From the NCBI RefSeq assembly GCF_000230715.2, contig NC_019792.1, positions 1,178,001 through 1,242,000 on the forward strand: a stretch of 64,000 nt of DNA, written 5' to 3'. Shown here one piece after another: positions 1 through 64,000 of the stretch. How positions within the stretch are numbered: position 1 is the first letter of the stretch; every line of letters begins with the position of its first letter. This stretch comes from Natronobacterium gregoryi SP2 (GTDB lineage Archaea > Halobacteriota > Halobacteria > Halobacteriales > Natrialbaceae). A program made the position numbers and the translations under genes. The notes under the pieces are model-generated. The model did no database searches, was not told the origin of the DNA, and worked only from the letters and a program-made list of their open reading frames with translations.

Positions 1-1331
1 AAGAACTGCTGTATCCACAGGAAGCGCGACTTCGAAACATCACCTACTCCGCGCCGGTCTTCATGGAGATGTCGATCGTCAAAGGCGAAGAAGGCGACCA
101 GCGGGTCGTCGACTCGACGGAGACGAAGATCGGTCGAATGCCGATCATGGTCGGCTCCGACAAGTGTAACATCGCCGGTTTCTCCGACGAGGAACTGATC
201 GAGATCGGTGAAGACCCTGCAGACCCTGGCGGCTACTTCATCGTCAACGGCTCCGAGCGCGTGTTGATGACCAGCGAGGACCTCGCGCCGAACAAGATTC
301 TCGCGGAGTACGATACCAAGTACGGCGACGAGATTCAGGTCGCAAAGACCTTCTCGCAGCGCCGTGGCTACCGCGCGCTCGTACTCTGTGAGCGGACCCG
401 CGACGGTCTGCTCGAGGTGTCGTTCCCGTCGGTCTCCGGTTCGATCAACTTCGTCACCCTCGTGCGTGCGCTGGGTCTCGAAAGCGACGAAGAGATCGTT
501 CACAAGGTCTCGAACGACCCCGAGGTCGTCAAGTACATGCTCGAGAACCTGGAGGAAGCGGACGTCCAGACCGAACAGGAGGCGATCGAGGAGCTGGGCA
601 AGCGTGTCGCCTCCGGCCAGGGGAAAAACTACCAGCTCAAGCGAGCGAACTACGTCATCGATCGGTACCTTCTGCCACACCTCCACGAGGACGGGGTCGA
701 CGAGGAAGACGTCCGGATCAACAAGGCCCACTACCTCTGTCGGATGGCCGAGGCCTGTTTCGAACTTGCCCTCGGCCGACGCGAGGCCGACGACAAGGAC
801 CACTACGCCAACAAGCGTCTGAAGGTCAGCGGCGATCTGATGAAAGACCTGTTCCGGACCGCACTGAACAAGCTGGCCCGGGACGTCAAGTACCAACTCG
901 AGCGAGCCAACATGCGAAACCGCACCCTCTCGGTGTCGACAGTCGTCCGGTCTGACGTTCTGACCGAGCGACTCGAGCACCCGATCGCGACGGGTAACTG
1001 GGTCGGTGGCCGTTCCGGCGTGAGCCAGCTGGTCGACCGCACCGACTTCATGGGCGTCCTCTCGCACCTGCGACGGCTGCGGAGCCCGCTGTCGCGCAGC
1101 CAGCCGCACTTCGAGGCACGGGACCTGCATGCGACCCAGTGGGGTCGTATCTGTCCCTCCGAGACCCCGGAGGGGCCAAACTGTGGCCTGGTGAAGAACT
1201 TCGCACAGGCGATGGAGCTGTCCCAGAACATCGAAGACGAACAGGCGCTCAAGCGAGAACTCGCCTCGATGGGTGTCGAGGGCATTCCGGGTATCGAAGG
1301 GATCGAACGATCGACGCCGGCAGACGACTAA
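1..1331 (+). CDS. rpoB2: DNA-directed RNA polymerase subunit B'' (5' partial)
   Basis: N-terminal half of the split archaeal beta-like subunit of RNA polymerase, which forms the lobe/protrusion side of the DNA cleft. The reading frame is open from base 3 (ELLYPQEARLRNITY...), so the true start lies outside the window; the Met at 63 is internal. About 440 residues are visible, and by comparison with haloarchaeal B'' roughly 80 N-terminal residues are missing. The C-terminus has the conserved region WGRICPSETPEGPNCGL, which in unsplit beta subunits leads into the part carried here by B'. The stop is 3 bases before the rpoB' start, so the two are co-transcribed. Confidence 0.97.
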   Translation, partial: ELLYPQEARLRNITYSAPVFMEMSIVKGEEGDQRVVDSTETKIGRMPIMVGSDKCNIAGFSDEELIEIGEDPADPGGYFIVNGSERVLMTSEDLAPNKILAEYDTKYGDEIQVAKTFSQRRGYRALVLCERTRDGLLEVSFPSVSGSINFVTLVRALGLESDEEIVHKVSNDPEVVKYMLENLEEADVQTEQEAIEELGKRVASGQGKNYQLKRANYVIDRYLLPHLHEDGVDEEDVRINKAHYLCRMAEACFELALGRREADDKDHYANKRLKVSGDLMKDLFRTALNKLARDVKYQLERANMRNRTLSVSTVVRSDVLTERLEHPIATGNWVGGRSGVSQLVDRTDFMGVLSHLRRLRSPLSRSQPHFEARDLHATQWGRICPSETPEGPNCGLVKNFAQAMELSQNIEDEQALKRELASMGVEGIPGIEGIERSTPADD

Positions 1332-1334
1332 ACA

Positions 1335-3164
1335 ATGAGCAGTCAACAACGCGAAGCCAAAGTCTACGTGAACGGGTCGCTGGTGGGAACACACCCCGAT
1401 CCGCACGAGCTAGCCGAACAGATCCGCGAAGCGCGACGTATCGGTGACGTCAGCGAGATGGTCAACGTCTCCGTCAAAGAGCGGACCCGCGAGGTAATCA
1501 TCAACGCCGACGCCGGCCGTGCACGACGACCGCTGCTGGTCGTCGAGGACGGCGAACCGCGCATCTCCGACGAGGAGATCGAAGCGCTCCGAGACGGTAG
1601 CCTCGAGTTCGAGGACCTCGTCGAGCACGGCTACGTGGAGTTCATCGACGCCGAGGAGGAAGAAGACATTCTCGTCGCCGTCGACGAGGACGACATCACG
1701 GAGAGCCACACTCACCTCGAGATCGACCCGCAGCTGATCTTCGGGATCGGTGCAGGGATGATCCCCTACCCCGAGCACAACGCCAGCCCGCGCATTACGA
1801 TGGGGGCAGGGATGATCAAGCAGTCGCTCGGCCTGCCGAGTGCGAACTACCGCATCCGTCCGGACACGCGCCAGCACCTGCTGCATTACCCGCAGCTGTC
1901 GATGGTCAAGACCCAGACGACCGAACAGATCGGCTTCGACGACCGGCCTGCGGCCCAGAACTTCGTCGTCGCCGTGATGAGCTACGAGGGATTCAACATC
2001 GAAGACGCGCTGGTGATGAACAAGGCAAGCGTCGAACGTGCCCTCGCCCGGTCGCATTTCTTCCGGACCTACGAGGGCGAGGAACGGCGCTACCCCGGCG
2101 GCCAGGAGGACCGCTTCGAGATCCCCTCCCAGGACGTCCGCGGGGCCCGCGGCGAAGAGGCGTACGCCCACCTCGACGAGGACGGACTCGTGAATCCGGA
2201 GACGAAAGTCGACGAGAACTCGGTCCTGCTGGGCAAGACTTCGCCGCCACGATTCCTCGAGGAGCCAGACGACATGGGCGGTCTCTCGCCCCAGAAGCGA
2301 CGCGAGACCTCGGTGACGATGCGGTCGGGAGAGAGCGGCGTCGTCGACACCGTCACGTTGATGGAAGGCGAAGACGGCTCGAAGCTCTCGAAGGTCTCGG
2401 TGCGTGACGAGCGGATTCCAGAACTCGGGGACAAGTTCGCCAGCCGCCACGGCCAGAAGGGGGTCGTCGGCCACCTCGCGCCACAGGAGGACATGCCCTT
2501 TACCGAAGACGGCGTCGTGCCCGACCTCGTGTTGAACCCACACGCCCTGCCGTCGCGGATGACCGTCGGACACATCTTGGAGATGATCGGCGGCAAACTC
2601 GGCGCGATGGAGGGCCGGCGGGTCGACGGGACGCCGTTTTTGGGCGAGGACGAGGAAGACCTCCGCGACGGACTCGAGGAGGCCGGGTTCGACGCTGCGG
2701 GCAAGGAGACGATGTACTCCGGTATCACGGGCGAAAAGGTCGAAGCCGAGATTTTCGTCGGGATCATTTTCTACCAGAAGCTGTATCACATGGTCTCGAA
2801 CAAGCTCCACGCCCGCTCGCGTGGTCCCGTGCAGGTGCTCACCCGGCAGCCGACCGAAGGTCGCGCCCGTGAGGGTGGGCTCCGTATCGGAGAGATGGAG
2901 CGGGACGTGTTCATCGGCCACGGTGCGGCGATGACGCTGAAAGAACGACTGCTGGACGAGTCCGACCGCGAGTACATCCCGATCTGTGGGCAGTGTGGGA
3001 TGAGCGCCGTCGAAAACGTCGAACAGCGCCGCGTCTACTGTCCGAACTGTGACGAGGAAACCGACATCCACGAGATCGAGATGAGCTATGCGTTCAAGCT
3101 CCTGCTCGACGAGATGAAGGCGCTTGGCATCGCACCGCGACTGGAACTGGAAGACGCCGTCTAA
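1335..3164 (+). CDS. rpoB1: DNA-directed RNA polymerase subunit B'
   Basis: C-terminal half of the split beta-like subunit (609 residues), carrying the hybrid-binding region and part of the active centre. Visible signatures include [14 protein letters not shown] near residues 363-376, [12 protein letters not shown] near 216-227, and a C-terminal zinc site (CGQCG, then CPNC) near residues 552-576. It starts 3 bases after rpoB'' and ends 8 bases before rpoA', typical of the euryarchaeal rpo operon. Length is normal and no intein is visible. Confidence 0.98.
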
Positions 3165-3172
3165 CGTCAACA

Positions 3173-6097
3173 ATGCGAAATACCACACCCAAAGACATCG
3201 GATCGATCAACTTCGGGCTCATGGAGCCCGAAGAGTACCGGGAGATGAGCGCGACGAAGATCATCACCGCGGACACCTACGACGACGACGGCTTCCCCAT
3301 CGACATGGGGCTGATGGACCCGCGACTCGGGGTCATCGACCCCGGTCTCGAGTGCAAGACCTGCGGGAAGCATTCGGGCTCGTGTAACGGTCACTTCGGC
3401 CACATCGAACTGGCCGCACCGGTGATCCACGTCGGTTTCACGAAGCTCATCCGGCGACTGCTCCGGGGCACCTGTCGGGAGTGTTCCCGGTTGCTGTTGA
3501 CCGAAGACGAGAGAGCGGAGTTCCACGGCCAGATCGACGAGGCACGGAAGCTCAGCCGCGATCTGAACGACGTCACCAAGGCGGCGATCCGCCAGGCACG
3601 CAAGAAAGATCGCTGTCCACACTGTGGCGAGATCCAGTACGACATCGACCACGAGAAGCCGACGACCTACTACGAGGTCCAGCAGGTCCTGACGAGCGAG
3701 TACTCTCAGCGTATCGCCGCCGCGATGCAGGGCATCGATGACGGCGAACAGATGTCGCCGGACGAACTCGCCGAGGAGACCGACATCGACCTCGGCCGGG
3801 TCAACGAGATTCTCTCGGGCTCGTTTCGGCCCCGCGAGAGCCAGCGCAAAGCCATCGAGAAGGCACTGGACATCGACCTCACCGAAGAGGACACGAACAA
3901 GCTGATGCCCTCGGACATCCGGGACTGGTTCGAGGCGATTCCGGACGAGGACATCGAAGTGCTCGGCATCGATCCCGACCGCTCGCGGCCGGAGTGGATG
4001 ATCCTGACCGTGCTTCCGGTGCCGCCTGTAACGGCGCGGCCGTCGATCACGCTCGACAACGGCCAGCGAAGCGAGGACGACCTCACCCACAAACTGGTCG
4101 ACATCATCCGGATCAATCAGCGGTTCATGGAGAACCGTGAGGCCGGTGCGCCGCAACTGATTATCGAGGACCTCTGGGAACTGCTACAGTACCACGTCAC
4201 CACGTTCATGGACAACGAGATTTCGGGCACGCCGCCGGCCCGTCACCGCTCCGGCCGGCCGCTGAAGACGCTCTCCCAGCGCCTGAAAGGTAAGGAAGGT
4301 CGTTTCCGTGGCTCGCTCTCGGGCAAACGCGTCAACTTCTCTGCCCGGACCGTCATCTCACCGGACCCGACCCTCTCTCTCAACGAGGTCGGCGTCCCCG
4401 ATCGCGTAGCCAAAGAGATGACCCAGACGATGAACGTCACCGAGCGAAATCTCGAGAAGGCTCGCCGGTTCGTCTCCAACGGCCCCGAGGGCCATCCCGG
4501 CGCGAACTACGTCCGACGGCCCGACGGTCGCCGGCTGAAGGTGACCGAGAAGAACTGCGAACAGCTCGCGGAGAAGGTCAAAGCCGGCTGGGAAGTCAAC
4601 CGACACCTCATCGACGGTGACATCGTCATCTTCAACCGGCAGCCGTCGCTACACCGGATGTCGATCATGGCCCACGAGGTCGTGGTCATGCCGTACAAGA
4701 CGTTCCGGCTGAACACCGTCGTCTGTCCGCCGTACAACGCCGACTTCGACGGTGACGAGATGAACATGCACGCCCTCCAGAACGAGGAGGCTCGCGCCGA
4801 GGCGCGCGTGCTCATGCGCGTGCAAGAACAGATTCTTAGTCCGCGGTTCGGTGAGAACATCATCGGCGCGATTCAGGACCACATCAGCGGGATGTTCCTG
4901 TTGACCCACAACAACCCGCAGTTCAACGAGACCCAGGCGCTAGACCTGCTGCGAGCGACCCGAATCGACGAACTGCCGGAACCGAGCGGGGTCGACGACG
5001 AAGGGAAACCGTTCTGGACCGGTCACGACGTCTTCTCGGAACTACTGCCCGACGATCTGAACCTCGAGTTTACCGGCACCGTCGGCGAAAAAGTCGTCAT
5101 CGAGGACGGACAGTTGATAGAGGGGACGATCGCCGAGGACGAGGTCGGCGAGTTCGGCGGCGAGATCGTCGACACGATCACGAAGATCTACGGCAAGACG
5201 CGCGCTCGGATCTTCATCAACGAGGTCTCGACGCTGGCGATGCGGTCGATCATGCACTTTGGGTTCTCGATCGGTATCGACGACGAGACCATTCCCGAGG
5301 AGGCCCAGGCTCGCATCGACGAGACGATTGACGACGCCTACGACCGGGTCGAGGAACTCATCGAAGCGTACGAACGCGGCGAACTCGAGAGTCTGCCGGG
5401 GCGAACGGTCGACGAAACACTCGAGATGAAGATCATGCAGACGCTCTCGCGTGCGCGTGACAACGCCGGGAACATCGCGGACGAACACTTCACCGACGAC
5501 AACCCGGCGGTCGTCATGGCTGAATCCGGTGCCCGTGGGTCGATGCTGAACCTGACTCAGATGGCCGGCTGTGTCGGCCAGCAGGCAGTTCGCGGCGAGC
5601 GTATCAACCGCGGATACGAGAACCGAACTCTGAGCCATTACGCGGAGAACGACCTCTCGGCGGAGGCACACGGCTTCGTCGAAAACTCCTACACCAGCGG
5701 GCTGACCCCGCGGGAGTTTTTCTTCCACGCGATGGGTGGCCGCGAGGGGCTGGTCGACACTGCAGTCCGGACTTCCAAGTCCGGGTATCTGCAGCGGCGA
5801 CTGATCAACGCGCTGTCCGAACTCGAGGCCCAGTACGACGGGACGGTTCGAGACACCTCGGATACGATCGTCCAGTTCGAGTTCGGCGAGGACGGTACCT
5901 CGCCGGTCAAAGTGTCCTCGGGCGAGGACAACGAGATCGACGTCGGCCAGATCGCCGATCGCGTCCTCGACTCCGAATTCGACTCCACGGAGGAAAAACA
6001 GGAGTTCCTCGGCTCGAAGCCACGACCGACGAACCTCTCGGAACATGCGGACGATCGTCTCTCCGTCGATGGACCGGAGGTGACGTCCGATGACTGA
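3173..6097 (+). CDS. rpoA1: DNA-directed RNA polymerase subunit A'
   Basis: N-terminal part of the largest subunit (974 residues), containing the clamp and catalytic Mg-binding loop. Zinc-binding cysteines occur near residue 61 ([11 protein letters not shown]), 101 (CRECS) and 148 (CPHCG). The catalytic motif [12 protein letters not shown] lies near residues 522-533, with the three aspartates that hold Mg2+. Start ATG at 3173 follows rpoB' by 8 bases. The 3' end overlaps rpoA'' by 8 bases, suggesting translational coupling. No intein is seen. Confidence 0.98.
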
Positions 6098-7295
6098 GAT
6101 CACGTACGACGTCTCCGACGACACGATTGCGGTCGTCGAGGACGCCGATCTCCCCCGTAGACTCAAGAACGAGGTCTACGCCGAACTCGAGAGTCGTGAG
6201 GACGCGACCGTCGAGGATGCCGACGAACTCGCGAAGGCGGTCGAGACGCGTTACGTCGACACTCGCGTCGAGCCGCTCGATCCCGTCGGCACCGTCTCGG
6301 CCCAGTCGATCGGGGAGCCGGGAACGCAGCTGACGATGAACACGTTCCACTACGCGGGGGTCGCAGAGATCGACGTGACCCAGGGGCTGCCCCGACTGAT
6401 CGAACTGGTCGACGCCCGGAAGACTCCGGACACGCCGATGATGACGGTCCACCTGGAAGACGAGTATGCAACCGAGCGCGAGCGAGCCCACGAAGTCGTC
6501 TGGAACATCGAGGCGACGAAGATCCTCGCGTTGGGTGATGTCTCGACGAACGTCGCGGACATGCGCGTCCAGATTTCGCTGAACGAGGATACGCTCGAGG
6601 AGCGGATGATCGAGCCCGAGGAGGTCGCCGAGATTATCGAAGACAGCCTCGGCGTGGACACGGTCCAGCAGGGGACCCAGATCCAGTTCGGTCCCGAGGA
6701 GCCGTCCTACCGGGATCTGCTGCAACTCGTCGAGGAACTGCGCGACATCACGTTCAAGGGAATCGAAGACATCAGCCGGGTCGTCATCCGCCGCGAAGAG
6801 ATGGACGACGGCAGCGAGGAGTTCGTCCTCTACACGGAGGGATCGGCCTTTGGCGACGTGCTCGAGATCGAGGGTGTTGACGCCTCTCGAACGACGTGTA
6901 ACAACATCCACGAGATCCATCGCAACCTCGGCATCGAGGCCGCCCGTGAGGCCATCATCGAGGAGACGAACAACACGCTGGCCGAGCAGGGCCTGGACGA
7001 CGTCAACGTCCGCCACTTGATGTTGGTCGCAGACATCATGACAAACCGTGGCGAGATCGAGTCGATCGGTCGCCACGGGATCTCGGGGTCGAAAGAGTCC
7101 GTCCTCGCGCGTGCTGCGTTCGAGGTGACGGTCAACCACTTGCTCAACGCCGCGATCCACGGCGAGATCGACGACCTCGATGGCGTCACCGAGAACGTCA
7201 TCGTCGGCAAGCCGATCAAGCTCGGAACGGGAGACGTGGATCTCCGGATGGGATCGATCGGTTCCGGCGGCGACGCCGGCAGTCAGGCCGATTGA
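6090..7295 (+). CDS. rpoA2: DNA-directed RNA polymerase subunit A''
   Basis: C-terminal part of the largest subunit (401 residues), completing the clamp, jaw and trigger-loop region. The conserved segment [19 protein letters not shown] lies near residues 70-88. A C-terminal cleft segment with [11 protein letters not shown]-like sequence ([19 protein letters not shown]) is near residues 325-345. It overlaps rpoA' by 8 bases and is followed after 3 bases by the nusA-like gene, so it belongs to the same transcription unit. Confidence 0.98.
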
Positions 7296-7298
7296 TCG

Positions 7299-7727
7299 AT
7301 GGGCATCACGCTCGACGACGACACCCGCCAGTACCTGGCCACGTTCGAGGACGTGACGGGTGTAAACGGCCGGGATTGCATCGTCACTGGCGAGCGCGAG
7401 AGCCGTCTGCTGATCGTCGTCGAAACCGATCGCATCGGTGAGGCGATCGGCCCCGGGGGTCGAACTGTCACCCGGTTCGAGAAGCAGATCGACATGCCGG
7501 TACGGCTCGTCGAAGGCGCTGACGACCCCGAGGAGTTCGTCGCGAACGCGCTTGCGCCCGCAGCGGTGTACAACGTTACGATCAGCGAAAACGACGATAC
7601 GGTCGCTTACGTCGAGGTTGCCCGGGAAGACCGCGGCGTCGCGATCGGCTCGAGCGGTCGGCGAATCGACGCGGCCCGGCGACTCGCCGAGCGTCACTTC
7701 GGGATCGACGACGTGCAGTTGATATAG
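7299..7727 (+). CDS. nusA: NusA-like transcription factor
   Basis: Small archaeal NusA homologue of 142 residues made of two KH RNA-binding domains, without the S1 and acidic domains of bacterial NusA. KH GxxG-type loops are visible as GPGGRT near residue 49 and GSSGRR near residue 108. It lies 3 bases behind rpoA'' at the position normal for haloarchaea. In most relatives rpsL follows directly, but here a chemotaxis gene pair and a repeat array intervene. Role in elongation or termination is inferred from the family. Confidence 0.93.
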   Translation: MGITLDDDTRQYLATFEDVTGVNGRDCIVTGERESRLLIVVETDRIGEAIGPGGRTVTRFEKQIDMPVRLVEGADDPEEFVANALAPAAVYNVTISENDDTVAYVEVAREDRGVAIGSSGRRIDAARRLAERHFGIDDVQLI

Positions 7728-8004
7728 GGTCGTCGGTTGGCGGCTCGATTCGACTTCTCTCTCGATGTCGCTGTGACGACGGCACGGATCGACCGAACGG
7801 TACCAGCCAACTCTAATTTTGAATAGCTTTGCCCAAGAGCTATCTCGGCCCCAAATTGAAATCTAAATCGGACAATAATAATACATACGTGGTAGAAGTG
7901 GCCAAAATAGTGAAGTGTGGTTGTTCTCATTTTTCGTAGAGGGCAAATATGCACCACGTTGTCAGAGGACATGTCAAACAGTTCCGCCTGGGGGCGATCA
8001 AACT
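7728..8004. promoter_or_regulatory. Intergenic region with AT-rich promoter-like stretch
   Basis: This 277-base gap separates the RNA polymerase operon from the binding-protein/transducer pair. Bases 7810-7900 are clearly AT-richer than the surroundings (for example AATTTTGAATAG and AATAATAATACATAC), so an archaeal promoter for the downstream lipoprotein gene is likely here. No single TATA box can be chosen with confidence, and no gene is visible. Confidence 0.4.
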
Positions 8005-9255
8005 ATGAAGGGGAATCGCCGTCGATACCTCGCTGCAGTCGCCGGAGCGACGCTTTCCGTTTCGGCTGGCTGTCTCACCGGAGACGACACGAACGGTCGG
8101 GAAGAAAGTCGGTCACCGCTTGCTGAACGGACGCTGCGGTACGGAAGCGTCCTTCCGATGTCCGGGGGACTCGAGCAGGTCGGCCAAACGATATTGAACA
8201 GTGCAGCGCTGCCGAAGATCGAACTCGAGGAGGCGTCGCTTTCCGTCGACGTCGAACACGAGGCGGTCGATTCGGAAACGTCGCCGAGCCAGGGGGTCGA
8301 GGCGGCGAGGCAGTTGATCGACGACGGGGTCCCCGTAATCGTCGGGGCAGCAGCCTCCGATGTCACCTTACAGATGGTCCAGCGGGCGACGATTCCGGCG
8401 TCCGTCGTCTCCTGTTCGCCGGCGAGTTCGACGCCGACGCTGTCGATCGTGAACGACCGGGGCTACTCGTTTCGGACGGCTCCGAGTGACTCGCTGCAGG
8501 CGGTCGTCGCGGCCGAACTCGCCGCCGACGAACACGGCGCGGAGACTGCGGCGACGCTGTACGCGATGGGAGATTACGGCCGACAGCTTTCGGGTGCGTT
8601 TTCGGCTTCGTTCGGCGGGGTGATCCAAAACCAGGTGTCGTTCGATCCGGCTGCCGAGCGCTACGCCGAGGTGCTTTCGACCGCGCTGGCGGACGGCCCA
8701 GACGTGCTCTTTCTAATCGGGTACCCCGAAAGCGGTATTCCGTTGCTCGAGACGTATTACGACGAGTTCGCCGGCGACGAAACGGTGTTCGTCAGCGACG
8801 GGCTGCAAAACGAGGCCGTGGCGGCCGAACTCGGGGATCGGCTGACCGCTTACGGTGTGGCACCGAACTCGAGCGGCCCCGGACAGTCGGCGTTCCGGTC
8901 GCGGTATCGAGAGGAGTATGGGGTCGAGCCGGGGCTGTTCGCTGCGAACAGTTACGACGCCGCGGCCACGAGCCTGTTGGCGAACGCTGTGGCGGGTGCA
9001 AACGACGGTCAAGCGATTGCCGGGCGGATGCGCGACGTGACGACCGGCGATGGAACCGAAGTGTTGCCGGGTGACCTCGCCGACGGGATCGAACTCGCGG
9101 GGGCAGGTGAGCCAGTTCGATACCGGGGCGCGTCCGGGGAGATCGAGTTCGACGAGAACGGCGACGGTGGGTCGGTCGAGTACGAGTATTTCACCTTCAG
9201 CGGTGGGGAAATCGAAGTCGTGGACGAACTGACGCCGACGGGGGTGTCCTCGTGA
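8005..9255 (+). CDS. Branched-chain amino-acid type substrate-binding lipoprotein (BasB-like)
   Basis: Periplasmic-binding-fold protein of the Leu/Ile/Val family, 416 residues, anchored outside the membrane. The N-terminus has a twin-arginine stretch (NRRRYL), a hydrophobic segment and a lipobox ending at Cys23 (VSAGC), so it is probably a Tat-exported lipoprotein. ATG 8005 is chosen because the signal peptide begins there; the longer frame from 7915 adds an unrelated leader. No permease or ATPase gene adjoins. Instead the stop overlaps the next gene, a transducer, by four bases. This matches the BasB-BasT or CosB-CosT arrangement of Halobacterium, in which a binding protein feeds a chemotaxis receptor. 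The ligand is not known. Confidence 0.85.
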   Translation: MKGNRRRYLAAVAGATLSVSAGCLTGDDTNGREESRSPLAERTLRYGSVLPMSGGLEQVGQTILNSAALPKIELEEASLSVDVEHEAVDSETSPSQGVEAARQLIDDGVPVIVGAAASDVTLQMVQRATIPASVVSCSPASSTPTLSIVNDRGYSFRTAPSDSLQAVVAAELAADEHGAETAATLYAMGDYGRQLSGAFSASFGGVIQNQVSFDPAAERYAEVLSTALADGPDVLFLIGYPESGIPLLETYYDEFAGDETVFVSDGLQNEAVAAELGDRLTAYGVAPNSSGPGQSAFRSRYREEYGVEPGLFAANSYDAAATSLLANAVAGANDGQAIAGRMRDVTTGDGTEVLPGDLADGIELAGAGEPVRYRGASGEIEFDENGDGGSVEYEYFTFSGGEIEVVDELTPTGVSS

Positions 9256-11669
9256 GCGCCGCTGGCGACGAGACGGCCGCCGACTCGGGTTCGAATCCGG
9301 AGGCCGACAGGTCGATCACTCGGTTCGTCCCCGAGTTCGTTCGACGCAGTTATCGGACGAAGTTCGTCATCACGATTCTCGTCGTGGTGCTCGTCATCTC
9401 GCTGGTCGGCGCGATCGGATACGTCGACGCCGAACGGACGGTCGAATCCGACGCAGAACAGCAACTGACGGCGACGGTCGACATGCATGCCGACTCCATC
9501 GACGAGTGGACGATTTCGATGGCGGCACACACGCGGTCGGTGTCGTCGGGAGCGGCACTGGCCGGTAGCGACGCGGAGACAGCCGAAGCCTACGCCATCC
9601 AGGAACAGGCGAAACTTCCAGTCGACGTTCGCGACGTTCACGTCGTCGACACGAACGACGAACGCGTCCTGGCGAGTACGAACGGAGAACTACGGGGCGT
9701 ATCGGTCGACTCGGTCGACGAACCCTGGGCGGAGATCGAGCCGGGTGTCGACCTGACCGCGGCAAACGACGTCTGGCACTCGCCGACTGCCTACGCGGAC
9801 GACACGGTCGACGATCAGGTGATCTCCTTCGCCAGTCCGGTCGAAAACGACGAGGCACGGATCGCCGTCGTCGTCGGAACGATCGAGTACCGGGTCGACG
9901 GACTGCGTCAACTCCACGACGACCAGGAGACGATGATCGTCGACACCGACGGCAAGACCGTCCTCGCAAGCGACGAACTCGAGAGTGATCCCGACGAGGA
10001 GATCGTTGCGGATCTGGGAGCGACCCGCGACGGCACCGGGTTCGAACGCGACGATGCCGTCGTCACCGCCTACGCCGCGATGGGTGACAACGAGTGGGTC
10101 GCGGTGACTACCGTCCCTGCCGAACAGGCGTTTGCGGCGAGCAACGCCGTCGGCTGGACGCTGCTTTCGGTGATCGGCACCGGGCTCATCGTCTTACTGG
10201 CGGGCGGGGTCGTCCTCGCACGGCAGACCGTCACGCCACTCGAGGATCTCCGGAATCGTGCCCGGCGGATGGAAGAGGGTGATCGGTCGGTCGATCTGGA
10301 GACGGATCGTATCGACGAGGTCGGTCGCCTGTACCGTGCATTCGATGAGATGCGAACGTCGCTGAACGAGCAGATCACGGCCGCCGAAGCGGCGAAAACG
10401 GAGGCCGAGACGGCTCAGCGGGAAGCCGAGGAGGCACAATCCGACGCCGAAACCGCCCGTGAGGAAGCAGAGGCCGAACGCGAACGGATCGCGTCGATGA
10501 TGGGCGAACTCGAGCGGGTCGCCGGCCAGTACAGTGAGACCATGCAAGACGCTGCAAACGGCGATCTTACCGTTCGGGCGACTGTCGACACCGACAACGA
10601 GCAGATGCGCGAAATCGGTGAGGAGTTCAACGCGATGCTTGACGAACTCGAGGACGCCATCGGTGGACTCAAGCAGTTCGCGACGGATGTCGCTGCCGCG
10701 AGCGAACAGGTTACGGCCTCGAGCGAGGAGGTAAAGGCCGCGAGCGAACAGGTTTCCGAGTCGGTACAGGAGATATCAGACGTCGCCGATCGACAGAGCG
10801 ATCGGCTCGATACGATTCAGACGGAGATGTCCGACCTCTCGGCTAGCACCGAGGAGATTGCCTCGACGGCCAGCGAAGTCGCACAGGTCGCCGAACGGAC
10901 CGTCGACGCGAGCGAGCGCGGTGGTGAGGCAGCCCAAGACGCAATCGGCGAGATGAACGAGGTCGAGGCCGAAGCCGAGCGCGCGGTCGAGACGATTCGC
11001 TCGCTCGAGGCGGAGGTCGAGCGGATCGACGAGTTGGTCGATGCCATCGCCGACGTGGCCGACCAGACGAGCCTGCTCGCGCTCAATGCTTCGATCGAGG
11101 CTGCGGCCGCAGGCGAAGAGGGTGACGGCTTTGCAGTCGTCGCCGACGAGGTCAAGTCCCTCTCGAGTGACGCAAAGGAGGCGGCGACGGAGATCGAAGC
11201 GCGGATCGAGACGATCCGCGGTCGAACCGACAAATCGGTCGCCGTCGTCGAAGCGACGAGTGACAAGGTGAGGGAAGGAACCGAGGCCGTCGAGCCTGCC
11301 GTCGAAGCTCTCGAAGAGATCGGCGAGTACGCCGAGGAGACCAACGTCGGAGTGCAGGAGATCTCTGCGGCGACCAACGATCAGGCCGGCTCGGCCGAGG
11401 AGGTCGTAACCGCTGTCGACGAAATTGCGACCTCGAGCGAAGAGTCAGCCGCCGAGGCCGGTAACGTCTCCGCGGCGGCCGAGGAACAGACCGCGTCGCT
11501 GACCGAGGTGACCGAAAGCGTCAGCGGGCTCGCAGACCAGGCGGCGTTTCTCTCAGACCGCCTCGAGCAGTTCGAGACGGAACGCGAGTCGGAACTGGGT
11601 GGAACGTCGTCCGGCGTAGAAACGCAGCGCCGGTCGATCGACACCCTCGAGAAGCGTTCAGACGACTAG
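9252..11669 (+). CDS. Membrane-bound halobacterial transducer (BasT-like methyl-accepting protein)
   Basis: Methyl-accepting chemotaxis receptor of 805 residues. It has a TM helix near residues 37-57, an extracellular sensor domain of about 240 residues, a second TM near 297-320, a HAMP segment, a second HAMP-like repeat, and a long coiled-coil signalling domain with hairpin tip ADQTSLLALNASIEAA. A GTG start overlaps the upstream lipoprotein stop (GTGA), so the two are translationally coupled and probably act together. It would signal to CheA/CheW and the archaellum. The stop TAG lies inside the first ACTAGT of the repeat array that follows. Confidence 0.9.
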   Translation: MSAAGDETAADSGSNPEADRSITRFVPEFVRRSYRTKFVITILVVVLVISLVGAIGYVDAERTVESDAEQQLTATVDMHADSIDEWTISMAAHTRSVSSGAALAGSDAETAEAYAIQEQAKLPVDVRDVHVVDTNDERVLASTNGELRGVSVDSVDEPWAEIEPGVDLTAANDVWHSPTAYADDTVDDQVISFASPVENDEARIAVVVGTIEYRVDGLRQLHDDQETMIVDTDGKTVLASDELESDPDEEIVADLGATRDGTGFERDDAVVTAYAAMGDNEWVAVTTVPAEQAFAASNAVGWTLLSVIGTGLIVLLAGGVVLARQTVTPLEDLRNRARRMEEGDRSVDLETDRIDEVGRLYRAFDEMRTSLNEQITAAEAAKTEAETAQREAEEAQSDAETAREEAEAERERIASMMGELERVAGQYSETMQDAANGDLTVRATVDTDNEQMREIGEEFNAMLDELEDAIGGLKQFATDVAAASEQVTASSEEVKAASEQVSESVQEISDVADRQSDRLDTIQTEMSDLSASTEEIASTASEVAQVAERTVDASERGGEAAQDAIGEMNEVEAEAERAVETIRSLEAEVERIDELVDAIADVADQTSLLALNASIEAAAAGEEGDGFAVVADEVKSLSSDAKEAATEIEARIETIRGRTDKSVAVVEATSDKVREGTEAVEPAVEALEEIGEYAEETNVGVQEISAATNDQAGSAEEVVTAVDEIATSSEESAAEAGNVSAAAEEQTASLTEVTESVSGLADQAAFLSDRLEQFETERESELGGTSSGVETQRRSIDTLEKRSDD

Positions 11670-12028
11670 TACCGTCCCAACCGTCGACTGACGGGTCGAA
11701 TCGAGCCACACCGCCAGATTCGACCCATCAGTGTAGGCTTGGCCCGCCACTAGTGCTTTGGCAAGCCTGAACGGATGAGTGAAACCGAATGCGGTTGTCT
11801 GGTTTCACTTATCAGTCGACGCTTGGCGGGGTACTAGTACCGCCCCAACCGTCGGCTGACTAGTTGAGAGTTGGCCCAAACCGATCACGATTCTCGATCA
11901 GAAGTGGAGTGCACTAGCCAGAGTAGACTTGGGACGGTACTAGTGGCGGGCCAAGCCTGCACTGATGAGTCGAACCCGGCCACGTGGGCCGGTTCGACTC
12001 GTCGGTCGACGGTTGGGACAGTACTAGT
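11665..12028. repeat. Array of four ACTAGT-bounded palindromic elements
   Basis: Four imperfect palindromes share boundary ACTAGT hexamers: A 11665-11754, B 11749-11838, C 11833-11944 and D 11939-12028. D is close to the reverse complement of A, so the array is itself roughly symmetrical with B and C in the middle. Each unit is about 90-112 bases with long complementary arms. The first ACTAGT contains the TAG stop of the upstream transducer. Copies of B, C and D recur at 17.5 and 20.2 kb. They have no coding capacity and could be MITE-like elements, hairpin 3' UTRs, or both. Confidence 0.85.
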
Positions 12029-12289
12029 GACGGTCACTCCTGTACTGCTGGTCGACTCCGGTCGTGTCGGCTGGTTCGACTCGGCAGTCTACGGGTGACA
12101 CGGCGGCCACAGGTTCCACGGACTGTACACGCTCGCCGATCGGTGGCGGGGAAGACGGACGGCGCGAAAACGATCGTTCGGATCTGAAACCCACTCAGAT
12201 TCCTTCGTTGCCGTCGATAGAACGCTCTCGAGGCGTAACGGGAGAGTCGAAACGGGTCGTTTAAGTGGCTCCGACGGATAGCGACTTCC
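12029..12289 (+). promoter_or_regulatory. Upstream region of rpsL with putative TATA box
   Basis: The first part (to about 12105) resembles a decayed ACTAGT-type unit. Before rpsL, TTTAAG at 12260-12265 lies about 25-30 bases upstream of the ATG at 12290, the spacing expected for a nearly leaderless haloarchaeal transcript. This suggests that rpsL-rpsG has its own promoter here, rather than depending on read-through from the RNA polymerase operon. Confidence 0.45.
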
Positions 12290-12718
12290 ATGGCAAACGG
12301 CAAATACGCCGCGCGCAAGCTCAAGAAGGACCGCCAGAATCAGCGGTGGTCCGACTCTGACTACGCGCGCCGCGCCCGTGGGCTTCGCGAGAAGTCCGAC
12401 CCGCTCGAGGGCGCACCACAGGGTCGAGGTATCGTACTCGAGAAAGTCGGCATCGAAGCAAAGCAGCCCAACTCGGCGATTCGGAAATGTGTCCGGGTCC
12501 AGCTGATCAAAAACGGGAAGCAGGTCACCGCGTTCTGTCCCGGTGACGGTGCGATCAGCTTCATCGACGAACACGACGAAGTGACCATCGCCGGTATCGG
12601 TGGGGCGAAGGGTCGTGCGATGGGCGACCTCTCCGGTGTCAACTACAAGGTCGACAAGGTCAACGGCGTCGCACTGAAGGAACTCGTTCGCGGAAACGCG
12701 GAGAAACCGGTTCGATAA
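12290..12718 (+). CDS. rpsL: 30S ribosomal protein S12 (uS12)
   Basis: Decoding-centre protein of the small subunit, 142 residues, the usual archaeal length. The conserved block [15 protein letters not shown] (near residues 60-74) and the later CPGDGAI segment identify it clearly. ATG 12290 is the family start. It is followed after 2 bases by rpsG. In this genome it is separated from nusA by about 4.5 kb of transducer genes and repeats. Confidence 0.98.
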
Positions 12719-12720
12719 CT

Positions 12721-13329
12721 ATGTCGGCAGAAGACCAGCCGGACCCGGACGCCCCTGCGGGCGGTGCGGACGTTTCGGCAAAGCTTTTCGGAACCTGGGA
12801 GCTAGACGAGATCGAGTACGAAGATCCCTCGACCGAGCGATACATCACGGTGACGCCGGTCGCACACACTGCTGGCCGACACGCCAGCAAGCAGTTCAAG
12901 AAATCCCAGATCTCGATCGTCGAGCGCTTTATCAACCGTCTGATGCAGACTGACGAGAACACGGGCAAAAAGCAAAAGACGCTCAACTACGTCCGTGACG
13001 CCTTCGAGATCATCCACGAACGGACCGAAGAAAACCCCATTCAGGTGCTCGTGACCGCCGTCGAGAACGCCGCACCACGGGAAGAGACTGTCCGTCTGAA
13101 ATACGGCGGTATCTCCGTCCCGAAGGCGGTCGACGTCGCTCCACAGCGTCGCGTCGACCAGGCACTGAAGTTCCTGGCCGAAGGCGTACACAACGACTCG
13201 TTCAAGACGACGACTCCCATCGAGGAAGCGGTCGCAAGCCAGCTTATCGGCGCAGCCAACTACGACGTTCAGACGTACGCAGTCAGCCAAAAAGAAGAGA
13301 AAGAACGCGTCGCGGCAGCAGCCCGATAA
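12721..13329 (+). CDS. rpsG: 30S ribosomal protein S7 (uS7)
   Basis: Small-subunit head protein that binds 16S rRNA near the E site, 202 residues. Conserved archaeal/eukaryal segments such as SIVERFINRLMQ and RRVDQALKFLAEG are present, with an acidic N-terminal extension typical of haloarchaea. It starts 2 bases after rpsL, so the pair is co-transcribed. In many haloarchaea aEF-2 follows soon after; here it is 4.6 kb downstream beyond a transducer, a metalloprotease-like gene and repeats. Confidence 0.98.
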   Translation: MSAEDQPDPDAPAGGADVSAKLFGTWELDEIEYEDPSTERYITVTPVAHTAGRHASKQFKKSQISIVERFINRLMQTDENTGKKQKTLNYVRDAFEIIHERTEENPIQVLVTAVENAAPREETVRLKYGGISVPKAVDVAPQRRVDQALKFLAEGVHNDSFKTTTPIEEAVASQLIGAANYDVQTYAVSQKEEKERVAAAAR

Positions 13330-13588
13330 CGACGGCTACTCTCCCGTCTCGCAGCCGCTATCTCTCGCGTTTCGACGACTGGGACAGTCGTCCCGTCGGT
13401 TTCGCTCTCGGGCGGTCCGGTTTCGATACGTGACTCGAGCCGACGGCCTGACCGATCGGCAGCAGACCGAGCCGTGTAAACGTGTTTTACGTTTGGTCTC
13501 TCTCGATCACGACAGACACACGGTCGAGTAAACGATAGCCGAGTTCCCACCCCCACCATTCTTGTACGTTCGTCATCATAATCGGTCT

Positions 13589-16543
13589 ATGAATTTGCTA
13601 CGTGGGTCGACGGCGGCCGCACTCAGGTTCGCGATACTGTCAGCCTGCGTCGCGGCAGTCGTCGTCGGCGCTGGCGTGCTCGCCGGGCTCCCGGGACTGC
13701 TCGGCGGTGGAGCGTTGATCGTGGTCACAGGCACCGTGCTCGGCTACTGGATCAGCGGGCAAATCGCCGGGACGATCGAGCGGGTCCAGTCCGAATCGAC
13801 GGCGGGCGATACCGACGCAGTCGACGTCGACTTCGACGCGATGACCGACGTGGAAGACGTCGGCGACGCCATCGAGGCGACGCTGCGTGAAAATCGCAGA
13901 CTCCGAAGCCGAATCGGGACGGTCGAGGACGACCTCGAGCGCCTCGAGGCACGCAACGAGCGTATCGAATCGCAGGCGGCCGAACTCGAGGAGGCGATGC
14001 GGCTGTGTGCGGCCGGCCGACTCGCCCACCGGATCGAGCCCGACGAGGACGCGCCGGTGTCGGTCGCCGAGGAGTTCAACGCGATGATGGACGAACTCGA
14101 GGGGACGATCCGCCACCTGAAGGACTTCGTGACGCTCGTGGTCACCTCGAGCGACGAGCTCATGGCCGGCACCGGCGAAGTGACGGCGGCGAGTACGGAG
14201 ATCAGCGACGACATCCAAGAGATCGCCGACGGTGCGTCGGTCCAGTCCGAGCGTCTCGCGTCGGCCACCGCCGAGACCGACGAGCTCTCGGCGAACATCG
14301 AGGAGATTGCGAGTCGGTCCGAACGGGTCGCGACGATTTCGGCAGAGACGGCCAAGACGGGACGAAAAGGAAAGGAAGCGGCACAGACGGCGATCGACGG
14401 CATCGAAGAGATCGGCACTGGATCGACGGAAGCGGTGGAGGCGATCGAAACCCTGCACGAGGACGTGAAGGCGATCGACGAACTGGTCGAGATGATCTCC
14501 GAGATCGCCTGGCAGACGAACATGCTCGCGGTGAACGCGAACATCGAGGCGTCACGAGGCGAATCCAAAGACGGCGACGAGGAGGGGTTCGCCGTCGTCG
14601 CCTCGGAGATCAAAGAACTCGCGAGCGAGGTCCAGTCGGCGGCCGAAGAGATCGAAACCCGACTCGAGCGGATTCAAGCGCGGACCGAAACGGCGACCGA
14701 GGCGGTCACCGAGACCGAGGAGCTCATCGCGGCCCACACCGACTCGGTCGAGAACGCGCTGTCTGCACTCGAGGAGATCGCCGAGTACGCCGAGCAGACC
14801 AACGACGGCGTCCAAGAGATCTCGGCGGCAGCCGACCAGCAGGCCGAATCGACCCAGCAGGTCGTCGCACTAGTCGACGAGACGGCGACGATCAGCGACC
14901 GTACCTCTACACTCGCCGAGAACGTGGCGGCGTCGGCCGAGGAACAGACGACTGCACTCTCGAGTGTCTCCGATAGCGCGGCTGAACTGGCGGAAAGCGC
15001 AACGTGGCTCCGTGATACGCTCGATATGTACAAGGCACGCCAGGATGTGCCGGGCCAGGAGCGTGCGCCGGCGGTAGTGACCGAGGGCGACTCGAGTGTG
15101 AGTGTGGCCGCAAACGAGAACGCAAACGCGAACACGAACGAAAACGAGAACGCGACCACCGGCGATGGTCGATCGCCGTCGACGCTCCCAGAAGACGGCG
15201 TCGACGGGGGAGCGGCGTCGGTGACGGACGCGACGGGTCCGCCGTCGGAGACGGCCGACGGCACGACTTTCGAGTTCAATGATCTCGAGTCGGCCGATGG
15301 CACTGCAGGCGCGACCGACGATCTGCCGACACAGTTCGGCAGCGGCGTCGCCGTCGGAGACGACGGGTTCGAGGTCGGCAAAGCGGCTGCGGCCCGGGCA
15401 GCCGACGGCCTCGAGACCGACGGACGCGTCGACTTCGGGCAAGTGTTTTGTTCACCGGAGTACGACTACGAAGCGGTACTCGCCGGCATTCGATCGGTCG
15501 TCGGCGACGAAGCCAACCTGATCGGGTCCTCGTCGTCGGGCGAGTTCACCGAAGAGACCAGTACTGAGGGGAGTGTCACCGTTGCACTCGTTGCGAGCGA
15601 TACGATCCGTTTTTTCAGCGGAATCGGGACCGACCTTTCGGACGGCGTTGCAAGCGCGGTAAACGAGGCTCTCGAGTCGCTTCCGGCTTCGGTGGCGGGG
15701 TATCCACACCGGTCGGCGATCGTGCTCCACGACGGGCTGGCAGGTGTCGGCGACCAAGTCGCAGTGGCGACCCAGCGAAATCTCGGTCACGACACGAGTT
15801 TCGTCGGGGGGTCTGCGGGCGACGATCTGGCGATGGAAGCGACCCACGTGTTCCACGACGGAAGGATCGAAACTGACGCAGTCGTCGTCGGCTTGCTGGC
15901 GTCGAAAACACCCGTCACGATCAGCGTCGATCACGGTCACTCGCCCATCTCGGAGCCGCTGACGGTAACACAATCCGAAGGCGGACGTGTCCTCGAATTC
16001 GACGGCGAACCCGCCTTCGAGGCCTGGCGGGAAGTCGTCGAGCCCTATCTCGAGGAGCGTGGCCGCGCGGTCGACTTCGACGCGCTCGAGGACGGGAGCC
16101 TCGAGCTGTTGGGCCTGTTAACCGAGTTCGAGTTCGGCATCGAGGAAGGGCGAGGTGCGAGCGACGACGGGTACAAGATCCGCTGGCCGGGTCTGTCACT
16201 GACGACCGAAGGATACCTCGACTTCCCAGTCGGCGTCCCTGAGGGAACCGAACTGCGCGTGATGCACAGTCCGAAACCCGACCAGATCGAGTCGGCAAGA
16301 GACACTGCACGCGATGCCGTCGAGAATACCGGTTCGGAGGCGGTCGCCGGCGGCTTCGTCTACGACTGTGCCTGTAGATCGATCATCCTCGAGGACGAGT
16401 TCGGCGAGGCGGTCGACGTGATGGCCGACGAACTCGAGGTTCCGTTTACTGGGATCGAAACCTACGGTGAACTCTGCATGGAGCGGGGGCAGTTGAGCGG
16501 ATTCCACAACACGACGTCGGTCGTGATGTTGCTTCCTGAGTGA
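13589..16543 (+). CDS. Transducer with C-terminal FIST sensory domain
   Basis: 984 residues. The N-terminus has two closely spaced TM segments (about residues 12-50) with almost no extracellular loop. HAMP-like helices and a methyl-accepting signalling coiled coil follow, with hairpin tip AWQTNMLAVNANIEAS near residue 305. The tip is followed by a short SKDGDEE insertion before FAVVASEIKEL. After an Asn/Glu-rich linker (about residues 500-530), residues from about 590 to the end match FIST_N and FIST_C sensor domains (GSSSSGEF, FVGGSAGDDLAM). The FIST domain is therefore cytoplasmic and C-terminal, an unusual layout. ATG 13589 is preferred over TTG 13562 because it directly precedes the first TM. 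The ligand is unknown; FIST domains are thought to bind small molecules such as amino acids. Confidence 0.85.
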   Translation: MNLLRGSTAAALRFAILSACVAAVVVGAGVLAGLPGLLGGGALIVVTGTVLGYWISGQIAGTIERVQSESTAGDTDAVDVDFDAMTDVEDVGDAIEATLRENRRLRSRIGTVEDDLERLEARNERIESQAAELEEAMRLCAAGRLAHRIEPDEDAPVSVAEEFNAMMDELEGTIRHLKDFVTLVVTSSDELMAGTGEVTAASTEISDDIQEIADGASVQSERLASATAETDELSANIEEIASRSERVATISAETAKTGRKGKEAAQTAIDGIEEIGTGSTEAVEAIETLHEDVKAIDELVEMISEIAWQTNMLAVNANIEASRGESKDGDEEGFAVVASEIKELASEVQSAAEEIETRLERIQARTETATEAVTETEELIAAHTDSVENALSALEEIAEYAEQTNDGVQEISAAADQQAESTQQVVALVDETATISDRTSTLAENVAASAEEQTTALSSVSDSAAELAESATWLRDTLDMYKARQDVPGQERAPAVVTEGDSSVSVAANENANANTNENENATTGDGRSPSTLPEDGVDGGAASVTDATGPPSETADGTTFEFNDLESADGTAGATDDLPTQFGSGVAVGDDGFEVGKAAAARAADGLETDGRVDFGQVFCSPEYDYEAVLAGIRSVVGDEANLIGSSSSGEFTEETSTEGSVTVALVASDTIRFFSGIGTDLSDGVASAVNEALESLPASVAGYPHRSAIVLHDGLAGVGDQVAVATQRNLGHDTSFVGGSAGDDLAMEATHVFHDGRIETDAVVVGLLASKTPVTISVDHGHSPISEPLTVTQSEGGRVLEFDGEPAFEAWREVVEPYLEERGRAVDFDALEDGSLELLGLLTEFEFGIEEGRGASDDGYKIRWPGLSLTTEGYLDFPVGVPEGTELRVMHSPKPDQIESARDTARDAVENTGSEAVAGGFVYDCACRSIILEDEFGEAVDVMADELEVPFTGIETYGELCMERGQLSGFHNTTSVVMLLPE

Positions 16544-16558
16544 TAGCCCGCTTCGTCT

Positions 16559-17314
16559 TCAGTCCGCTGCGCGACCTCCGCCGGCGACGTACTCGCGGGT
16601 CGCGCCGACCAGCACCTGCCGGTAATCGCTCGAGTTGGGATCTCTCGCTAGCTCCCGGAACCGGCGGTTGAATCCTTCGAAGTCGACGCCGGGCGCGTCC
16701 ATCGCGGCTACGTGAGCGAGGTCGTACAGGCGGTGATCGTCGTCGACCAGGTCGTGTCGTTCCGCGAGCGCGAGCGCGAAGGCCGCGTTGACGGCCGTAA
16801 TCTCGGGGTCGGCAGTCGGGGAGAGACGGCGAAAGGCAGGCCTCGAGATGGGGTCCGGACGGTCCGCGACTGCCGCTGCGAGGCTGGACTCGAGATAGGC
16901 AAGCAGTTTCTCGCCGGAGTCGACCGAGAGGGTGATGTCGTCTGCGTAGATGTCTTTCATGTGGTTGGCGATCTGGTGGCAGTGAGCGAGTTTGCGCCGC
17001 TCGACGCTCTTGCCGGCCAGCGCCAGGAAGAGGACCTCGTCGGTCGACTGGGTGTGAGACGGATGTTCCTGTTCGTACCTGGCCATGTGAGCGAATTCGT
17101 GGAGGGCGAGCTCTCGAGCCATCGCGCTCGAGGCGGCCTGTCTGGAGATGTTGAGGACGTGACGGTCCTCGTAGTGGCCGGCCCAGGTACGCTCGTCCGG
17201 GTCGTCTCGTAACTGGACGTACACCGGCAAGGAGAGATCGTGCTCGGTCTCGAAGCGGTCACGAGCGCCGAGAAACGGGGACGTGGGGCCAGGGCCCTGG
17301 ACGCGTATATCCAT
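16559..17314 (-). CDS. Haloarchaeal protein with HEFAH metalloprotease-like motif
   Basis: 251-residue soluble acidic protein that resembles an uncharacterised haloarchaeal family (DUF5781-like, from memory). The sequence LALHEFAHMARYEQEHP contains HExxH, the zinc-binding and catalytic signature of many metallopeptidases, in a predicted helix near residues 75-90. A third ligand could be one of the following Glu or His residues. There is no signal peptide or TM. ATG 17314 is chosen over TTG 17329. It converges on the transducer-FIST gene with only 15 bases between the stops. Peptidase activity is inference from the motif. Confidence 0.7.
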   Translation of the reverse strand: MDIRVQGPGPTSPFLGARDRFETEHDLSLPVYVQLRDDPDERTWAGHYEDRHVLNISRQAASSAMARELALHEFAHMARYEQEHPSHTQSTDEVLFLALAGKSVERRKLAHCHQIANHMKDIYADDITLSVDSGEKLLAYLESSLAAAVADRPDPISRPAFRRLSPTADPEITAVNAAFALALAERHDLVDDDHRLYDLAHVAAMDAPGVDFEGFNRRFRELARDPNSSDYRQVLVGATREYVAGGGRAAD

Positions 17315-17387
17315 GCTGATAACTACCAAGGGCGGAGATGGTATGTCTCTTACGCCCGCTTTCGCGAGCCGCGAGAACGAATTGTAC

Positions 17388-17496
17388 CGTGATACGGTTT
17401 ACTGTAGTCAGTGATACGGACTGCTGTCCGATGTCCCAGCGCGACCGCGAGCCCGTCTTCGGTTGCGGCGGAACTGACGTACAGCAAACCGTATGA
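17388..17496. repeat. TGATACGG-family palindromic element
   Basis: A palindrome runs from TGATACGG at 17412 to CCGTATGA ending at 17496, with inner arms around CGCGACCGC and GTTGCGGCGG. A second partial terminus (TGATACGGTTTACTGTAG) precedes it at 17391. It lies between the DUF5781-like gene start and aEF-2 and is not at a stop codon, unlike several other copies. Confidence 0.75.
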
Positions 17497-17499
17497 CGG

Positions 17500-17653
17500 C
17501 CGACCGCCGACCGCGTTCTGTCGATCGACGGTTGGGACGGTACTAGTACTATCCCAAGTGTGGACCGACTAGTTGAGAGTTGGCCCAAACCGATCACGAC
17601 TTTCGATCAGGAGTAGAGTGTACTAGTCAGAGTAGACTTGGGGCACTATTAGT
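17500..17653. repeat. ACTAGT-family elements: half D unit plus C unit
   Basis: Bases 17521-17547 match the last part of the D unit (GTCGACGGTTGGGACGGT-like, ending in ACTAGT). From ACTAGT 17542 to ATTAGT 17653 the sequence is a close copy of unit C of the 11.8 kb array, including TTGAGAGTTGGCCCAAACC. The break inside D suggests truncation by the adjacent TGATACGG element. Confidence 0.75.
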
Positions 17654-17979
17654 TACAGCAATCCGTACTCGTGGTCCGGTCGACGCCCGATTGACGGCTC
17701 CCGTCGTCGAGACGGGGCCTCGAGGCCACGTCTCCGTAACTGAGAGGGAGACTCCGAGCTGGGGGAGTCGTTGGACGAGACGGGAGGCCGACCGCGCTCG
17801 GGAACGGTCAAATCGAGGGGTCCAGCTGCAGCGGCGAGTTGTCTCGTGAGTGGCGTGGCTGTTGCGTGGTATTAACTCACGTAAACTAGATATTCTGGAC
17901 CGTAAGCGGGGGGAGCGGTCAAATTCCGACGCCGACGAAACACTACCCTTTTGACCCCGCTAGCGGTATGGAGGTGTAT
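17654..17979 (+). promoter_or_regulatory. Upstream region of aEF-2
   Basis: The first 200 bases hold nothing recognisable. AT-richer sequence at 17868-17900 (GGTATTAACTCACGTAAAC) may hold a promoter. GGAGGTG at 17970-17976 ends three bases before the ATG at 17980 and is a good Shine-Dalgarno match. It decides the start of aEF-2 in favour of 17980 over the in-frame ATG at 17968. Confidence 0.5.
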
Positions 17980-20166
17980 ATGGGCCGACGCAAGAAGATC
18001 GTCCAAGAGTGTGAACGGCTGATGGACGAACCGGAGAACATCCGGAACATCGCCATCGCCGCTCACGTCGATCACGGAAAAACGACACTCTCCGACAATC
18101 TGCTGGCTGGCGCGGGCATGATCTCCGACGAGACTGCCGGCGAACAGCTCGCGATGGACACGGAGGAAGACGAGCAAGAGCGTGGGATCACCATCGACGC
18201 GGCGAACGTCTCGATGACCCACGAGTACGAGGGCACCAATCACCTTATCAACCTCATCGACACGCCGGGCCACGTCGACTTCGGTGGCGACGTGACGCGT
18301 GCGATGCGTGCCGTCGACGGCGCGCTGGTGGTCGTCGACGCCGTCGAGGGCGCGATGCCCCAGACCGAGACCGTCCTGCGCCAGGCGCTGCGTGAAGGCG
18401 TCAAGCCGACCCTGTTCATCAACAAGGTCGACCGCCTGATCTCCGAACTGCAGGAGGGTCCCGAGGAGATGCAACAGCGTCTCGTCTCGGTCATCAACGA
18501 CGTCAACGAACTCATCCGCGGGATGACCCAGGACATGGACGACATCGACGACTGGACCGTCTCCGTCGAGGACGGTACCGTCGGATTCGGTAGTGCGCTG
18601 TACAAGTGGGGTGTCTCTATGCCCTCCATGCAGCGTACCGGGATGGACTTCGGCGACATCATGGAACTCGAGCGCAACGACAAGCGTCAGGAACTCCACG
18701 AGCGGACGCCGCTGTCGGACGTCGTGCTCGACATGGTCTGTGAGCACTTCCCGAACCCGGTCGACGCACAGCCCCGACGTATCCCGCGCATCTGGCGTGG
18801 TGACGACGAGACCGAACTCGCCGAAGGCATGCGTCTCGTCGACGAGGACGGCAATGTCGTCTTCATGGTCACCGACATCGCGATGGACCCCCACGCCGGC
18901 GAGGTTGCCTCCGGCCGCGTCTTCTCGGGCACCCTCGAGAAGGGCCAGGAGTTGTACGTCTCCGGAACCGCAGGCAAGAACCGCGTCCAGTCTGTCGGGA
19001 TCTACATGGGCGGTGAACGCGAGGAAGTCGAGCACGTTCCCGCGGGGAACATCGCCGCCGTCACCGGTCTCAAGGACGCTATCGCAGGTTCGACGGTCTC
19101 GAGCGTCGAGATGACGCCGTTCGAATCGATCGAGCACATCTCCGAGCCTGTCATTACGAAGTCCGTCGAGGCCCAGACCATGGACGACCTGCCGAAGCTG
19201 ATCGAGACGCTACGGCAGGTCTCCAAGGAAGACCCAACGATCCAGATTACCATTAACGAGGACACCGGCGAGCACCTGATCTCGGGCCAGGGTGAACTCC
19301 ACCTCGAAGTCATCACCCAGCGTATCGAGAAGAACCAGGGCATCCCCGTGAATACGGGTGAGCCGATCGTCGTCTACCGCGAGCAGCCCCAGGGAGCGAG
19401 TGCGGAGGTCGAGGGTATCTCTCCGAACCGCCACAACCGCTTCTACATCACGATCGAGCCGATGACGAACGAACTCGTCGACACGATCAAGCTCGGCGAG
19501 GCGTCGATGGACATGCCCGAGCAGGAGCGCCGTGAAGCCCTGCAGGACGCTGGCATGGACAAGGACACGTCCCAGAACGTCGAGCACATCCACGGGACGA
19601 ACATCCTCATCGACGACACGAAGGGTATCCAGCACCTAAACGAGACGATGGAACTCGTGATCGAAGGGCTCGAGGACGCCCTGAACAACGGCCCACTCGC
19701 GAACGAGCCGGTCCAGGGGACACTCATCCGCCTGCACGACGCCCGACTCCACGAGGACACCATCCACCGCGGTCCGGCACAGGTCATCCCTGCAGTCCGA
19801 AACGCCGTCCACAACGCGCTGATCGACGGCAAAATCAAGATGCTCGAGCCGATGCAGGATGTCCGTATTGACGTGCCAAACGACCATATGGGTGCCGCCT
19901 CGGGCGAGATTCAGGGTCGTCGTGGCCGCGTCGACGATATGTACCAAGAAGGCGATCTCATGGTCGTCGAAGGGATCGCTCCGGTCGGCGAGATGATCGG
20001 TTTCGCCTCGGACATCCGGAGTGCGACCGAGGGTCGTGCCTCCTGGAACACGGAGAACGCCGGTTTCGAAGTCATGTCCGACTCACTCCAGCGCGAGAAG
20101 ATCATGGAGATCCGCGAGCGCAAGGGCATGAAGCTCGAACTGCCAGAACACATCGACTACATCTAG
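17980..20166 (+). CDS. fusA: Translation elongation factor aEF-2
   Basis: GTPase that drives tRNA-mRNA translocation, 728 residues, the normal archaeal length. G1 is [10 protein letters not shown] (residues 28-37), G3 is DTPGHVD near 95-101 and G4 is NKVD near 148. In domain IV, His596 in the segment [10 protein letters not shown] sits at the position modified to diphthamide. The start at 17980 ([10 protein letters not shown]) matches relatives and has a Shine-Dalgarno sequence just upstream. The TAG stop at 20164-20166 falls inside CTAGT, the first bases of a B-type palindromic repeat. Confidence 0.98.
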
Positions 20167-20251
20167 TGCTTTGGCAAGCCTGAACGGATGAGTGAAACCG
20201 AATGCGGTCGTCTGGGTTCACGCAGCAGTCGACGCTTGGCGGAGTACTAGT
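20163..20251. repeat. ACTAGT-family B unit overlapping the aEF-2 stop
   Basis: Close copy of unit B of the 11.8 kb array (GCTTTGGCAAGCCTGAACGG at its start). It runs from CTAGT, which contains the aEF-2 stop codon, to ACTAGT at 20246-20251. The middle (GTTCACGCAGCAGTCGACG) has diverged a little from the first copy. Confidence 0.8.
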
Positions 20252-20335
20252 GGCGGGCCAAGCCTGAACTGAGGGGTCGAATCCGGCGGTGTCGCTCGAT
20301 TCGACCCGTCAGTTGATGGTTTGTCCGCTACGAGT
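20246..20335. repeat. ACTAGT-family D unit
   Basis: Begins at the ACTAGT shared with the preceding B unit and follows unit D (GGCGGGCCAAGCCTGAACTG, GGGTCGAATCC, GATTCGACCC) to a decayed terminus ACGAGT at 20330-20335. The arms GGGTCGAATC and GATTCGACCC are complementary. Confidence 0.75.
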
Positions 20336-20576
20336 CCCAGTTTTTTACTCGGTCGTCTCTCCTTTCGTCGTGATCCGATCGTCGACTGTAGAGTCGACGC
20401 CAGTGGCGTGGTTGTCGGTCAACTCTGGGCGCTGCTAGGCGTCCGTCACGAGATAAAGTCCCGTCCGTCGGCAAGACCGTCGCAGTTGGAACCAGGTTCC
20501 GAAACTCGAGATGGGGCCGCATGCGACGCAAGAACACCGTCGACTCCGACGGCAGCGACCCAGCTCGAGCCGGCAG
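20336..20576. other. Gene-free spacer
   Basis: No start codon with convincing coding character, RNA gene or clear promoter is seen between the D repeat and the next palindromic element. Short frames here are arginine- and serine-rich, the usual sign of out-of-frame GC-rich DNA. Confidence 0.4.
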
Positions 20577-20728
20577 TCATACGGAATGCTGTACCGATGT
20601 ATCGGTTCGACCGCAGGGAGCTCGCGGTCGCGCCGGAACTGACTGATACGGATTGCTGTAACTAGTTACCGCCGATCGCCGACCCCGTTCTGGCGATCGG
20701 CGGTAAGTGAATACAGCAAACCGTATGA
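20577..20728. repeat. Two tandem TGATACGG-family elements
   Basis: The first runs from TCATACGGAATGCTGT (20577) to about 20643 with arms around TTCGACCGC and GCGGTCGCGCCGG. The second begins TGATACGG at 20644, has inner arms TTACCGCCGATCGCC and GGCGATCGGCGGTAA, and ends CAAACCGTATGA at 20728. The second copy shows that the outer ends are kept while the inner stem sequence varies. Confidence 0.75.
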
Positions 20729-20781
20729 CAGCACACCGTCCCAGAGATCGACGGCCGAGAGTAGACGACGGCTCTCGAGTT

Positions 20782-20872
20782 GCTAATTTCCGTTCCACTC
20801 GTCGACTGACGAGCCAAACCGGCCTACACGGACAGTTCGGCCCAACAGTGCAGGCTTGGGCTGTCTCTCGGA
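20782..20872. repeat. Degenerate ACTAGT-family A unit
   Basis: Follows unit A in part (CGTCGACTGACGAGCCAAACC, then AACAGTGCAGGCTTGG) but has lost both ACTAGT ends (GCTAAT at the left). It is therefore an older copy of the same family. Confidence 0.55.
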
Positions 20873-20984
20873 TAGACGCGTCTCGTGGGGAGTAATAAAC
20901 TGGTGGACGGAAACTGCGAGTACCCCTACCCGGCAGTCCACCGTTCTATCGAATCAGTTATCTGCATGTGGGATATGCTTTGTG
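20873..20984. other. Left flank of the IS element
   Basis: Contains an inverted repeat (GGTGGAC at 20912, GTCCACC at 20937) that could form a hairpin. It ends in TTTGTG at 20979-20984, which recurs just after the insertion sequence and is read as the target duplication. No gene is visible. Confidence 0.4.
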
Positions 20985-21924
20985 GGGCTCTGGTGAATCG
21001 CATGACTGCATAGACTTCGACCGTCAGAACTAGGGAGTTGAAGCGGGAAACGGCGGATGCTCTATGTCCAAAATTTCCCGCTTCACTGGGAAGGTCGTGA
21101 CGTTGGCTAAAAGTGCTGTTGGTGGCCGAGGCGAATCCGCCGCCCCGCAGGGTGGCGGCGGATTCGCCGACTACGCCGTCGTTTCGCTGCACTGTCTGCG
21201 GATTTACTTGGAGAAATCCTACCGGGAAGCACTTGACCTGTTGAGCGAGATGCCACAAATACTGGCGGAGATCGGCCTTGAGGAGGCCGATCTCCCTGAT
21301 CACTCTACGCTAGTGAAAGCATTTGATAGGATCAAGATGGCAGTCTGGCGAGTGCTGCTGCGCCTGTCGGCGCAGCTGCACGAGCCATCTGGCCATGCGG
21401 CGATGGATGCGACGTTTTTCGACCGCGAAAACGCGAGCAAACACTACTGCCGACGGACGAATTACCGCGTTCAGACGCTCAAAACAACGGCTCTGGTCGA
21501 TACTGAGTCACAAGCTATCCTCGACGTTCACTGCACAACCAAGAAACGTCACGACACGCAGATCGGCTGGCAACTCGCCCGCCGCAACGCTGGCGAGTTG
21601 CACAGCCTCGCCGCCGACAAAGGCTACGACTGGCAACGGTTCCGTGATAAACTCCGGGAAGAGGACGTAAGACCGCTGATCAAGCATCGAGAGTTCCGTC
21701 CCATCGATCACGCGCATAACGCGCGGATCGATGGGACTCTCTACGGCCAGAGAGCGTTGTCTGAGACCGTCTTCTCGGTGATCAAGCGCACGCTCGGCGA
21801 CGCCGTGCGTGCGCGAAGCTGGTATCGTGAGTTCCGTGAAATCGTCCTAATGTGTGCCGTATACAACATCAAGCGTACCGTCAACTAGCGAAATCAAGCG
21901 CCGTATGGCGATTCACCACGGCCC
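20985..21924 (+). mobile_element. IS5-family insertion sequence
   Basis: About 940 bases with one transposase gene. The left end GGGCTCTGGTGAATCGC pairs with the reverse complement of the right end, GGGCCGTGGTGAATCGC, giving imperfect terminal inverted repeats of about 17-20 bases. TTTGTG flanks it on both sides (20979-20984 and 21925-21930). The match extends to TTTGTGGGG, so the duplication is 6-9 bases and the exact left boundary is uncertain. Intact ends and gene suggest recent or still possible mobility. Confidence 0.85.
21064..21888 (+). CDS. IS5-family transposase
   Basis: DDE transposase of 274 residues. Catalytic acids can be placed at Asp115 (AMDATFFD), Asp185 (AADKGYDW) and Glu234 (SETVFSVIKR), with the Y-R-E-type signature around the last. 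The N-terminal 80 residues contain a helix-turn-helix-like DNA-binding region. The frame is intact, and the gene lies wholly between the inverted repeats with about 80 bases on the left and 35 on the right. Confidence 0.92.
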   Translation: MSKISRFTGKVVTLAKSAVGGRGESAAPQGGGGFADYAVVSLHCLRIYLEKSYREALDLLSEMPQILAEIGLEEADLPDHSTLVKAFDRIKMAVWRVLLRLSAQLHEPSGHAAMDATFFDRENASKHYCRRTNYRVQTLKTTALVDTESQAILDVHCTTKKRHDTQIGWQLARRNAGELHSLAADKGYDWQRFRDKLREEDVRPLIKHREFRPIDHAHNARIDGTLYGQRALSETVFSVIKRTLGDAVRARSWYREFREIVLMCAVYNIKRTVN

Positions 21925-21970
21925 TTTGTGGGGGCGACCCCGCCCCCAGTCACGTGTCGACGTGACACTC

Positions 21971-22055
21971 TCATGCGGTTTGTGTCGGTCAGTTCCGGCG
22001 TGACCGAAGGCGGGCTCGCGGTCGCGCCGGGACATCGGGACAGCAGTTCGTATCA
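21971..22055. repeat. TGATACGG-family palindromic element
   Basis: Runs from TCATGCGGTTTGTGTCGGTC to CAGCAGTTCGTATCA. Inner arms are CCGGCGTGACCG and CGCGGTCGCGCCGG. It lies just right of the insertion sequence and is not next to a stop codon. Confidence 0.75.
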
Positions 22056-22402
22056 CTGGGGCTGGGTCGATGCGACCCACGATGTCAGACTCGAGGAACC
22101 ACCAGTGGTGGTCGGTCCCAGAGTGAGGATGCCAGTCGCTTCGAGTGTCCGACCGCGCGACGTTGGAGACAGTAGTGTGAGGGGTGGGCTCTAGCTGTCT
22201 TCGGGAACCACTCGTCGTCGGGCCCGAAGCCGGTGTCGAACGTGCTGGTGTCGTCTTCGTCCCACTATGGCCTGCAAAAGCAAACGTTTGCAGATCGAGT
22301 GCTGTCAAAACTGTCAGATCAGAATCCAAAGTCGTTCCTGATAAAAAGACACCCCATTATTCGGCACAATATCGATGGGGCGTTCGGACCGACTAGGAAC
22401 GG
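22056..22402. other. Gene-free region upstream of the FMN reductase
   Basis: About 350 bases with no convincing gene. The last 60 bases are AT-richer (AAAAAGACACCCCATTATTC, CACAATATCG) and probably hold the promoter of the downstream reductase. A minus-strand frame (22329 leftwards) is Thr/Ser-rich and runs through the palindromic repeat, so it is not taken as a gene. Confidence 0.4.
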
Positions 22403-24370
22403 ATGAGCGAGTACCACAACGTCTTGCAGTCAGGAACGATCGGTAACGTCGACGTCCGAAATCGGTTAGTAATGCCGCCGATGGGGACGAACTTCGCGGA
22501 CGAAACTGGAGCTGTCACCGATCAGATGCTGGACTATTATGCGGACCGTGCAAGCGGTGGCGCAGGACTGGTGATGGTCGAAGTCGCCGCAGTCGAGTAT
22601 CCTCACGGGAAGGCAATCACACGACAGTTACGCATCGACGACGACGAGTTCGTCTCTGGCCTCTCTCGGCTAGCGGATCGAATTCGAGCCCACGGCGCGG
22701 CGGGATTCATTCAGCTCCATCACGCCGGACGACAAACGACCACCGAAGAGACGGAGGGCCATCAGCCGGTCTCCGCATCGGCGGTTACCGACGAGTTCCT
22801 CGGGACGGAGCCACGGCCACTCGACACAGAGGAAGTCGAAGCACTCGTCGAACGGTTCGCCGAGGCAGCCGACCGTGCACAGCGTGCGGGGTTCGATGGT
22901 GTCGAACTACACGCCGCACACGGGTACCTGGTCGGCCAATTCATGTCGAGTCGAACCAATCGACGGACCGACAGATACGGTGGCGATCTCGAGGACAGGA
23001 TGCGGTTCCCCCTCGAGATCGTCGACGCGATCCGAACACGTGTCGGCGACGAGTTCGGCCTCAGCGTCCGCATCAGTGCCGACGAGTTCGTCGAGGAGGG
23101 GAACGATCTGGAAGACGGCAAACGGGCTGCGAAGTCGTTCGAGGACGCTGGAGTCGACGTCGTCAACGTGAGTTCGGGCACCTACGAGTCGATGCCGCAG
23201 TTGCTCGAGCCGATGGAGTACGAGGAGGCCTGGCGGACACACCTCGCGAGCGAAATCGGTGCCGTCGTCGACGTTCCCACGATTGCTGTCGGTGTGATCA
23301 GACACCCCGACACGATGAACGACGTTCTCACCGACGAGAACATCGACTTCGTGGCGGTCGGACGCGGCCACATCGCCGATCCAGAGATCGGTCGAAAGAT
23401 CGCCGACGGTCGGGCCGAGGCGATCGTCCCCTGTATCAGTTGCAACGTCGGCTGTCTCGACGACGGGATCTTCGCCAGCAACCAAGTCAGTTGCACGGTA
23501 AATCCCGAAGCAGGTCGGGAAGCCGAATTCGACGCAGAGCCACGCATCCGGGAGCAAAAAGACGTTCTCGTCGTCGGTGCTGGCCCTGCCGGCGTCGAGG
23601 CAGCGACGCGTGCAACAGCCCGCGGTCACGATGTGACACTGGCCGAACAAACCGACGACCTCGGTGGACAGCTCACACTTGCCGCGGCAACGCCAGGGAA
23701 AGAGAAGATCGACTGGTTGTGCAACCACCTCGAGACGAAACTCGATGCAGCGCCGGTCGACGTACAGTTCGGGGCGCGGATAACTGTCGACGACGTACGG
23801 GAGGCTGCTCCGGATGTCGTCGTAGTGGCGACCGGCGCACGCCCGCTGGTCCCCGCCATCGAGGGTATCGACCGGGAGCACGTCTGTCACACGTGGGATC
23901 TGCTCGCGGACGAAACCACCGTCGAGGGCGACACTGTCGTCGTGATCGGCGCTGGAAAAACCGGCTGTGAAACTGCAGAACAGCTCGCAGCAAACGGACA
24001 CACGGTCTCCGTCCTCGAAATGCGTGAGGAGGGCGCGCCGGGAGTGGAACGAGCCTCCCAGGCCGACGCCAGCGATCGATTCGCCGACGACGATCGGATC
24101 ACGATCCACACCGACCGGCGAGTGACAGAGATTGCGCCAGAGCAGGTAATCACCGACGGCGGGAAGACGTTCGACGCCGACACTGTCGTGCTTGCGACCG
24201 GCAGCGAACCCAACGACGAACTCGTCGACGAGCTAACCGACCTGGATCTAGACATCTACGTGGCTGGCGACGCCAAGAGTCCAAACGGTATCCACACCGC
24301 TATTCACGACGGCTGTGAGATCGGTCGGTCGATCGGAGCACGCGAGCCGACAGTAAGTCCGAAACAGTGA
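22403..24370 (+). CDS. NADH:flavin oxidoreductase / 2,4-dienoyl-CoA reductase family
   Basis: 655-residue soluble flavoprotein of the old yellow enzyme type with a fused FAD/NAD(P) domain. Residues 1-340 form the FMN barrel (LVMPPMGTNFAD; HAAHGYLVGQF). Cysteines 344, 347, 351 and 364 (CISCNVGC then SCTVNP) are the expected 4Fe-4S ligands. Two Rossmann motifs follow (VVGAGPAGVEAA near 389, VVIGAGKTGCETA near 512). This architecture matches bacterial DCR/BaiH-like enzymes that reduce enoyl-CoA or other activated double bonds. The substrate cannot be read from the sequence. It stands alone, with repeats upstream and serS convergent downstream. Confidence 0.88.
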   Translation: MSEYHNVLQSGTIGNVDVRNRLVMPPMGTNFADETGAVTDQMLDYYADRASGGAGLVMVEVAAVEYPHGKAITRQLRIDDDEFVSGLSRLADRIRAHGAAGFIQLHHAGRQTTTEETEGHQPVSASAVTDEFLGTEPRPLDTEEVEALVERFAEAADRAQRAGFDGVELHAAHGYLVGQFMSSRTNRRTDRYGGDLEDRMRFPLEIVDAIRTRVGDEFGLSVRISADEFVEEGNDLEDGKRAAKSFEDAGVDVVNVSSGTYESMPQLLEPMEYEEAWRTHLASEIGAVVDVPTIAVGVIRHPDTMNDVLTDENIDFVAVGRGHIADPEIGRKIADGRAEAIVPCISCNVGCLDDGIFASNQVSCTVNPEAGREAEFDAEPRIREQKDVLVVGAGPAGVEAATRATARGHDVTLAEQTDDLGGQLTLAAATPGKEKIDWLCNHLETKLDAAPVDVQFGARITVDDVREAAPDVVVVATGARPLVPAIEGIDREHVCHTWDLLADETTVEGDTVVVIGAGKTGCETAEQLAANGHTVSVLEMREEGAPGVERASQADASDRFADDDRITIHTDRRVTEIAPEQVITDGGKTFDADTVVLATGSEPNDELVDELTDLDLDIYVAGDAKSPNGIHTAIHDGCEIGRSIGAREPTVSPKQ

Positions 24371-24508
24371 GTCGACTGGAATCGTCACCTGTGAGCGAGC
24401 GTGAGTTGCGCTCCGCCAGACGGCCATCCGGCGGCTGCTGTGTCGGTCGAACGACGAGTGCCGTGAGCCACCACGAGAGCGAGAACGGAACAGAAGCGTG
24501 ACGAACTA

Positions 24509-25888
24509 TTACTCGCGTTCGCCCGCACCCAGTGCGCTCTCGCCGACCTTCTCGTGGCCCTCGATGACATCCTGGCCGTCCATGTACGGGCGCAGCGCCT
24601 CGGGGATCGTCACCGTTCCGTCCTCGTTCTGGTAGTACTCGAGGATAGCGACCATCACTCGCGGAAGCGCCAGACCCGAGGCGTTCAGCGTGTGGAGGTA
24701 TTCGGCACTCTCGTGGCGCTCGGGCCGGTAGCGAAGGCCGGCACGTCGAGCCTGGAAGTCCTCGAAGTTCGACGCCGACGAGACCTCGAGCCAGCGACCG
24801 CCGCGGTCGGGGCCGTCCTCCATGTCGTCGCCGGGTGCCCAGACTTCGATGTCGTAGGTTTTGGCGCTGGCGAACGTGAGATCGCCGGTACAGAGTTCGA
24901 GAATGCGATACGGTAACCCGAGCCGACGGAGGACTTCTTCGGCCTCGTCGAGCAGTTCCTCGAGTCGGTCGTAGCTGTCCTCGGGTTCGACGAAGTTGAC
25001 GAGTTCGACCTTGTTGAACTGGTGGACGCGGACGATGCCGCGGGTTTCGGTGCCGTGTTCGCCTGCCTCGCGCCGGAAGTTCGGTGTGTAGGCCTGGTGT
25101 TTCAGTGGGAGGTCGTCCTGGAGGAGGATGTCGTCGGCGTACATGTTGGTGACGGGAACCTCCGCGGTCGGACAGAGCCAGAGGTCGTCGTCTTCGTACT
25201 CCTCGTCGTTGCTCCCGCCGAGTCGGTACGCGTCGTCGGCGAATTTGGGGAGTTGGCCGGTGCCACGCATCGACTCGCTTTTGACGGGTACCGGTGGAAA
25301 GAGATCGATATAGCCCTGTTCGCGGTGAACGTCCAGCATGAACTGGACCAGGGCGTGCTCTAAGCGCGCGCCGTCACCCTTGAGGAAGTAAAAGCCCGAC
25401 CCGGTCGTTTTAGCGCCGCGGGCCTCGTCGATGATGTCCAGTTCCTCGCCGAGGTCGTAGTGAGGTGTCACCTCCTCGGGTAGGTCGCGCAGGGCGTCGA
25501 ACCCCCAGCGTCGGTCCTCGACGTTGTGTCGCTCGTCGACGCCGAGTGGGACGCTCTCGTGGGGAATCTGTGGCATCTCGAGCATTCGTTGCTCGAGTTC
25601 GGTCTGGAGTTCGGCGGCTTCGGTCTCGACGTCGTGAATCTCTGCTTTCAGCTCCTTCGATTTCTCGATGGCCTCGTCTTTTTCGTCCTGTTTCCCCTCC
25701 GAGACGAGTGTACCGATCCGTTCGGTAATCTCGTTTCGGTCGTGGCGCAGTTCGTCGCCGCGGGCTTTCAGCTCCCGCCACCGCTCGTCGAGTTCGAGAA
25801 TCTCGTCGAAGTCGACGTCGGCACCCCGGTCGTCGAGGGCGTCGCGGACCTCGTCGGGGTTCTCTCGTAGATACGTCCGGTCGAGCAT
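24509..25888 (-). CDS. serS: Seryl-tRNA synthetase
   Basis: Class II aminoacyl-tRNA synthetase charging tRNA-Ser, 459 residues, of the common bacterial-type SerRS rather than the rare methanogen form. The N-terminal antiparallel coiled coil (about residues 25-110) binds the tRNA long arm. Motif 2 is FRREAGEHGTETRG near residue 272, and motif 3 is near SNFEDFQARRAGLRYR and the Ala-Leu-Pro-Arg-Val end. ATG 25888 (MLDRTYLREN) matches the family; the upstream TTG adds five residues. Confidence 0.97.
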   Translation of the reverse strand: MLDRTYLRENPDEVRDALDDRGADVDFDEILELDERWRELKARGDELRHDRNEITERIGTLVSEGKQDEKDEAIEKSKELKAEIHDVETEAAELQTELEQRMLEMPQIPHESVPLGVDERHNVEDRRWGFDALRDLPEEVTPHYDLGEELDIIDEARGAKTTGSGFYFLKGDGARLEHALVQFMLDVHREQGYIDLFPPVPVKSESMRGTGQLPKFADDAYRLGGSNDEEYEDDDLWLCPTAEVPVTNMYADDILLQDDLPLKHQAYTPNFRREAGEHGTETRGIVRVHQFNKVELVNFVEPEDSYDRLEELLDEAEEVLRRLGLPYRILELCTGDLTFASAKTYDIEVWAPGDDMEDGPDRGGRWLEVSSASNFEDFQARRAGLRYRPERHESAEYLHTLNASGLALPRVMVAILEYYQNEDGTVTIPEALRPYMDGQDVIEGHEKVGESALGAGERE

Positions 25889-25982
25889 TAGGGATTGATT
25901 CAAGGCGGCCGTCCAAAACCGTATCGGAAGTCAGTGCTACCGAGCGGCAAACGTTTTTTGGGTCGGCAAAGAGTTTCTAGGT

Positions 25983-27188
25983 ATGGATCCGCTCGAGGGT
26001 GAAGCGTCGGTATCGATCGAGTACGAGCCAGTCAACGTCAAAGACGTGCTCGTCGAGATGAAAGACACGGCGGAGCTGTTGATAGATCTCTCTTATTCTG
26101 CCGTGTTGCACTCGAGCGAGGAGATCGCCCGAGAGGTGCTGCGTCTCGAAGAGCGAATGGACGTCCTCGAGATGCGGGCACGGATGGGGCTGATGATGGC
26201 CGTCCGAAATCCGGACGACGCCGAGCAGCTCGCACCCGTCCTCGGTATCGTCGCTGCCGCGGACGACGTCAGCGACGCCGCCGGCGACATCGCCAAGATC
26301 GTACTCGAAGATATCGGTCTTCCCGAGGCAATGCGGGCGGCGCTTCCCGAGGCCGTCGAGACGCTCGTCCGTGGCGTCGTCGATCCCGACTCGGCGTACG
26401 TCGATCGAACGCTCGCGGCGATCGACCTCGAGTCCGAGACCGGCGTCCGCGTGATTGCGCTTCGCCGTGGGGACGAGTGGTTGCTCAATCCCGGTCCCGA
26501 GACGGCGATCAGGGCCGACGATGTCGCACTCTTGCGTGGCCCGGACGTCGCGATCGGCGACGTCTGCGAGACGATGACCGGGACGACCGACGAGCCGCCC
26601 GTCACCGACACGCCCGGCGTGGAAGATCTCGAGCGGGCAGTCGACACCATCGTCCACATGAAGAACCTCTCGGAGCTCGCGGTCGATCTGGCCTACAGCG
26701 CCGTCCTCTTCGACAGCGAGCCGCTGGCGGAGGAGGTTCGGAATCTGGAGGTCGAGGTCGACGCCCTCGAGTCGCGGTTCGAGGCGTGGACGCTCCGGGC
26801 GGCCGCAGACGCCCCCGATCCGATCGCGCTCCGTGGACTGATCCACCTGGGTAGCGCCACCGAGGTCATCAGCGACGCTGCGATCGACATCAGCGAGGGC
26901 GTCCTCCGAGAGATCGACGTCCATCCAGTCGTCCAGTTGGCCGTCGAAGAGAGCGACGAGATCATCACTCGCGTCGAGGTCGACCCCAGCAGCGACCTCG
27001 ACGGAACCGCGATCGTCGGCGGCGTCCCCAATACCGAGTCGACGATGTCCGTAATCGCCATCAGACGACCGGGCGATGGCTGGTTGCTGGTTGGCGACGC
27101 CGACGCCGAAATTCGGGGCGACGACGTCCTCATCTCGAAGGGGACGCGAACGGCCGCGGCGGCGTTCGAGGAGTTAGCAGCGAGCTAG
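25983..27188 (+). CDS. Cytosolic regulator with duplicated PhoU and TrkA-C domains
   Basis: 401 residues consisting of two copies of a PhoU-like helical domain followed by a TrkA-C-like domain. The repeats are visible by comparing VKDVLVEMKDTAELLIDLSYSAVL (start near residue 19) with IVHMKNLSELAVDLAYSAVL (near 222), and VIALRRGDEWLLNPG with VIAIRRPGDGWLLVGD. The combination corresponds to COG3273-type proteins. There is no pore or TM, so it is probably a ligand-sensing partner of a cation transporter. MgtE-type transporters lie 5-8 kb downstream, which would fit, but no direct operon link exists. It is divergent from serS. Confidence 0.82.
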   Translation: MDPLEGEASVSIEYEPVNVKDVLVEMKDTAELLIDLSYSAVLHSSEEIAREVLRLEERMDVLEMRARMGLMMAVRNPDDAEQLAPVLGIVAAADDVSDAAGDIAKIVLEDIGLPEAMRAALPEAVETLVRGVVDPDSAYVDRTLAAIDLESETGVRVIALRRGDEWLLNPGPETAIRADDVALLRGPDVAIGDVCETMTGTTDEPPVTDTPGVEDLERAVDTIVHMKNLSELAVDLAYSAVLFDSEPLAEEVRNLEVEVDALESRFEAWTLRAAADAPDPIALRGLIHLGSATEVISDAAIDISEGVLREIDVHPVVQLAVEESDEIITRVEVDPSSDLDGTAIVGGVPNTESTMSVIAIRRPGDGWLLVGDADAEIRGDDVLISKGTRTAAAAFEELAAS

Positions 27189-27374
27189 CTCCGATGTATC
27201 GACCGACGAACCGAAAGAGAGGCTCACGCCGCTCGAGTCGCTGGCGCGTACGATCGAGTTACGGATCGAACGGACACCGATAGCGTCTCGGTTGCCATCG
27301 TAAGCGCGGTGACCAGTGTGCCGTCTCCGGATACCAACCAGTTACTTTTTGAACTGGGGGATGGGGCTCCGCCC
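27189..27374 (+). promoter_or_regulatory. Upstream region of the ATP-grasp cassette
   Basis: A 186-base gap. AGTTACTTTTTGAACTGG at 27341-27358 is the only AT-rich stretch and lies about 25 bases before the ATG at 27375. It is a plausible TATA/initiation region for a leaderless transcript, and a reason not to use the GTG at 27309, which would place this stretch inside the coding region. Confidence 0.4.
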
Positions 27375-28598
27375 ATGCACGCGGCTCCACCGACGGTCCT
27401 CCTGCTCGACGGCGATTACGACAACGCGCTGGCGATCGCAACGGAACTTAGCGAGGATCTCGAGGCGACGGTGGTCGGCGTCGGGACGACCCCACACAGC
27501 AGACTGCTGCGCTCGACGTACTGCGACGCCGGCCGGGTGCTCCCGCCGCCCGACGATCCGGACTATCCCCGGGCACTGCTCGAGACGATCGAACGGGATC
27601 GGCCCGACGTCGTGCTCCCGGTGGGCTACGACTCGATGGCGGCGACCCAGTCGATCCGGAAGGCGATCCCCGACGACGTCGCACTCTGTCTTCCCTCTGA
27701 AGCGGCCTTCAACGCCGCGGCGGACAAAGGGGAGACGTTACGGCTGGGGCGGCGGCTGGGCCTCGAGACGCCGGCGGAGTACTCGGACGTCGTGGCAGAC
27801 CTCGAGGCGGACGGCCGACCGACTCCGGACGGCGTTCTCCCGTTTCCGGTCTTCCTGAAAGCCCGCTGGGAGAACGGCGGCGTGACGACGACACCGGTCG
27901 ACGAACCGGGCGCGTTCTGGGACGGCTACGATCGGATCGCGGCCGCTGCGCCGGACGGCGACGTGCTGGTCCAGGAGTACGTCGACGGCACCGGCTCGAC
28001 CCACGCCTGTGGACTGCTCTGTATCGACGGCGAGGTCGAACTCACGATGACCCACGAAGAACTCCGGTCGGTGCCCCGTCACGGCGGCAGTGGGACCCAC
28101 CTCCGACTCGGGCCGGACGCTGCGGTCGCAACGGCCGCACGGCAGTTGCTCGAGGAGATCGGCTGGCACGGCATCGCGCTCGTCGAGTTCAAGCGCCGGG
28201 CCGACGGGACGCCGGTGCTGATGGAGATCAATCCGAAGTTCTGGGCGTCTTACGCGCTGGCAAGCGAGTTCGGCTACCGGTTCGCCTCGACGCTGGTCGC
28301 CGATCGGCTCGAGCTCGATCTCGAATTGCCGATCGGCTCGCCGGAATCGAGCGGCGAGATGGTGTTCCCGCTCCGGGAACTGCAGTTCGCAGCGAAAAAC
28401 AGGGATCGTGAGACGCTCCGAGAGGTGCTCTCGACGCTGTCGACGCGCGGTGCGGCCTGGGACGTCGAACCGACCGACCTCGGCGCGTGGTTGACGCCGC
28501 CAGCGTCACTCGTAGAGCGGCTTCCGGAGTCCGCAAGGCGATCCACGACGGAGCGGACGGTAACGGAACCGACGAAACCGATACGGAGCCGACGATGA
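27375..28598 (+). CDS. ATP-grasp family carboxylate-amine ligase
   Basis: 407-residue ATP-grasp enzyme. An N-terminal Rossmann-like pre-ATP-grasp domain (VLLLDGDYDNALAIATEL) is followed by ATP-grasp lobes. The metal-binding EINPKFW motif lies near residue 284 and a KARWENGG-type loop near 162. The family joins a carboxylate, via acyl phosphate, to an amine. Its stop overlaps the next gene by four bases (ATGA), and the third gene of the group is FemAB-like, so peptide or amide bond formation on a cell-surface molecule is a reasonable but unproved role. The substrate is unknown. Confidence 0.75.
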   Translation: MHAAPPTVLLLDGDYDNALAIATELSEDLEATVVGVGTTPHSRLLRSTYCDAGRVLPPPDDPDYPRALLETIERDRPDVVLPVGYDSMAATQSIRKAIPDDVALCLPSEAAFNAAADKGETLRLGRRLGLETPAEYSDVVADLEADGRPTPDGVLPFPVFLKARWENGGVTTTPVDEPGAFWDGYDRIAAAAPDGDVLVQEYVDGTGSTHACGLLCIDGEVELTMTHEELRSVPRHGGSGTHLRLGPDAAVATAARQLLEEIGWHGIALVEFKRRADGTPVLMEINPKFWASYALASEFGYRFASTLVADRLELDLELPIGSPESSGEMVFPLRELQFAAKNRDRETLREVLSTLSTRGAAWDVEPTDLGAWLTPPASLVERLPESARRSTTERTVTEPTKPIRSRR

Positions 28599-29833
28599 CC
28601 GCGACGCAAACGACCGAGCCACGAGACGTCGAATCGACCTCGAGAGCCCCGATCGTCAGTCTGTGCCGCGAGACGCTTGCGTACGCACGCGAGCGAGACT
28701 ACACCGGTTGGGACTACGCAGACGGGCTGAGCAGCGCTTCCCTCCAGAAACTCCCGTTCGAGAGCAAACTGCTGAACCTCGCGGTCCAGGAGGGAATCAA
28801 GCGAGCACCGGTCAACCTGCGTCCGTACTTCAGTGTCGAGCAACGGCGCAACTACAAGGGCGCGGCGCTGTTCGCGATGGCGAACCTCGACGTCTACGCC
28901 CTGACCGGCGAGGAAACGTACGCTCGAGAGGCACGGAACCTCGTCGAGTGGTTGCTCGCGGCGGACAACGACTGGTGTCGCGGCTTCTGTGGCGGCGGGC
29001 ACAGACACCCCCTGCAGGACCTCTCGAGCGAGACGGCGTCGACGCCGGGCGAGGTGTCGGGGGTCGTCTCGACCTGCTACGCGGTGCAGGCGCTGCTCCA
29101 GGCAGCGGACGTCCTCGAGGAACCGGAGTACGCTCGGGTCGCGCGGACGACGACCGAGTTCGTCTTCGAGAGCCTCGACTACACCGAGTGTAACGAGGGT
29201 GCCCGGATCAACTACACGGCCGAAAACGGTGGGAAAAACGAGGCGAGCGCACCCTATACCCTCAATGCGAACGCGCTGGGCGCGCGGCTCCTGCTCGAAC
29301 TCGGAGCACACTTCGACGAGCAACGGTGGTGCGAGGCAGGCGAGGCGATCCTCGACTACGTCGCGAGCAAGCAGACGGCGACCGGCGGCTGGATGTACAC
29401 CGATCCGCCGACGGCCTCTCACCTCTCGATGGACAACTTCCACAACGGCTTCATCCTCGAGTCGCTGCTCCGGTACCGAGAACTTGCGGACTCGAGTCGG
29501 TTCGACGCGACGATCGACCGTGGACTGTCGTTCTACCGGGCGGAACTGTTCGCGGACGACGGCGCGCCAAACTGGGACGAGTCGAGCGCGTACCCCCAAG
29601 ACACTCACGCGGCTGCCCAGGGGATAATCACGTTCACCGCGGCCGGCGACCTCGAGTTCGCCCGCCGCATTATCGACTGGACGACCGACGCGCTGTATGC
29701 GGGTGACGGTCAGTTCTACTACCAGCAGCGACGGTTCTATACGAAACGGTTCACCCTGATGCGGTGGTGCCAGGCCTGGATGGCCTACGCGCTGTCGACG
29801 TACGAGAGGGCGCGCCGGGACAGGCAGGTGTAA
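28595..29833 (+). CDS. Six-hairpin glycosidase-like protein of unknown function
   Basis: 412-residue soluble protein rich in repeated helical pairs (GEETYAREARNLVEWLLAAD; FILESLLRYRELAD), as in (alpha/alpha)6 barrels of glycoside hydrolases, lyases and epimerases. There is no signal peptide and only amphipathic helices, so it is cytoplasmic. Relatives, as I remember, are often labelled antibiotic ABC transporter permease, but no membrane segment supports that. Conserved-looking aromatic/acidic positions include GFCGGGHRHPLQD near residues 131-143. The four-base ATGA overlap with the ATP-grasp gene implies coupling. Confidence 0.6.
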   Translation: MTATQTTEPRDVESTSRAPIVSLCRETLAYARERDYTGWDYADGLSSASLQKLPFESKLLNLAVQEGIKRAPVNLRPYFSVEQRRNYKGAALFAMANLDVYALTGEETYAREARNLVEWLLAADNDWCRGFCGGGHRHPLQDLSSETASTPGEVSGVVSTCYAVQALLQAADVLEEPEYARVARTTTEFVFESLDYTECNEGARINYTAENGGKNEASAPYTLNANALGARLLLELGAHFDEQRWCEAGEAILDYVASKQTATGGWMYTDPPTASHLSMDNFHNGFILESLLRYRELADSSRFDATIDRGLSFYRAELFADDGAPNWDESSAYPQDTHAAAQGIITFTAAGDLEFARRIIDWTTDALYAGDGQFYYQQRRFYTKRFTLMRWCQAWMAYALSTYERARRDRQV

Positions 29834-29927
29834 GCGACCAATACACCCCGTCGTCGACGTGTACGAGCCACCAAACGAGGGGTAGTGTGAACGTAGTTAT
29901 GGGAAATTACCTGAAAGGGTCGGCACG

Positions 29928-30944
29928 ATGGCACTCGAGGTAGAACGGCTGGGTTCCGTCGCGGAGGCAAACCGGAACCAGTGGAACAACGTGGTCGAAC
30001 AGTCCGAACTGGGGTGTGTCTATCACCGCTACGAGTGGCTGCGGGCGGTCGAGGAAGGGATCGGCCACGAGCCCCACCACCTGCTGGTCTCGAAGAAGGG
30101 CAACCCCGTCGCCGTCTTTCCGAACTTCGTCACGGACCTCGGTCGAGTGAAGCGGCTGAGTTCGATCCGGCCCGGCTACGGCGGCCCCGTCACCATGACC
30201 GACGAGGAGGACGCCCTCGACATGCTGTTAGACGCCGTCGGCGACGTCTGTCGGGGCACCGTCCTCTACAACGAACTCCGAGTCTACGATCAGAACTACG
30301 TCCGCTACAACCACTTCCTCGAGTCGAAGGGATACCAGCCGACGATCCTCTCGTGTCGGTTCACGCTGGACCTGACGCGGGGATGGGACGCGCTCTTTGC
30401 GGAGATGGACAGCGAGCGTCGCCGCGGGATCAGACGCGGCCACGACTACGGGTTCGAGGTCGTCGGCGAGGAGATCACCGAGGACAACTGCGTGGCGTTC
30501 TACGAGGACTACGCAACTGTCGCCGACCGCGTGGGGCTGCCGACCCATCCCCCTGCGTTCTTCCGGGAACTCCCCCGACTTGAGGATCGACTGAAGCTGT
30601 TTACCCTCGAGGTCGACGGCGAAGCCCGCGGCCAGTACATGTATCTCCTCGACGAGGAGCAATCGACGCTGCAACACCTGTTTACGGGCGTTACCGAGGA
30701 TCAGTTCGAGTATCACGCACCCGAACTGCTCCACGAGCACGCGATCAAGTGGGGGATCGATCGGGGGTACGAGACGTACGAACTCCGTGGCTCGCCGCCG
30801 GACTTTCGCAACGGCGTCTTCCGGTTCAAGGAGTACTTCGGTGCCGAAACCATCCCGCTGCTCGTCTACGAACGCGGGCGTCCCGCACCGGCGCTGTCGG
30901 TGCTGAACGTCGGCCGGTCACTCACCCGTCGACTCGAGTCCTGA
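29928..30944 (+). CDS. FemAB-like / GNAT-fold acyltransferase
   Basis: 338 residues matching the FemAB/BioF2-like acetyltransferase superfamily: tandem GNAT-like folds that move aminoacyl or acyl groups to amines. Family-typical stretches are YHRYEWLRAVEE (near residue 31), a central SERRRGIRRGHDYG segment near 163, and YETYELRGSPPDFRNGVFRFKE-like sequence near residues 283-304, corresponding to the FG.YKF end motif. Archaea lack murein, so the acceptor is probably a surface glycan or glycolipid; this is inference from the ATP-grasp neighbour. The last 27 bases overlap the convergent proline dehydrogenase gene. Confidence 0.75.
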   Translation: MALEVERLGSVAEANRNQWNNVVEQSELGCVYHRYEWLRAVEEGIGHEPHHLLVSKKGNPVAVFPNFVTDLGRVKRLSSIRPGYGGPVTMTDEEDALDMLLDAVGDVCRGTVLYNELRVYDQNYVRYNHFLESKGYQPTILSCRFTLDLTRGWDALFAEMDSERRRGIRRGHDYGFEVVGEEITEDNCVAFYEDYATVADRVGLPTHPPAFFRELPRLEDRLKLFTLEVDGEARGQYMYLLDEEQSTLQHLFTGVTEDQFEYHAPELLHEHAIKWGIDRGYETYELRGSPPDFRNGVFRFKEYFGAETIPLLVYERGRPAPALSVLNVGRSLTRRLES

Positions 30945-31838
30945 CTCGCTGACGGGCACCGACACGCCGAGTTCCTCCTCGAACGTCTCCCCGTTGCGAA
31001 GGGGAACGACCGTCTCCGCGACGGCCCGTGCGGTGAACCCGACGTTGCGTTTCGCCCGGTTTATCGCCCACCGCTTCCAGCGGGTGCCGTAGGGAACGAA
31101 CTGCCGGACGTCCCACTCGGCTGCGAGTGTCCGCTGTGCCCGCGGCCTGACGCCCATCAGGAACTGGAGTTCGAGGTCGGTGCCGTCGGCGCGGTCGATC
31201 GCGCACTCGATCATCGCTGGGTCGTGTGAGGCGACGGCGACGGTTCCCTCGACGGTCTCGAACGCCCGTTCGAGGAGTCGCCGGTAGGCGCGATCGACCT
31301 GTGGGTCGGTCGTGTACGCGATCCCTGTCGGCCGGTCGTAGGCCCCGCCTTTCACGAGTCGCAGTGTGCCGGGAACGTCGGCGAGTCGCTCGAGATCGTC
31401 GAGCGTGCGCTCGAGGTCGGCCTGGAGGCAGACGCCGAGTCGAGCGTCTGACGTTCGGGCGAACTCCTCGTAGGCGTCGAGCGTGGCGTCGACAGTCGTG
31501 TGCTCTTCCATATCGAGCCAGACGAAGACATCGTGGACGCCAGCCGCCTCGATGACGTCGGCGAGCAGGTCTCGAAAGAGCGTTTCGTCGCACTCGAGCC
31601 CGAGCTGTGTCGGTTTCACCGAGATCGCAGTCTGGCCGTCGAGGTCGGCCGCGGCGAGGTCTTCGACGAGCAGGCAGTACTCCTCGGCGTCGGCGACGGC
31701 GGTCGCTCGGTCGCCGTGGTGGGAACCCAGTAGGTTGATCATTGGGTCGATACCCAGTTTCGCCTGCCGGCGGGCGTGATCGATCGCCTCGGCCGCGGTT
31801 TTGCCCGCGACGAAGCGGTTCGCGACCGGTGGAAGCAT
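30918..31838 (-). CDS. putA: Proline dehydrogenase family protein
   Basis: FAD-dependent (beta/alpha)8 barrel of 306 residues predicted to oxidise L-proline to pyrroline-5-carboxylate. Typical segments are VKGGAYD near residue 191 and ASHDPAMI near 229, with LQFLMGVRPRAQRTL near 248. Length fits monofunctional archaeal and Gram-positive enzymes, with no P5C dehydrogenase fusion. ATG 31838 (MLPPVANRFVAG) fits relatives better than the ATG at 31877. The 3' end overlaps the FemAB-like gene tail to tail by 27 bases. Confidence 0.85.
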   Translation of the reverse strand: MLPPVANRFVAGKTAAEAIDHARRQAKLGIDPMINLLGSHHGDRATAVADAEEYCLLVEDLAAADLDGQTAISVKPTQLGLECDETLFRDLLADVIEAAGVHDVFVWLDMEEHTTVDATLDAYEEFARTSDARLGVCLQADLERTLDDLERLADVPGTLRLVKGGAYDRPTGIAYTTDPQVDRAYRRLLERAFETVEGTVAVASHDPAMIECAIDRADGTDLELQFLMGVRPRAQRTLAAEWDVRQFVPYGTRWKRWAINRAKRNVGFTARAVAETVVPLRNGETFEEELGVSVPVSESGLESTGE

Positions 31839-31897
31839 ATCTTCCTCTCTGAGGACGACGGGGATAGTTAGTGGCACGTTTCGGCGTCTCGCATCGG

Positions 31898-32092
31898 TTA
31901 CCTGGAACTCTCCAGGAGCAACCCGACGAGTTCGAGATAGAGCACCGTTCCGAGGACCACGACCACCAGCGCGAGCGCGAACGAGACGGTCAGTCGGAGT
32001 CGGTCGCGAGAGCGTTCTTGCGTTCGAACCGACATCGGCCGGACCAGGTCGAAAAGCGTCAGTGCAACCGTCACCGCGGTCGTCATCGTCAT
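31898..32092 (-). CDS. Small single-pass membrane protein, hypothetical
   Basis: 64 residues with one clear C-terminal TM helix (FALALVVVVLGTVLYLELVG) preceded by a basic/acidic stretch (RTQERSRDRLRL), giving a cytoplasmic N-terminus. A weaker hydrophobic segment is at residues 4-16. It lies 60 bases upstream of the proline dehydrogenase start on the same strand and could share its promoter. It is not recognised. The hydrophobic pattern, absence of shadowing by another gene and position make it more likely real than not. Confidence 0.5.
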   Translation of the reverse strand: MTMTTAVTVALTLFDLVRPMSVRTQERSRDRLRLTVSFALALVVVVLGTVLYLELVGLLLESSR

Positions 32093-32265
32093 CGCTCGAT
32101 CACCTGCTGGCAGGAGTCGCGGAACGGTCGGATGCGGTCGGAGGCCGTCTCGACTGGCATACCGACGACGGCAACACCGAAGTACTTGAACGTCAGTCAG
32201 ACACTCGATACCTGAGACTGCGTCAGACGGCAGTATGACAGGTGTCTGTCGCCGATTCTGTTCGG
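32093..32265. other. Spacer between small membrane protein and mgtE pair
   Basis: No gene. Bases 32225-32240 (GACGGCAGTATGA) resemble one end of the ATACTG palindrome seen at 34872-34985, but no matching second arm is found, so it is at most a fragment. Confidence 0.3.
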
Positions 32266-32844
32266 TCAGAACCCGAGCACGAACGCGGAGACGCCGATGA
32301 AGATGACCATCCCGAAGACGTCGACGACGTTAGTGACGATCGGAATCGTCGTGTCGTCGGGGTCGATCCCCATGCGATACGAGCCGTAGGTCGCCGCGAA
32401 ACTGAAGACGATCGCGATGGCGGCGACGGACATCCCGCTGACCAGCGAGATCACAAGGAGTGTCGACAGCGGCAGCGGCGAACCGATGACGATCCCCAGC
32501 GCGTAGGCACCGATTGCAAGCGCGGTGAAGATCGTCGCTGCGAGTGCGAGGATCGCACCGACGTTCGCCCACAGCACCCTGTCGGTCGGGTCGAGTTCCG
32601 TCGTTCCCAGGTGAAACCGCGTCGAGAGCCGCGAAGAGAGGATCGCACCGAGGTTGCCGCCCATGTCGACCATCGTCGGCACCATCACCGCGAGGATTGC
32701 GTACTGCTCTAGCATCTCTTCGGCACCCTCGAGGGTGATCCCGGCCCAGAGGACGATGACAGAGAGGACGATCAGCAACGGGAACATGTTGCCGACGATC
32801 GATTTCCAGTCCCACGTGCCAAGCGAGCCCTGTGGGGCGACCAT
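32266..32844 (-). CDS. MgtE/SLC41-type divalent cation transporter, half-size
   Basis: 192-residue membrane protein made only of the MgtE transmembrane domain (about five TM helices), with no MgtE_N or CBS domain. The ion-path motif reads MVPTMVDMGGNLGAI near residue 53. It pairs with a second half-size MgtE gene 34 bases upstream on the same strand, and the two may form a heteromeric Mg2+ channel or transporter. Cation specificity is inferred from the family. Confidence 0.85.
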   Translation of the reverse strand: MVAPQGSLGTWDWKSIVGNMFPLLIVLSVIVLWAGITLEGAEEMLEQYAILAVMVPTMVDMGGNLGAILSSRLSTRFHLGTTELDPTDRVLWANVGAILALAATIFTALAIGAYALGIVIGSPLPLSTLLVISLVSGMSVAAIAIVFSFAATYGSYRMGIDPDDTTIPIVTNVVDVFGMVIFIGVSAFVLGF

Positions 32845-32878
32845 CAGGCAGTCACCTCCCCGACCGCTGTCCGACCGC

Positions 32879-33448
32879 TCATAGAATCGCCCCCACGAGC
32901 AGGATCGAAAACCACAGAAACGCCATTCCGAAAATGTCCCCGAGGGTCGTGACGATCGGCCCGACGAGGTTGTCCGGATCGAGACCGAATCGGTAGAAGA
33001 AAAAAATCACCAGGAGCAACCCGGCGATCATCACGACGGACGTCAACACTCCGGCGATCAACATGATACCGACGAGTTCGTACAGCGCCGCGGCTTCCCA
33101 TCCAAGCACCAGCAGCGCCAGCCAGGTGACGACGCCGATGACGATCGAGATCCCGATTCCGTTGATAAACGAGGCGAGAACGGCGTTGACGAGTCGTTCG
33201 TTGCGCTCGAATCGCGGCTCGAGCAGCCCCTGGTGAAGACCACTCGAGATGCGGCCGCCGAGTGCGCCGTAGACGTTCCCTCGCGTCGCCAGAAAGACCG
33301 GAACCATCACGAGCAACCCGGGAAACCGCTCGACGCTCTCGAGAATGTCTTCGAGTACTAACCCGGCGAACAGTCCACCACCGAGTGCGATCAGCAGGAC
33401 CGGAAGTGCCTCGCGATAGATCGACCAGAAGTCGCGCCGAACGCTCAT
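32879..33448 (-). CDS. MgtE/SLC41-type divalent cation transporter, half-size
   Basis: 189-residue MgtE transmembrane domain, also without CBS domains. The signature region is MVPVFLATRGNVYGALG near residue 47, diverged from its partner's DMGGN. Five hydrophobic segments are visible. It is the first gene of a two-gene minus-strand unit. GTTTAACAAGG about 30 bases upstream of the ATG is a possible TATA region. The differing ion-path residues in the two halves suggest an asymmetric heterodimer. Confidence 0.85.
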   Translation of the reverse strand: MSVRRDFWSIYREALPVLLIALGGGLFAGLVLEDILESVERFPGLLVMVPVFLATRGNVYGALGGRISSGLHQGLLEPRFERNERLVNAVLASFINGIGISIVIGVVTWLALLVLGWEAAALYELVGIMLIAGVLTSVVMIAGLLLVIFFFYRFGLDPDNLVGPIVTTLGDIFGMAFLWFSILLVGAIL

Positions 33449-33833
33449 ATCCGTTTATCACTCAGTGCCTTGTTAAACGTGTGGGAATGCCGGAACTACT
33501 GTTCCCCCGAAACGGCCACTCCGAAACAACCGCTGTGTTGGTGAACTACCCCACCCTACTCGCTCACCGCTGACGCGGTTTCGCTCCTTGAGGAAGGGGA
33601 CTTACGCCTAATTCCAGCTACACCCAGTGGTAGTAACAAAAGAAAATCTTGATGAGGCCGGTCTAAAAAGTGCGACTGTATGCTGGACACCAACCACAGC
33701 AGTCGTCTCTCGTTCGACGTAGCGATCACCGAGCGTGTTCGCGAACGCCTTTCTACGCTCGGAAAACGACTCTTCGACCGTCTCGACGGGGGTTTCATGG
33801 GCGTCATCCGCTCACACGTACGGGGTGAAGTCT
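33449..33833. other. Gene-poor region between divergent mgtE units
   Basis: About 385 bases. It contains a likely transposon 3' fragment (33535-33640) and a 54-codon plus-strand frame (33680-33844) that I do not recognise and that runs into the start of the next mgtE. An AT-rich stretch (AACAAAAGAAAATCTTGATG, about 33634-33653) may include promoter sequence. Confidence 0.35.
33535..33640 (-). mobile_element. Possible 3' remnant of an IS1341-type (TnpB) transposon
   Basis: On the minus strand the frame ends SPSSRSETASAVSE and stop, then continues as GAGCGAGTAGGGTGGGGTAG and TTCACC. This combination of a Ser/Glu-rich TnpB-like C-terminus, a G-rich hairpin-forming tail and a TTCAC end recalls the right ends and guide-RNA scaffolds of haloarchaeal IS200/IS605-group elements. 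Only about 100 bases survive and no TnpB catalytic region is present. The match is from memory. Confidence 0.35.
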
Positions 33834-34874
33834 ATGGGGGCTGCTAGCGGCCGCGACCTCGAGTTCCACGCGGATCGCGCCGCCGAGATTACCGACGACG
33901 AGTACGTCGCCGTGACCCAGGACACGTTCGTCGGTCCTGCCATCGAGAAGTTTCGTGAATTCGACCCGACAGCGGAGGAAACGACTGTTTACTACCTGTA
34001 CGTCACCGATAACTCGGACCGGCTCGTCGGCGTCATGTCGCTGCGGGAACTGCTCAACGCGCCTGAAGACGACGTCGTCGAAGAGCACATGGTCACCGAC
34101 CTCGTGACGATCGATGGCGACGCAGACCCCGAGTACGCCGCCGACGAGATCGTCGAACGTGATTTCCCCGCGATGCCCGTCGTCGACGACGACGGCGTCC
34201 TCGTCGGTGTCCTCCGGACCGACGATATGATCGAGGTCGTCGAAGAAGAAGCCACCGAGGACATTCTGAAGTCGGCTGGTTTCTCCTTTGCCGACGTCGA
34301 GAAATCCCGGAGTTCGGCGATCCTCGAGTCCTCGATTCCGCGTATCCTCCGGCTGCGACTCCCGTGGCTCATCGTCGCGCTCGCGGGCGGCCTGCTCGCC
34401 GGCGGCGTGATCGAACACCACGAAGAGACCCTCGAGGGCGTCGTTGCACTGGCGTTTTTCGTCCCGGTGATTATGGACATGGGCGGGAACGTCGGCACGC
34501 AGGCGTCGACGATCTTCGTCCGTGGGCTGGCACTCGGTCAGATCGACGACCGCAACGCGGTGCGTCACTTCGCCCGCGAAGGACTGATCGGGCTCCTGAT
34601 CGGACTGATCATCGGTGCCATCGGCGCTGTGGCCGCGTACGTCTGGCAAATCGACGAACCGTACGCGTTCGAACTGGCGACGGTTGTCTTCGTCGGTCTC
34701 GTCGCGGTCTGTGTAGTCGCGTCGGTCGTCGGATACGTGATCCCCTGGCTTATGAACAAGTTGGGCTTCGACCCAGCTGCGGCCTCGGACCCGCTAATCA
34801 CGACCGTCAAAGACGTCACCGCGTTGTTGATTTACTTCGGACTGGCCGCAATCTTGCTCGCGGAGCTCCTGTAA
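33834..34874 (+). CDS. mgtE: MgtE-type magnesium transporter with CBS domains
   Basis: 346 residues: a tandem CBS pair (about residues 20-145; YYLYVTDNSDRLVGVMSL and PAMPVVDDDGVLVGVLRTDD) followed by a five-TM MgtE domain (about 170-346) with FVPVIMDMGGNVGTQAS near residue 203. It lacks the N-terminal MgtE_N superhelical domain of bacterial MgtE. CBS domains would sense Mg2+ or nucleotides to gate the pore. ATG 33834 is chosen because upstream residues are Ser-rich and unrelated. It is divergent from the half-size mgtE pair. The TAA stop is the first codon of a palindromic element. Confidence 0.88.
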   Translation: MGAASGRDLEFHADRAAEITDDEYVAVTQDTFVGPAIEKFREFDPTAEETTVYYLYVTDNSDRLVGVMSLRELLNAPEDDVVEEHMVTDLVTIDGDADPEYAADEIVERDFPAMPVVDDDGVLVGVLRTDDMIEVVEEEATEDILKSAGFSFADVEKSRSSAILESSIPRILRLRLPWLIVALAGGLLAGGVIEHHEETLEGVVALAFFVPVIMDMGGNVGTQASTIFVRGLALGQIDDRNAVRHFAREGLIGLLIGLIIGAIGAVAAYVWQIDEPYAFELATVVFVGLVAVCVVASVVGYVIPWLMNKLGFDPAAASDPLITTVKDVTALLIYFGLAAILLAELL

Positions 34875-34985
34875 TACTGTCGGACAGAAATCAACACGAA
34901 GTCGGTCGCGGATTCGCGGCCGTCGCCACCGGTGACGGCCCCAGCAGAGCGACCGATCGTCACGTCGTTCTGTCCGGCAGTATAA
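34872..34985. repeat. Palindromic element with TAATACTG/TTATACTG ends
   Basis: The left end TAATACTGTCGGACAGAA pairs with the reverse complement of the right end, TTATACTGCCGGACAGAA. The similarity continues to GTCGGTCGC/ATCGGTCGC, giving arms of about 35 bases around a central GCCGTCGCCACCGGTGACGG hairpin. The first TAA is the mgtE stop codon. It is distinct in sequence from the TGATACGG and ACTAGT families, but has the same stop-codon placement. Confidence 0.75.
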
Positions 34986-35148
34986 GCCACACTCTCGGTT
35001 TTCGGTTCGAACGGCAAAGAGCAGGGGTCACCAGACACTCGAACTCGAGGACGCCAGAAGCGACGGGACGAGAGCCAGTCGCTCGGAACGTTTCTGCAGT
35101 GTGGAACTGGCCACCACACTTATTCGTTGTATTCGAGTGACAGTGCAT

Positions 35149-36696
35149 ATGCAGGCACCCGAACCAGGGGAGTCCCTCGCGGATGGGGAGTCGATCGGGA
35201 CTGAGTACACCGCCACAGAACTGGCAGACGAAATCGGATTGACAGCGGAAAACGTTCGGTGGCGAAAGGAGTTCGTCGATTTCACCGCCGAGGACGAGCG
35301 ACGACTCGAGAGCCTGAACGACGTCGTCGACGCGCGTCACGACGACCTCGTCGATGCGTTTCTCGAGCCGCTCACGGGCTACGAACGGACTCGAGAGATC
35401 GTCGATCGGTCGCCACGGACCGAACAACAGCTCGGACAGATCGTCTCCGGCTACCTGCAGACGCTGACCGGTGGCAGCTACGATCGCCGGTACTTCGCCC
35501 ACCGGACGCGGATCGGGCGACTCCACGACCGACTCGAGATGCCGCGTTATTATTTCGGCGGGATGTTCGCGAACCTCAACACGATCTTCTTGGAGGAGAT
35601 CCGCGACGCCACGAAGCGCCAGGTGAAAGCTGCTCTCGAAGAGGACGGAGGAGAACGGACCGAAGAGGCTGTTCTCGAGGCGATCGACGACGGATTTTCC
35701 GATATGGCGGCAGTCGTTCGCGGGACGAATCTCGACATGCAGGTCGTCAACGACACCTACCTCCACTCCTACAGCAAGAGCGTGGAGGCTATCGAGGAGA
35801 AACGACAGGTCGCCGAACGCGTCAGGGAGTCCGTCGAAGACCTGCGGGAGACGACCGACTCCGTCGCCGGTCAGTCGACAGAGATCCAGCAACTCACGGA
35901 CGAACAGACCAGTTCGATAGCAGAGACGGCCGGCGAGGTGTCGGACCTCTCGGCGACTGTCGAGGAGATTGCCTCTACCGCGGAGGAGGTTAGCGCGACG
36001 ACCGAGAAAGCCGAACAGGTTGCGACCGACGCAGCCGGGACCGCCGAGAACGCGATCGAGGAGATGGAGCAGGTCGAAGACGCGACCGAAAACGTCACCG
36101 ACGACGTGCAGGCGCTACGGGAAAGCGTCGACCGGATCGACGAGATCGTCGAGGTGATCAACGACATCGCCGACCAGACGAACCTGCTCGCGCTGAACGC
36201 GTCGATCGAAGCCGCACACGCTGGCAGCGAGGGTGATGGCTTCGCGGTCGTCGCCGACGAGGTCAAGTCCCTCGCCGAAGAGTCACAGCAGGAAGCGTCG
36301 AACATCGAGCGTCGAATTGGTCGTATTCAGGAAGACACCCGAACGACCGTCGAGAGTCTCGAGCAGGCCAACGACGCCGTAGCGGACGCCGTCGGAGACG
36401 TTTCCGAGACCGTCGCTGGACTACAGCAGATCCGCGAGACGGTCGAAGAAGCGAGCGACGGGACTGGCGAAGTCGCCGCAGCGACCGACGATCAGGCTGC
36501 AAGCACCGAAGAGGTTGCGAGCATGATCGACAGCGCACTCGAGCAGGCACGGGCAGTGTCGGATCGGGCTGACGCGATCGACGAGGCGAACGATCGGCAG
36601 TCCGAACAAGTAGAGACGATCGCCGAGGAGGTCGGGGCTCTTATGCAGGTCGGCGACTCGTCCGAGACGGGCAGGGATCGACTTGCGAGGGACTGA
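35149..36696 (+). CDS. hemAT: HemAT-like globin-coupled aerotaxis transducer
   Basis: 515-residue soluble transducer. Residues about 40-190 form a globin-coupled sensor domain in which His126 (RIGRLHDRLEMP) is at the position of the proximal haem ligand. A methyl-accepting coiled coil follows, with tip ADQTNLLALNASIEAA near residue 345 and the VVADEVKSLAEES flank. There is no TM segment, as expected for HemAT, which senses O2 in the cytoplasm. ATG 35149 is preferred over the upstream frame start at 35101. The TGA stop is the first codon of the tandem TGATACGG repeats downstream. Confidence 0.9.
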   Translation: MQAPEPGESLADGESIGTEYTATELADEIGLTAENVRWRKEFVDFTAEDERRLESLNDVVDARHDDLVDAFLEPLTGYERTREIVDRSPRTEQQLGQIVSGYLQTLTGGSYDRRYFAHRTRIGRLHDRLEMPRYYFGGMFANLNTIFLEEIRDATKRQVKAALEEDGGERTEEAVLEAIDDGFSDMAAVVRGTNLDMQVVNDTYLHSYSKSVEAIEEKRQVAERVRESVEDLRETTDSVAGQSTEIQQLTDEQTSSIAETAGEVSDLSATVEEIASTAEEVSATTEKAEQVATDAAGTAENAIEEMEQVEDATENVTDDVQALRESVDRIDEIVEVINDIADQTNLLALNASIEAAHAGSEGDGFAVVADEVKSLAEESQQEASNIERRIGRIQEDTRTTVESLEQANDAVADAVGDVSETVAGLQQIRETVEEASDGTGEVAAATDDQAASTEEVASMIDSALEQARAVSDRADAIDEANDRQSEQVETIAEEVGALMQVGDSSETGRDRLARD

Positions 36697-36937
36697 TACG
36701 GGTTACTGTAACGATTTACCGGCGCAACCGCCGCCCGGGTCGCAGTTGTGCCGAAAATGACTTACAGTAAACCGTATGATACGGTTTGCTGTCCGTCAGT
36801 TCCGGCGGGCCCGCGAGCCCGCCTGCGGTCGCGCCGGGACATCGGTACAGTAGTCCGGGTGAGACCGATTGCTGTTTGCAGTTGCTCGCCAGACGGGGTC
36901 GGCGATCGGCGGGAACTAACTACAGTAACCCGACTCA
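36694..36937. repeat. Three tandem TGATACGG-family elements filling a convergent gap
   Basis: Element 1 is 36694-36779 (TGATACGGGTTACTGT to AAACCGTATGA). Element 2 is 36777-36863 (TGATACGGTTTGCTGT to ACAGTAGTCCGGGTGA), with strong arms GGCGGGCCCGCGAGCCCGCC. Element 3 is about 36861-36937 (GAGACCGATTGCTGT to ACAGTAACCCGACTCA). The leftmost TGA is the hemAT stop and the rightmost TCA, read on the minus strand, is the crcB stop. The three elements exactly occupy the space between two convergent genes. Confidence 0.85.
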
Positions 36938-37339
36938 GACGACGGCGACGACCGCCCACGCGAGTCCGATCGCCGTGAGCGAGACGAGCAGGTTCGCGGC
37001 GGCGTTGCCGACCGCACGCAGTTGCTCTCCGCGTTCGTACAACTGGACGGTTTCGACCGAGAACGACGAGAACGTGGTGAACGAGCCACACGCACCGATA
37101 CCGAGCAGTTGGATTGTCGACTCGTCCGCGCCGGCGAAGATCGCCAGTCCGAAGACGAAACTACCGATCACGTTCACGGCAAGCGTCGGCCACGGGAACC
37201 GCTCGCTCGAGAACTGCAGGTAGACCCAGTGGCGCAACAGCGCGCCGATGGCGCCGCCGGTGCCGACGAGGTGTGCGGGTTCGGGGTCGAGCGTGACCGC
37301 GAGTGCGTCGGCAAGCAGCGGCGGGGCGGCGACGCTCAT
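36935..37339 (-). CDS. crcB: CrcB/Fluc fluoride ion channel
   Basis: 134-residue four-TM Fluc-family channel that exports fluoride. Diagnostic segments are NVIGSFVFGLAI near residue 59 and GSFTTFSSFSVET near 85, which include the conserved Asn and pore-lining Phe residues. The gene overlaps its upstream partner by four bases (ATGA), so both subunits are made together. Fluc channels are dimers; paired genes usually form heterodimers. The stop codon is the end of a palindromic repeat. Confidence 0.95.
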   Translation of the reverse strand: MSVAAPPLLADALAVTLDPEPAHLVGTGGAIGALLRHWVYLQFSSERFPWPTLAVNVIGSFVFGLAIFAGADESTIQLLGIGACGSFTTFSSFSVETVQLYERGEQLRAVGNAAANLLVSLTAIGLAWAVVAVV

Positions 37340-37749
37340 GCCGTCTCACCTCCGGGGGACGATCGCACGCCGGCGGTAACGCGACGCGCGACGGACCGAC
37401 TCGCGATGACGGCCGTAAAGCCGATGCCGTAGTTGGCAGCGACGATGGCGAGTACCAGCATGGGGTCGGCGGCGGTGGCCGTCTGGACTGCGAACGTGCT
37501 GTAGGTCGTCAGCGAGGAGAGAAAGCCAGTCGTGAAGACGATCCGCGATTGTTTCCCGACGAGACCGGCGTACTCGGCCTCGTAGACGAGAAAGCCGAGA
37601 GCGAAGCTTCCGAGGACGTTGACGAGCAACACCGCTGGTACCGCCGCGAACAGCTCCACCGCGAAAAAGCGGAGGTTCGAACCGGCGAACCCGCCGATAG
37701 CGATCAGTGCGAGCGTCTCGAGTCGAACGAGTGGGTGATCGGTTGCCAT
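37336..37749 (-). CDS. crcB: CrcB/Fluc fluoride ion channel, second subunit
   Basis: 137-residue four-TM Fluc-family subunit. NVLGSFALGFLVYE near residue 43 and GFLSSLTTYSTFAVQT near 74 carry the family Asn, Thr and Phe residues. ATG 37749 lies about ten bases after a fluoride riboswitch on the same strand, so this is the first gene of a riboswitch-controlled two-gene unit. The two subunits differ enough for a heterodimeric channel. Confidence 0.95.
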   Translation of the reverse strand: MATDHPLVRLETLALIAIGGFAGSNLRFFAVELFAAVPAVLLVNVLGSFALGFLVYEAEYAGLVGKQSRIVFTTGFLSSLTTYSTFAVQTATAADPMLVLAIVAANYGIGFTAVIASRSVARRVTAGVRSSPGGETA

Positions 37750-37757
37750 AGCTGACT

Positions 37758-37832
37758 GGTAGACAGGGACCGTCAGCCGCCCACGGGTTCGTGCGAGCGC
37801 GGCAGTTGGGTCGGGCGGGCCCCATCGCCCGG
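37758..37832 (-). ncRNA. Fluoride riboswitch (crcB motif)
   Basis: Minus-strand sequence begins GGGCGATGGGGCCCGCCC (37830-37813), continues through AACTGCCGC and closes GGGCGGCTGACGGTCCC and TGTCTACC near 37758. This reproduces the crcB-motif core: the GGCGAUG..CCCGCC stem with the UGAUG-like UGACG segment that forms the pseudoknot and Mg2+/F- site, as in the Thermotoga petrophila aptamer. It ends about ten bases before the crcB start codon, suggesting control of ribosome access or early elongation. A covariance-model search (RF01734) would settle it. Confidence 0.88.
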
Positions 37833-37904
37833 TGGTAGGGGTCGATTCTCACAGGACCGGCATGAGGGTTGTGGAACGGGTGTCGACGGAAGGAAAGACA
37901 CAAG

Positions 37905-37921
37905 TTTAGACTCGCTCTAAA
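37905..37921. promoter_or_regulatory. Perfect inverted repeat, possible metal-regulator operator
   Basis: TTTAGACTCGCTCTAAA has six-base perfect arms around a five-base spacer. It ends seven bases before the ATG of the CDF transporter at 37929. In a leaderless haloarchaeal promoter this overlaps the TATA/initiation region, the usual place for a repressor such as a DtxR/SirR-like metal sensor. The regulator is not identified. Confidence 0.45.
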
Positions 37922-37928
37922 TCAGGGT

Positions 37929-38837
37929 ATGGTCGACCACAACGAGAGGGCCGGATTCGCGCGGGCAGCGTGGGTGAACGTCCTCGGGAATGCCGCAAAA
38001 ATCGTCGTCGAGGGTGCCGCAGGCCTCGTTTTCGGCAGCGTGGCCTTGCTCGCGGACGCGGCCCACTCGGTCGCCGATCTCGTTTCGAGCGTGGTCGTCC
38101 TCGTCTGGGGGAAGAGTGCCTACGACGAACCAGACGACACACATCCACACGGCCACGACCGGATCGAACCCCTGACGGCGCTGTTTGTCGGGGCCGTCCT
38201 CGCCGTGCTCGGACTGTCGCTGCTGTACGAGTCCGTCCAGGGGCTGCTCGTCCTCGATCCACCCGAGGCGAACCCCCTCCTGCTCGCGGCGCTTGCGTTT
38301 GCGATGGTCGACATGTACCTCGTCTACCGCTACACCGAGTACGTCAACGCCGACCTCGGCTCGACCGCGCTCGAGGCGCTCGCGGTCGACTGCCTGAACG
38401 ACATCTACACGACGATCGCCGCCGCCGTCGGGATCGTCGGCGTGTTGCTCGGCCACCCACTGCTCGATCCGATCGCCGGCGGACTGGTCAGTCTTCTGGT
38501 CGTCTCCCAGGGCGTCGAGATCGGCCGCGAGAACCTCGACTACCTGGTCGGCGCAGCACCCGACTCCAAGAAGCGAACGGAGATCACGGAGACGTTGCGC
38601 GCCCACCCTGCCGTCGAAGGCGTCCACGACCTCACAGTCTTCTACGACGGCACCGTCCTCGAGGTCGAGGTCCACGTCGAGGTCGACGGCGACATGCCGT
38701 TCCGTCGCGCCCACGATGTCGAGTCGGAGCTCGTAGACGATCTGCAAGCGACAGAGGACGTCGGGGACGCCCACGTCCATCTCGATCCGTCCGGAATCGG
38801 CGAGTGGAAAGCAATCTCCGAAGATCGAAGACCATGA
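37929..38837 (+). CDS. Cation diffusion facilitator (CDF) family metal exporter
   Basis: 302-residue proton-coupled exporter of divalent metals (Zn, Mn, Co or Fe; specificity not readable with certainty). The N-terminal half has six TM helices with metal-site motifs LLADAAHSVADLVSS near residue 38 and DCLNDIYTT near 155. The C-terminal cytoplasmic domain (about 205-302) contains the EVHVEVDGDM strand of CDF dimerisation domains. The ATG at 37929 is just behind the inverted repeat and is supported by it. The gene is divergent from the fluoride channel unit. Confidence 0.9.
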   Translation: MVDHNERAGFARAAWVNVLGNAAKIVVEGAAGLVFGSVALLADAAHSVADLVSSVVVLVWGKSAYDEPDDTHPHGHDRIEPLTALFVGAVLAVLGLSLLYESVQGLLVLDPPEANPLLLAALAFAMVDMYLVYRYTEYVNADLGSTALEALAVDCLNDIYTTIAAAVGIVGVLLGHPLLDPIAGGLVSLLVVSQGVEIGRENLDYLVGAAPDSKKRTEITETLRAHPAVEGVHDLTVFYDGTVLEVEVHVEVDGDMPFRRAHDVESELVDDLQATEDVGDAHVHLDPSGIGEWKAISEDRRP

Positions 38838-38874
38838 GAGCTTTTACCTCGCCAGTCGGTGGATCAGAACGAGC

Positions 38875-39792
38875 ATGGAAGAGACCCTCACCGAAGTGAC
38901 GACGGGCGACTGTTCGGACCTCTACTACGTCGACACCGGCATGTACGACACGAGTGGCTACGGTGTCGCCTACGTTCTCGATGCGGAACGACCTGCCGTC
39001 GTCGAGACTGGGATCGGGACCAACCACGAACGGATACTCGAGGCGCTCGACGAACTCGGCATCGAGCGCGAGGAACTCGAGGTCGTCGCCGTGACCCACA
39101 TTCATCTCGATCACGCCGGTGGTGCGGGCTTTCTCGCGGAGGCGTGTCCTAACGCCGACGTCTGTATCCCGGCTGCTGGTGCGAGTCTGTTGGCCGATCC
39201 CGGACGACTGGTCGCGGGAACGAAATCGGCCGTCGGCGAACAGTGGCAGTACTACGTCGAACCGGAGCCGATCCCGGAAGAGCGGATCGTCAAACTCGAG
39301 GACGGCGACGTAATCGACCTCGGAGACCACGAACTGCGCGTCCACGCGGCGCCGGGACACGCGTTCCACCAGGTCGTCTTCGAGGACCCCGTAAACGATG
39401 CGGTCTTCACCGGCGACGCCGCTGGGATCTGGCTCCCCGATCGCGAGCAGATCGTCGAGACTTCGCCGCCTTCTGACTTCGACCTCGAGCAGTGTCTCGA
39501 GGACGTAGCGACGATGAAAAGGATCGATCCCGACGTTCTCCTCTATACACACTTCGGACCGCGATACGTCGGCGAGGACCTAGAGGACGCCCTCGAGGAG
39601 TACGCGACCGTACTCTCGGAGTGGGTCGAGACCGTCGAGGCGAAACGCGCGCAACTGGAAGACGACGAGGCCGTCCTCGAGTACGTCGCGGAGGCGACGG
39701 AGCTGGCGGACGCTTGGAGCGACCACAAGGCACGCGCCGAGGCGAAGATGAACGTCCGTGGCGTACTCGGGTATCTAGACGAGTCGGCGTAG
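38875..39792 (+). CDS. MBL-fold metallohydrolase
   Basis: 305 residues with the metallo-beta-lactamase core. THIHLDHAGG near residue 75 gives the HxHxDH zinc motif, PGHAFHQVV near 160 provides another ligand, FTGDAAG near 183 the bridging Asp, and LLYTHFGP near 223 the last His. A C-terminal helical extension of about 70 residues follows. The substrate is not evident; such proteins include thioesterase-, glyoxalase- and lactonase-like hydrolases. It sits 37 bases after the CDF gene and could share its transcript. Confidence 0.85.
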   Translation: MEETLTEVTTGDCSDLYYVDTGMYDTSGYGVAYVLDAERPAVVETGIGTNHERILEALDELGIEREELEVVAVTHIHLDHAGGAGFLAEACPNADVCIPAAGASLLADPGRLVAGTKSAVGEQWQYYVEPEPIPEERIVKLEDGDVIDLGDHELRVHAAPGHAFHQVVFEDPVNDAVFTGDAAGIWLPDREQIVETSPPSDFDLEQCLEDVATMKRIDPDVLLYTHFGPRYVGEDLEDALEEYATVLSEWVETVEAKRAQLEDDEAVLEYVAEATELADAWSDHKARAEAKMNVRGVLGYLDESA

Positions 39793-39939
39793 CTCGGTAG
39801 CCGGAGCGGTCGGCCACGGTGAGAAGCGATCCGTTTTGACGCCAGCTACTACCGACGGTCATCGTCGAGAATAAACGCGAGTACAAACTAGACCAGTTTA
39901 CATACATTTTATCGCATACGAGTCACCTTCACACAGTAT
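39793..39939 (+). promoter_or_regulatory. Promoter region of the first acyl-CoA ligase
   Basis: A short gap with an AT-rich stretch, TTTACATACATTTTATCG at 39896-39913. This places a TATA-like ATTTTATC about 30 bases before the ATG at 39940, consistent with a leaderless promoter. No other feature is seen. Confidence 0.4.
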
Positions 39940-41901
39940 ATGGAGACCCAGTATATGAACTGGAAGGGGGCCGAACGGGAGTACGACGACGAGGTGATCG
40001 GGGAGACGACGCTCGGACGACTGTTCGAAAACACGGCCGAACGAAACGTCAATCGCCCAGCACAGAAGTACAAGGGGGGCGTCTACGAGCGATCGTTGAC
40101 CGGGACAGTGCTATCGACCGCTACGCCGGGCGAATTCCGGACGATCTCCTACGCCGAGATGCGGGACATCGTCCGTCACCTCGCGGCCGGCTTTCGCGAG
40201 CTCGGCATCGACACTGGAGACCGCGTCGGCATCTTCGCGAACACCCGGATGGAGTGGGCACAGGCGGACTTCGCTCTCCTGTCGGCCGGCGCAGTGATCA
40301 CTACCGTCTACAAGAGTTCTTCGCCGGACCAGGTCCGCTACCTGCTCGACGACCCTGACGCCGACGGCGTCGTCGTCGAGAACGAAGACGTCCTCGAGCG
40401 CGTTCTCGAGGTCGAAGATGACCTCGACCTCGAGTTTCTCGTCTCGATGGACGAACTCACGGAGTACGCCGACCGCGACGACGTGTACGGGCTCGCCGAC
40501 GTCTACGAACTCGGTGTCGACGCGTTCGATCTCGAGACCTACCAGGGGTGGGTGGACGAGCCCGGGCTGGACGACCTTGCGAGCCTGATCTACACGAGCG
40601 GAACGACGGGCCAGCCGAAGGGGGTCGAGCTCACACACGGGAACTTTCGGGCGAACGTCAACCAGATCCGAAAACGGATGGCACCGCGGCCGGATAGAGA
40701 CGACGACGTGGCGTCGGTCGACGAGAATTCGCTGACGGTGTCGTACCTGCCGCTGGCTCACGTTTTCGAGCGGACGGCCGGCCACTTCTTGATGTTCGCC
40801 AGCGGAGCCTGTGTGGGGTACGCGGAAGACCCCGACACGCTTCAGGAGGACTTCGAGACTGTCGAGCCGAACACGGCGACGAGCGTCCCGCGGGTCTACG
40901 AGAAGATCTACGACGCGATTCGCGAGCAGGCGAGCGAATCGGCCGTCAAAGAGCGTATCTTCGACTGGGCGACCGACGTCGGCGTCGAGTACCAGGAAGC
41001 CGATACGCCGGGTCCGATTCTCTCGGCGAAACAGGCGCTCGCGGACAAGCTCGTCTTCTCGACGGTTCGGGAGGGTCTCGGAGGCAACCTCGAGATTCTG
41101 ATCAGCGGCGGCGGGAGTCTCTCGAAAGAGCTGTGTACGCTCTATCACGCGATGGGGTTGCCCATCTACGAGGGGTATGGTTTGACCGAGACTGCGCCCG
41201 TCGTGACGGTCAATCCGCCCGAAGAGCCCAAAATCGGCACGATCGGCCCGGCACTCCCCGACGTCGAGTTGCGGATCGACGAGTCCGTCGCCAATCAGGC
41301 GGCGTTCGACGACCCCGGCGAGGTTGGTGAACTCCTCGTGAAGGGCCCGAACGTCACCGAGGGATACTGGGACAAGCCGGGCGCGACTGATCGGTCGTTC
41401 ACCGAAGACGGCTGGTTCAAGACAGGTGACATCGTCCACCTGCGTCCGGACGGCTACGTCGAGTTCCGGGATCGCGTGAAGCAACTTATCGTTCTCTCGA
41501 CCGGAAAAAACGTCGCACCCGGCCCGATCGAAGACGCCTTCGCCGCAAGCGAGGTCGTCGATCAGGCGATGGTCGTCGGCAACGACGAGAAGTTCGTCGG
41601 TGCGCTTCTCGTTCCCGACACGGATCACGTCCGTGAATGGGCCGAGAAAGCAGGAATCGACCTGCCAGACGAGCCCGGCGATCTCTGTGACGACGAGCGC
41701 GTCCGTGACCACATCCAGGAAGAAGTCGACCGAATCAACGAAGAGTTCGAGCCATACGAACGGATCAAGCAGTTCGAACTCGTGCCACAGGAGTTCACCG
41801 AGGAAAACGAAATGCTGACGCCGACGATGAAAAAGAAACGCCGAGTCATCCTCGACCGGTTCGAGAATCGCGTCGACAGGATTTACGACGAAAACCTATA
41901 G
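39940..41901 (+). CDS. Long-chain acyl-CoA synthetase (AMP-forming)
   Basis: 653-residue adenylate-forming enzyme activating a fatty or other carboxylic acid to its CoA thioester. The P-loop-like motif YTSGTTGQPKGVELTH is near residue 219, YEGYGLTETAPVVTVNPP near 411, the GWFKTGDIVHL motif near 490, and the conserved catalytic Lys region is in the C-terminal TPTMKKKRR segment. The family is that of FadD/ACSL-like long-chain ligases. It is a tandem paralogue of the next gene. Chain-length preference cannot be read. Confidence 0.92.
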   Translation: METQYMNWKGAEREYDDEVIGETTLGRLFENTAERNVNRPAQKYKGGVYERSLTGTVLSTATPGEFRTISYAEMRDIVRHLAAGFRELGIDTGDRVGIFANTRMEWAQADFALLSAGAVITTVYKSSSPDQVRYLLDDPDADGVVVENEDVLERVLEVEDDLDLEFLVSMDELTEYADRDDVYGLADVYELGVDAFDLETYQGWVDEPGLDDLASLIYTSGTTGQPKGVELTHGNFRANVNQIRKRMAPRPDRDDDVASVDENSLTVSYLPLAHVFERTAGHFLMFASGACVGYAEDPDTLQEDFETVEPNTATSVPRVYEKIYDAIREQASESAVKERIFDWATDVGVEYQEADTPGPILSAKQALADKLVFSTVREGLGGNLEILISGGGSLSKELCTLYHAMGLPIYEGYGLTETAPVVTVNPPEEPKIGTIGPALPDVELRIDESVANQAAFDDPGEVGELLVKGPNVTEGYWDKPGATDRSFTEDGWFKTGDIVHLRPDGYVEFRDRVKQLIVLSTGKNVAPGPIEDAFAASEVVDQAMVVGNDEKFVGALLVPDTDHVREWAEKAGIDLPDEPGDLCDDERVRDHIQEEVDRINEEFEPYERIKQFELVPQEFTEENEMLTPTMKKKRRVILDRFENRVDRIYDENL

Positions 41902-42001
41902 AGTCCCGCAGATAAATCTGGTCACTCCAAGAGACCTGTGACGTACGTAGTTCGGTTCGGTAACGGTATATTATACCCAGCTTTCATGTAGGTGCGCGTC
42001 C
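41902..42001 (+). promoter_or_regulatory. Promoter of the second acyl-CoA ligase
   Basis: GGTATATTATACCC at 41965-41978 is a clear, nearly palindromic TATA-like element about 25-35 bases before the ATG at 42002. It shows that the second ligase has its own promoter, so the duplicated genes may be regulated separately. Confidence 0.55.
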
Positions 42002-43984
42002 ATGGTACGGGAAACCATGGGCTGGAAAGATGCAGAACGAGAGTTCGAAAGCGACGTCTTGGCGACCGAGACGCTCGGTCGGATGTTCGAGAAGACGGTC
42101 ATCCGAAACGCCGACGCGGTCGCCCAGCAGTACCAGGGACACGTCTACGACCGAAGCCTGGCCGACGTGGCGTTTCCCGCTGCATCGGACGGAAAGTACG
42201 CTAGCCTCACCTACGCCAAAATGGGAGCAGTCGTTCGTGCGCTGGCAGCCGGCTTCCGCGAACTGGGGGTCGAGACCGGTAACCGCGTCGGTATCTTTGC
42301 ACAGACGCGCCTCGAGTGGGCCCAGACCGACTTCGCCTTGCTGTCGGCCGGCGCGGTCGTCACCACCGTCTACAAGGGGTCTTCGCCGGAGAAAGTCCAG
42401 TACCTGCTCGACGATCCGGGCGCAGACGGCGTCGTCGTCGAAAACGAGGAACTGCTAGAGCGAGTGCTCGAGGTCGAAGACGACCTCGACCTCGAGTTTC
42501 TCGTTTCGATGGACGAACTCGAGGGGTACGACGACCGCGACGACGTCTACACCCTGGCGGACGTCTACGGAATCGGCGACGAAGCGTTCGAGTCGGACGC
42601 CTACCAGCGGTGGCTCGACGAACCCGACGTGGACGACCTGGCGAGTATCATCTACACGAGCGGAACGACGGGACAGCCGAAGGGAGTCAAGCTCACCCAC
42701 CGTAATTTCCGGGCAAACGTCAACCAGGTCTATCGGCGGGTCGGTCCACGGCCGGACAAGGACGAAGAGACGGCGTCGATCGACGGTGACAGCAAGATGG
42801 TCTCGTACCTACCGCTGGCCCACGTCTTCGAACGCACTGCGGGGCACTTCCTTCCGTTTGCCGCCGGTGCGACCGTCGCCTACGCCGAGAGTTCCGAGAC
42901 GCTCAAAGAGGACTTCGGCACGGTCCAGCCGACCGGAGCGACGAGCGTGCCACGGGTGTACGAGAAGATATACGACGCCATCCGCGAGCAGGCGACCGAA
43001 TCGGCCGTCAAAGAGCGCATCTTCAACTGGGCGACAGCGGTCGGCCGAAAGTACCAGCGGGCCGACGATCCAGGACCGATCCTCGAGGCCGAACTCTCGA
43101 TCGCGGACAAACTCGTCTTCAGTCAGGTCAAGGAGGCACTGGGTGGTAACATCGAACTGCTCGTCAGCGGTGGGGGAACGCTCTCGTCGGACCTCTGTAC
43201 CCTCTATCACGGGATGGGGCTGCCCATCTACGAGGGGTATGGCCTGACCGAGACCGCACCGGTCGTCACGACGAACCCACCCGAGGAGCCAAAGATCGGC
43301 ACCGTCGGTCCGCCGGTCGTCGACTGTGAAGTCACCGTCGACGACTCGGTCGTTCCCGACGGCGAGACAGCAAACACCGAAGGCGAGACCGGCGAACTGC
43401 TGGTCAAAGGGCCGAACGTGGCCGAAGGGTACTGGGAGAAACCCGAGGCGACCGATCGGGCTTTCGAAGATGGGTGGTTCCGCACCGGCGACATCGTCAC
43501 CATCCGACCGGACGACTACATCGAGTTCCACGAGCGACGGAAGCAACTGCTGGTGCTCTCGACCGGCAAGAACGTCGCACCAGCCCCGATCGAGGACGCC
43601 TTCGCCGCACGCGAACTCGTCGAGCAGTGTCTGGTCGTCGGCGACGGCGAGAAGTTCGTCGGCGCGCTGATCGTCCCCAACGTCGACGCTCTCCGTCGGC
43701 GCGCCGAAGACGAGGGAATCGACCTTCCCGACAGCGCCCAGGAAATCTGTGATCACGCATGGGTTCGTGAGCGCGTCGACAGCGAGGTCGAGGCGGTCAA
43801 CGAGCGGTTCGAGTCCCACGAGACCATCAAGGAGTACCGGCTAATCCCGATCGAGTTCACCGACGAGAACGACCTCCTGACGCCGACGATGAAAAAGAAG
43901 CGTCGGGCGATCTTAGACGAGTTCGAGGCGGAACTCGAGTCGATCTACGCGGAAAATCAACTCGAGCAAACCCGGACGGCCTGA
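42002..43984 (+). CDS. Long-chain acyl-CoA synthetase (AMP-forming), tandem paralogue
   Basis: 660-residue AMP-forming ligase closely related along its whole length to the preceding gene (same YTSGTTGQPKG, YEGYGLTETAPVVTTNPP and GWFRTGDIVTI motifs, and the same N-terminal GWKDAEREF start). It is evidently a tandem duplicate that has diverged in the substrate region and gained about seven C-terminal residues. The TGA stop at 43982 is the first codon of a TGATACGG palindrome. Confidence 0.92.
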   Translation: MVRETMGWKDAEREFESDVLATETLGRMFEKTVIRNADAVAQQYQGHVYDRSLADVAFPAASDGKYASLTYAKMGAVVRALAAGFRELGVETGNRVGIFAQTRLEWAQTDFALLSAGAVVTTVYKGSSPEKVQYLLDDPGADGVVVENEELLERVLEVEDDLDLEFLVSMDELEGYDDRDDVYTLADVYGIGDEAFESDAYQRWLDEPDVDDLASIIYTSGTTGQPKGVKLTHRNFRANVNQVYRRVGPRPDKDEETASIDGDSKMVSYLPLAHVFERTAGHFLPFAAGATVAYAESSETLKEDFGTVQPTGATSVPRVYEKIYDAIREQATESAVKERIFNWATAVGRKYQRADDPGPILEAELSIADKLVFSQVKEALGGNIELLVSGGGTLSSDLCTLYHGMGLPIYEGYGLTETAPVVTTNPPEEPKIGTVGPPVVDCEVTVDDSVVPDGETANTEGETGELLVKGPNVAEGYWEKPEATDRAFEDGWFRTGDIVTIRPDDYIEFHERRKQLLVLSTGKNVAPAPIEDAFAARELVEQCLVVGDGEKFVGALIVPNVDALRRRAEDEGIDLPDSAQEICDHAWVRERVDSEVEAVNERFESHETIKEYRLIPIEFTDENDLLTPTMKKKRRAILDEFEAELESIYAENQLEQTRTA

Positions 43985-44063
43985 TACGGTCTGTTGTGAT
44001 CTTTCCCGGTGATCGCTCGAGCGGGGCAGCGATCACCGGGAAAACGTTACAACGATCCGGACG
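43982..44063. repeat. TGATACGG-family element / terminator-like hairpin
   Basis: Begins with the TGA stop of the acyl-CoA ligase (TGATACGGTCTGTTGTGATC). It then forms a long perfect stem, TTTCCCGGTGATCGCT paired with AGCGATCACCGGGAAA, around a short loop, and ends near CGTTACAACGATCCGGACGA. The inner stem differs from other copies while the ends are retained. It is positioned as a 3' hairpin of the ligase mRNA. Confidence 0.7.
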
Positions 44064-44116
44064 ACTGAAGCGCAGTTAGGGAGTACGTTCTTTGGACGGG
44101 CGATTTCAGTACGAGT

Positions 44117-44917
44117 ATGGGAGTCCACCGTCTCTACCGGCTCAACACCGCCGAGTGGACGTTCGATCACAGCATGGCCGTCCAACTCGAGAAACCGGGC
44201 GACCCCTACACCGGCTGGTGTCCGTGTTACCTGCTCGAGCATCCGGAGGGGCTGGTGCTTTTCGATACCGGGATTAGCCGCGAGATGGCAGCCGATCCCG
44301 CGGAGTACGGGCCAAGCGGCGCGGCCCACATGACGGCGTTTCTCGAGACGCTCGACCTCGCGGTTGGGCAATCGCCGACCGACCATCTCGCCGCGCTGGG
44401 GTACGAACCCGAAGACGTCGACTACGTCGTGCTCTCGCATCTCCACGTCGACCACGCGGGCAACGTCGACGCGTTTCCGGACGCCGAGGTGATCGTCCAG
44501 AAGTCGGAGCTACGGTACGCGTTCTGGCCTGACGGTGTCCAGCGACTGTTCTACCTTGAGGGAGACTTCTCACCGTTGCGCGACGAGTCGATGGACGTGA
44601 CAGCGATCACCGGCGAGTACGACCTCTTCGGCGACGGCAGCGTCGTGGCGTTCCCGACGCCGGGACACACGCCCGGCCACCAGTCGCTCGCGGTCGAACT
44701 CGAGTCGAAAACCGTCGTCCTCGCCGCCGACGTCGCAAACAGCCGCGAGGGGTACGAACGCGAGCGAGTGCCGTCTTTCGTCTGGTCGCTCGAGGACTCC
44801 CTCGAGTCGATCCAGCGGGTTCGAAGTCGTGCACGGAAGACGGACGCTACCGTCGTCGTTCATCACGACCCCGACGAGCAAACGAAGTTGCCGGACCCAC
44901 CGGCGGCACTCGAGTAG
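44117..44917 (+). CDS. MBL-fold hydrolase, N-acyl homoserine lactonase-like
   Basis: 266 residues of the AiiA-like branch of the metallo-beta-lactamase superfamily. SHLHVDHAGN near residue 106 gives HxHxDH, TPGHTPGHQS near 183 the third His, AADVAN near 206 the bridging Asp, and VVHHDPDE near 248 the final His. The N-terminal PCYLLEHPEGLVLFDTG segment is typical of lactonase-like members. Lactone substrate and quorum-quenching role are possibilities only; no known signal synthase is nearby. Confidence 0.82.
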   Translation: MGVHRLYRLNTAEWTFDHSMAVQLEKPGDPYTGWCPCYLLEHPEGLVLFDTGISREMAADPAEYGPSGAAHMTAFLETLDLAVGQSPTDHLAALGYEPEDVDYVVLSHLHVDHAGNVDAFPDAEVIVQKSELRYAFWPDGVQRLFYLEGDFSPLRDESMDVTAITGEYDLFGDGSVVAFPTPGHTPGHQSLAVELESKTVVLAADVANSREGYERERVPSFVWSLEDSLESIQRVRSRARKTDATVVVHHDPDEQTKLPDPPAALE

Positions 44918-45720
44918 TCGCAAGGGACTGCGTTCGTCTGCCCGTCGAAGCCCCGTCCGGACTCGTGGTCGAGTTCGCTTCCGTCACGGGCTGGGACGCC
45001 GATGCTGCACTTCCGGGCCGGAAGGTGGCAGACTCGAGGTCGAGTTCGGAACCGGTGTCGTCGTGCTCGCGGTCCGGGAGTCCGCCGGACAGAGAGGACT
45101 CGAGTAACGCTGTTTCTCGCACTCCGCGTGGGCAGTGGAGAGTCCCAGGCCGCTACTCGTGTCGACTCCGTCCTAGCGCTCCTGGTCGCTCGAGGACTCG
45201 AGAAGGCCTTCGACCGGACGCTCGACGATCGTCTCGACGATATCGTCCCGTTCGACGGTTCGCTCGAGAAGCGATTCGACCGGGTCCGAGTCGTCGTCTC
45301 GGTCCGTCATGGTCGGTCGACTGTTGGGTGGCCCCGAAATTGAGTCTTGTGTCAGCTACTCAGCTCGAGGCGACTGTATGATAGCAGCAAAACAGAAAGA
45401 AGTTTATAAAATATAAATAATAAATATCACCGAGAAGCGGTTGCCGAGATCGCAAGTCGTCCTCCGGAGATCGAGGACCGCACCGGAGGCGATCACTCGA
45501 TCACGCCTATTAATCCCTAGAACCCGATTTACGGCCGGAATACAGATAGGTGAGTGACGAATTTGACACTCGGATCGACGGCTGTCTGGCTACGCCGATG
45601 TCGATCTAGCGGCCGGCCTTACCCAAGAATGATCAGTTTAGGTTATAGAAACTTGATATGGTAATTATGGGGTTTCAGGGGTCGGTCGTGCGCAGTTAGC
45701 GCCAGCCACTGACCTCGCCT
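44918..45720. other. Gene-poor region with one small ORF and an AT-rich tract
   Basis: About 800 bases with no recognised gene. It holds a 45-codon minus-strand ORF (45173-45310) and an AT-rich tract at 45393-45432 (TTTATAAAATATAAATAATA) that could serve promoters in either direction. Remaining frames are short or compositionally wrong. It has the look of eroded sequence between a hydrolase gene and a repeat-associated pseudogene. Confidence 0.4.
45173..45310 (-). CDS. Small acidic hypothetical ORF
   Basis: 45 residues beginning MTDRDDDSDPVESLLERTV. It contains a repeated VExxxER-type pattern (VESLLERTVER, VETIVERPVEG) predicted to be helical and strongly acidic, as haloarchaeal proteins are. 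An AT-rich tract about 90-120 bases upstream on the same strand could provide a promoter. It is not recognised, and a chance open frame cannot be excluded. Confidence 0.35.
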   Translation of the reverse strand: MTDRDDDSDPVESLLERTVERDDIVETIVERPVEGLLESSSDQER

Positions 45721-45806
45721 GATACGGACTGCTGTCCCGATGTCCCGGCGCGACCGCAGGAGGAGTCACCGCCGCGCCGGAACTGACCGACAGCAAACCG
45801 TACGAG
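45721..45806. repeat. TGATACGG-family palindromic element inside a pseudogene tail
   Basis: TGATACGGACTGCTGTCCCG to CAGCAAACCGTACGA, with inner arms CCGGCGCGACCGC and CGCCGCGCCGG. The right end, read on the minus strand, is TCGTACGGTTTGCTGT where other copies have T(G/C)ATACGG. This falls in frame with the membrane-protein pseudogene on that strand, as if the former stop codon had mutated to TCG. Confidence 0.75.
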
Positions 45807-46200
45807 TGAATCACGTGCATCGCGACGTGGACAGAGATCCCAGTCACGAAGCCACCGACGAAACTGAGAGCAGGGTCGACCGGACCCGCGGCCTAGACTC
45901 CAGCAACCACCGCTGCACCGACGAGACACAAAACGACGATCTGCCGTCCGTTCTCGCCGATCTCTCGTCCCCAGTCGCCGACGCGGGAGTCGTCGAGAAA
46001 CCGAATGACTGGACCCAGTACGATCACACCGACGACGGCCCCGGCCGCTACCCAGGTCCAGACGACCGTCTCGAGGGCGATCGAGTTGAGCGGGAACCAC
46101 AGCAGCGCGAGACAGCCAGTGACGACGGTCGCCCACGTTGGCGGCCGATCTGGATACCACGATTGGAAGACCAGTGACAGAACTGGTCTTCGACACAGAA
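45803..46200 (-). pseudogene. Degraded small membrane protein gene
   Basis: Minus-strand reading gives a coherent membrane protein (SWYPDRPPTWATVVTGCLAL, SIALETVVWTWVAAGAVVG, RQIVVLCLVGAAVVAGV), then an in-frame TAG at 45893. In the same frame it resumes as another hydrophobic segment (ALSFVGGFVTGISVHVAMHV) that ends exactly where the palindromic repeat begins. No ATG, GTG or TTG lies in frame near the expected start (about 46195). Missing start, internal stop and lost terminal stop together indicate a pseudogene. A start further upstream would overlap the enoyl-CoA hydratase gene. Confidence 0.5.
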
Positions 46201-46221
46201 TAAATCCACGTGGTGTGGTCC

Positions 46222-46986
46222 CTACTCGAACTCGGGTGACCGATCGGTCAGGAAGGCGTCGACTCCCTCCTCGTGTGCCGGCGTGTCGTACGCCAGCGAC
46301 TGGACGGACGCCTCGCGCTCGAGGCCGTCGCTCCAGGGCCGCCCGAGGTTGTCGTGAATCGCCCGCTTCGCGAGACCGACGTTCTCGGTCGGGCAAGCGG
46401 CGAGCGTCTCGAGGATTTCGTCGATTCGTGCGTCGAGGTCGCCGTCGGGGACCGTCTCGTTGACGAGGTCGAGTTCGTCGGCCGTCCTGGCGTCGATCAG
46501 TTTCCCGGTGAGCGCGAGTGCTTTGGCCGTCCGGAGGCCGACCAGTCGGGGGAGAGTGACGGTGGCACCCATGTCGGGAACGAGCCCGACGTTGATAAAC
46601 GAGGCACCGAACCTGGCGGATTCGGCAGCGTAGGCGAAATCTGCGGCGGCGACCAGCGAGAGGCCAGCACCGACGGCGTCACCGTCGACTTTCGCGACGA
46701 TGGGGACCGGAGCGGTCAACACTCGTTCGGCGACGCGACCCAGCGTCTCCCGGATGCGTTCGTACGCCTCTGCCGTCGTCTCGTCTCGTTCGGCCATCGC
46801 CTCGACGTCACCACCGGCACTGAACGCCTCGCCCGCACCGGTGAGGACGACCGCATCGAGTGTTCCAGGGTCGAGATCCTCGAGTTCGGCTGCGAGGTCA
46901 CGGGCCACGTCCGCCGTGAACGCGTTTCGTGTGTCCGGTCGGTCGAACGCGAGATACCGGACAGAATCCGCGTCGCGAACCTGCAT
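46222..46986 (-). CDS. paaG: Enoyl-CoA hydratase/isomerase family protein, PaaG-like
   Basis: 254-residue crotonase-fold enzyme. The oxyanion-hole loop EAFSAGGDVEAM is near residue 53 and VDGDAVGAGLSLVAAADF near 99. In the second active-site region the sequence is SFINVGLVPDMGATVTLPR: the first catalytic Glu of hydratases is replaced and an Asp follows Pro, the PaaG isomerase pattern. With paaK and paaABC nearby, epoxide-to-oxepin isomerisation of ring-1,2-epoxyphenylacetyl-CoA is a good guess. It is followed on the same strand by maoC and paaK genes upstream. Confidence 0.8.
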   Translation of the reverse strand: MQVRDADSVRYLAFDRPDTRNAFTADVARDLAAELEDLDPGTLDAVVLTGAGEAFSAGGDVEAMAERDETTAEAYERIRETLGRVAERVLTAPVPIVAKVDGDAVGAGLSLVAAADFAYAAESARFGASFINVGLVPDMGATVTLPRLVGLRTAKALALTGKLIDARTADELDLVNETVPDGDLDARIDEILETLAACPTENVGLAKRAIHDNLGRPWSDGLEREASVQSLAYDTPAHEEGVDAFLTDRSPEFE

Positions 46987-46990
46987 ACGG

Positions 46991-47449
46991 TCACTCCTCG
47001 TGCTTGATCAGGAATTTCATGTCGCCCTCGAAGACGACGGTGTCGTCCTGGTTCGTCATCACGGTATCGAGAACGACGAGTCCGGCATCGTCGTGTCCGA
47101 CGTCTTTCGTCTCGCTGACCTCTATCTCGAGCGAGAGCGTGTCGCCGATGTAGACGGGGTTGGGCAGGTCCATGTAGTTCATCCCGAGGAACGCGTAGGC
47201 GGTGCGTTCGACGATCCCGGTGCGGTAGACGAAACCCGTCGCCTGGACGAACGTCATCGGACCGTGAGCGATGCGGCCGTCGAAGGGGCCGTCCTCGGCG
47301 TACTCGGCGTTGGTGTGTAATTCCGTCCAGTCGCCGGATAGCGCCGAGTGCATCACGAAGTCGGCTTCCGTGACAGTTCGACCGACGCTCTCGAACTCCT
47401 GTCCGACCTCGAACTCCTCGAAGTGATGTGGCTCGTAACTGTATGCCAT
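46991..47449 (-). CDS. MaoC-like dehydratase/hydratase
   Basis: 152-residue hot-dog fold protein. DFVMHSALSGDWTELHTN near residues 30-47 contains the Asp/His catalytic pair region of (R)-specific enoyl hydratases, followed by IAHGPMTFVQATGF near 60-75. It lies four bases upstream of the PaaG-like gene on the same strand, so both are co-transcribed. In bacterial PaaZ a MaoC-like domain hydrolyses oxepin-CoA, and this free-standing protein could do that job here. That role is inference. Confidence 0.8.
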   Translation of the reverse strand: MAYSYEPHHFEEFEVGQEFESVGRTVTEADFVMHSALSGDWTELHTNAEYAEDGPFDGRIAHGPMTFVQATGFVYRTGIVERTAYAFLGMNYMDLPNPVYIGDTLSLEIEVSETKDVGHDDAGLVVLDTVMTNQDDTVVFEGDMKFLIKHEE

Positions 47450-47588
47450 ACGTAATTATTCCAATGAGTATACAAATAGTTTGCCACGCCACCCGAAAAC
47501 GGACACAGACAGTCGGTTACGGGATTTCACAGTCGGCACTACCGACGCGGCGAGACTGCCACGGCTCCGACGTGACGTCGATCTCAGG
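47450..47588. other. Gap between paaK and maoC genes
   Basis: AT-rich sequence directly before the maoC-like ATG (ATTATTCCAATGAGTATACAAATAG, 47456-47480) contains TATA-like elements on the minus strand, so maoC-paaG probably has its own promoter rather than depending on paaK. Nothing else is seen. Confidence 0.4.
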
Positions 47589-48875
47589 TCACCGATGGTC
47601 GTAGACGCGCTTTACCTTCCCGACTTCCGTGCGCTCGAGTTCGCCGGGGTCGACGAGTTCGAGGTCGTCCGGGGTAAACGAGAGGACGTTCTCGAGTCGC
47701 GTGAGCACGCGGTCGGCCAGCGCGTCGCGGTCCCCGTCGAACGTCGCCTCGAGTTCGACGCGTAACTCGAGTCGGTCGAGGGCGTCTTCGCGGGAGAGGT
47801 CGATCCGGTAGTAGGGCGCGACCTCGTCGAACTCGAGGACGACGGCTTCGATCTCGCTGGGGTAGAGGTTGACGCCGCGGACGATGATGAGGTCGTCGGC
47901 ACGGCCGGTGACGTTGTCCATGCGGACCATCGTCCGACCACACGCACACTTCTCGGAGGTGAGCGTGGTGAGGTCGCCGGTGCGGTACCGGATAGCTGGC
48001 AGCGCCTCCTTGGTCAGGGTCGTCAACACGAGTTCGCCCTCTTCGCCCTCGGGGAGTGGCTCGCCGGTGGCGGGGTCGACCACCTCGGGATAGAAGTGGT
48101 CTTCCCAGATGTGCAGGCCGTCCTGGGCCTCGTGGCACTCGTTCGAGACGCCTGGCCCGATGATCTCCGAGAGCCCGTAGATGTCGATCCCCGTCACGTC
48201 GAGTCGCTGTTCGATCTCCTCGCGCATCGGGTCCGTACACGGTTCGGCCCCGAAGATCACCGTCGAGACCGGAAGGGTGCGTGGGTCGACGCCCATCTCT
48301 TCGGCCGTCTCCGCGAGGTACAGCGCGTACGACGGCGTACAACTCAGGACGTCGCTTTCGAGGTCCTCCAGGAGTTCGACCTGTCGCTGGGTCTGGCCGC
48401 CGCCGATCGGGATCACCGTCGCACCCAGTTCCTCGACGCCGTAGTGGAGGCCGAGCCCACCGGTAAAGAGCCCGTAGCCGTAGCCGTTCTGGACGGTGTC
48501 GCCCGGTTCGACGCCCGCAGCGACGAGCGACCGCGCGACCACCTCGTTCCAGAGTTCGAGGTCGTCTTCGGTGTAGGCGACGATCTTTGGCTTGCCCGTC
48601 GTCCCCGAGGAAGCGTGGATTCGCCGCACCGCCTCGTCGTCGACCGCGAACAGGCCGTCGGGATACTCCTCACGGAAGTCCGATTTCGTCGTGAACGGGA
48701 GTTTCTCGACGTCCTCGACCGTCTCGATGTCGTCCGGAGAGACGCCCGCAGCGTCGAGTTCGTCCCGGTAGTACGCCACGTTCTCGTAGGCGTTGCGGAC
48801 AGTCTCGCGGAGCCGTTCGCTCTGCAGTTCACGGATCTCCGCTCGGGACGCTGTCTCTATCGCTTTATAACTCAT
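47589..48875 (-). CDS. paaK: Phenylacetate-CoA ligase
   Basis: 428-residue AMP-forming ligase that converts phenylacetate, ATP and CoA to phenylacetyl-CoA, the entry step of the aerobic phenylacetate pathway. SSGTTGKPKIVAYTEDD near residue 89 is the ATP-binding motif; YGLSEIIGPGVSNECHEA near 236 and YRTGDLTTL near 303 are typical of PaaK. The C-terminus DDLELVDPGELERTEVGKVKRVYDHR-type segment is also family-specific. ATG 48875 is used; a TTTTTATC box about 30 bases upstream supports leaderless transcription. Confidence 0.93.
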   Translation of the reverse strand: MSYKAIETASRAEIRELQSERLRETVRNAYENVAYYRDELDAAGVSPDDIETVEDVEKLPFTTKSDFREEYPDGLFAVDDEAVRRIHASSGTTGKPKIVAYTEDDLELWNEVVARSLVAAGVEPGDTVQNGYGYGLFTGGLGLHYGVEELGATVIPIGGGQTQRQVELLEDLESDVLSCTPSYALYLAETAEEMGVDPRTLPVSTVIFGAEPCTDPMREEIEQRLDVTGIDIYGLSEIIGPGVSNECHEAQDGLHIWEDHFYPEVVDPATGEPLPEGEEGELVLTTLTKEALPAIRYRTGDLTTLTSEKCACGRTMVRMDNVTGRADDLIIVRGVNLYPSEIEAVVLEFDEVAPYYRIDLSREDALDRLELRVELEATFDGDRDALADRVLTRLENVLSFTPDDLELVDPGELERTEVGKVKRVYDHR

Positions 48876-49224
48876 CCTCACCACACAATCGAATTCCCTC
48901 GATAAAAATCATGTGGTGGAGTCACACTCAGTGAGAGAAGTAATGGCAAGAGCACAGTCCCAGTCCGAACGACTTCTCGCAGGGCCTGCCGTCCTGACGT
49001 CTCGGCGATCGCCAGCCGGAGGCGACGCTCGAGCCAGTCGACGTTCAGGAAGACAGAGGGGTCGATCAGCATCAGACTGAGACAGACGGCTGTACCGATG
49101 TCCCAGCGCGACCGCAGGCGTGCTCGCGGTCGCGCCGGAACTGACCGACAGCAGACTGTCTGAGAACGTGTGTATCGCGTAGGTTGCTCGAGCGCCGTCG
49201 GCTCGGCGTCGGTGACGACGGGCG
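48876..49224. other. Spacer between paaK and uspA
   Basis: Holds the paaK promoter (TTTTTATCG on the minus strand at about 48899-48907), a TGATACGG-family palindrome and little else. A 64-codon minus-strand frame (48878-49072) ends next to the paaK start, but it contains the promoter and is judged non-coding. Confidence 0.4.
49078..49163. repeat. TGATACGG-family palindromic element
   Basis: TGAGACAGACGGCTGTACCG to GACAGCAGACTGTCTGA with arms GCGCGACCGCAGGC and CGCGGTCGCGCC. Termini have drifted from the TGATACGG consensus (TGAGACAGACGG). It lies between the uspA stop and the paaK promoter and is not exactly at a stop codon. Confidence 0.7.
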
Positions 49225-49620
49225 TCACTCGCCGGGGCTGACGGTGACGACCGGCAGGTCGGTCTCGAGGATCACCGACTGGGTGACGCTCCCGAAGATG
49301 ACCTTCCCAGTCGGCGTCTGCTTTCGCCCGGAGAGACAGAGCATGTCGGCATCGAGGGCTGTGGCTGCTTCGATCAGTTCCGGAGCCGGCTCGCCGCTCG
49401 TCTCGTAGTACTCGTAGTCGATACCGGCCTCGTCGAACCGGTCGGCGATGTGTCGGACGCCGTCGAGTTGCTGGACCGACCGTCCATCTGGATTGTCCTG
49501 GAATACGTGTGTGAGAACTGCAGTCACGTCCTCGGTCGATCCGGGGAGCGATTCGATCGTCGACGCCTGTGACTCGGCACGCGCTACGTCGGTGTCGAGT
49601 GCGACCAGTATGCGGTACAC
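49225..49620 (-). CDS. Universal stress protein (UspA family)
   Basis: 131-residue single-domain Usp. The N-terminal strand YRILVALDTD and the C-terminal SGRKQTPTGKVIFGSVTQS fit the G-2x-G-9x-G(S/T) nucleotide-binding motif, so it is probably an ATP-binding Usp. The end VTVSPGE is typical. It is divergent from the Liv-type transporter operon. The role in stress tolerance is inferred from the family. Confidence 0.9.
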   Translation of the reverse strand: MYRILVALDTDVARAESQASTIESLPGSTEDVTAVLTHVFQDNPDGRSVQQLDGVRHIADRFDEAGIDYEYYETSGEPAPELIEAATALDADMLCLSGRKQTPTGKVIFGSVTQSVILETDLPVVTVSPGE

Positions 49621-49734
49621 ACATACTGATTGTCATTATTACCCATAACGTTCCCGATCGGTTCACGGCCCAGTTCGACCGACACCGCAGACTCGGACGA
49701 TATTTCCAGCACCACCAATAAACCACCCACAAAA

Positions 49735-49774
49735 AGCGGTTTATATTTATAGGTGTTTATCAATAATTCAGTCT
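49735..49774 (+). promoter_or_regulatory. Promoter of the Liv-type transporter operon
   Basis: GGTTTATATTTATAGG at 49739-49754 is a strong haloarchaeal TATA box centred about 28 bases before the ATG at 49775, giving a short or absent leader. The whole 154-base divergent region to uspA is AT-rich. Confidence 0.55.
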
Positions 49775-51049
49775 ATGTCTCGAGGTGACAACCCACATAG
49801 CCGGAGACGAGACGTTCTCAAAGCAATGACGGGAGGCAGCGTCGCCAGCGTGATTGGACTGGCTGGCTGCGTCGGTGATCCGGAAGAAGCAACCGGGAGA
49901 GACGACGAGGAGTTCGACACAGTACGACTCGGTGTTCTCGAGCCGCGAACCGGTGAGTTCGCCGAACTCGGCGAAGAGCGCCACCAAGGCAACGAGCTCG
50001 GCATCCAGTGGGTCAACGAGAGCGACGAGTACGACTTCGAGTTCGAGTACGAGAGTTTCGACACGCAGACCGATCCTGCGGACGCGACTCGCGAGGCCGA
50101 GGAGGCCATTCAGGACTACGGAGTGGACTTTCTCACTGGCTGTATCAGCAGTTCCTCGGCGCTTGCGGTTGCCGACATCGCCGAAGAAAACGGCGTCGTG
50201 TACACGCCAGGTGCGGCGGACATCTCGATCACTGGCGACAACTGCAGCGAGTACGTCTTCCGGTTCGAGACGAACACCGCCCAGATGACCGAGGTGATGG
50301 CCCAGTGGACCGACGACGAACTAGGCGACCGGATCTTCTATCACATCGCAGACTACGTCTACGGCGAGTCGGTGCGCGACGAGTTCGAGGCCAGAATGGC
50401 GGCACTGAGCGACTCCTACGAGAACGTCGGGGAGACAGCGTCCGACCCCGGTGCGACCGACTTCGACGCGTTCATCACGCAGATCCAGGACGAGGCTGAC
50501 GAGGCCGACGCTCTCGTCGTCGGGATGACGGGTGCAGACCTCGGGATCTTCCTGCAGCAAGCCGGCGAGCGCGGCCTGCAAGACGACATCCCCATCGTCA
50601 CGACGACGGGATCGTTCACTCCCGTCCGCGGCGGTGCCGGGCTCTCGGCCGTCGGCGTCTACAGCGGCGTCCGATACTCACCGGAACTCCAGATCGGTGA
50701 CAACCAGGCGTTCGTCGAGGCCTACGAAGACGAGTTCGACGAACTACCGGACAACTTCTCGCGGGTCGGCTTCGATTCGATCCGGATGCTCGCCAACGGC
50801 ATCCAGGAAGCCGGTTCGCGCGATCCGGACGCGGTCAAAGAGGTGCTCAACGGCCTCGAGCACGAGACGATCTTCGGCCCGAACCGCTTCCGGGAATGTG
50901 ACGGCCAGGCAGAGAACCCGGTCTGGATGGGTGAACTCGTCGAACCGGACGACGGTGAGGTTCCAGGCGTCACCTTCGACCTCGAACAGCTCGAGGGCGA
51001 GGACGCGATTCCAGACTGTGAAGACGTCGGCTGTGACGGCCGAGCGTAA
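49775..51049 (+). CDS. livK: Liv-type ABC transporter substrate-binding lipoprotein
   Basis: 424-residue extracellular binding protein of the branched-chain amino-acid (Peripla_BP_6) family. A twin-arginine signal (HSRRRDVLKAM, residues 8-18) and lipobox ending at Cys32 (GLAGC) indicate Tat export and lipid anchoring. The two-lobed fold is evident from RLGVLEPRTGEFAELG near 51 to GVDFLTGCISSSSALA near 113. It is the first gene of a four-gene transporter operon set between paaK and paaABCD. Family members also carry aromatic acids and amides, so phenylacetate or a related acid is a plausible cargo. Confidence 0.9.
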   Translation: MSRGDNPHSRRRDVLKAMTGGSVASVIGLAGCVGDPEEATGRDDEEFDTVRLGVLEPRTGEFAELGEERHQGNELGIQWVNESDEYDFEFEYESFDTQTDPADATREAEEAIQDYGVDFLTGCISSSSALAVADIAEENGVVYTPGAADISITGDNCSEYVFRFETNTAQMTEVMAQWTDDELGDRIFYHIADYVYGESVRDEFEARMAALSDSYENVGETASDPGATDFDAFITQIQDEADEADALVVGMTGADLGIFLQQAGERGLQDDIPIVTTTGSFTPVRGGAGLSAVGVYSGVRYSPELQIGDNQAFVEAYEDEFDELPDNFSRVGFDSIRMLANGIQEAGSRDPDAVKEVLNGLEHETIFGPNRFRECDGQAENPVWMGELVEPDDGEVPGVTFDLEQLEGEDAIPDCEDVGCDGRA

Positions 51050-51062
51050 GTACTGAACACCC

Positions 51063-53030
51063 ATGCTTGCTGGACTCACACAACAGCTGTTGGATGGATT
51101 GACACTCGGTGTCGTGTACGTACTGCTCGCCGCGGGGCTTTCAGTCATCTTCGGCGTCATGCACGTCATCAACTTCGCCCACGGCGAACTGTTCGCACTC
51201 GGTGCGTACTTCGCGCTTGCGGTGATCGCACCGCTCGGCGGGACGGCGTTTTTCGCCGCGTTACTGATCGCGCCGTTGCTCGTCGGCGTGATCGGCGTGG
51301 CCATCGAACGATACACCGTCCAGCCGCTGTACGGGCGCAACCCGCTCTATCACATCCTGCTGACGTTCGGCCTCGTGCTGGTGTTGAACGACCTGATATA
51401 CCTGGTCTGGGGACCAGGTGCCTCGAGCCTGCCGCGACCGGACGTCGTCAGTGGGACGATTTCCGTGTTCGGGTTCGGCGTGAGCGCGTACAACCTCTTT
51501 ATCATCGTCGCCGGCAGCCTGATGGCCGTCGCCGTCTGGGCGATGCTCGAGTACACCAGGTACGGCCTCATCATTCGTGCCGGTTCCCAGGATCGCCAGA
51601 TGGTGCGCAACCTCGGGATCGACATCGATCGATACTATTCGCTCGTGTTCGGCGTGGGTGCGGCTCTGGCGGCGTTTGCCGGTATCATCCTCGCTGGAAG
51701 CAGGCAAGTCAACCCCGAGATGGGGATGTCCGTCATCATCCCGGCGTTCGTCATCGTCGTCCTCGGCGGCCTGGGGAGTTTCAAGGGTGCAGTCGCCGGC
51801 GGACTCTTCGTCGGCATTCTGCAGGAATCGATCTTGCGACCGTACGTCCCGTTCCTCGAGGGAATGGTACTTTTCCTGCTGATGATCGGTATCCTCCTGG
51901 TCCGGCCACGCGGGTTGTTCGGCACCGAAACGCCGGACGACGAGGGCGGTGAACTGCTCACCGGGAGTAATGGTGGTTTCCTCGACCCCAAGACCCGCAA
52001 CCGGCTAGGGGTCGCGATGGTCGGATTGCTCGTGTTGGTGCCGTTCGGGGCAGGGTGGCTGTACTCGACGTTCGTCGTCACGTTGCTGATCGAGGTCCTG
52101 ATCTGGGGACTGTTCGCACTCAGTCTCGACTTCGTGATGGGGTACACCGGGCTGGTGTCGCTCGGTCACGCGCTGTTCTACGGACTGGGCGCGTACGTGG
52201 TCGCGATCACTCTCCAGCAGGTGACGCCGTCCGTGTTCGTTGCGCTCCCCCTTGCGATCGTAATCTCGGCGGCGGTCGCGTGGGTCGTCGGCTACCTCTC
52301 GATCAGGGTCTCGGGCGTCTACTTCGCGATGATCACCCTCGCGTTTGCCGAACTGTTCTACAACGCGGTCACCAGACTCGAGATTACTGGTGGCTCCGAG
52401 GGCATCTTCGGGCTCGATCCCGTCTACGGGATCGGCGGCGTCGGCGTCGAACTCGACTCGATCGGGCTCTTCCTCGGGCCGGTAGCCATCACCGGTCGGC
52501 TGCTGTTTTACTACGTCGTGTTGCTCGCGCTGGTCGCCGGCTTCTTGCTCACTCGCCGGATGCTCCAGTCGCCGTTTGGCGCAGTGCTTACGTCCATTCG
52601 GGAGAACGAACAGCGCGCGACGTTTCTCGGCTACGACACGGTCACGTACAAACGTCGAGCGTTCGTCGTCAGCGGAGCACTCGCCGGCCTCTCCGGCGGG
52701 CTGTACACCCTCTTTACGGGCCGGGTCTTCCCCGCCACCGCCGAGTGGATGGTCTCCGGTGAAGTGATCGTGATGGTCATCCTCGGCGGGATGGGGACGC
52801 TGTACGGGCCGATCGTCGGCTCGGCCACGTTCTTCGGCCTCGAGTACGTTCTCACTGGCGTCACCGAACGCTGGCGGCTCGTGCTCGGGTCGATATTCGT
52901 CCTGTTCGTCATCTTCTTGCCGCGAGGGCTAGTTTCGGTCCCCGAACTGCTCGCACCGCACCTTCCGGGCGGACCAGGCCCGGACCCCGAACCGGCCACG
53001 AGCGACTCGAGCACGCGAGGTGACGACTAG
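51063..53030 (+). CDS. Fused LivH-LivM ABC transporter permease
   Basis: 655-residue membrane protein combining the two permeases usually made separately. Residues 1-295 match LivH (VIFGVMHVINFAHGELF near 31; VNPEMGMSVIIPAFVIVVLG). After a short charged linker (about 297-320), residues 325-630 match LivM (GYTGLVSLGHALFYGLGAY near 360; TSIRENEQRATFLGYDT near 508). About 16-18 TM segments are expected. Fusion fixes 1:1 stoichiometry. Its TAG stop overlaps the livG GTG by one base. Confidence 0.92.
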   Translation: MLAGLTQQLLDGLTLGVVYVLLAAGLSVIFGVMHVINFAHGELFALGAYFALAVIAPLGGTAFFAALLIAPLLVGVIGVAIERYTVQPLYGRNPLYHILLTFGLVLVLNDLIYLVWGPGASSLPRPDVVSGTISVFGFGVSAYNLFIIVAGSLMAVAVWAMLEYTRYGLIIRAGSQDRQMVRNLGIDIDRYYSLVFGVGAALAAFAGIILAGSRQVNPEMGMSVIIPAFVIVVLGGLGSFKGAVAGGLFVGILQESILRPYVPFLEGMVLFLLMIGILLVRPRGLFGTETPDDEGGELLTGSNGGFLDPKTRNRLGVAMVGLLVLVPFGAGWLYSTFVVTLLIEVLIWGLFALSLDFVMGYTGLVSLGHALFYGLGAYVVAITLQQVTPSVFVALPLAIVISAAVAWVVGYLSIRVSGVYFAMITLAFAELFYNAVTRLEITGGSEGIFGLDPVYGIGGVGVELDSIGLFLGPVAITGRLLFYYVVLLALVAGFLLTRRMLQSPFGAVLTSIRENEQRATFLGYDTVTYKRRAFVVSGALAGLSGGLYTLFTGRVFPATAEWMVSGEVIVMVILGGMGTLYGPIVGSATFFGLEYVLTGVTERWRLVLGSIFVLFVIFLPRGLVSVPELLAPHLPGGPGPDPEPATSDSSTRGDD

Positions 53031-53830
53031 TGACGGTGGAACCACAGGAGCGCGAACGGTTCACCGACGGTGACGTCATCCTCCGGACCGAGGGGCTCGT
53101 CCGGAAGTTCGGCGAGTTCACCGCGACCGACCACGTCGATCTCGCGGTCGAACGCGGCGAGTGCAGGAGCATCATCGGTCCCAACGGAGCGGGTAAGACC
53201 ACCCTGTTCAACCTCATCACGGGGGCGTTGTCCGTCACCGACGGGACGATCTACTTCGACGGCGAGGAAGTTACCGACCTCTCGCCGCCCGAACGCGTCC
53301 GCCGTGGCATGGGTCGATCGTTCCAGATCTCGAACGTCTTCGGCGGACTCACCGTCCGCGAGAACGTCCGGCTGGCGGCTCAGTCGGTCAGCCGCGACGA
53401 GTACAGCCTCGTCGAGTCGCTTTTCAAACCGACCGACAGCTACGACGGGATGAACGAAGAAACCGAACGCATCCTCACGCGCATCGGCCTAGAGAACGTC
53501 GCCGAGGAGGAGGCCGACGCGCTCGCGTACGGGAACCGACGGCGACTCGAGATCGGCGTCGTGCTGGCGACCGATCCCGACATCGTGCTGTTTGACGAGC
53601 CGACCGCTGGCATGAGCGTCGAGGAAACCCAGGAGACGATCGATCTCATCGAGGAAGTGCTGGTCGATCAGACCCTGCTGTTGATCGAACACGACATCGA
53701 ACTCGTCATGGAACTTTCCGACCGAATCACCGTGTTGCATCGTGGCCAGATTCTCGCGGAAGGAACACCCGAAGACATCGCCGGCAACCAGGCCGTCCAA
53801 GACGCCTACCTCGGGGGGATGGCCGAATGA
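53030..53830 (+). CDS. livG: Liv-type ABC transporter ATP-binding protein LivG
   Basis: 266-residue ATPase. Walker A is GPNGAGKTTLF (residues 50-60), the signature region is YGNRRRLEIG near 169-178 (the degenerate LivG form), Walker B is IVLFDEPTAG near 185, and the switch His is in LIEHDIEL near 218. The GTG start overlaps the permease stop by one base, and the end overlaps livF by four bases, so it is tightly coupled. Confidence 0.93.
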   Translation: MTVEPQERERFTDGDVILRTEGLVRKFGEFTATDHVDLAVERGECRSIIGPNGAGKTTLFNLITGALSVTDGTIYFDGEEVTDLSPPERVRRGMGRSFQISNVFGGLTVRENVRLAAQSVSRDEYSLVESLFKPTDSYDGMNEETERILTRIGLENVAEEEADALAYGNRRRLEIGVVLATDPDIVLFDEPTAGMSVEETQETIDLIEEVLVDQTLLLIEHDIELVMELSDRITVLHRGQILAEGTPEDIAGNQAVQDAYLGGMAE

Positions 53831-54549
53831 GCGCCGACCGCGTGCTCGAACTCGAGGAGGTCGACGCCGGCTACGGCGAGACGAAGGTGTTACACGACCT
53901 CTCGCTGACTGTCGACGAAGGCGAGATCGTCTCGCTGGTCGGTCGCAACGGTGCCGGGAAGACGACGACGCTCCGGTCTATCATGGGGATCGTCAACCCG
54001 ACCGACGGGACGGTCAGCTATCGTGGCGAGGAGATAACCGACCTCGACGCGACGACGAGCGCTAAACGCGGCCTCTCGCTGGTCCCCGAGGAACGGCGGA
54101 TCTTCCCCGAGTTGACCGTCCGCGAGAACCTGGAACTGGCAGCATACGGCGGCTCGACCGAGGTCGACGCGTTCTCGGTCGCGGAGGCACTCGAGATGTT
54201 CGAGAACCTAACAGAACGGACCGAAAACGCTGGCTCGTCGCTGTCGGGAGGCGAACAGCAGATGCTCGCGATCGCACGCGCACTGGTCGCCGGTGCCGAC
54301 CTGATCTTGCTCGACGAACCCACCGAGGGACTCGCTCCCTACATCGTCAAGGACGTGATGCACATCGTCCGCGAACTCCGGGAGCAGGGGATCACCGTCT
54401 TGCTCGTCGAGCAAAACGTCCACGTCAGTCTCGAGCTAGCCGACCACAACTACGTCATCAACCAGGGCGAGATCGTCTGGGAGGGCAGTTCCGCGGAACT
54501 CGAGGAGGACGAAGCGATTCTCGATCGGTATCTCGGCGTGACTGCCTGA
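53827..54549 (+). CDS. livF: Liv-type ABC transporter ATP-binding protein LivF
   Basis: 240-residue ATPase, partner of LivG. Walker A is GRNGAGKTTTL near residue 39, the signature LSGGEQQMLAIARAL near 139, Walker B LILLDEPTEGLAP near 159, and the switch His in LVEQNVHVSLELA is replaced by Gln/Asn as is usual in LivF. ATG overlaps the livG stop (ATGA). The TGA stop is the first codon of a TGATACGG palindrome. Confidence 0.93.
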   Translation: MSADRVLELEEVDAGYGETKVLHDLSLTVDEGEIVSLVGRNGAGKTTTLRSIMGIVNPTDGTVSYRGEEITDLDATTSAKRGLSLVPEERRIFPELTVRENLELAAYGGSTEVDAFSVAEALEMFENLTERTENAGSSLSGGEQQMLAIARALVAGADLILLDEPTEGLAPYIVKDVMHIVRELREQGITVLLVEQNVHVSLELADHNYVINQGEIVWEGSSAELEEDEAILDRYLGVTA

Positions 54550-54731
54550 TACGGAATGCTGTAACGATTTACCGGCGTGACCGCGAGCCCTCCTGTGGTC
54601 GCGCCGGAAATGACTTACAGCAAACTGTATGACTGCCCCCGTGTATTTCGGACGGATTGCTGTACCGAGTTCCCGGTGCACCCGCTTCGGGGCGCTGGTG
54701 GCCCGGAAATGACGGACAAGAAACCGTCTCA
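54547..54731. repeat. Two TGATACGG-family elements between convergent livF and paaI
   Basis: Element 1, 54547-54632, runs TGATACGGAATGCTGT to CAAACTGTATGA with arms CCGGCGTGACCGC and GTGGTCGCGCCGG. Element 2, about 54645-54731, runs TTTCGGACGGATTGCTGT to GAAACCGTCTCA with arms TTCCCGGTGCACCCGC and GGCCCGGAA. The left TGA is the livF stop, and the right TCA (54729-54731), read on the minus strand as TGAGACGG, is the paaI stop. Confidence 0.85.
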
Positions 54732-55124
54732 GTCCAGCAGGTACACCCGCCCACGGAACGTCGAAATACGGTCGTCGTCGTCGTCAGTGACGGCGACCTC
54801 GTATTCGGCGGTCCGACTGGTGACGTGGGTTTCCTCGGCGGTCGCCGTGAGGACGTCGCCGACCGCGACTGCGTCGAGATAGGAGATGTTCGTCTCGAGC
54901 GCGACCGCGGTGTCGCCACGGGAGTTCGAGGCGGCCGCAAACGCGGCGTCGGCGAGCGAGTAAACAGCACCGCCGTGAGGTGTGCCGTGGAAGTTCAGCA
55001 GTTCCGCGGTGATCTCGAGTCTGGTCCGTGCGGCTCCAGGCTCGAGGTCGACCAGGTCGATACCGAGTGTCTCGCAGTAAGCGTCGCTCTGGATGCGCTG
55101 GCAAACGGCGTCGAGGTCCGTCAT
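54729..55124 (-). CDS. paaI: PaaI-type hot-dog thioesterase
   Basis: 131-residue hot-dog fold thioesterase. LLNFHGTPHGGAVYSLAD near residues 42-59 contains the HGG motif and following Asp typical of PaaI/YdiI enzymes. In the phenylacetate pathway PaaI hydrolyses stalled ring-hydroxylated acyl-CoAs to release CoA. ATG 55124 (MTDLDAV) is used; the upstream frame is Arg/Gly-rich and unrelated. The stop codon is the end of a palindromic repeat. Confidence 0.88.
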   Translation of the reverse strand: MTDLDAVCQRIQSDAYCETLGIDLVDLEPGAARTRLEITAELLNFHGTPHGGAVYSLADAAFAAASNSRGDTAVALETNISYLDAVAVGDVLTATAEETHVTSRTAEYEVAVTDDDDDRISTFRGRVYLLD

Positions 55125-55162
55125 ACAGTGACACGGTACTCCGGGAGAAAAGAAGTTACCGA

Positions 55163-55801
55163 TTAGCTGAAAATCTGCCGGAGGAGCGCCTGCTCGCCAC
55201 GGCGCAGGCGTTCGAGGAACGCCGACTTGCTGATCCCGAGTTCCGCGGCGACCGCCTCGGACGTCGTCTCTCGGGGAATCGCGAAGTACCCCATCTCGAG
55301 TGCCGTCCGCATACATGCTTCCTGTGCAGGAGTGAGGTCCCACCGTGGGCTGGCCGATTCTCGTGTCTCGGTCTGGAGCGGATACACGCGTTCGAGTTTG
55401 ACGCCGACGGCGTCACCTGCCGCGGCCATGACGCCTTTGAGAACGTCACGGCCGACGACGGCACCGAAAATCGTCGCCTCGCCGTTCCGGTAGCGTAGCG
55501 TCTCGACGATCAGTCCGCCGTCGATCAGTTCTTGGACGACACAGGGAGCTTTCGAGAGACACCGGTACTGGTACCGGCCGTCGGTTCTCGAGACGTGCAG
55601 GTACGAGATGCGATCGTCGGCCTCGAGGACGTGCGTGAGTTCGTCTCGTTGTGGCGTGACGAACTGCAGGAGGTCGTAACCGTCGCTCCGGTGTTGGGGT
55701 GGCTGGGCATCGACGTCGACGTCGATGGCTCGTGTGGCTTCCGCGAGCGGACAGTCGTCGTTTTGAACTCGGAACTCGACTGCGAGGCACTCTTCGATCA
55801 T
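55163..55801 (-). CDS. Bat-type helix-turn-helix transcriptional regulator
   Basis: 212-residue regulator with an N-terminal sensor-like domain and a C-terminal HTH_10 (bacterio-opsin activator type) domain. LTPAQEACMRTALEMGYFAI near residue 155 leads into TTSEAVAAELGISKSAFLE near 179, the recognition helix-turn-helix. It is divergent from paaA across 106 bases and lies beside paaI, so it probably controls the phenylacetate genes. The ligand may be phenylacetyl-CoA by analogy, without direct evidence. Confidence 0.85.
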   Translation of the reverse strand: MIEECLAVEFRVQNDDCPLAEATRAIDVDVDAQPPQHRSDGYDLLQFVTPQRDELTHVLEADDRISYLHVSRTDGRYQYRCLSKAPCVVQELIDGGLIVETLRYRNGEATIFGAVVGRDVLKGVMAAAGDAVGVKLERVYPLQTETRESASPRWDLTPAQEACMRTALEMGYFAIPRETTSEAVAAELGISKSAFLERLRRGEQALLRQIFS

Positions 55802-55891
55802 AGCGTGTGTCTGTCAATCATAGCCATGTTTTCGGCCAGTACAGATAAAACCTCGTTATATAGTGGTGAATTGCTAAGGATGTCTCGGTCA

Positions 55892-55907
55892 TGTTTACTC
55901 GTGAACA
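55892..55907. promoter_or_regulatory. Inverted repeat abutting the paaA start codon
   Basis: TGTTTACTCGTGAACA has seven-base arms with one mismatch around TC and ends directly at the ATG of paaA (55908). With TTATATAGTGG at 55856-55866, about 45-50 bases upstream, as a possible TATA region, the repeat would lie at or after the transcription start. It is a candidate operator for the divergent HTH regulator. Confidence 0.35.
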
Positions 55908-56849
55908 ATGCACATAGAAACGGTCAAAGACCGAGCGGGACCGCGGGAGTTCAGCCCCACGGACGACCTCCCCGAGAAGTACCGCGAGGCGGCGACCCGG
56001 ATGATCGAGTTCCACGCCAACAGCGAGATCATGGGCGCGTACTTAGAGCGGCCGTTTATCCGGCAAGCACCGAGTATCGACCGCAAACTCGCCTTCTCCG
56101 CGAAGGTACAAGACGAGATCGGCCACGGGCAGTTGCTCTACCGTGCGGCGGAGTCGCTTGGTGTCAAGACCCGCAAGGAGATGCTAGACGACCTCGCAAA
56201 CGGCGACGGGAAGTTCCTCAACTGCTTTCATTACCCGATGGAAGGGTGGCCCGAGACGGCGATGATCGCTTTCTTCGTCGACGGTGCGGCGATGCGCCGG
56301 CAGGCGACGCTTCGTCGGACCAGCTGGGAGCCCTACGCTCACGCGATGGACAAGGTCTGTTTCGAGGAAGGGTTCCACGTCAAACACGGCGAGGACATCC
56401 TCGCGACGCTGATGAGTGGCTCGCGGAAAGAACAGCAAAAGACCCAGGAGGCCTTCGAGACGTGGTGGCCCCGAATCATCCAGTTTTTCGGCCCAACCGA
56501 CGACCAGAGCAAACACCACGACTTCGCCGCCGACGTCGGTCTGAAACAGAAGTCCAACGACGAACTCCGGACGGCCTTCCTCAACCAGTACATCCCGAAA
56601 GCCCAACAGTACGGCCTCGAGATCCCTGACGAGCCCCGCATCCGGAAAAACGACGAGGGAGATTACGAGGTCGTCGAAGACGATTTAGATTGGGCGGAGT
56701 TCTTCACGATCGCGAAAAACGAGTACGAACCCGGCGTCGGCCAGATCGAGGGGCGCAACGCCGCACAGGAGGCCGTCGAGTGGGTTCGGGAGACGATCGA
56801 CGGAACCGACGTGCCGTCGGGTGGCCAGACACCACAGGCTGCCGACTAA
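55908..56849 (+). CDS. paaA: Phenylacetyl-CoA epoxidase catalytic subunit PaaA
   Basis: 313-residue catalytic di-iron subunit of the ring-1,2-phenylacetyl-CoA epoxidase. Iron-ligand motifs are visible: Glu40 region (EFHANSEIMGAY), Glu70-x2-His73 (QDEIGHGQLL) and FEEGFHVKHGEDI near residues 152-164. The complex uses O2 and NADPH-derived electrons to epoxidise the activated ring. It is the first gene of a tight paaA-B-C-D run (gaps of 2 bases or overlaps), divergent from an HTH regulator. Confidence 0.95.
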   Translation: MHIETVKDRAGPREFSPTDDLPEKYREAATRMIEFHANSEIMGAYLERPFIRQAPSIDRKLAFSAKVQDEIGHGQLLYRAAESLGVKTRKEMLDDLANGDGKFLNCFHYPMEGWPETAMIAFFVDGAAMRRQATLRRTSWEPYAHAMDKVCFEEGFHVKHGEDILATLMSGSRKEQQKTQEAFETWWPRIIQFFGPTDDQSKHHDFAADVGLKQKSNDELRTAFLNQYIPKAQQYGLEIPDEPRIRKNDEGDYEVVEDDLDWAEFFTIAKNEYEPGVGQIEGRNAAQEAVEWVRETIDGTDVPSGGQTPQAAD

Positions 56850-56851
56850 CC

Positions 56852-57172
56852 ATGATCTGGGAAGTATTCCGACAGGAAGAGCAAGGCGAGTACCACACCC
56901 ACTGTGGGAACGTTCACGCACCGGACCGCGAGATGGCAAAGCAGTTCGCCGCGATCCAGCACGGCCGGCGCAAGCCGACGAACAACCTCTGGGTCGTCCC
57001 CAAGACGGAGATCGGTGAACTCGACGGCGACGAGTACGCCTTCGGCGGCGCAACCGACAAGAGCTACCGCTGGGCGACGGGGTACGACGTCACCGCCGAC
57101 GACGCAAGCGAGGTAGTCGAGTCCTCGGGCGAACAGGAAGACGCCAAGGAACGGCGTAACGAGGTGGTCTGA
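56852..57172 (+). CDS. paaB: Phenylacetyl-CoA epoxidase subunit PaaB
   Basis: 106-residue small subunit bridging PaaA-PaaC heterodimers. The N-terminus IWEVFRQEEQGEYHTHCGNV and NNLWVVPKTEI near residue 44 are family-typical. It starts two bases after paaA and shares its last base with the paaC ATG, so all are translated from one mRNA. The C-terminal acidic tail (SGEQEDAKERRNE) is a haloarchaeal feature. Confidence 0.93.
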   Translation: MIWEVFRQEEQGEYHTHCGNVHAPDREMAKQFAAIQHGRRKPTNNLWVVPKTEIGELDGDEYAFGGATDKSYRWATGYDVTADDASEVVESSGEQEDAKERRNEVV

Positions 57173-58086
57173 TGAGCGGGTTCGACTCCTCCGCCGACCT
57201 CGACGACGAACAGGCAACAGCCCTCGAGTCGCTGTTGCTCAGACTGGCCGACGACGAGTTCGTGCTGGCCGAACGCTACACCGAGTGGCAAGTCAGGGCA
57301 CCGTCTCTCGAGTCCGATCTCGCGTTGTCGAACAACGCCCAGGACGAACTCGGCCACGCTCGACTGTGGTACGACGTTCTCGAGGATCTGGGCCACGAAG
57401 AACACGAACTGATCTACGAGCGCGACCCCGACGAGTGGCGACACAGCACGCTGACCGAACGACCGTTCGACGAGGGCGACTGGGCCGACGTCGTCCTCAG
57501 ACACTACCTCTACGACGTCGCCGAACAGCTCCGACTCGAGTCGCTCGCGGAGTCGAGTTACGCAAAGATCGCCGACCGCGTCGGCAAAGTCCGGAGCGAA
57601 GAGCAGTACCACCGCGAACACGCGGAGAGCTGGATGGAACGGCTCGCCGACGGCGACGAGGGCCACGAGCGCCTGCAGAACGCCGTCGATCGGCTGTTCC
57701 CGCACGCGCTGACGCTGTTCGAAGTGGCCGCGCCGACCTCCGGCACGGGAGACGCGAGCGGCGACGAACCGCGGGCCGTCGACGACGATCTCGAGGAGAC
57801 GATCGTCGAGGCCGGCTTCCGTGACGCCTCCCTCGAGGCGCTTCGTGCAGAGTGGCTCTCGATCGTCGTCCCGTATCTCGAGGATCTCGACCTCGAGACG
57901 CCGGTTTCGGAGATCGTCCACTACGACGACTACGACCTCGAGGTGCCCGACGACACCCTCCCCGAAGCTCTCGGCCGGGACGGTACCCACACCGACGCCT
58001 GGGCGAAACTCCACGAGGAGTTTACCCACACCTACCGCGAACTCGAGCGCAGTGAAGCGACCACGATCATGGCGCACCCAGAATAA
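57172..58086 (+). CDS. paaC: Phenylacetyl-CoA epoxidase structural subunit PaaC
   Basis: 304-residue helical subunit homologous to PaaA but structural in known complexes. DDEFVLAERYTEWQVRAPSLE near residue 23 and NNAQDELGHARLWYDVLEDL near 53 are recognisable, as is YHREHAESWMERL near 145. The E-x2-H pattern is partly kept, as in other PaaC proteins. An acidic insertion near residue 190 (SGTGDASGDE) looks like a haloarchaeal loop. It overlaps both neighbours by one base. Confidence 0.93.
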   Translation: MSGFDSSADLDDEQATALESLLLRLADDEFVLAERYTEWQVRAPSLESDLALSNNAQDELGHARLWYDVLEDLGHEEHELIYERDPDEWRHSTLTERPFDEGDWADVVLRHYLYDVAEQLRLESLAESSYAKIADRVGKVRSEEQYHREHAESWMERLADGDEGHERLQNAVDRLFPHALTLFEVAAPTSGTGDASGDEPRAVDDDLEETIVEAGFRDASLEALRAEWLSIVVPYLEDLDLETPVSEIVHYDDYDLEVPDDTLPEALGRDGTHTDAWAKLHEEFTHTYRELERSEATTIMAHPE

Positions 58087-58502
58087 TGAACCACGACACG
58101 CCGGACGACCCCGACACCACGCCCTGTGCGTACACCGACTACCGGGAGGGCGAGGCGGTCGAAGAACTGCCCGCGACTGGCGACGACGCGACCGGCCTCG
58201 AGGCCGACGTGTGGGAGACCCTCTACGAGATCGAAGACCCCGAGATGCCGATCAGCATCGTCGACCTCGGACTGATCTACGGCGTCGACGTCGAAGACGG
58301 CGTCGCCACCGTCGACATGACCCTGACCTATTCGGGATGTCCGGCACGCGACATGCTGACGACGGAAGTCGAGGAGTCGGTCGTGGCCCTCGAGGACGTC
58401 GACGACGTGGAACTACGGCTCGTCTGGAGTCCGGAGTGGACCGTCGAGATGGTGACCGACGAGGGCGAAGACGACCTGCGAGAGTTCGGACTGAGCGTAT
58501 GA
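58086..58502 (+). CDS. paaD: PaaD, MIP18/DUF59 part
   Basis: 138-residue protein of the DUF59/MIP18 family, involved in Fe-S cluster or metal-centre maturation of the epoxidase system. IEDPEMPISIVDLGLIYG near residue 50 and TLTYSGCPARDML near 79 (with the conserved Cys) align with bacterial PaaD. It ends at REFGLSV, which aligns with the end of the MIP18 part of bacterial PaaD. The zinc-ribbon half is encoded by the next, overlapping ORF. Confidence 0.92.
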   Translation: MNHDTPDDPDTTPCAYTDYREGEAVEELPATGDDATGLEADVWETLYEIEDPEMPISIVDLGLIYGVDVEDGVATVDMTLTYSGCPARDMLTTEVEESVVALEDVDDVELRLVWSPEWTVEMVTDEGEDDLREFGLSV

Positions 58503-58666
58503 GAGAACCCGATCCAAGCGTTACGACTGGCGGCGACGAGACGGGCGCGGAGTGTCCCTACTGTGGATCGACGAACACGGTTCGCGAACACCCGAAAGGG
58601 CCGTCGCTGTGTCGATCGATGCACTACTGCAACGGCTGTGAGCAGCCGTTCGAGCGGTTCGAGTAG
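58499..58666 (+). CDS. PaaD C-terminal zinc-ribbon, separate small protein
   Basis: 55 residues starting at an ATG that overlaps the paaD stop by four bases (ATGA). The sequence CPYCGSTNTVREHPKGPSLC, then YCNGCEQPFERF, matches the C-terminal zinc-ribbon of bacterial PaaD (CPRCAS...CDSCREPFDYF). Four cysteines (CPYC, CNGC) should bind zinc, with two others near. PaaD is thus split into two coupled polypeptides. An acidic 17-residue leader precedes the ribbon. Confidence 0.85.
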   Translation: MREPDPSVTTGGDETGAECPYCGSTNTVREHPKGPSLCRSMHYCNGCEQPFERFE

Positions 58667-58739
58667 CACGACCGCGCCGCAGTTCTTTCGGCGAAATCCA
58701 AGCGCGTTGGTACAGAACGGTGGACAATATGAAAAGACA

Positions 58740-59100
58740 TGGCAGTACCAACCGAGTCTCGCTCGCGCGAGGAGTGACGCGAGGTCCAGTCGAACCCGCG
58801 CCGGGAGACCGCCGAACACACCTGCGAGAACGTGCCGTTCTACCGGCAGCGACTCGAGTTCGACCCGGAACTCGAGTCGACGTTCGACGTTCGACCGCGA
58901 CCGACTCCGTGATGCGATCGAGAAACGACTGGCCAACGCCCTGTCGTTTACGCCGGACGACCTCGAACTCGTCGACCCCGGCGAACTCGAGGAACGGAGG
59001 AGGGCACGGTCAAACGCGTTTACGAAAGAGGTAGTTTCTCGACGGAGGCGGTCGACGCCGTCCAGACCGAAAGCGATAGCGAGGTCACAGAGTCGGGACG
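58740..59100 (+). pseudogene. Internally deleted, frameshifted second paaK
   Basis: Starts like PaaK (MAVPTESRSREE then TGA), continues in frame with CENVPFYRQRLEFDPELEST, then after a one-base shift FDRDRLRDAIEKRLANALS and SFTPDDLELVDPGELE, and after another shift EGTVKRVYERGSFST. The first part matches the N-terminal 40-50 residues and the last part the C-terminal 70-80 residues of phenylacetate-CoA ligase. The central 300 residues, including the ATP site, are deleted. Nonsense and two frameshifts confirm a dead gene. Its remains run up to the epimerase stop. Confidence 0.8.
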
Positions 59101-59101
59101 G

Positions 59102-60067
59102 TCACACTGGCTCGAGTCCGTCCTCCTTCCGGAGCACGTTGACGTACGTCCGGAAGCCCGACTCGAGGTCGTACTGGACCTCGTAGCCCAGGTCCTCCTG
59201 AGCCCTGGTCATGTCCAAGTTCTGGGTCCAAGGGAGTTCGCCGTCGTCGGAGACGGTGATGTCGGCGTCGGGCACGACGCTCTCGACGGCTTCGGCGGCC
59301 TCACGGACCGTCGCGAGCACGCCGCGGACGTTGTAGACCCGCTGAGAAAGGTCGTCTTCGGGGGTGAAGGCGGCTTTCCGGAACGCCTGTGCGATGTCTT
59401 CGACGTGTTGCCAGTCGACGTGCTGGTCGCCGTACTCGACGCTGTAGGACTCGCCGAGGGCGGGTTTCTCGACGACGTTCGCGAGGAAGGCGGAGCCGCC
59501 GGTCTCGCGGTGGGGGCCGTAGGCGACGGTCGGGCGTAAGGCGACGTGATCGAGTCCGTAGTCCTCGTGGTAGACCCGGGCCTGATGTTCGTTGTACTCC
59601 TTGGTCGCGCCGTAGAGCGTGTCGGGATAGACGAGTTCGCCCTCGTCGACCCACTCGGCGTCGTAGTTCTCTGGGGATGCGTAGGCGGCTGCCGAGGAAG
59701 CCCACGCGACGCGTTCGACCTGGTCGTCCAAGATACGAGCGGCCTCGAAGACGTTGTTCGTCCCCATGATGTTCACGTCAGCCGCGGCACGCGGGTTCTC
59801 CCGTGCCGTCGTCGTCAGCAGTGCCGCGAGGTGAACGACGTGGGTCGCTCCTGACTCCTCGAGCGCGCGGACCACGTCGGTCGGCTCGGAGACGTCGCCG
59901 CGTCGCACCTCGACGTCGTCGGCGACGCCGAGTTTCTCCAAGATTTCCGTGTCCGTCGAACGGTCGTAAGCCACGACGTCGTGGCCCTGTTCGAGCAGGT
60001 CCTGTACCACGTAGGAACCGATGAAGCCGGTTCCGCCGGTTACCAGTACGGTCGCATCGTCAGTCAT
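59102..60067 (-). CDS. NAD-dependent epimerase/dehydratase (extended SDR)
   Basis: 321-residue extended short-chain dehydrogenase. VLVTGGTGFIGSYVVQDLL near residue 7 is the NAD-binding Gly motif, SSAAAY near 123 holds the catalytic Ser, and YGATKEYNE near 152 is the YxxxK pair. Family members act on nucleotide sugars or other small alcohols/ketones, and the substrate is unknown. It is on the same strand as, and 42 bases downstream of, the TPP enzyme, so the two may be co-transcribed. Confidence 0.88.
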   Translation of the reverse strand: MTDDATVLVTGGTGFIGSYVVQDLLEQGHDVVAYDRSTDTEILEKLGVADDVEVRRGDVSEPTDVVRALEESGATHVVHLAALLTTTARENPRAAADVNIMGTNNVFEAARILDDQVERVAWASSAAAYASPENYDAEWVDEGELVYPDTLYGATKEYNEHQARVYHEDYGLDHVALRPTVAYGPHRETGGSAFLANVVEKPALGESYSVEYGDQHVDWQHVEDIAQAFRKAAFTPEDDLSQRVYNVRGVLATVREAAEAVESVVPDADITVSDDGELPWTQNLDMTRAQEDLGYEVQYDLESGFRTYVNVLRKEDGLEPV

Positions 60068-60109
60068 GTGTGCTGTATGGTCGTCGAATTCGTGTAGTCG
60101 TTCGCATCG

Positions 60110-61804
60110 TTACTCGTGGAGTCCCCCGACAGAGTCGTAAAACGACGAGGACAGCGTCTCGGCCATCCCCTCTTCGCGGTCGATGCGGACGTCGACGACG
60201 TGTGGAACGTCCGCCGCTTTACCCGACTCGAGGGCGTCGGCCAGTTCGTCGGGCGTCGTGACGCGCCGGCCGACAGCGCCGAATGCCTCGGCGGCGGCCA
60301 CGAAGTCGGTGTCGTGGAACTCGACGCCGGCGATGTCGCCGGCCTCGTCTTGCATCTGTCGAACCATGCCGAGACTCGTGTCGTTCAAGACGACGAACGT
60401 CGGCGCGACGCCGTACTCGACGGCAGTCTCGACGCTGTTCATCGTCATCGCGAACCCGCCGTCACCGGCGACGCCGACGACGTCGTTCTCGGTCGTCAGA
60501 GCCGCAGACACCGCGGCGGGGGTCGACCATCCCATGCCGCCGACGCCGCCGCTGCCAAAGTAGGTGCCGACGGCCGGCGTCTGGAGGTAGTACAGCAACC
60601 AGAACCGGTTGTTCCCGGAGTCTGCGGTGACTATCGTCTCCTCGTCGACGACCGACTCGATCTCCGCGACTGCACGCTGGGGCTTGATCGGACTCGAGTC
60701 GTCCTCGCACTCGGGCGCGGTGAACCACTCACGGGCCTCGGCCGCACGCGGTCTGGCCCACCCGTTCTCGCCGCTGCCGGCCTCCGCAAGCGCCGCCAGG
60801 CTCTCTTTGGCGTCGCCAATCAGCCCCACGTCGGCGGGGTAGACCCAGCCGGCGTTTCGCGTGTCGACGTCGGCGTGGACGATCGTCTGTTCGTCGGGCC
60901 GGATGAACTCGGGCGCTTGCCAGTTGGTGTCCATCGGGTTCAGCCGACAGCCGACGACGAGCAGCGCGTCGGCCTCACTGACGACGCGGTTCGCTCCCTC
61001 GTGGCCGAACGACCCGATGACGCCGGCGGCCCGCTCGTCGGTCTCGGGGAACGTCGACTTCCCGAGATAGGAGGTGGTCACGGCACAGTCGTAGGTCTCC
61101 GCGACGGCCGCGAGTTCGTCGTAGGCACCCGCGACGTGGACGCCGTTGCCCGCGACGATGACCGGTCGCTCTGCGTCCTCGAGGGCCTCGACGGCCGCGG
61201 CGACGTCCTCTGCGGTCGGTGCGGCGTCCCACGTCCGGGTCTGTTCGGCGGCATCCCACGTCGACGGGGTCGGGTCGTCGGGGACGTCTTCGGCGATCGC
61301 GTCGCCGTCGAGGATGACTGCCGTCGGCCCGGGCCGGCCCGCGACGGCGTGTTTGAACGCCAGCTGGACCGATCGCAGCGTCTCGGTCGGCGTCCGAGGG
61401 AACCACCACTCCTTGGTGACCCCATCCAGGATGTCCGGGAGGCTGAAGCCGCCGTAGTCGCCGCGGGCCTGCTGGTAGGGCGCGAGCGTCGAGTACTCGC
61501 CCCGTTCGGAGGCCTCGGTGAGCACGACCATCGGCGAGGAAGCCAGTCGCGCCTCCATCTGGCCGATCATGCCCAGGCTGCCGATCCACGGTCCCTGGCC
61601 GGCGAGCACACCCGGTGTACCGGTGAGACGGCCGTGCATCTCCGCCATGACGCTGGCCTCGCGCTCGTCGCGTGGCCGGACGAACTCGACCTCTGAGTCG
61701 GGCAGAGACTCGAGGAGTTCGATTACCCTGCCGCCGGGATAGCCGAAAACGTACTCGATGTCTAGGGCCTCGAGCGTCTCGACGAGTTCGCTGGCGGTCG
61801 TCAT
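60110..61804 (-). CDS. Thiamine pyrophosphate-dependent enzyme, acetolactate synthase-like
   Basis: 564 residues with the three-domain plan of acetolactate synthase, benzoylformate and phenylpyruvate decarboxylases. The catalytic Glu region is RDEREASVMAEMHG near residue 43, and the TPP/Mg site GDGGFAMTMNSVET near 445 leads to FVVLNDTS near 466. It does not have an obvious FAD-specific or ilvB neighbour, and no small regulatory subunit is present. Beside phenylacetate genes, an aromatic 2-oxo acid decarboxylase is conceivable, but specificity cannot be read. The start overlaps the EthD gene by four bases. Confidence 0.8.
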   Translation of the reverse strand: MTTASELVETLEALDIEYVFGYPGGRVIELLESLPDSEVEFVRPRDEREASVMAEMHGRLTGTPGVLAGQGPWIGSLGMIGQMEARLASSPMVVLTEASERGEYSTLAPYQQARGDYGGFSLPDILDGVTKEWWFPRTPTETLRSVQLAFKHAVAGRPGPTAVILDGDAIAEDVPDDPTPSTWDAAEQTRTWDAAPTAEDVAAAVEALEDAERPVIVAGNGVHVAGAYDELAAVAETYDCAVTTSYLGKSTFPETDERAAGVIGSFGHEGANRVVSEADALLVVGCRLNPMDTNWQAPEFIRPDEQTIVHADVDTRNAGWVYPADVGLIGDAKESLAALAEAGSGENGWARPRAAEAREWFTAPECEDDSSPIKPQRAVAEIESVVDEETIVTADSGNNRFWLLYYLQTPAVGTYFGSGGVGGMGWSTPAAVSAALTTENDVVGVAGDGGFAMTMNSVETAVEYGVAPTFVVLNDTSLGMVRQMQDEAGDIAGVEFHDTDFVAAAEAFGAVGRRVTTPDELADALESGKAADVPHVVDVRIDREEGMAETLSSSFYDSVGGLHE

Positions 61805-62118
61805 TCGTCGACGTGGACGGTCTCCTCGACGATCAACCGGGGGCCGGCCCCGATGTCGACGAACTCGGCGGCGTCTGCCTGGACCTTCTGACCGTCTTCG
61901 GAGGCGAAGGCTTCGTTCAGCGCGTCCTCGTCCTCGAAGACCAGTTCGAGGACGCCGTCGTACTCGACGGCCTCGGGATCGGCCGGCACGGACGTACTGT
62001 ACCGTTTCAGGCCCGGCAGTTCGCGAGCGATCTCGGCGTGGTCGGCCTGCCAGCGCTCGACGAACTCCTCGTGGCTGTACTCGTCCTTGCGAACGAGTAA
62101 CTCTACCAGCTTGAGCAT
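61801..62118 (-). CDS. EthD-family ferredoxin-like fold protein
   Basis: 105-residue dimeric alpha/beta-barrel protein of the EthD type. MLKLVELLVRKDEYSHEEFV at the start and WQADHAEIARELPGLKRYS near residue 23 are characteristic. EthD proteins accompany oxidative or other catabolic enzymes and often have an unknown but essential accessory role. It is translationally coupled to the TPP enzyme (ATGA overlap), so the two probably work together. Confidence 0.82.
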   Translation of the reverse strand: MLKLVELLVRKDEYSHEEFVERWQADHAEIARELPGLKRYSTSVPADPEAVEYDGVLELVFEDEDALNEAFASEDGQKVQADAAEFVDIGAGPRLIVEETVHVDE

Positions 62119-62227
62119 ACACGTCCTCTGTCGGACGCGGGTGACTTTGTTCTATCGGTGTGTTCACATGCCTATCGATGGGTGAGAACGAGTTACACAC
62201 TACGAGGGTTCGGTTCGCGTAGCCAGT

Positions 62228-62441
62228 ATGGGCGACCTGCCAGCACTGCGTGTCGACCATGCAGGTATCACGGTCGAGTCGATGGAAGCGGCCGAACTGC
62301 TCCTGTTCGCACTGGGATGCGAGAAGAGCCACGAAGAACGAAGCGAGTGCGGGAAGTTCACCTGGGCGGCGGACGTGCTCGGCGACGCCGAGAGCCCCCA
62401 AAGCAGGGACAGGACTGTTCGTCGACGGCGAGCGGCTATGA
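62228..62441 (+). pseudogene. Remnant of a VOC/glyoxalase-family gene
   Basis: The first frame gives a VOC-like N-terminus (ALRVDHAGITVESMEAAELL, then FALGCEKSH). A later stretch in another frame reads AGTGLFVDGERL and stop, as expected at the end of such a protein. The middle is missing and the halves are out of frame, so this is an internally deleted relic. Its terminal TGA (62439-62441) is the start of a TGATACGG palindrome. Confidence 0.55.
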
Positions 62442-62535
62442 TACGGGCTGCTGTCGGTCGCACGGACTTGTTGTACCGTTCTACCGGTGCAACTGCCGGA
62501 CGAGTCGCGGTCGCTTCGGTACAGCGTCCGTCTGA
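62439..62535. repeat. TGATACGG-family palindromic element
   Basis: TGATACGGGCTGCTGTCGGT to GGTACAGCGTCCGTCTGA, with arms TACCGGTGCAACTGCCGGAC and GTCGCGGTCGCTTCGGTA only partly complementary. The initial TGA is the stop of the VOC-type relic. It lies upstream of the HD-domain gene. Confidence 0.7.
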
Positions 62536-62633
62536 GACGACGACCTCATAATTTATTGGATCGCGCCAGAAAGCTACTGACGGGAACGACGGCACCGAGC
62601 TACTCGAGTCGCCGTCCAGACGACACACAGACT

Positions 62634-63227
62634 ATGTCCGAATCCGATTACGACACGCAAGTCCGCGACGCGTTTCCCGAACTCGAGCGGATCGACGACT
62701 CCACCCTCGCCGACCGGGTCGTCGAGGCCTGGAGCCTCGGCCTGCGGCGAGGTGGCTGGCGACACGTCGAGGACGTCCCCTACGCCTGGAACATCCACGA
62801 GGTTACGAACGTCGAACACGTCCGTGGCGTCACCCGGATCGCCCTGGAGAGTGCGAGAGAGCAACGCGAGTTCCACGGGGCCGACCCGGACATCGATACG
62901 ACCGTCGCGGCCTGTCTCCTCCACGACGTGGGCAAGTGCTACGAGTACACCGACCACGTCGACGACGACATCCTCGCCGACACCGATCCGCGGTACGGCG
63001 GCGAGACGATCCCGCACTCTATCTCGGGGTACGCGCTGGCCCACGAGGTCGGCTGTCCACTGTCTGTCCAGCGGGCGATCCCACACTTCCTCGGTGAAAT
63101 TCCCGACCGGACGCTCGAGGCCGAACTGGTACAGAGCGCGAACTCGGCCTCTTCGAACGCCATCACGCAGGCGACGATGGGTATTACGCTCCAGGAGTGG
63201 GTCGACGAGTACTCCCAGACGACGTAG
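62634..63227 (+). CDS. HD-domain phosphohydrolase-like protein
   Basis: 197 residues with a metal-dependent HD fold. The HD motif is ACLLHDVGKCYEYTDH near residue 90, preceded by NVEHVRGVTRIALES near residue 58 (first His) and followed by HSISGYALAHEVG near 123 (further His). Such proteins hydrolyse nucleotides or other phosphate esters; the substrate is unknown. ATG 62634 is preferred because upstream residues are Arg-rich and unlike the protein. AATTTATTGG at 62550-62559 is a possible TATA region. Confidence 0.8.
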   Translation: MSESDYDTQVRDAFPELERIDDSTLADRVVEAWSLGLRRGGWRHVEDVPYAWNIHEVTNVEHVRGVTRIALESAREQREFHGADPDIDTTVAACLLHDVGKCYEYTDHVDDDILADTDPRYGGETIPHSISGYALAHEVGCPLSVQRAIPHFLGEIPDRTLEAELVQSANSASSNAITQATMGITLQEWVDEYSQTT

Positions 63228-63629
63228 GGATGGATGTCGAGGTCGTTCGACTAGCGGAAACGACCTCGTTCTCGAGCGACCGAACCGCACCCCGTTCGTC
63301 CGCTAATTCGAGCAATCTTTGATCGAAATCAGAAAATTCCGGCCGATAGCAGCGGGTGCGTTCGAGTAGTTCGAACGTTATTCGCTACCGAACGGAGATC
63401 GGAACGACGGTCAACCACCCATTATTTACAGTAGTACTTCTGTAAACTCTCGGTGGACGGACGTGTATATGACTGTCAGATACTGAGAGATGTCGGCGAA
63501 CGCCGGGCACGCCTACGTTCGAACAGCTCGAACGAAGCGACAATCGTTCGAGCCAGTAGCACAGGCGTGACAGAGAAACGAGCTTCACGACGGTGAGGAC
63601 AGCGGTTGGAAACGCGAGGACGGCAAAGA
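63228..63629. other. Gene-free region with two inverted repeats
   Basis: About 400 bases. GAGGTCGTT (63239-63247) and AACGACCTC (63259-63267) form a nine-base stem directly after the HD gene and may be a 3' hairpin. TTTACAG (63425-63431) and CTGTAAA (63440-63446) form another perfect inverted repeat in an AT-rich setting. No gene is visible on either strand. Confidence 0.45.
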
Positions 63630-64000
63630 CTACTCGAGCAGTTGCATCTTGAACCCGTACCGAATCACGTCTTCCTGGGTGTAGATTCGGCGGATCGTCG
63701 CCTCGACGCGGTCGCCGGGCGAGACCGACTCCTCGCCGACGGTACGGACCTGGGCTGGCGTCGAGACCGTGTCGTCGCCTGCGGGACCGTCGAGGGCGAC
63801 GATTGCGCTGACGTACGCCCCTTCTCGTGCCTGCTGTTCGACGAACTCGGGGGGTGCACCGCCCTGGCCGATGACCGTCGCCGCCTCGACCGTCCCCGTT
63901 CCCGGCAGTGAGACCGTCTCGTCGGCCTCGAACGCACCACAGTCGGTACAGGCCCCCTCGGGCGGGAACGCGAGCACGCCACACTCCCGGCAACGCCCGG
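63630..64000 (-). CDS. DUF35-type OB-fold / zinc-ribbon acyl-CoA-associated protein (N-terminus outside window)
   Basis: At least 123 residues are visible, reading to the window end. The N-terminal part has a rubredoxin-like zinc ribbon (CRECG, then CTDCG) and the rest is an OB fold (GTVEAATVIGQG; VSPGDRVEATI; YGFKMQLLE). In archaea such proteins usually lie beside and bind a thiolase or HMG-CoA-synthase-like enzyme, so an acetyl-CoA acyltransferase gene is likely just outside the window. The zinc ribbon runs up to the edge, so a few to some tens of N-terminal residues are missing. Confidence 0.88.
   Translation of the reverse strand, partial: GRCRECGVLAFPPEGACTDCGAFEADETVSLPGTGTVEAATVIGQGGAPPEFVEQQAREGAYVSAIVALDGPAGDDTVSTPAQVRTVGEESVSPGDRVEATIRRIYTQEDVIRYGFKMQLLE

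Follow-up and report, generated by a model that had tools for sequence, protein, structure and literature searches.

The leader of the crcB1–crcB2 operon of Natronobacterium gregoryi SP2 carries a fluoride-riboswitch aptamer of the RF01734 class, confirmed at the level of sequence and fold, and this RNA probably forms, at the 5' end of the crcB1–crcB2 mRNA, a translational ON switch that works by anti-P3 masking of the start region and is independent of a Shine–Dalgarno (SD) sequence. The element lies on the reverse strand of the 64,000-nucleotide stretch of DNA analysed here (the window), and its features are collected in Table 1.

Table 1. Features of the crcB leader and operon, in window coordinates
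Feature	Position	Strand	Basis
Fluoride aptamer core	37766..37830	-	RF01734 27.4 bits; leave-genus-out model 73.2 bits; P1/PK1/P3 covariation
P1	GGCG 37829-37826 with CGCC 37817-37814	-	
PK1	GGGGCC 37823-37818 with GGUCCC 37771-37766	-	
P3, with long arm	GCC 37803-37801 with GGC 37778-37776	-	
Linchpin A40 (37773) and U48 (37765), both kept	37765..37773	-	Sequence; U48 in 64/65 loci
C41 in place of canonical U41, all Natrialbaceae-type copies	37772	-	Base counts over loci
GUCAGCU, proposed anti-P3 strand, abutting the start codon	37750..37756	-	Complementary to GGCUGAC (37778-37772)
TATA-like CTCATG, ~31-36 nt before P1	37861..37866	-	A+T peak; predicted start site
crcB1, 137 aa, predicted fluoride channel subunit	37336..37749	-	PF02537 E 5.5e-16; TTYSTF; positive charges in TM2-TM3 loop
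crcB2, 134 aa, predicted fluoride channel subunit, opposite charge pattern	36935..37339	-	PF02537 E 2.7e-25; TIGR00494 over cut-off

An aptamer below the Rfam threshold

The top RF01734 match of the genome is a full-length one, at 37757–37838 on the reverse strand before crcB (E 3.6e-5 in 1.3 kb, E 2.5e-5 in the whole genome). A sequence-only reading of this DNA had placed a fluoride riboswitch ahead of a two-subunit crcB operon and named an Infernal search with RF01734 as its check, a score below threshold counting as refutation; taken literally that outcome occurred, with 27.4 bits against a gathering score of 34, and scanning the window against Rfam at the gathering score finds nothing. Most family copies likewise fall below this score, the sister loci L010–L012 exceeding it at 35–39 bits. 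The riboswitch itself was nevertheless borne out by a leave-genus-out covariance model built exclusively on 23 loci from other genera, to which the window aptamer matches with E 2.3e-17; the runner-up in the 3.79-Mb genome has E 0.03. With the same model the element is found in 89 of 125 Natrialbaceae genomes and in 25 of 29 genera, so the RF01734 threshold is unsuited to this family, and the low Rfam score of the window element is probably due to its long P3 arm together with the family-wide change of U41 to C. The extent first proposed for the locus took in crcB1 and the greater part of leader and aptamer, and stopped at the 5' edge of P1 (37829/37830).

Covariation was scored for P1, P3 and PK1 in fixed-length rows holding the paired segments of copies from haloarchaea and methanogens. 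All three helices covary across the Halobacteriota: 97.0% of cells are paired, compared with 86.6% in shuffled rows and at most 60% with slid partners, and 62 two-sided changes are seen, compared with 17.4 in shuffled rows. The pseudoknot, whose failure to covary among relatives was also to have told against the riboswitch, shows two-sided changes at four of its six pairs, in variants that include GGGGCC/GGUCCC, GGAGUC/GACUCC, GGCGUC/GACGCC, GGAGUU/AACUCC and GAAGUC/GACUUC. The window thus combines P1, P3 and a covarying pseudoknot with an RF01734 match, and this match lies in the leader of crcB1, a fluoride-related gene.

Distribution among relatives

The family copies inspected precede crcB or have an insertion there, and the RF01734 matches at E < 0.005 in 60 relatives (L008–L029) all lie directly 5' of a crcB1–crcB2 pair. 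Across 391 Halobacteria genomes, RF01734 is matched in 66 (E < 5e-4) and crcB is present in 378; the fluoride riboswitch is common but patchy in this class. The nearest named relatives of the window belong to Halobiforma. Decaying riboswitches were noted in L037 (Halobiforma nitratireducens), L149, L159, L158 and L162, where the P1 loop is lost or the P3 arm carries a tandem GGTCGGCTG expansion, and a repeat, GATACGGYYTRCTGT, appears to have inserted in, and disrupted, the riboswitch of several Natrialbaceae (crcB leaders L040/L157, L148 and L161). This repeat resembles a dispersed palindromic repeat (TGATACGGNTTACTGT...) found at 36688–36935 in the window, just 3' of crcB2, which has about 40 further matches in the genome at 81–99% identity. 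A second fluoride aptamer (L064:1086-1390, and at the same place in L062) precedes the gene of a ~70-aa membrane protein beginning MGQQDT and adjoins the riboswitch–crcB operon; this protein is a candidate for a new fluoride-regulated small protein.

A substitution at position 41

Core bases were mapped onto the T. petrophila numbering, and every mappable one is present in the window RNA, the linchpin A40 and U48 included, except at position 41, which is C. The placing of the linchpin agrees with that described for the fluoride riboswitch (PMC8752731). Position 41 is C in 34 haloarchaeal loci, the window and all its sister loci among them; a further 30 haloarchaeal loci and 21 loci from non-halophilic Halobacteriota have U. 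Since the core is complete apart from this position, the window element is best described as a putative variant of the RF01734 class and not a canonical member, and the C41 form would presumably still bind fluoride. High intracellular KCl had been put forward as a point of interest for ligand binding here; a tie between the two is speculation, as other haloarchaeal families retain the canonical U41.

Promoter and transcript start

Over 57 loci, an A+T peak lies at -37 to -34 relative to P1, and the TATA-like words at this peak read CTCAT in the family of the window and GATATA, TTTATT or CATAAG elsewhere. Because archaeal promoter spacing sets the start about 26 nt past the TATA-like word, transcription is predicted to begin at most ~10 nt from the aptamer, which would then be the 5'-terminal element of the mRNA. 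Most sister loci have a well-conserved GTA[A/T]CC just before P1 (37831–37836), perhaps the transcript start, where the window has TACCACC instead. Further upstream, a perfect palindrome, TTTAGA-N5-TCTAAA (37905–37921), spans the start region of a divergent cation diffusion facilitator gene (37929–38837); it is the sole perfect copy in the genome, is seemingly retained in L012 and L018 with an altered middle, and is probably a metalloregulator operator.

The crcB pair

The two overlapping crcB genes described from the sequence are both recognised by PF02537, the start of crcB2 overlapping the stop of crcB1 by 4 nt (ATGA). CrcB1 proteins mostly have TTYSTF, and CrcB2 proteins TTFSSF. Over 60 pairs, with approximate loop boundaries, the mean number of K+R residues is 1.93 in the TM2–3 loop and 0.10 in the TM3–4 loop of CrcB1, against 0.07 and 2.07, respectively, in CrcB2. 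The two proteins are thus halves of opposite predicted topology by charge bias, the pattern of a heterodimeric Fluc, and would be expected to form a heterodimer. Known heterodimeric crcB/Fluc pairs share the two adjacent genes and the opposite positive-inside pattern, with no notable difference from the window pair; a pair of crcB genes is present in nearly all haloarchaea.

The start-codon region and a proposed strand exchange

The aptamer lies close to the start codon, U48 being 15 nt from the AUG in the window and 10–20 nt from it in 63 of 65 loci; the end of the Rfam match is 7 nt away, in keeping with the original estimate of about ten bases. The longest U-run in the leaders of C41 loci is 3, and an SD-like word is absent from 38 of 39 of these leaders, including that of the window. 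With 15 nt between aptamer and AUG and no U-run, intrinsic termination at the crcB leader is very unlikely, and the geometry favours the translational control that had been suggested.

Most of the spacer has diverged, but the five bases 5' of the AUG are conserved, with 0.8–1.5 bits of information at -5 to -1 and 0.1–0.8 at -14 to -6. They commonly read CAGC[C/U], whose complement, GGCUGAC, comprises the P3 3' strand and the bases that follow it. Of 52 intact loci, 37, representing 18 of 24 genera, have the motif no more than 12 nt from the AUG, and in 34 loci it occupies positions -5 to -1 exactly; among 12 crcB1 leaders from the same family that have no aptamer, it is seen in none (Fisher's test 5e-6, and 7e-4 when counted by genus). 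Directly 5' of the AUG, it occurs in 33 of 67 loci and at 1 of 254 control ORF starts, and a 7-bp anti-P3 helix is possible in 11 of 39 C41 loci and at none of the 254 control starts. In the window, GGCUGAC and GUCAGCU can form seven pairs in a row, and GGU/ACC prolongs the helix beyond a bulged A. The motif is missing from about 29% of loci, in some of which CAGC(C) instead lies just 3' of the AUG. L037 and L040, with CAGCC yet without an intact aptamer, are read as recent aptamer losses and were left out of the 12 controls.

These observations suggest the following mechanism. When fluoride is absent, the P3 3' strand (GGCUGAC) together with the first bases of the pseudoknot strand would pair with GUCAGCU and ACC just 5' of the AUG, disrupting P3 and the pseudoknot and hiding the start region. 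Fluoride and Mg2+ would lock P1, PK1 and P3, drawing GGCUGACGGUCCC off the start region, which would then be free for ribosome initiation without an SD sequence; CrcB1 and CrcB2 would be made by coupled translation and assemble as an antiparallel heterodimeric Fluc channel exporting fluoride. The ON logic follows from the incompatibility of the anti-P3 helix with P3 and PK1.

Predicted energies, which ignore fluoride, Mg2+ and tertiary contacts, are -40.5 kcal/mol for the free MFE of the window leader, -39.6 with anti-P3 forced, -34.5 for P1 and P3 without the pseudoknot, and -9.8 for the PK duplex. The anti-P3 state (-39.6) and the aptamer state (-34.5 plus the PK duplex at -9.8) are therefore close, and the computed values fit a poised switch. 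When control start regions were grafted to the aptamers, the competing folds were nearly as strong (median p 0.29; window p 0.16; p <= 0.05 in 9 of 33 C41 loci counted), making this a weak test that gives no energetic proof of the anti-P3 switch. An MFE test for a hairpin from the aptamer 3' segment to the AUG, a blunt statistic with 10 groups after strict de-duplication, gave Fisher p 3e-4 against shuffled spacers but 0.02 against natural starts, and was set aside. An association of U at base 23 with AUGGCA, in which the other P3 strand might pair with the start codon as in the window MFE, was rejected (Fisher p 0.06, kinship-confounded).

Counted in a fixed register, the anti-P3 helix has zero two-sided changes against its commonest pairs, the aptamer itself constraining its strand against variation. 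As two-sided changes are absent in this register and grafted starts give comparable folds in most loci, we infer the alternative helix and its ON direction, and with them a putative SD-independent translational switch, from conservation, complementarity and geometry and not from compensatory changes. In other haloarchaeal families this register is not enriched, a single locus of 28 having 6 bp or more. The L062/L064 lineage has a different pairing over the AUG itself, of 11 bp including AUGACU/AGUCAU; by reading of the sequences, GGCUGAUG pairs with CAUCAGCC in L060, and an SD lies opposite the PK strand in the second leader of L062/L064. Masking of the start site thus seems to recur across haloarchaea with more than one solution.

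Alternative explanations

That the element is a chance resemblance or a DNA operator, with no RNA involved, might be suggested by its score under the Rfam cut-off, but this is refuted for practical purposes by covariation and phylogenetic spread, and its probability is negligible. A fold that is intact but in which C41 has abolished or altered ligand sensing, leaving a fixed structural leader or a sensor of another ligand, has some points in its favour: U41 is reported to be highly conserved, its change to A abolishes the ligand response of the B. cereus switch (PMC11077080), and C41 is universal in Natrialbaceae-type copies. The other core bases, the pseudoknot and A40–U48 are nonetheless kept in ~25 genera, with a P3 loop that cannot be aligned, and the element precedes crcB wherever checked, so that loss or change of sensing is judged improbable.

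Control of transcription, by termination or pausing in the leader, would accord with most studied fluoride riboswitches, those of B. cereus and T. petrophila being of the terminator type (PMC11077080). In the C41 loci, a spacing of 10–20 nt and U-runs of at most 3 leave no room for a terminator; the terminator reading was rejected on these grounds, and transcriptional action in general has only a slim chance. The aptamer might instead gate translation while the CAGCC beside the AUG serves otherwise, the start being masked by diverse locus-specific folds. CAGCC could, for example, pair with the GGCUG that lies close to the 16S rRNA 3' terminus. The lack of two-sided changes in the fixed register agrees with such a role, as do the different pairings of other families (L062, with 11 bp over the AUG, L080/L085 and L070), but ordinary starts (1/254) and aptamer-less crcB starts (0/12) are without the motif, which is thus not a general initiation signal, and another role for CAGCC is considered unlikely. 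Masking by the anti-P3 helix in the window remains the favoured explanation. Its extension to the whole family, as a C41 subclass that would sense fluoride despite molar intracellular chloride and gate an SD-less start by swapping a P3 strand, falls a little short of an even chance.

Relation to known fluoride riboswitches and significance

The crcB RNA was described in 2010 from bacteria and archaea (PMC2864571). The window element shares P1, P3, PK1, the core bases, the A40–U48 linchpin and the crcB association with the RF01734 RNAs of Thermotoga petrophila and Bacillus cereus, and differs from them in C41, a long variable P3 arm, a sub-gathering score and the lack of a terminator. Pseudomonas and Burkholderia have fluoride riboswitches that act on translation (PMC13273304); as in those of Pseudomonas syringae and Burkholderia pseudomallei, the ligand would be expected to release initiation without termination, whereas the window has no SD sequence and the strand proposed to mask the start lies right against the AUG. 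A further translational switch is that of Thermococcus, as cited in passages of PMC8241225 and PMC11077080, and a 2021 paper calls it the only natural archaeal riboswitch with experimental proof (PMC8241225). The Thermococcus kodakarensis riboswitch (PMC4247193) is likewise archaeal and presumed translational, and is fluoride-responsive according to a passage of PMC8241225 citing Speed 2018; unlike the window element it precedes TK0513, not directly crcB (TK0514), and its host is a hyperthermophile. No report of a haloarchaeal fluoride riboswitch was found in the literature searched; C41, the mostly sub-threshold Rfam scores and the proposed SD-less start masking mark this one as a variant.

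The candidate switch is present in most of a haloarchaeal family and has been overlooked at the standard Rfam threshold, and in the window it alters a base whose change to A kills a bacterial switch. The crcB leader offers a direct test of riboswitch-controlled initiation without a Shine–Dalgarno sequence and, if the proposal is true, would represent a natural SD-independent translational riboswitch.
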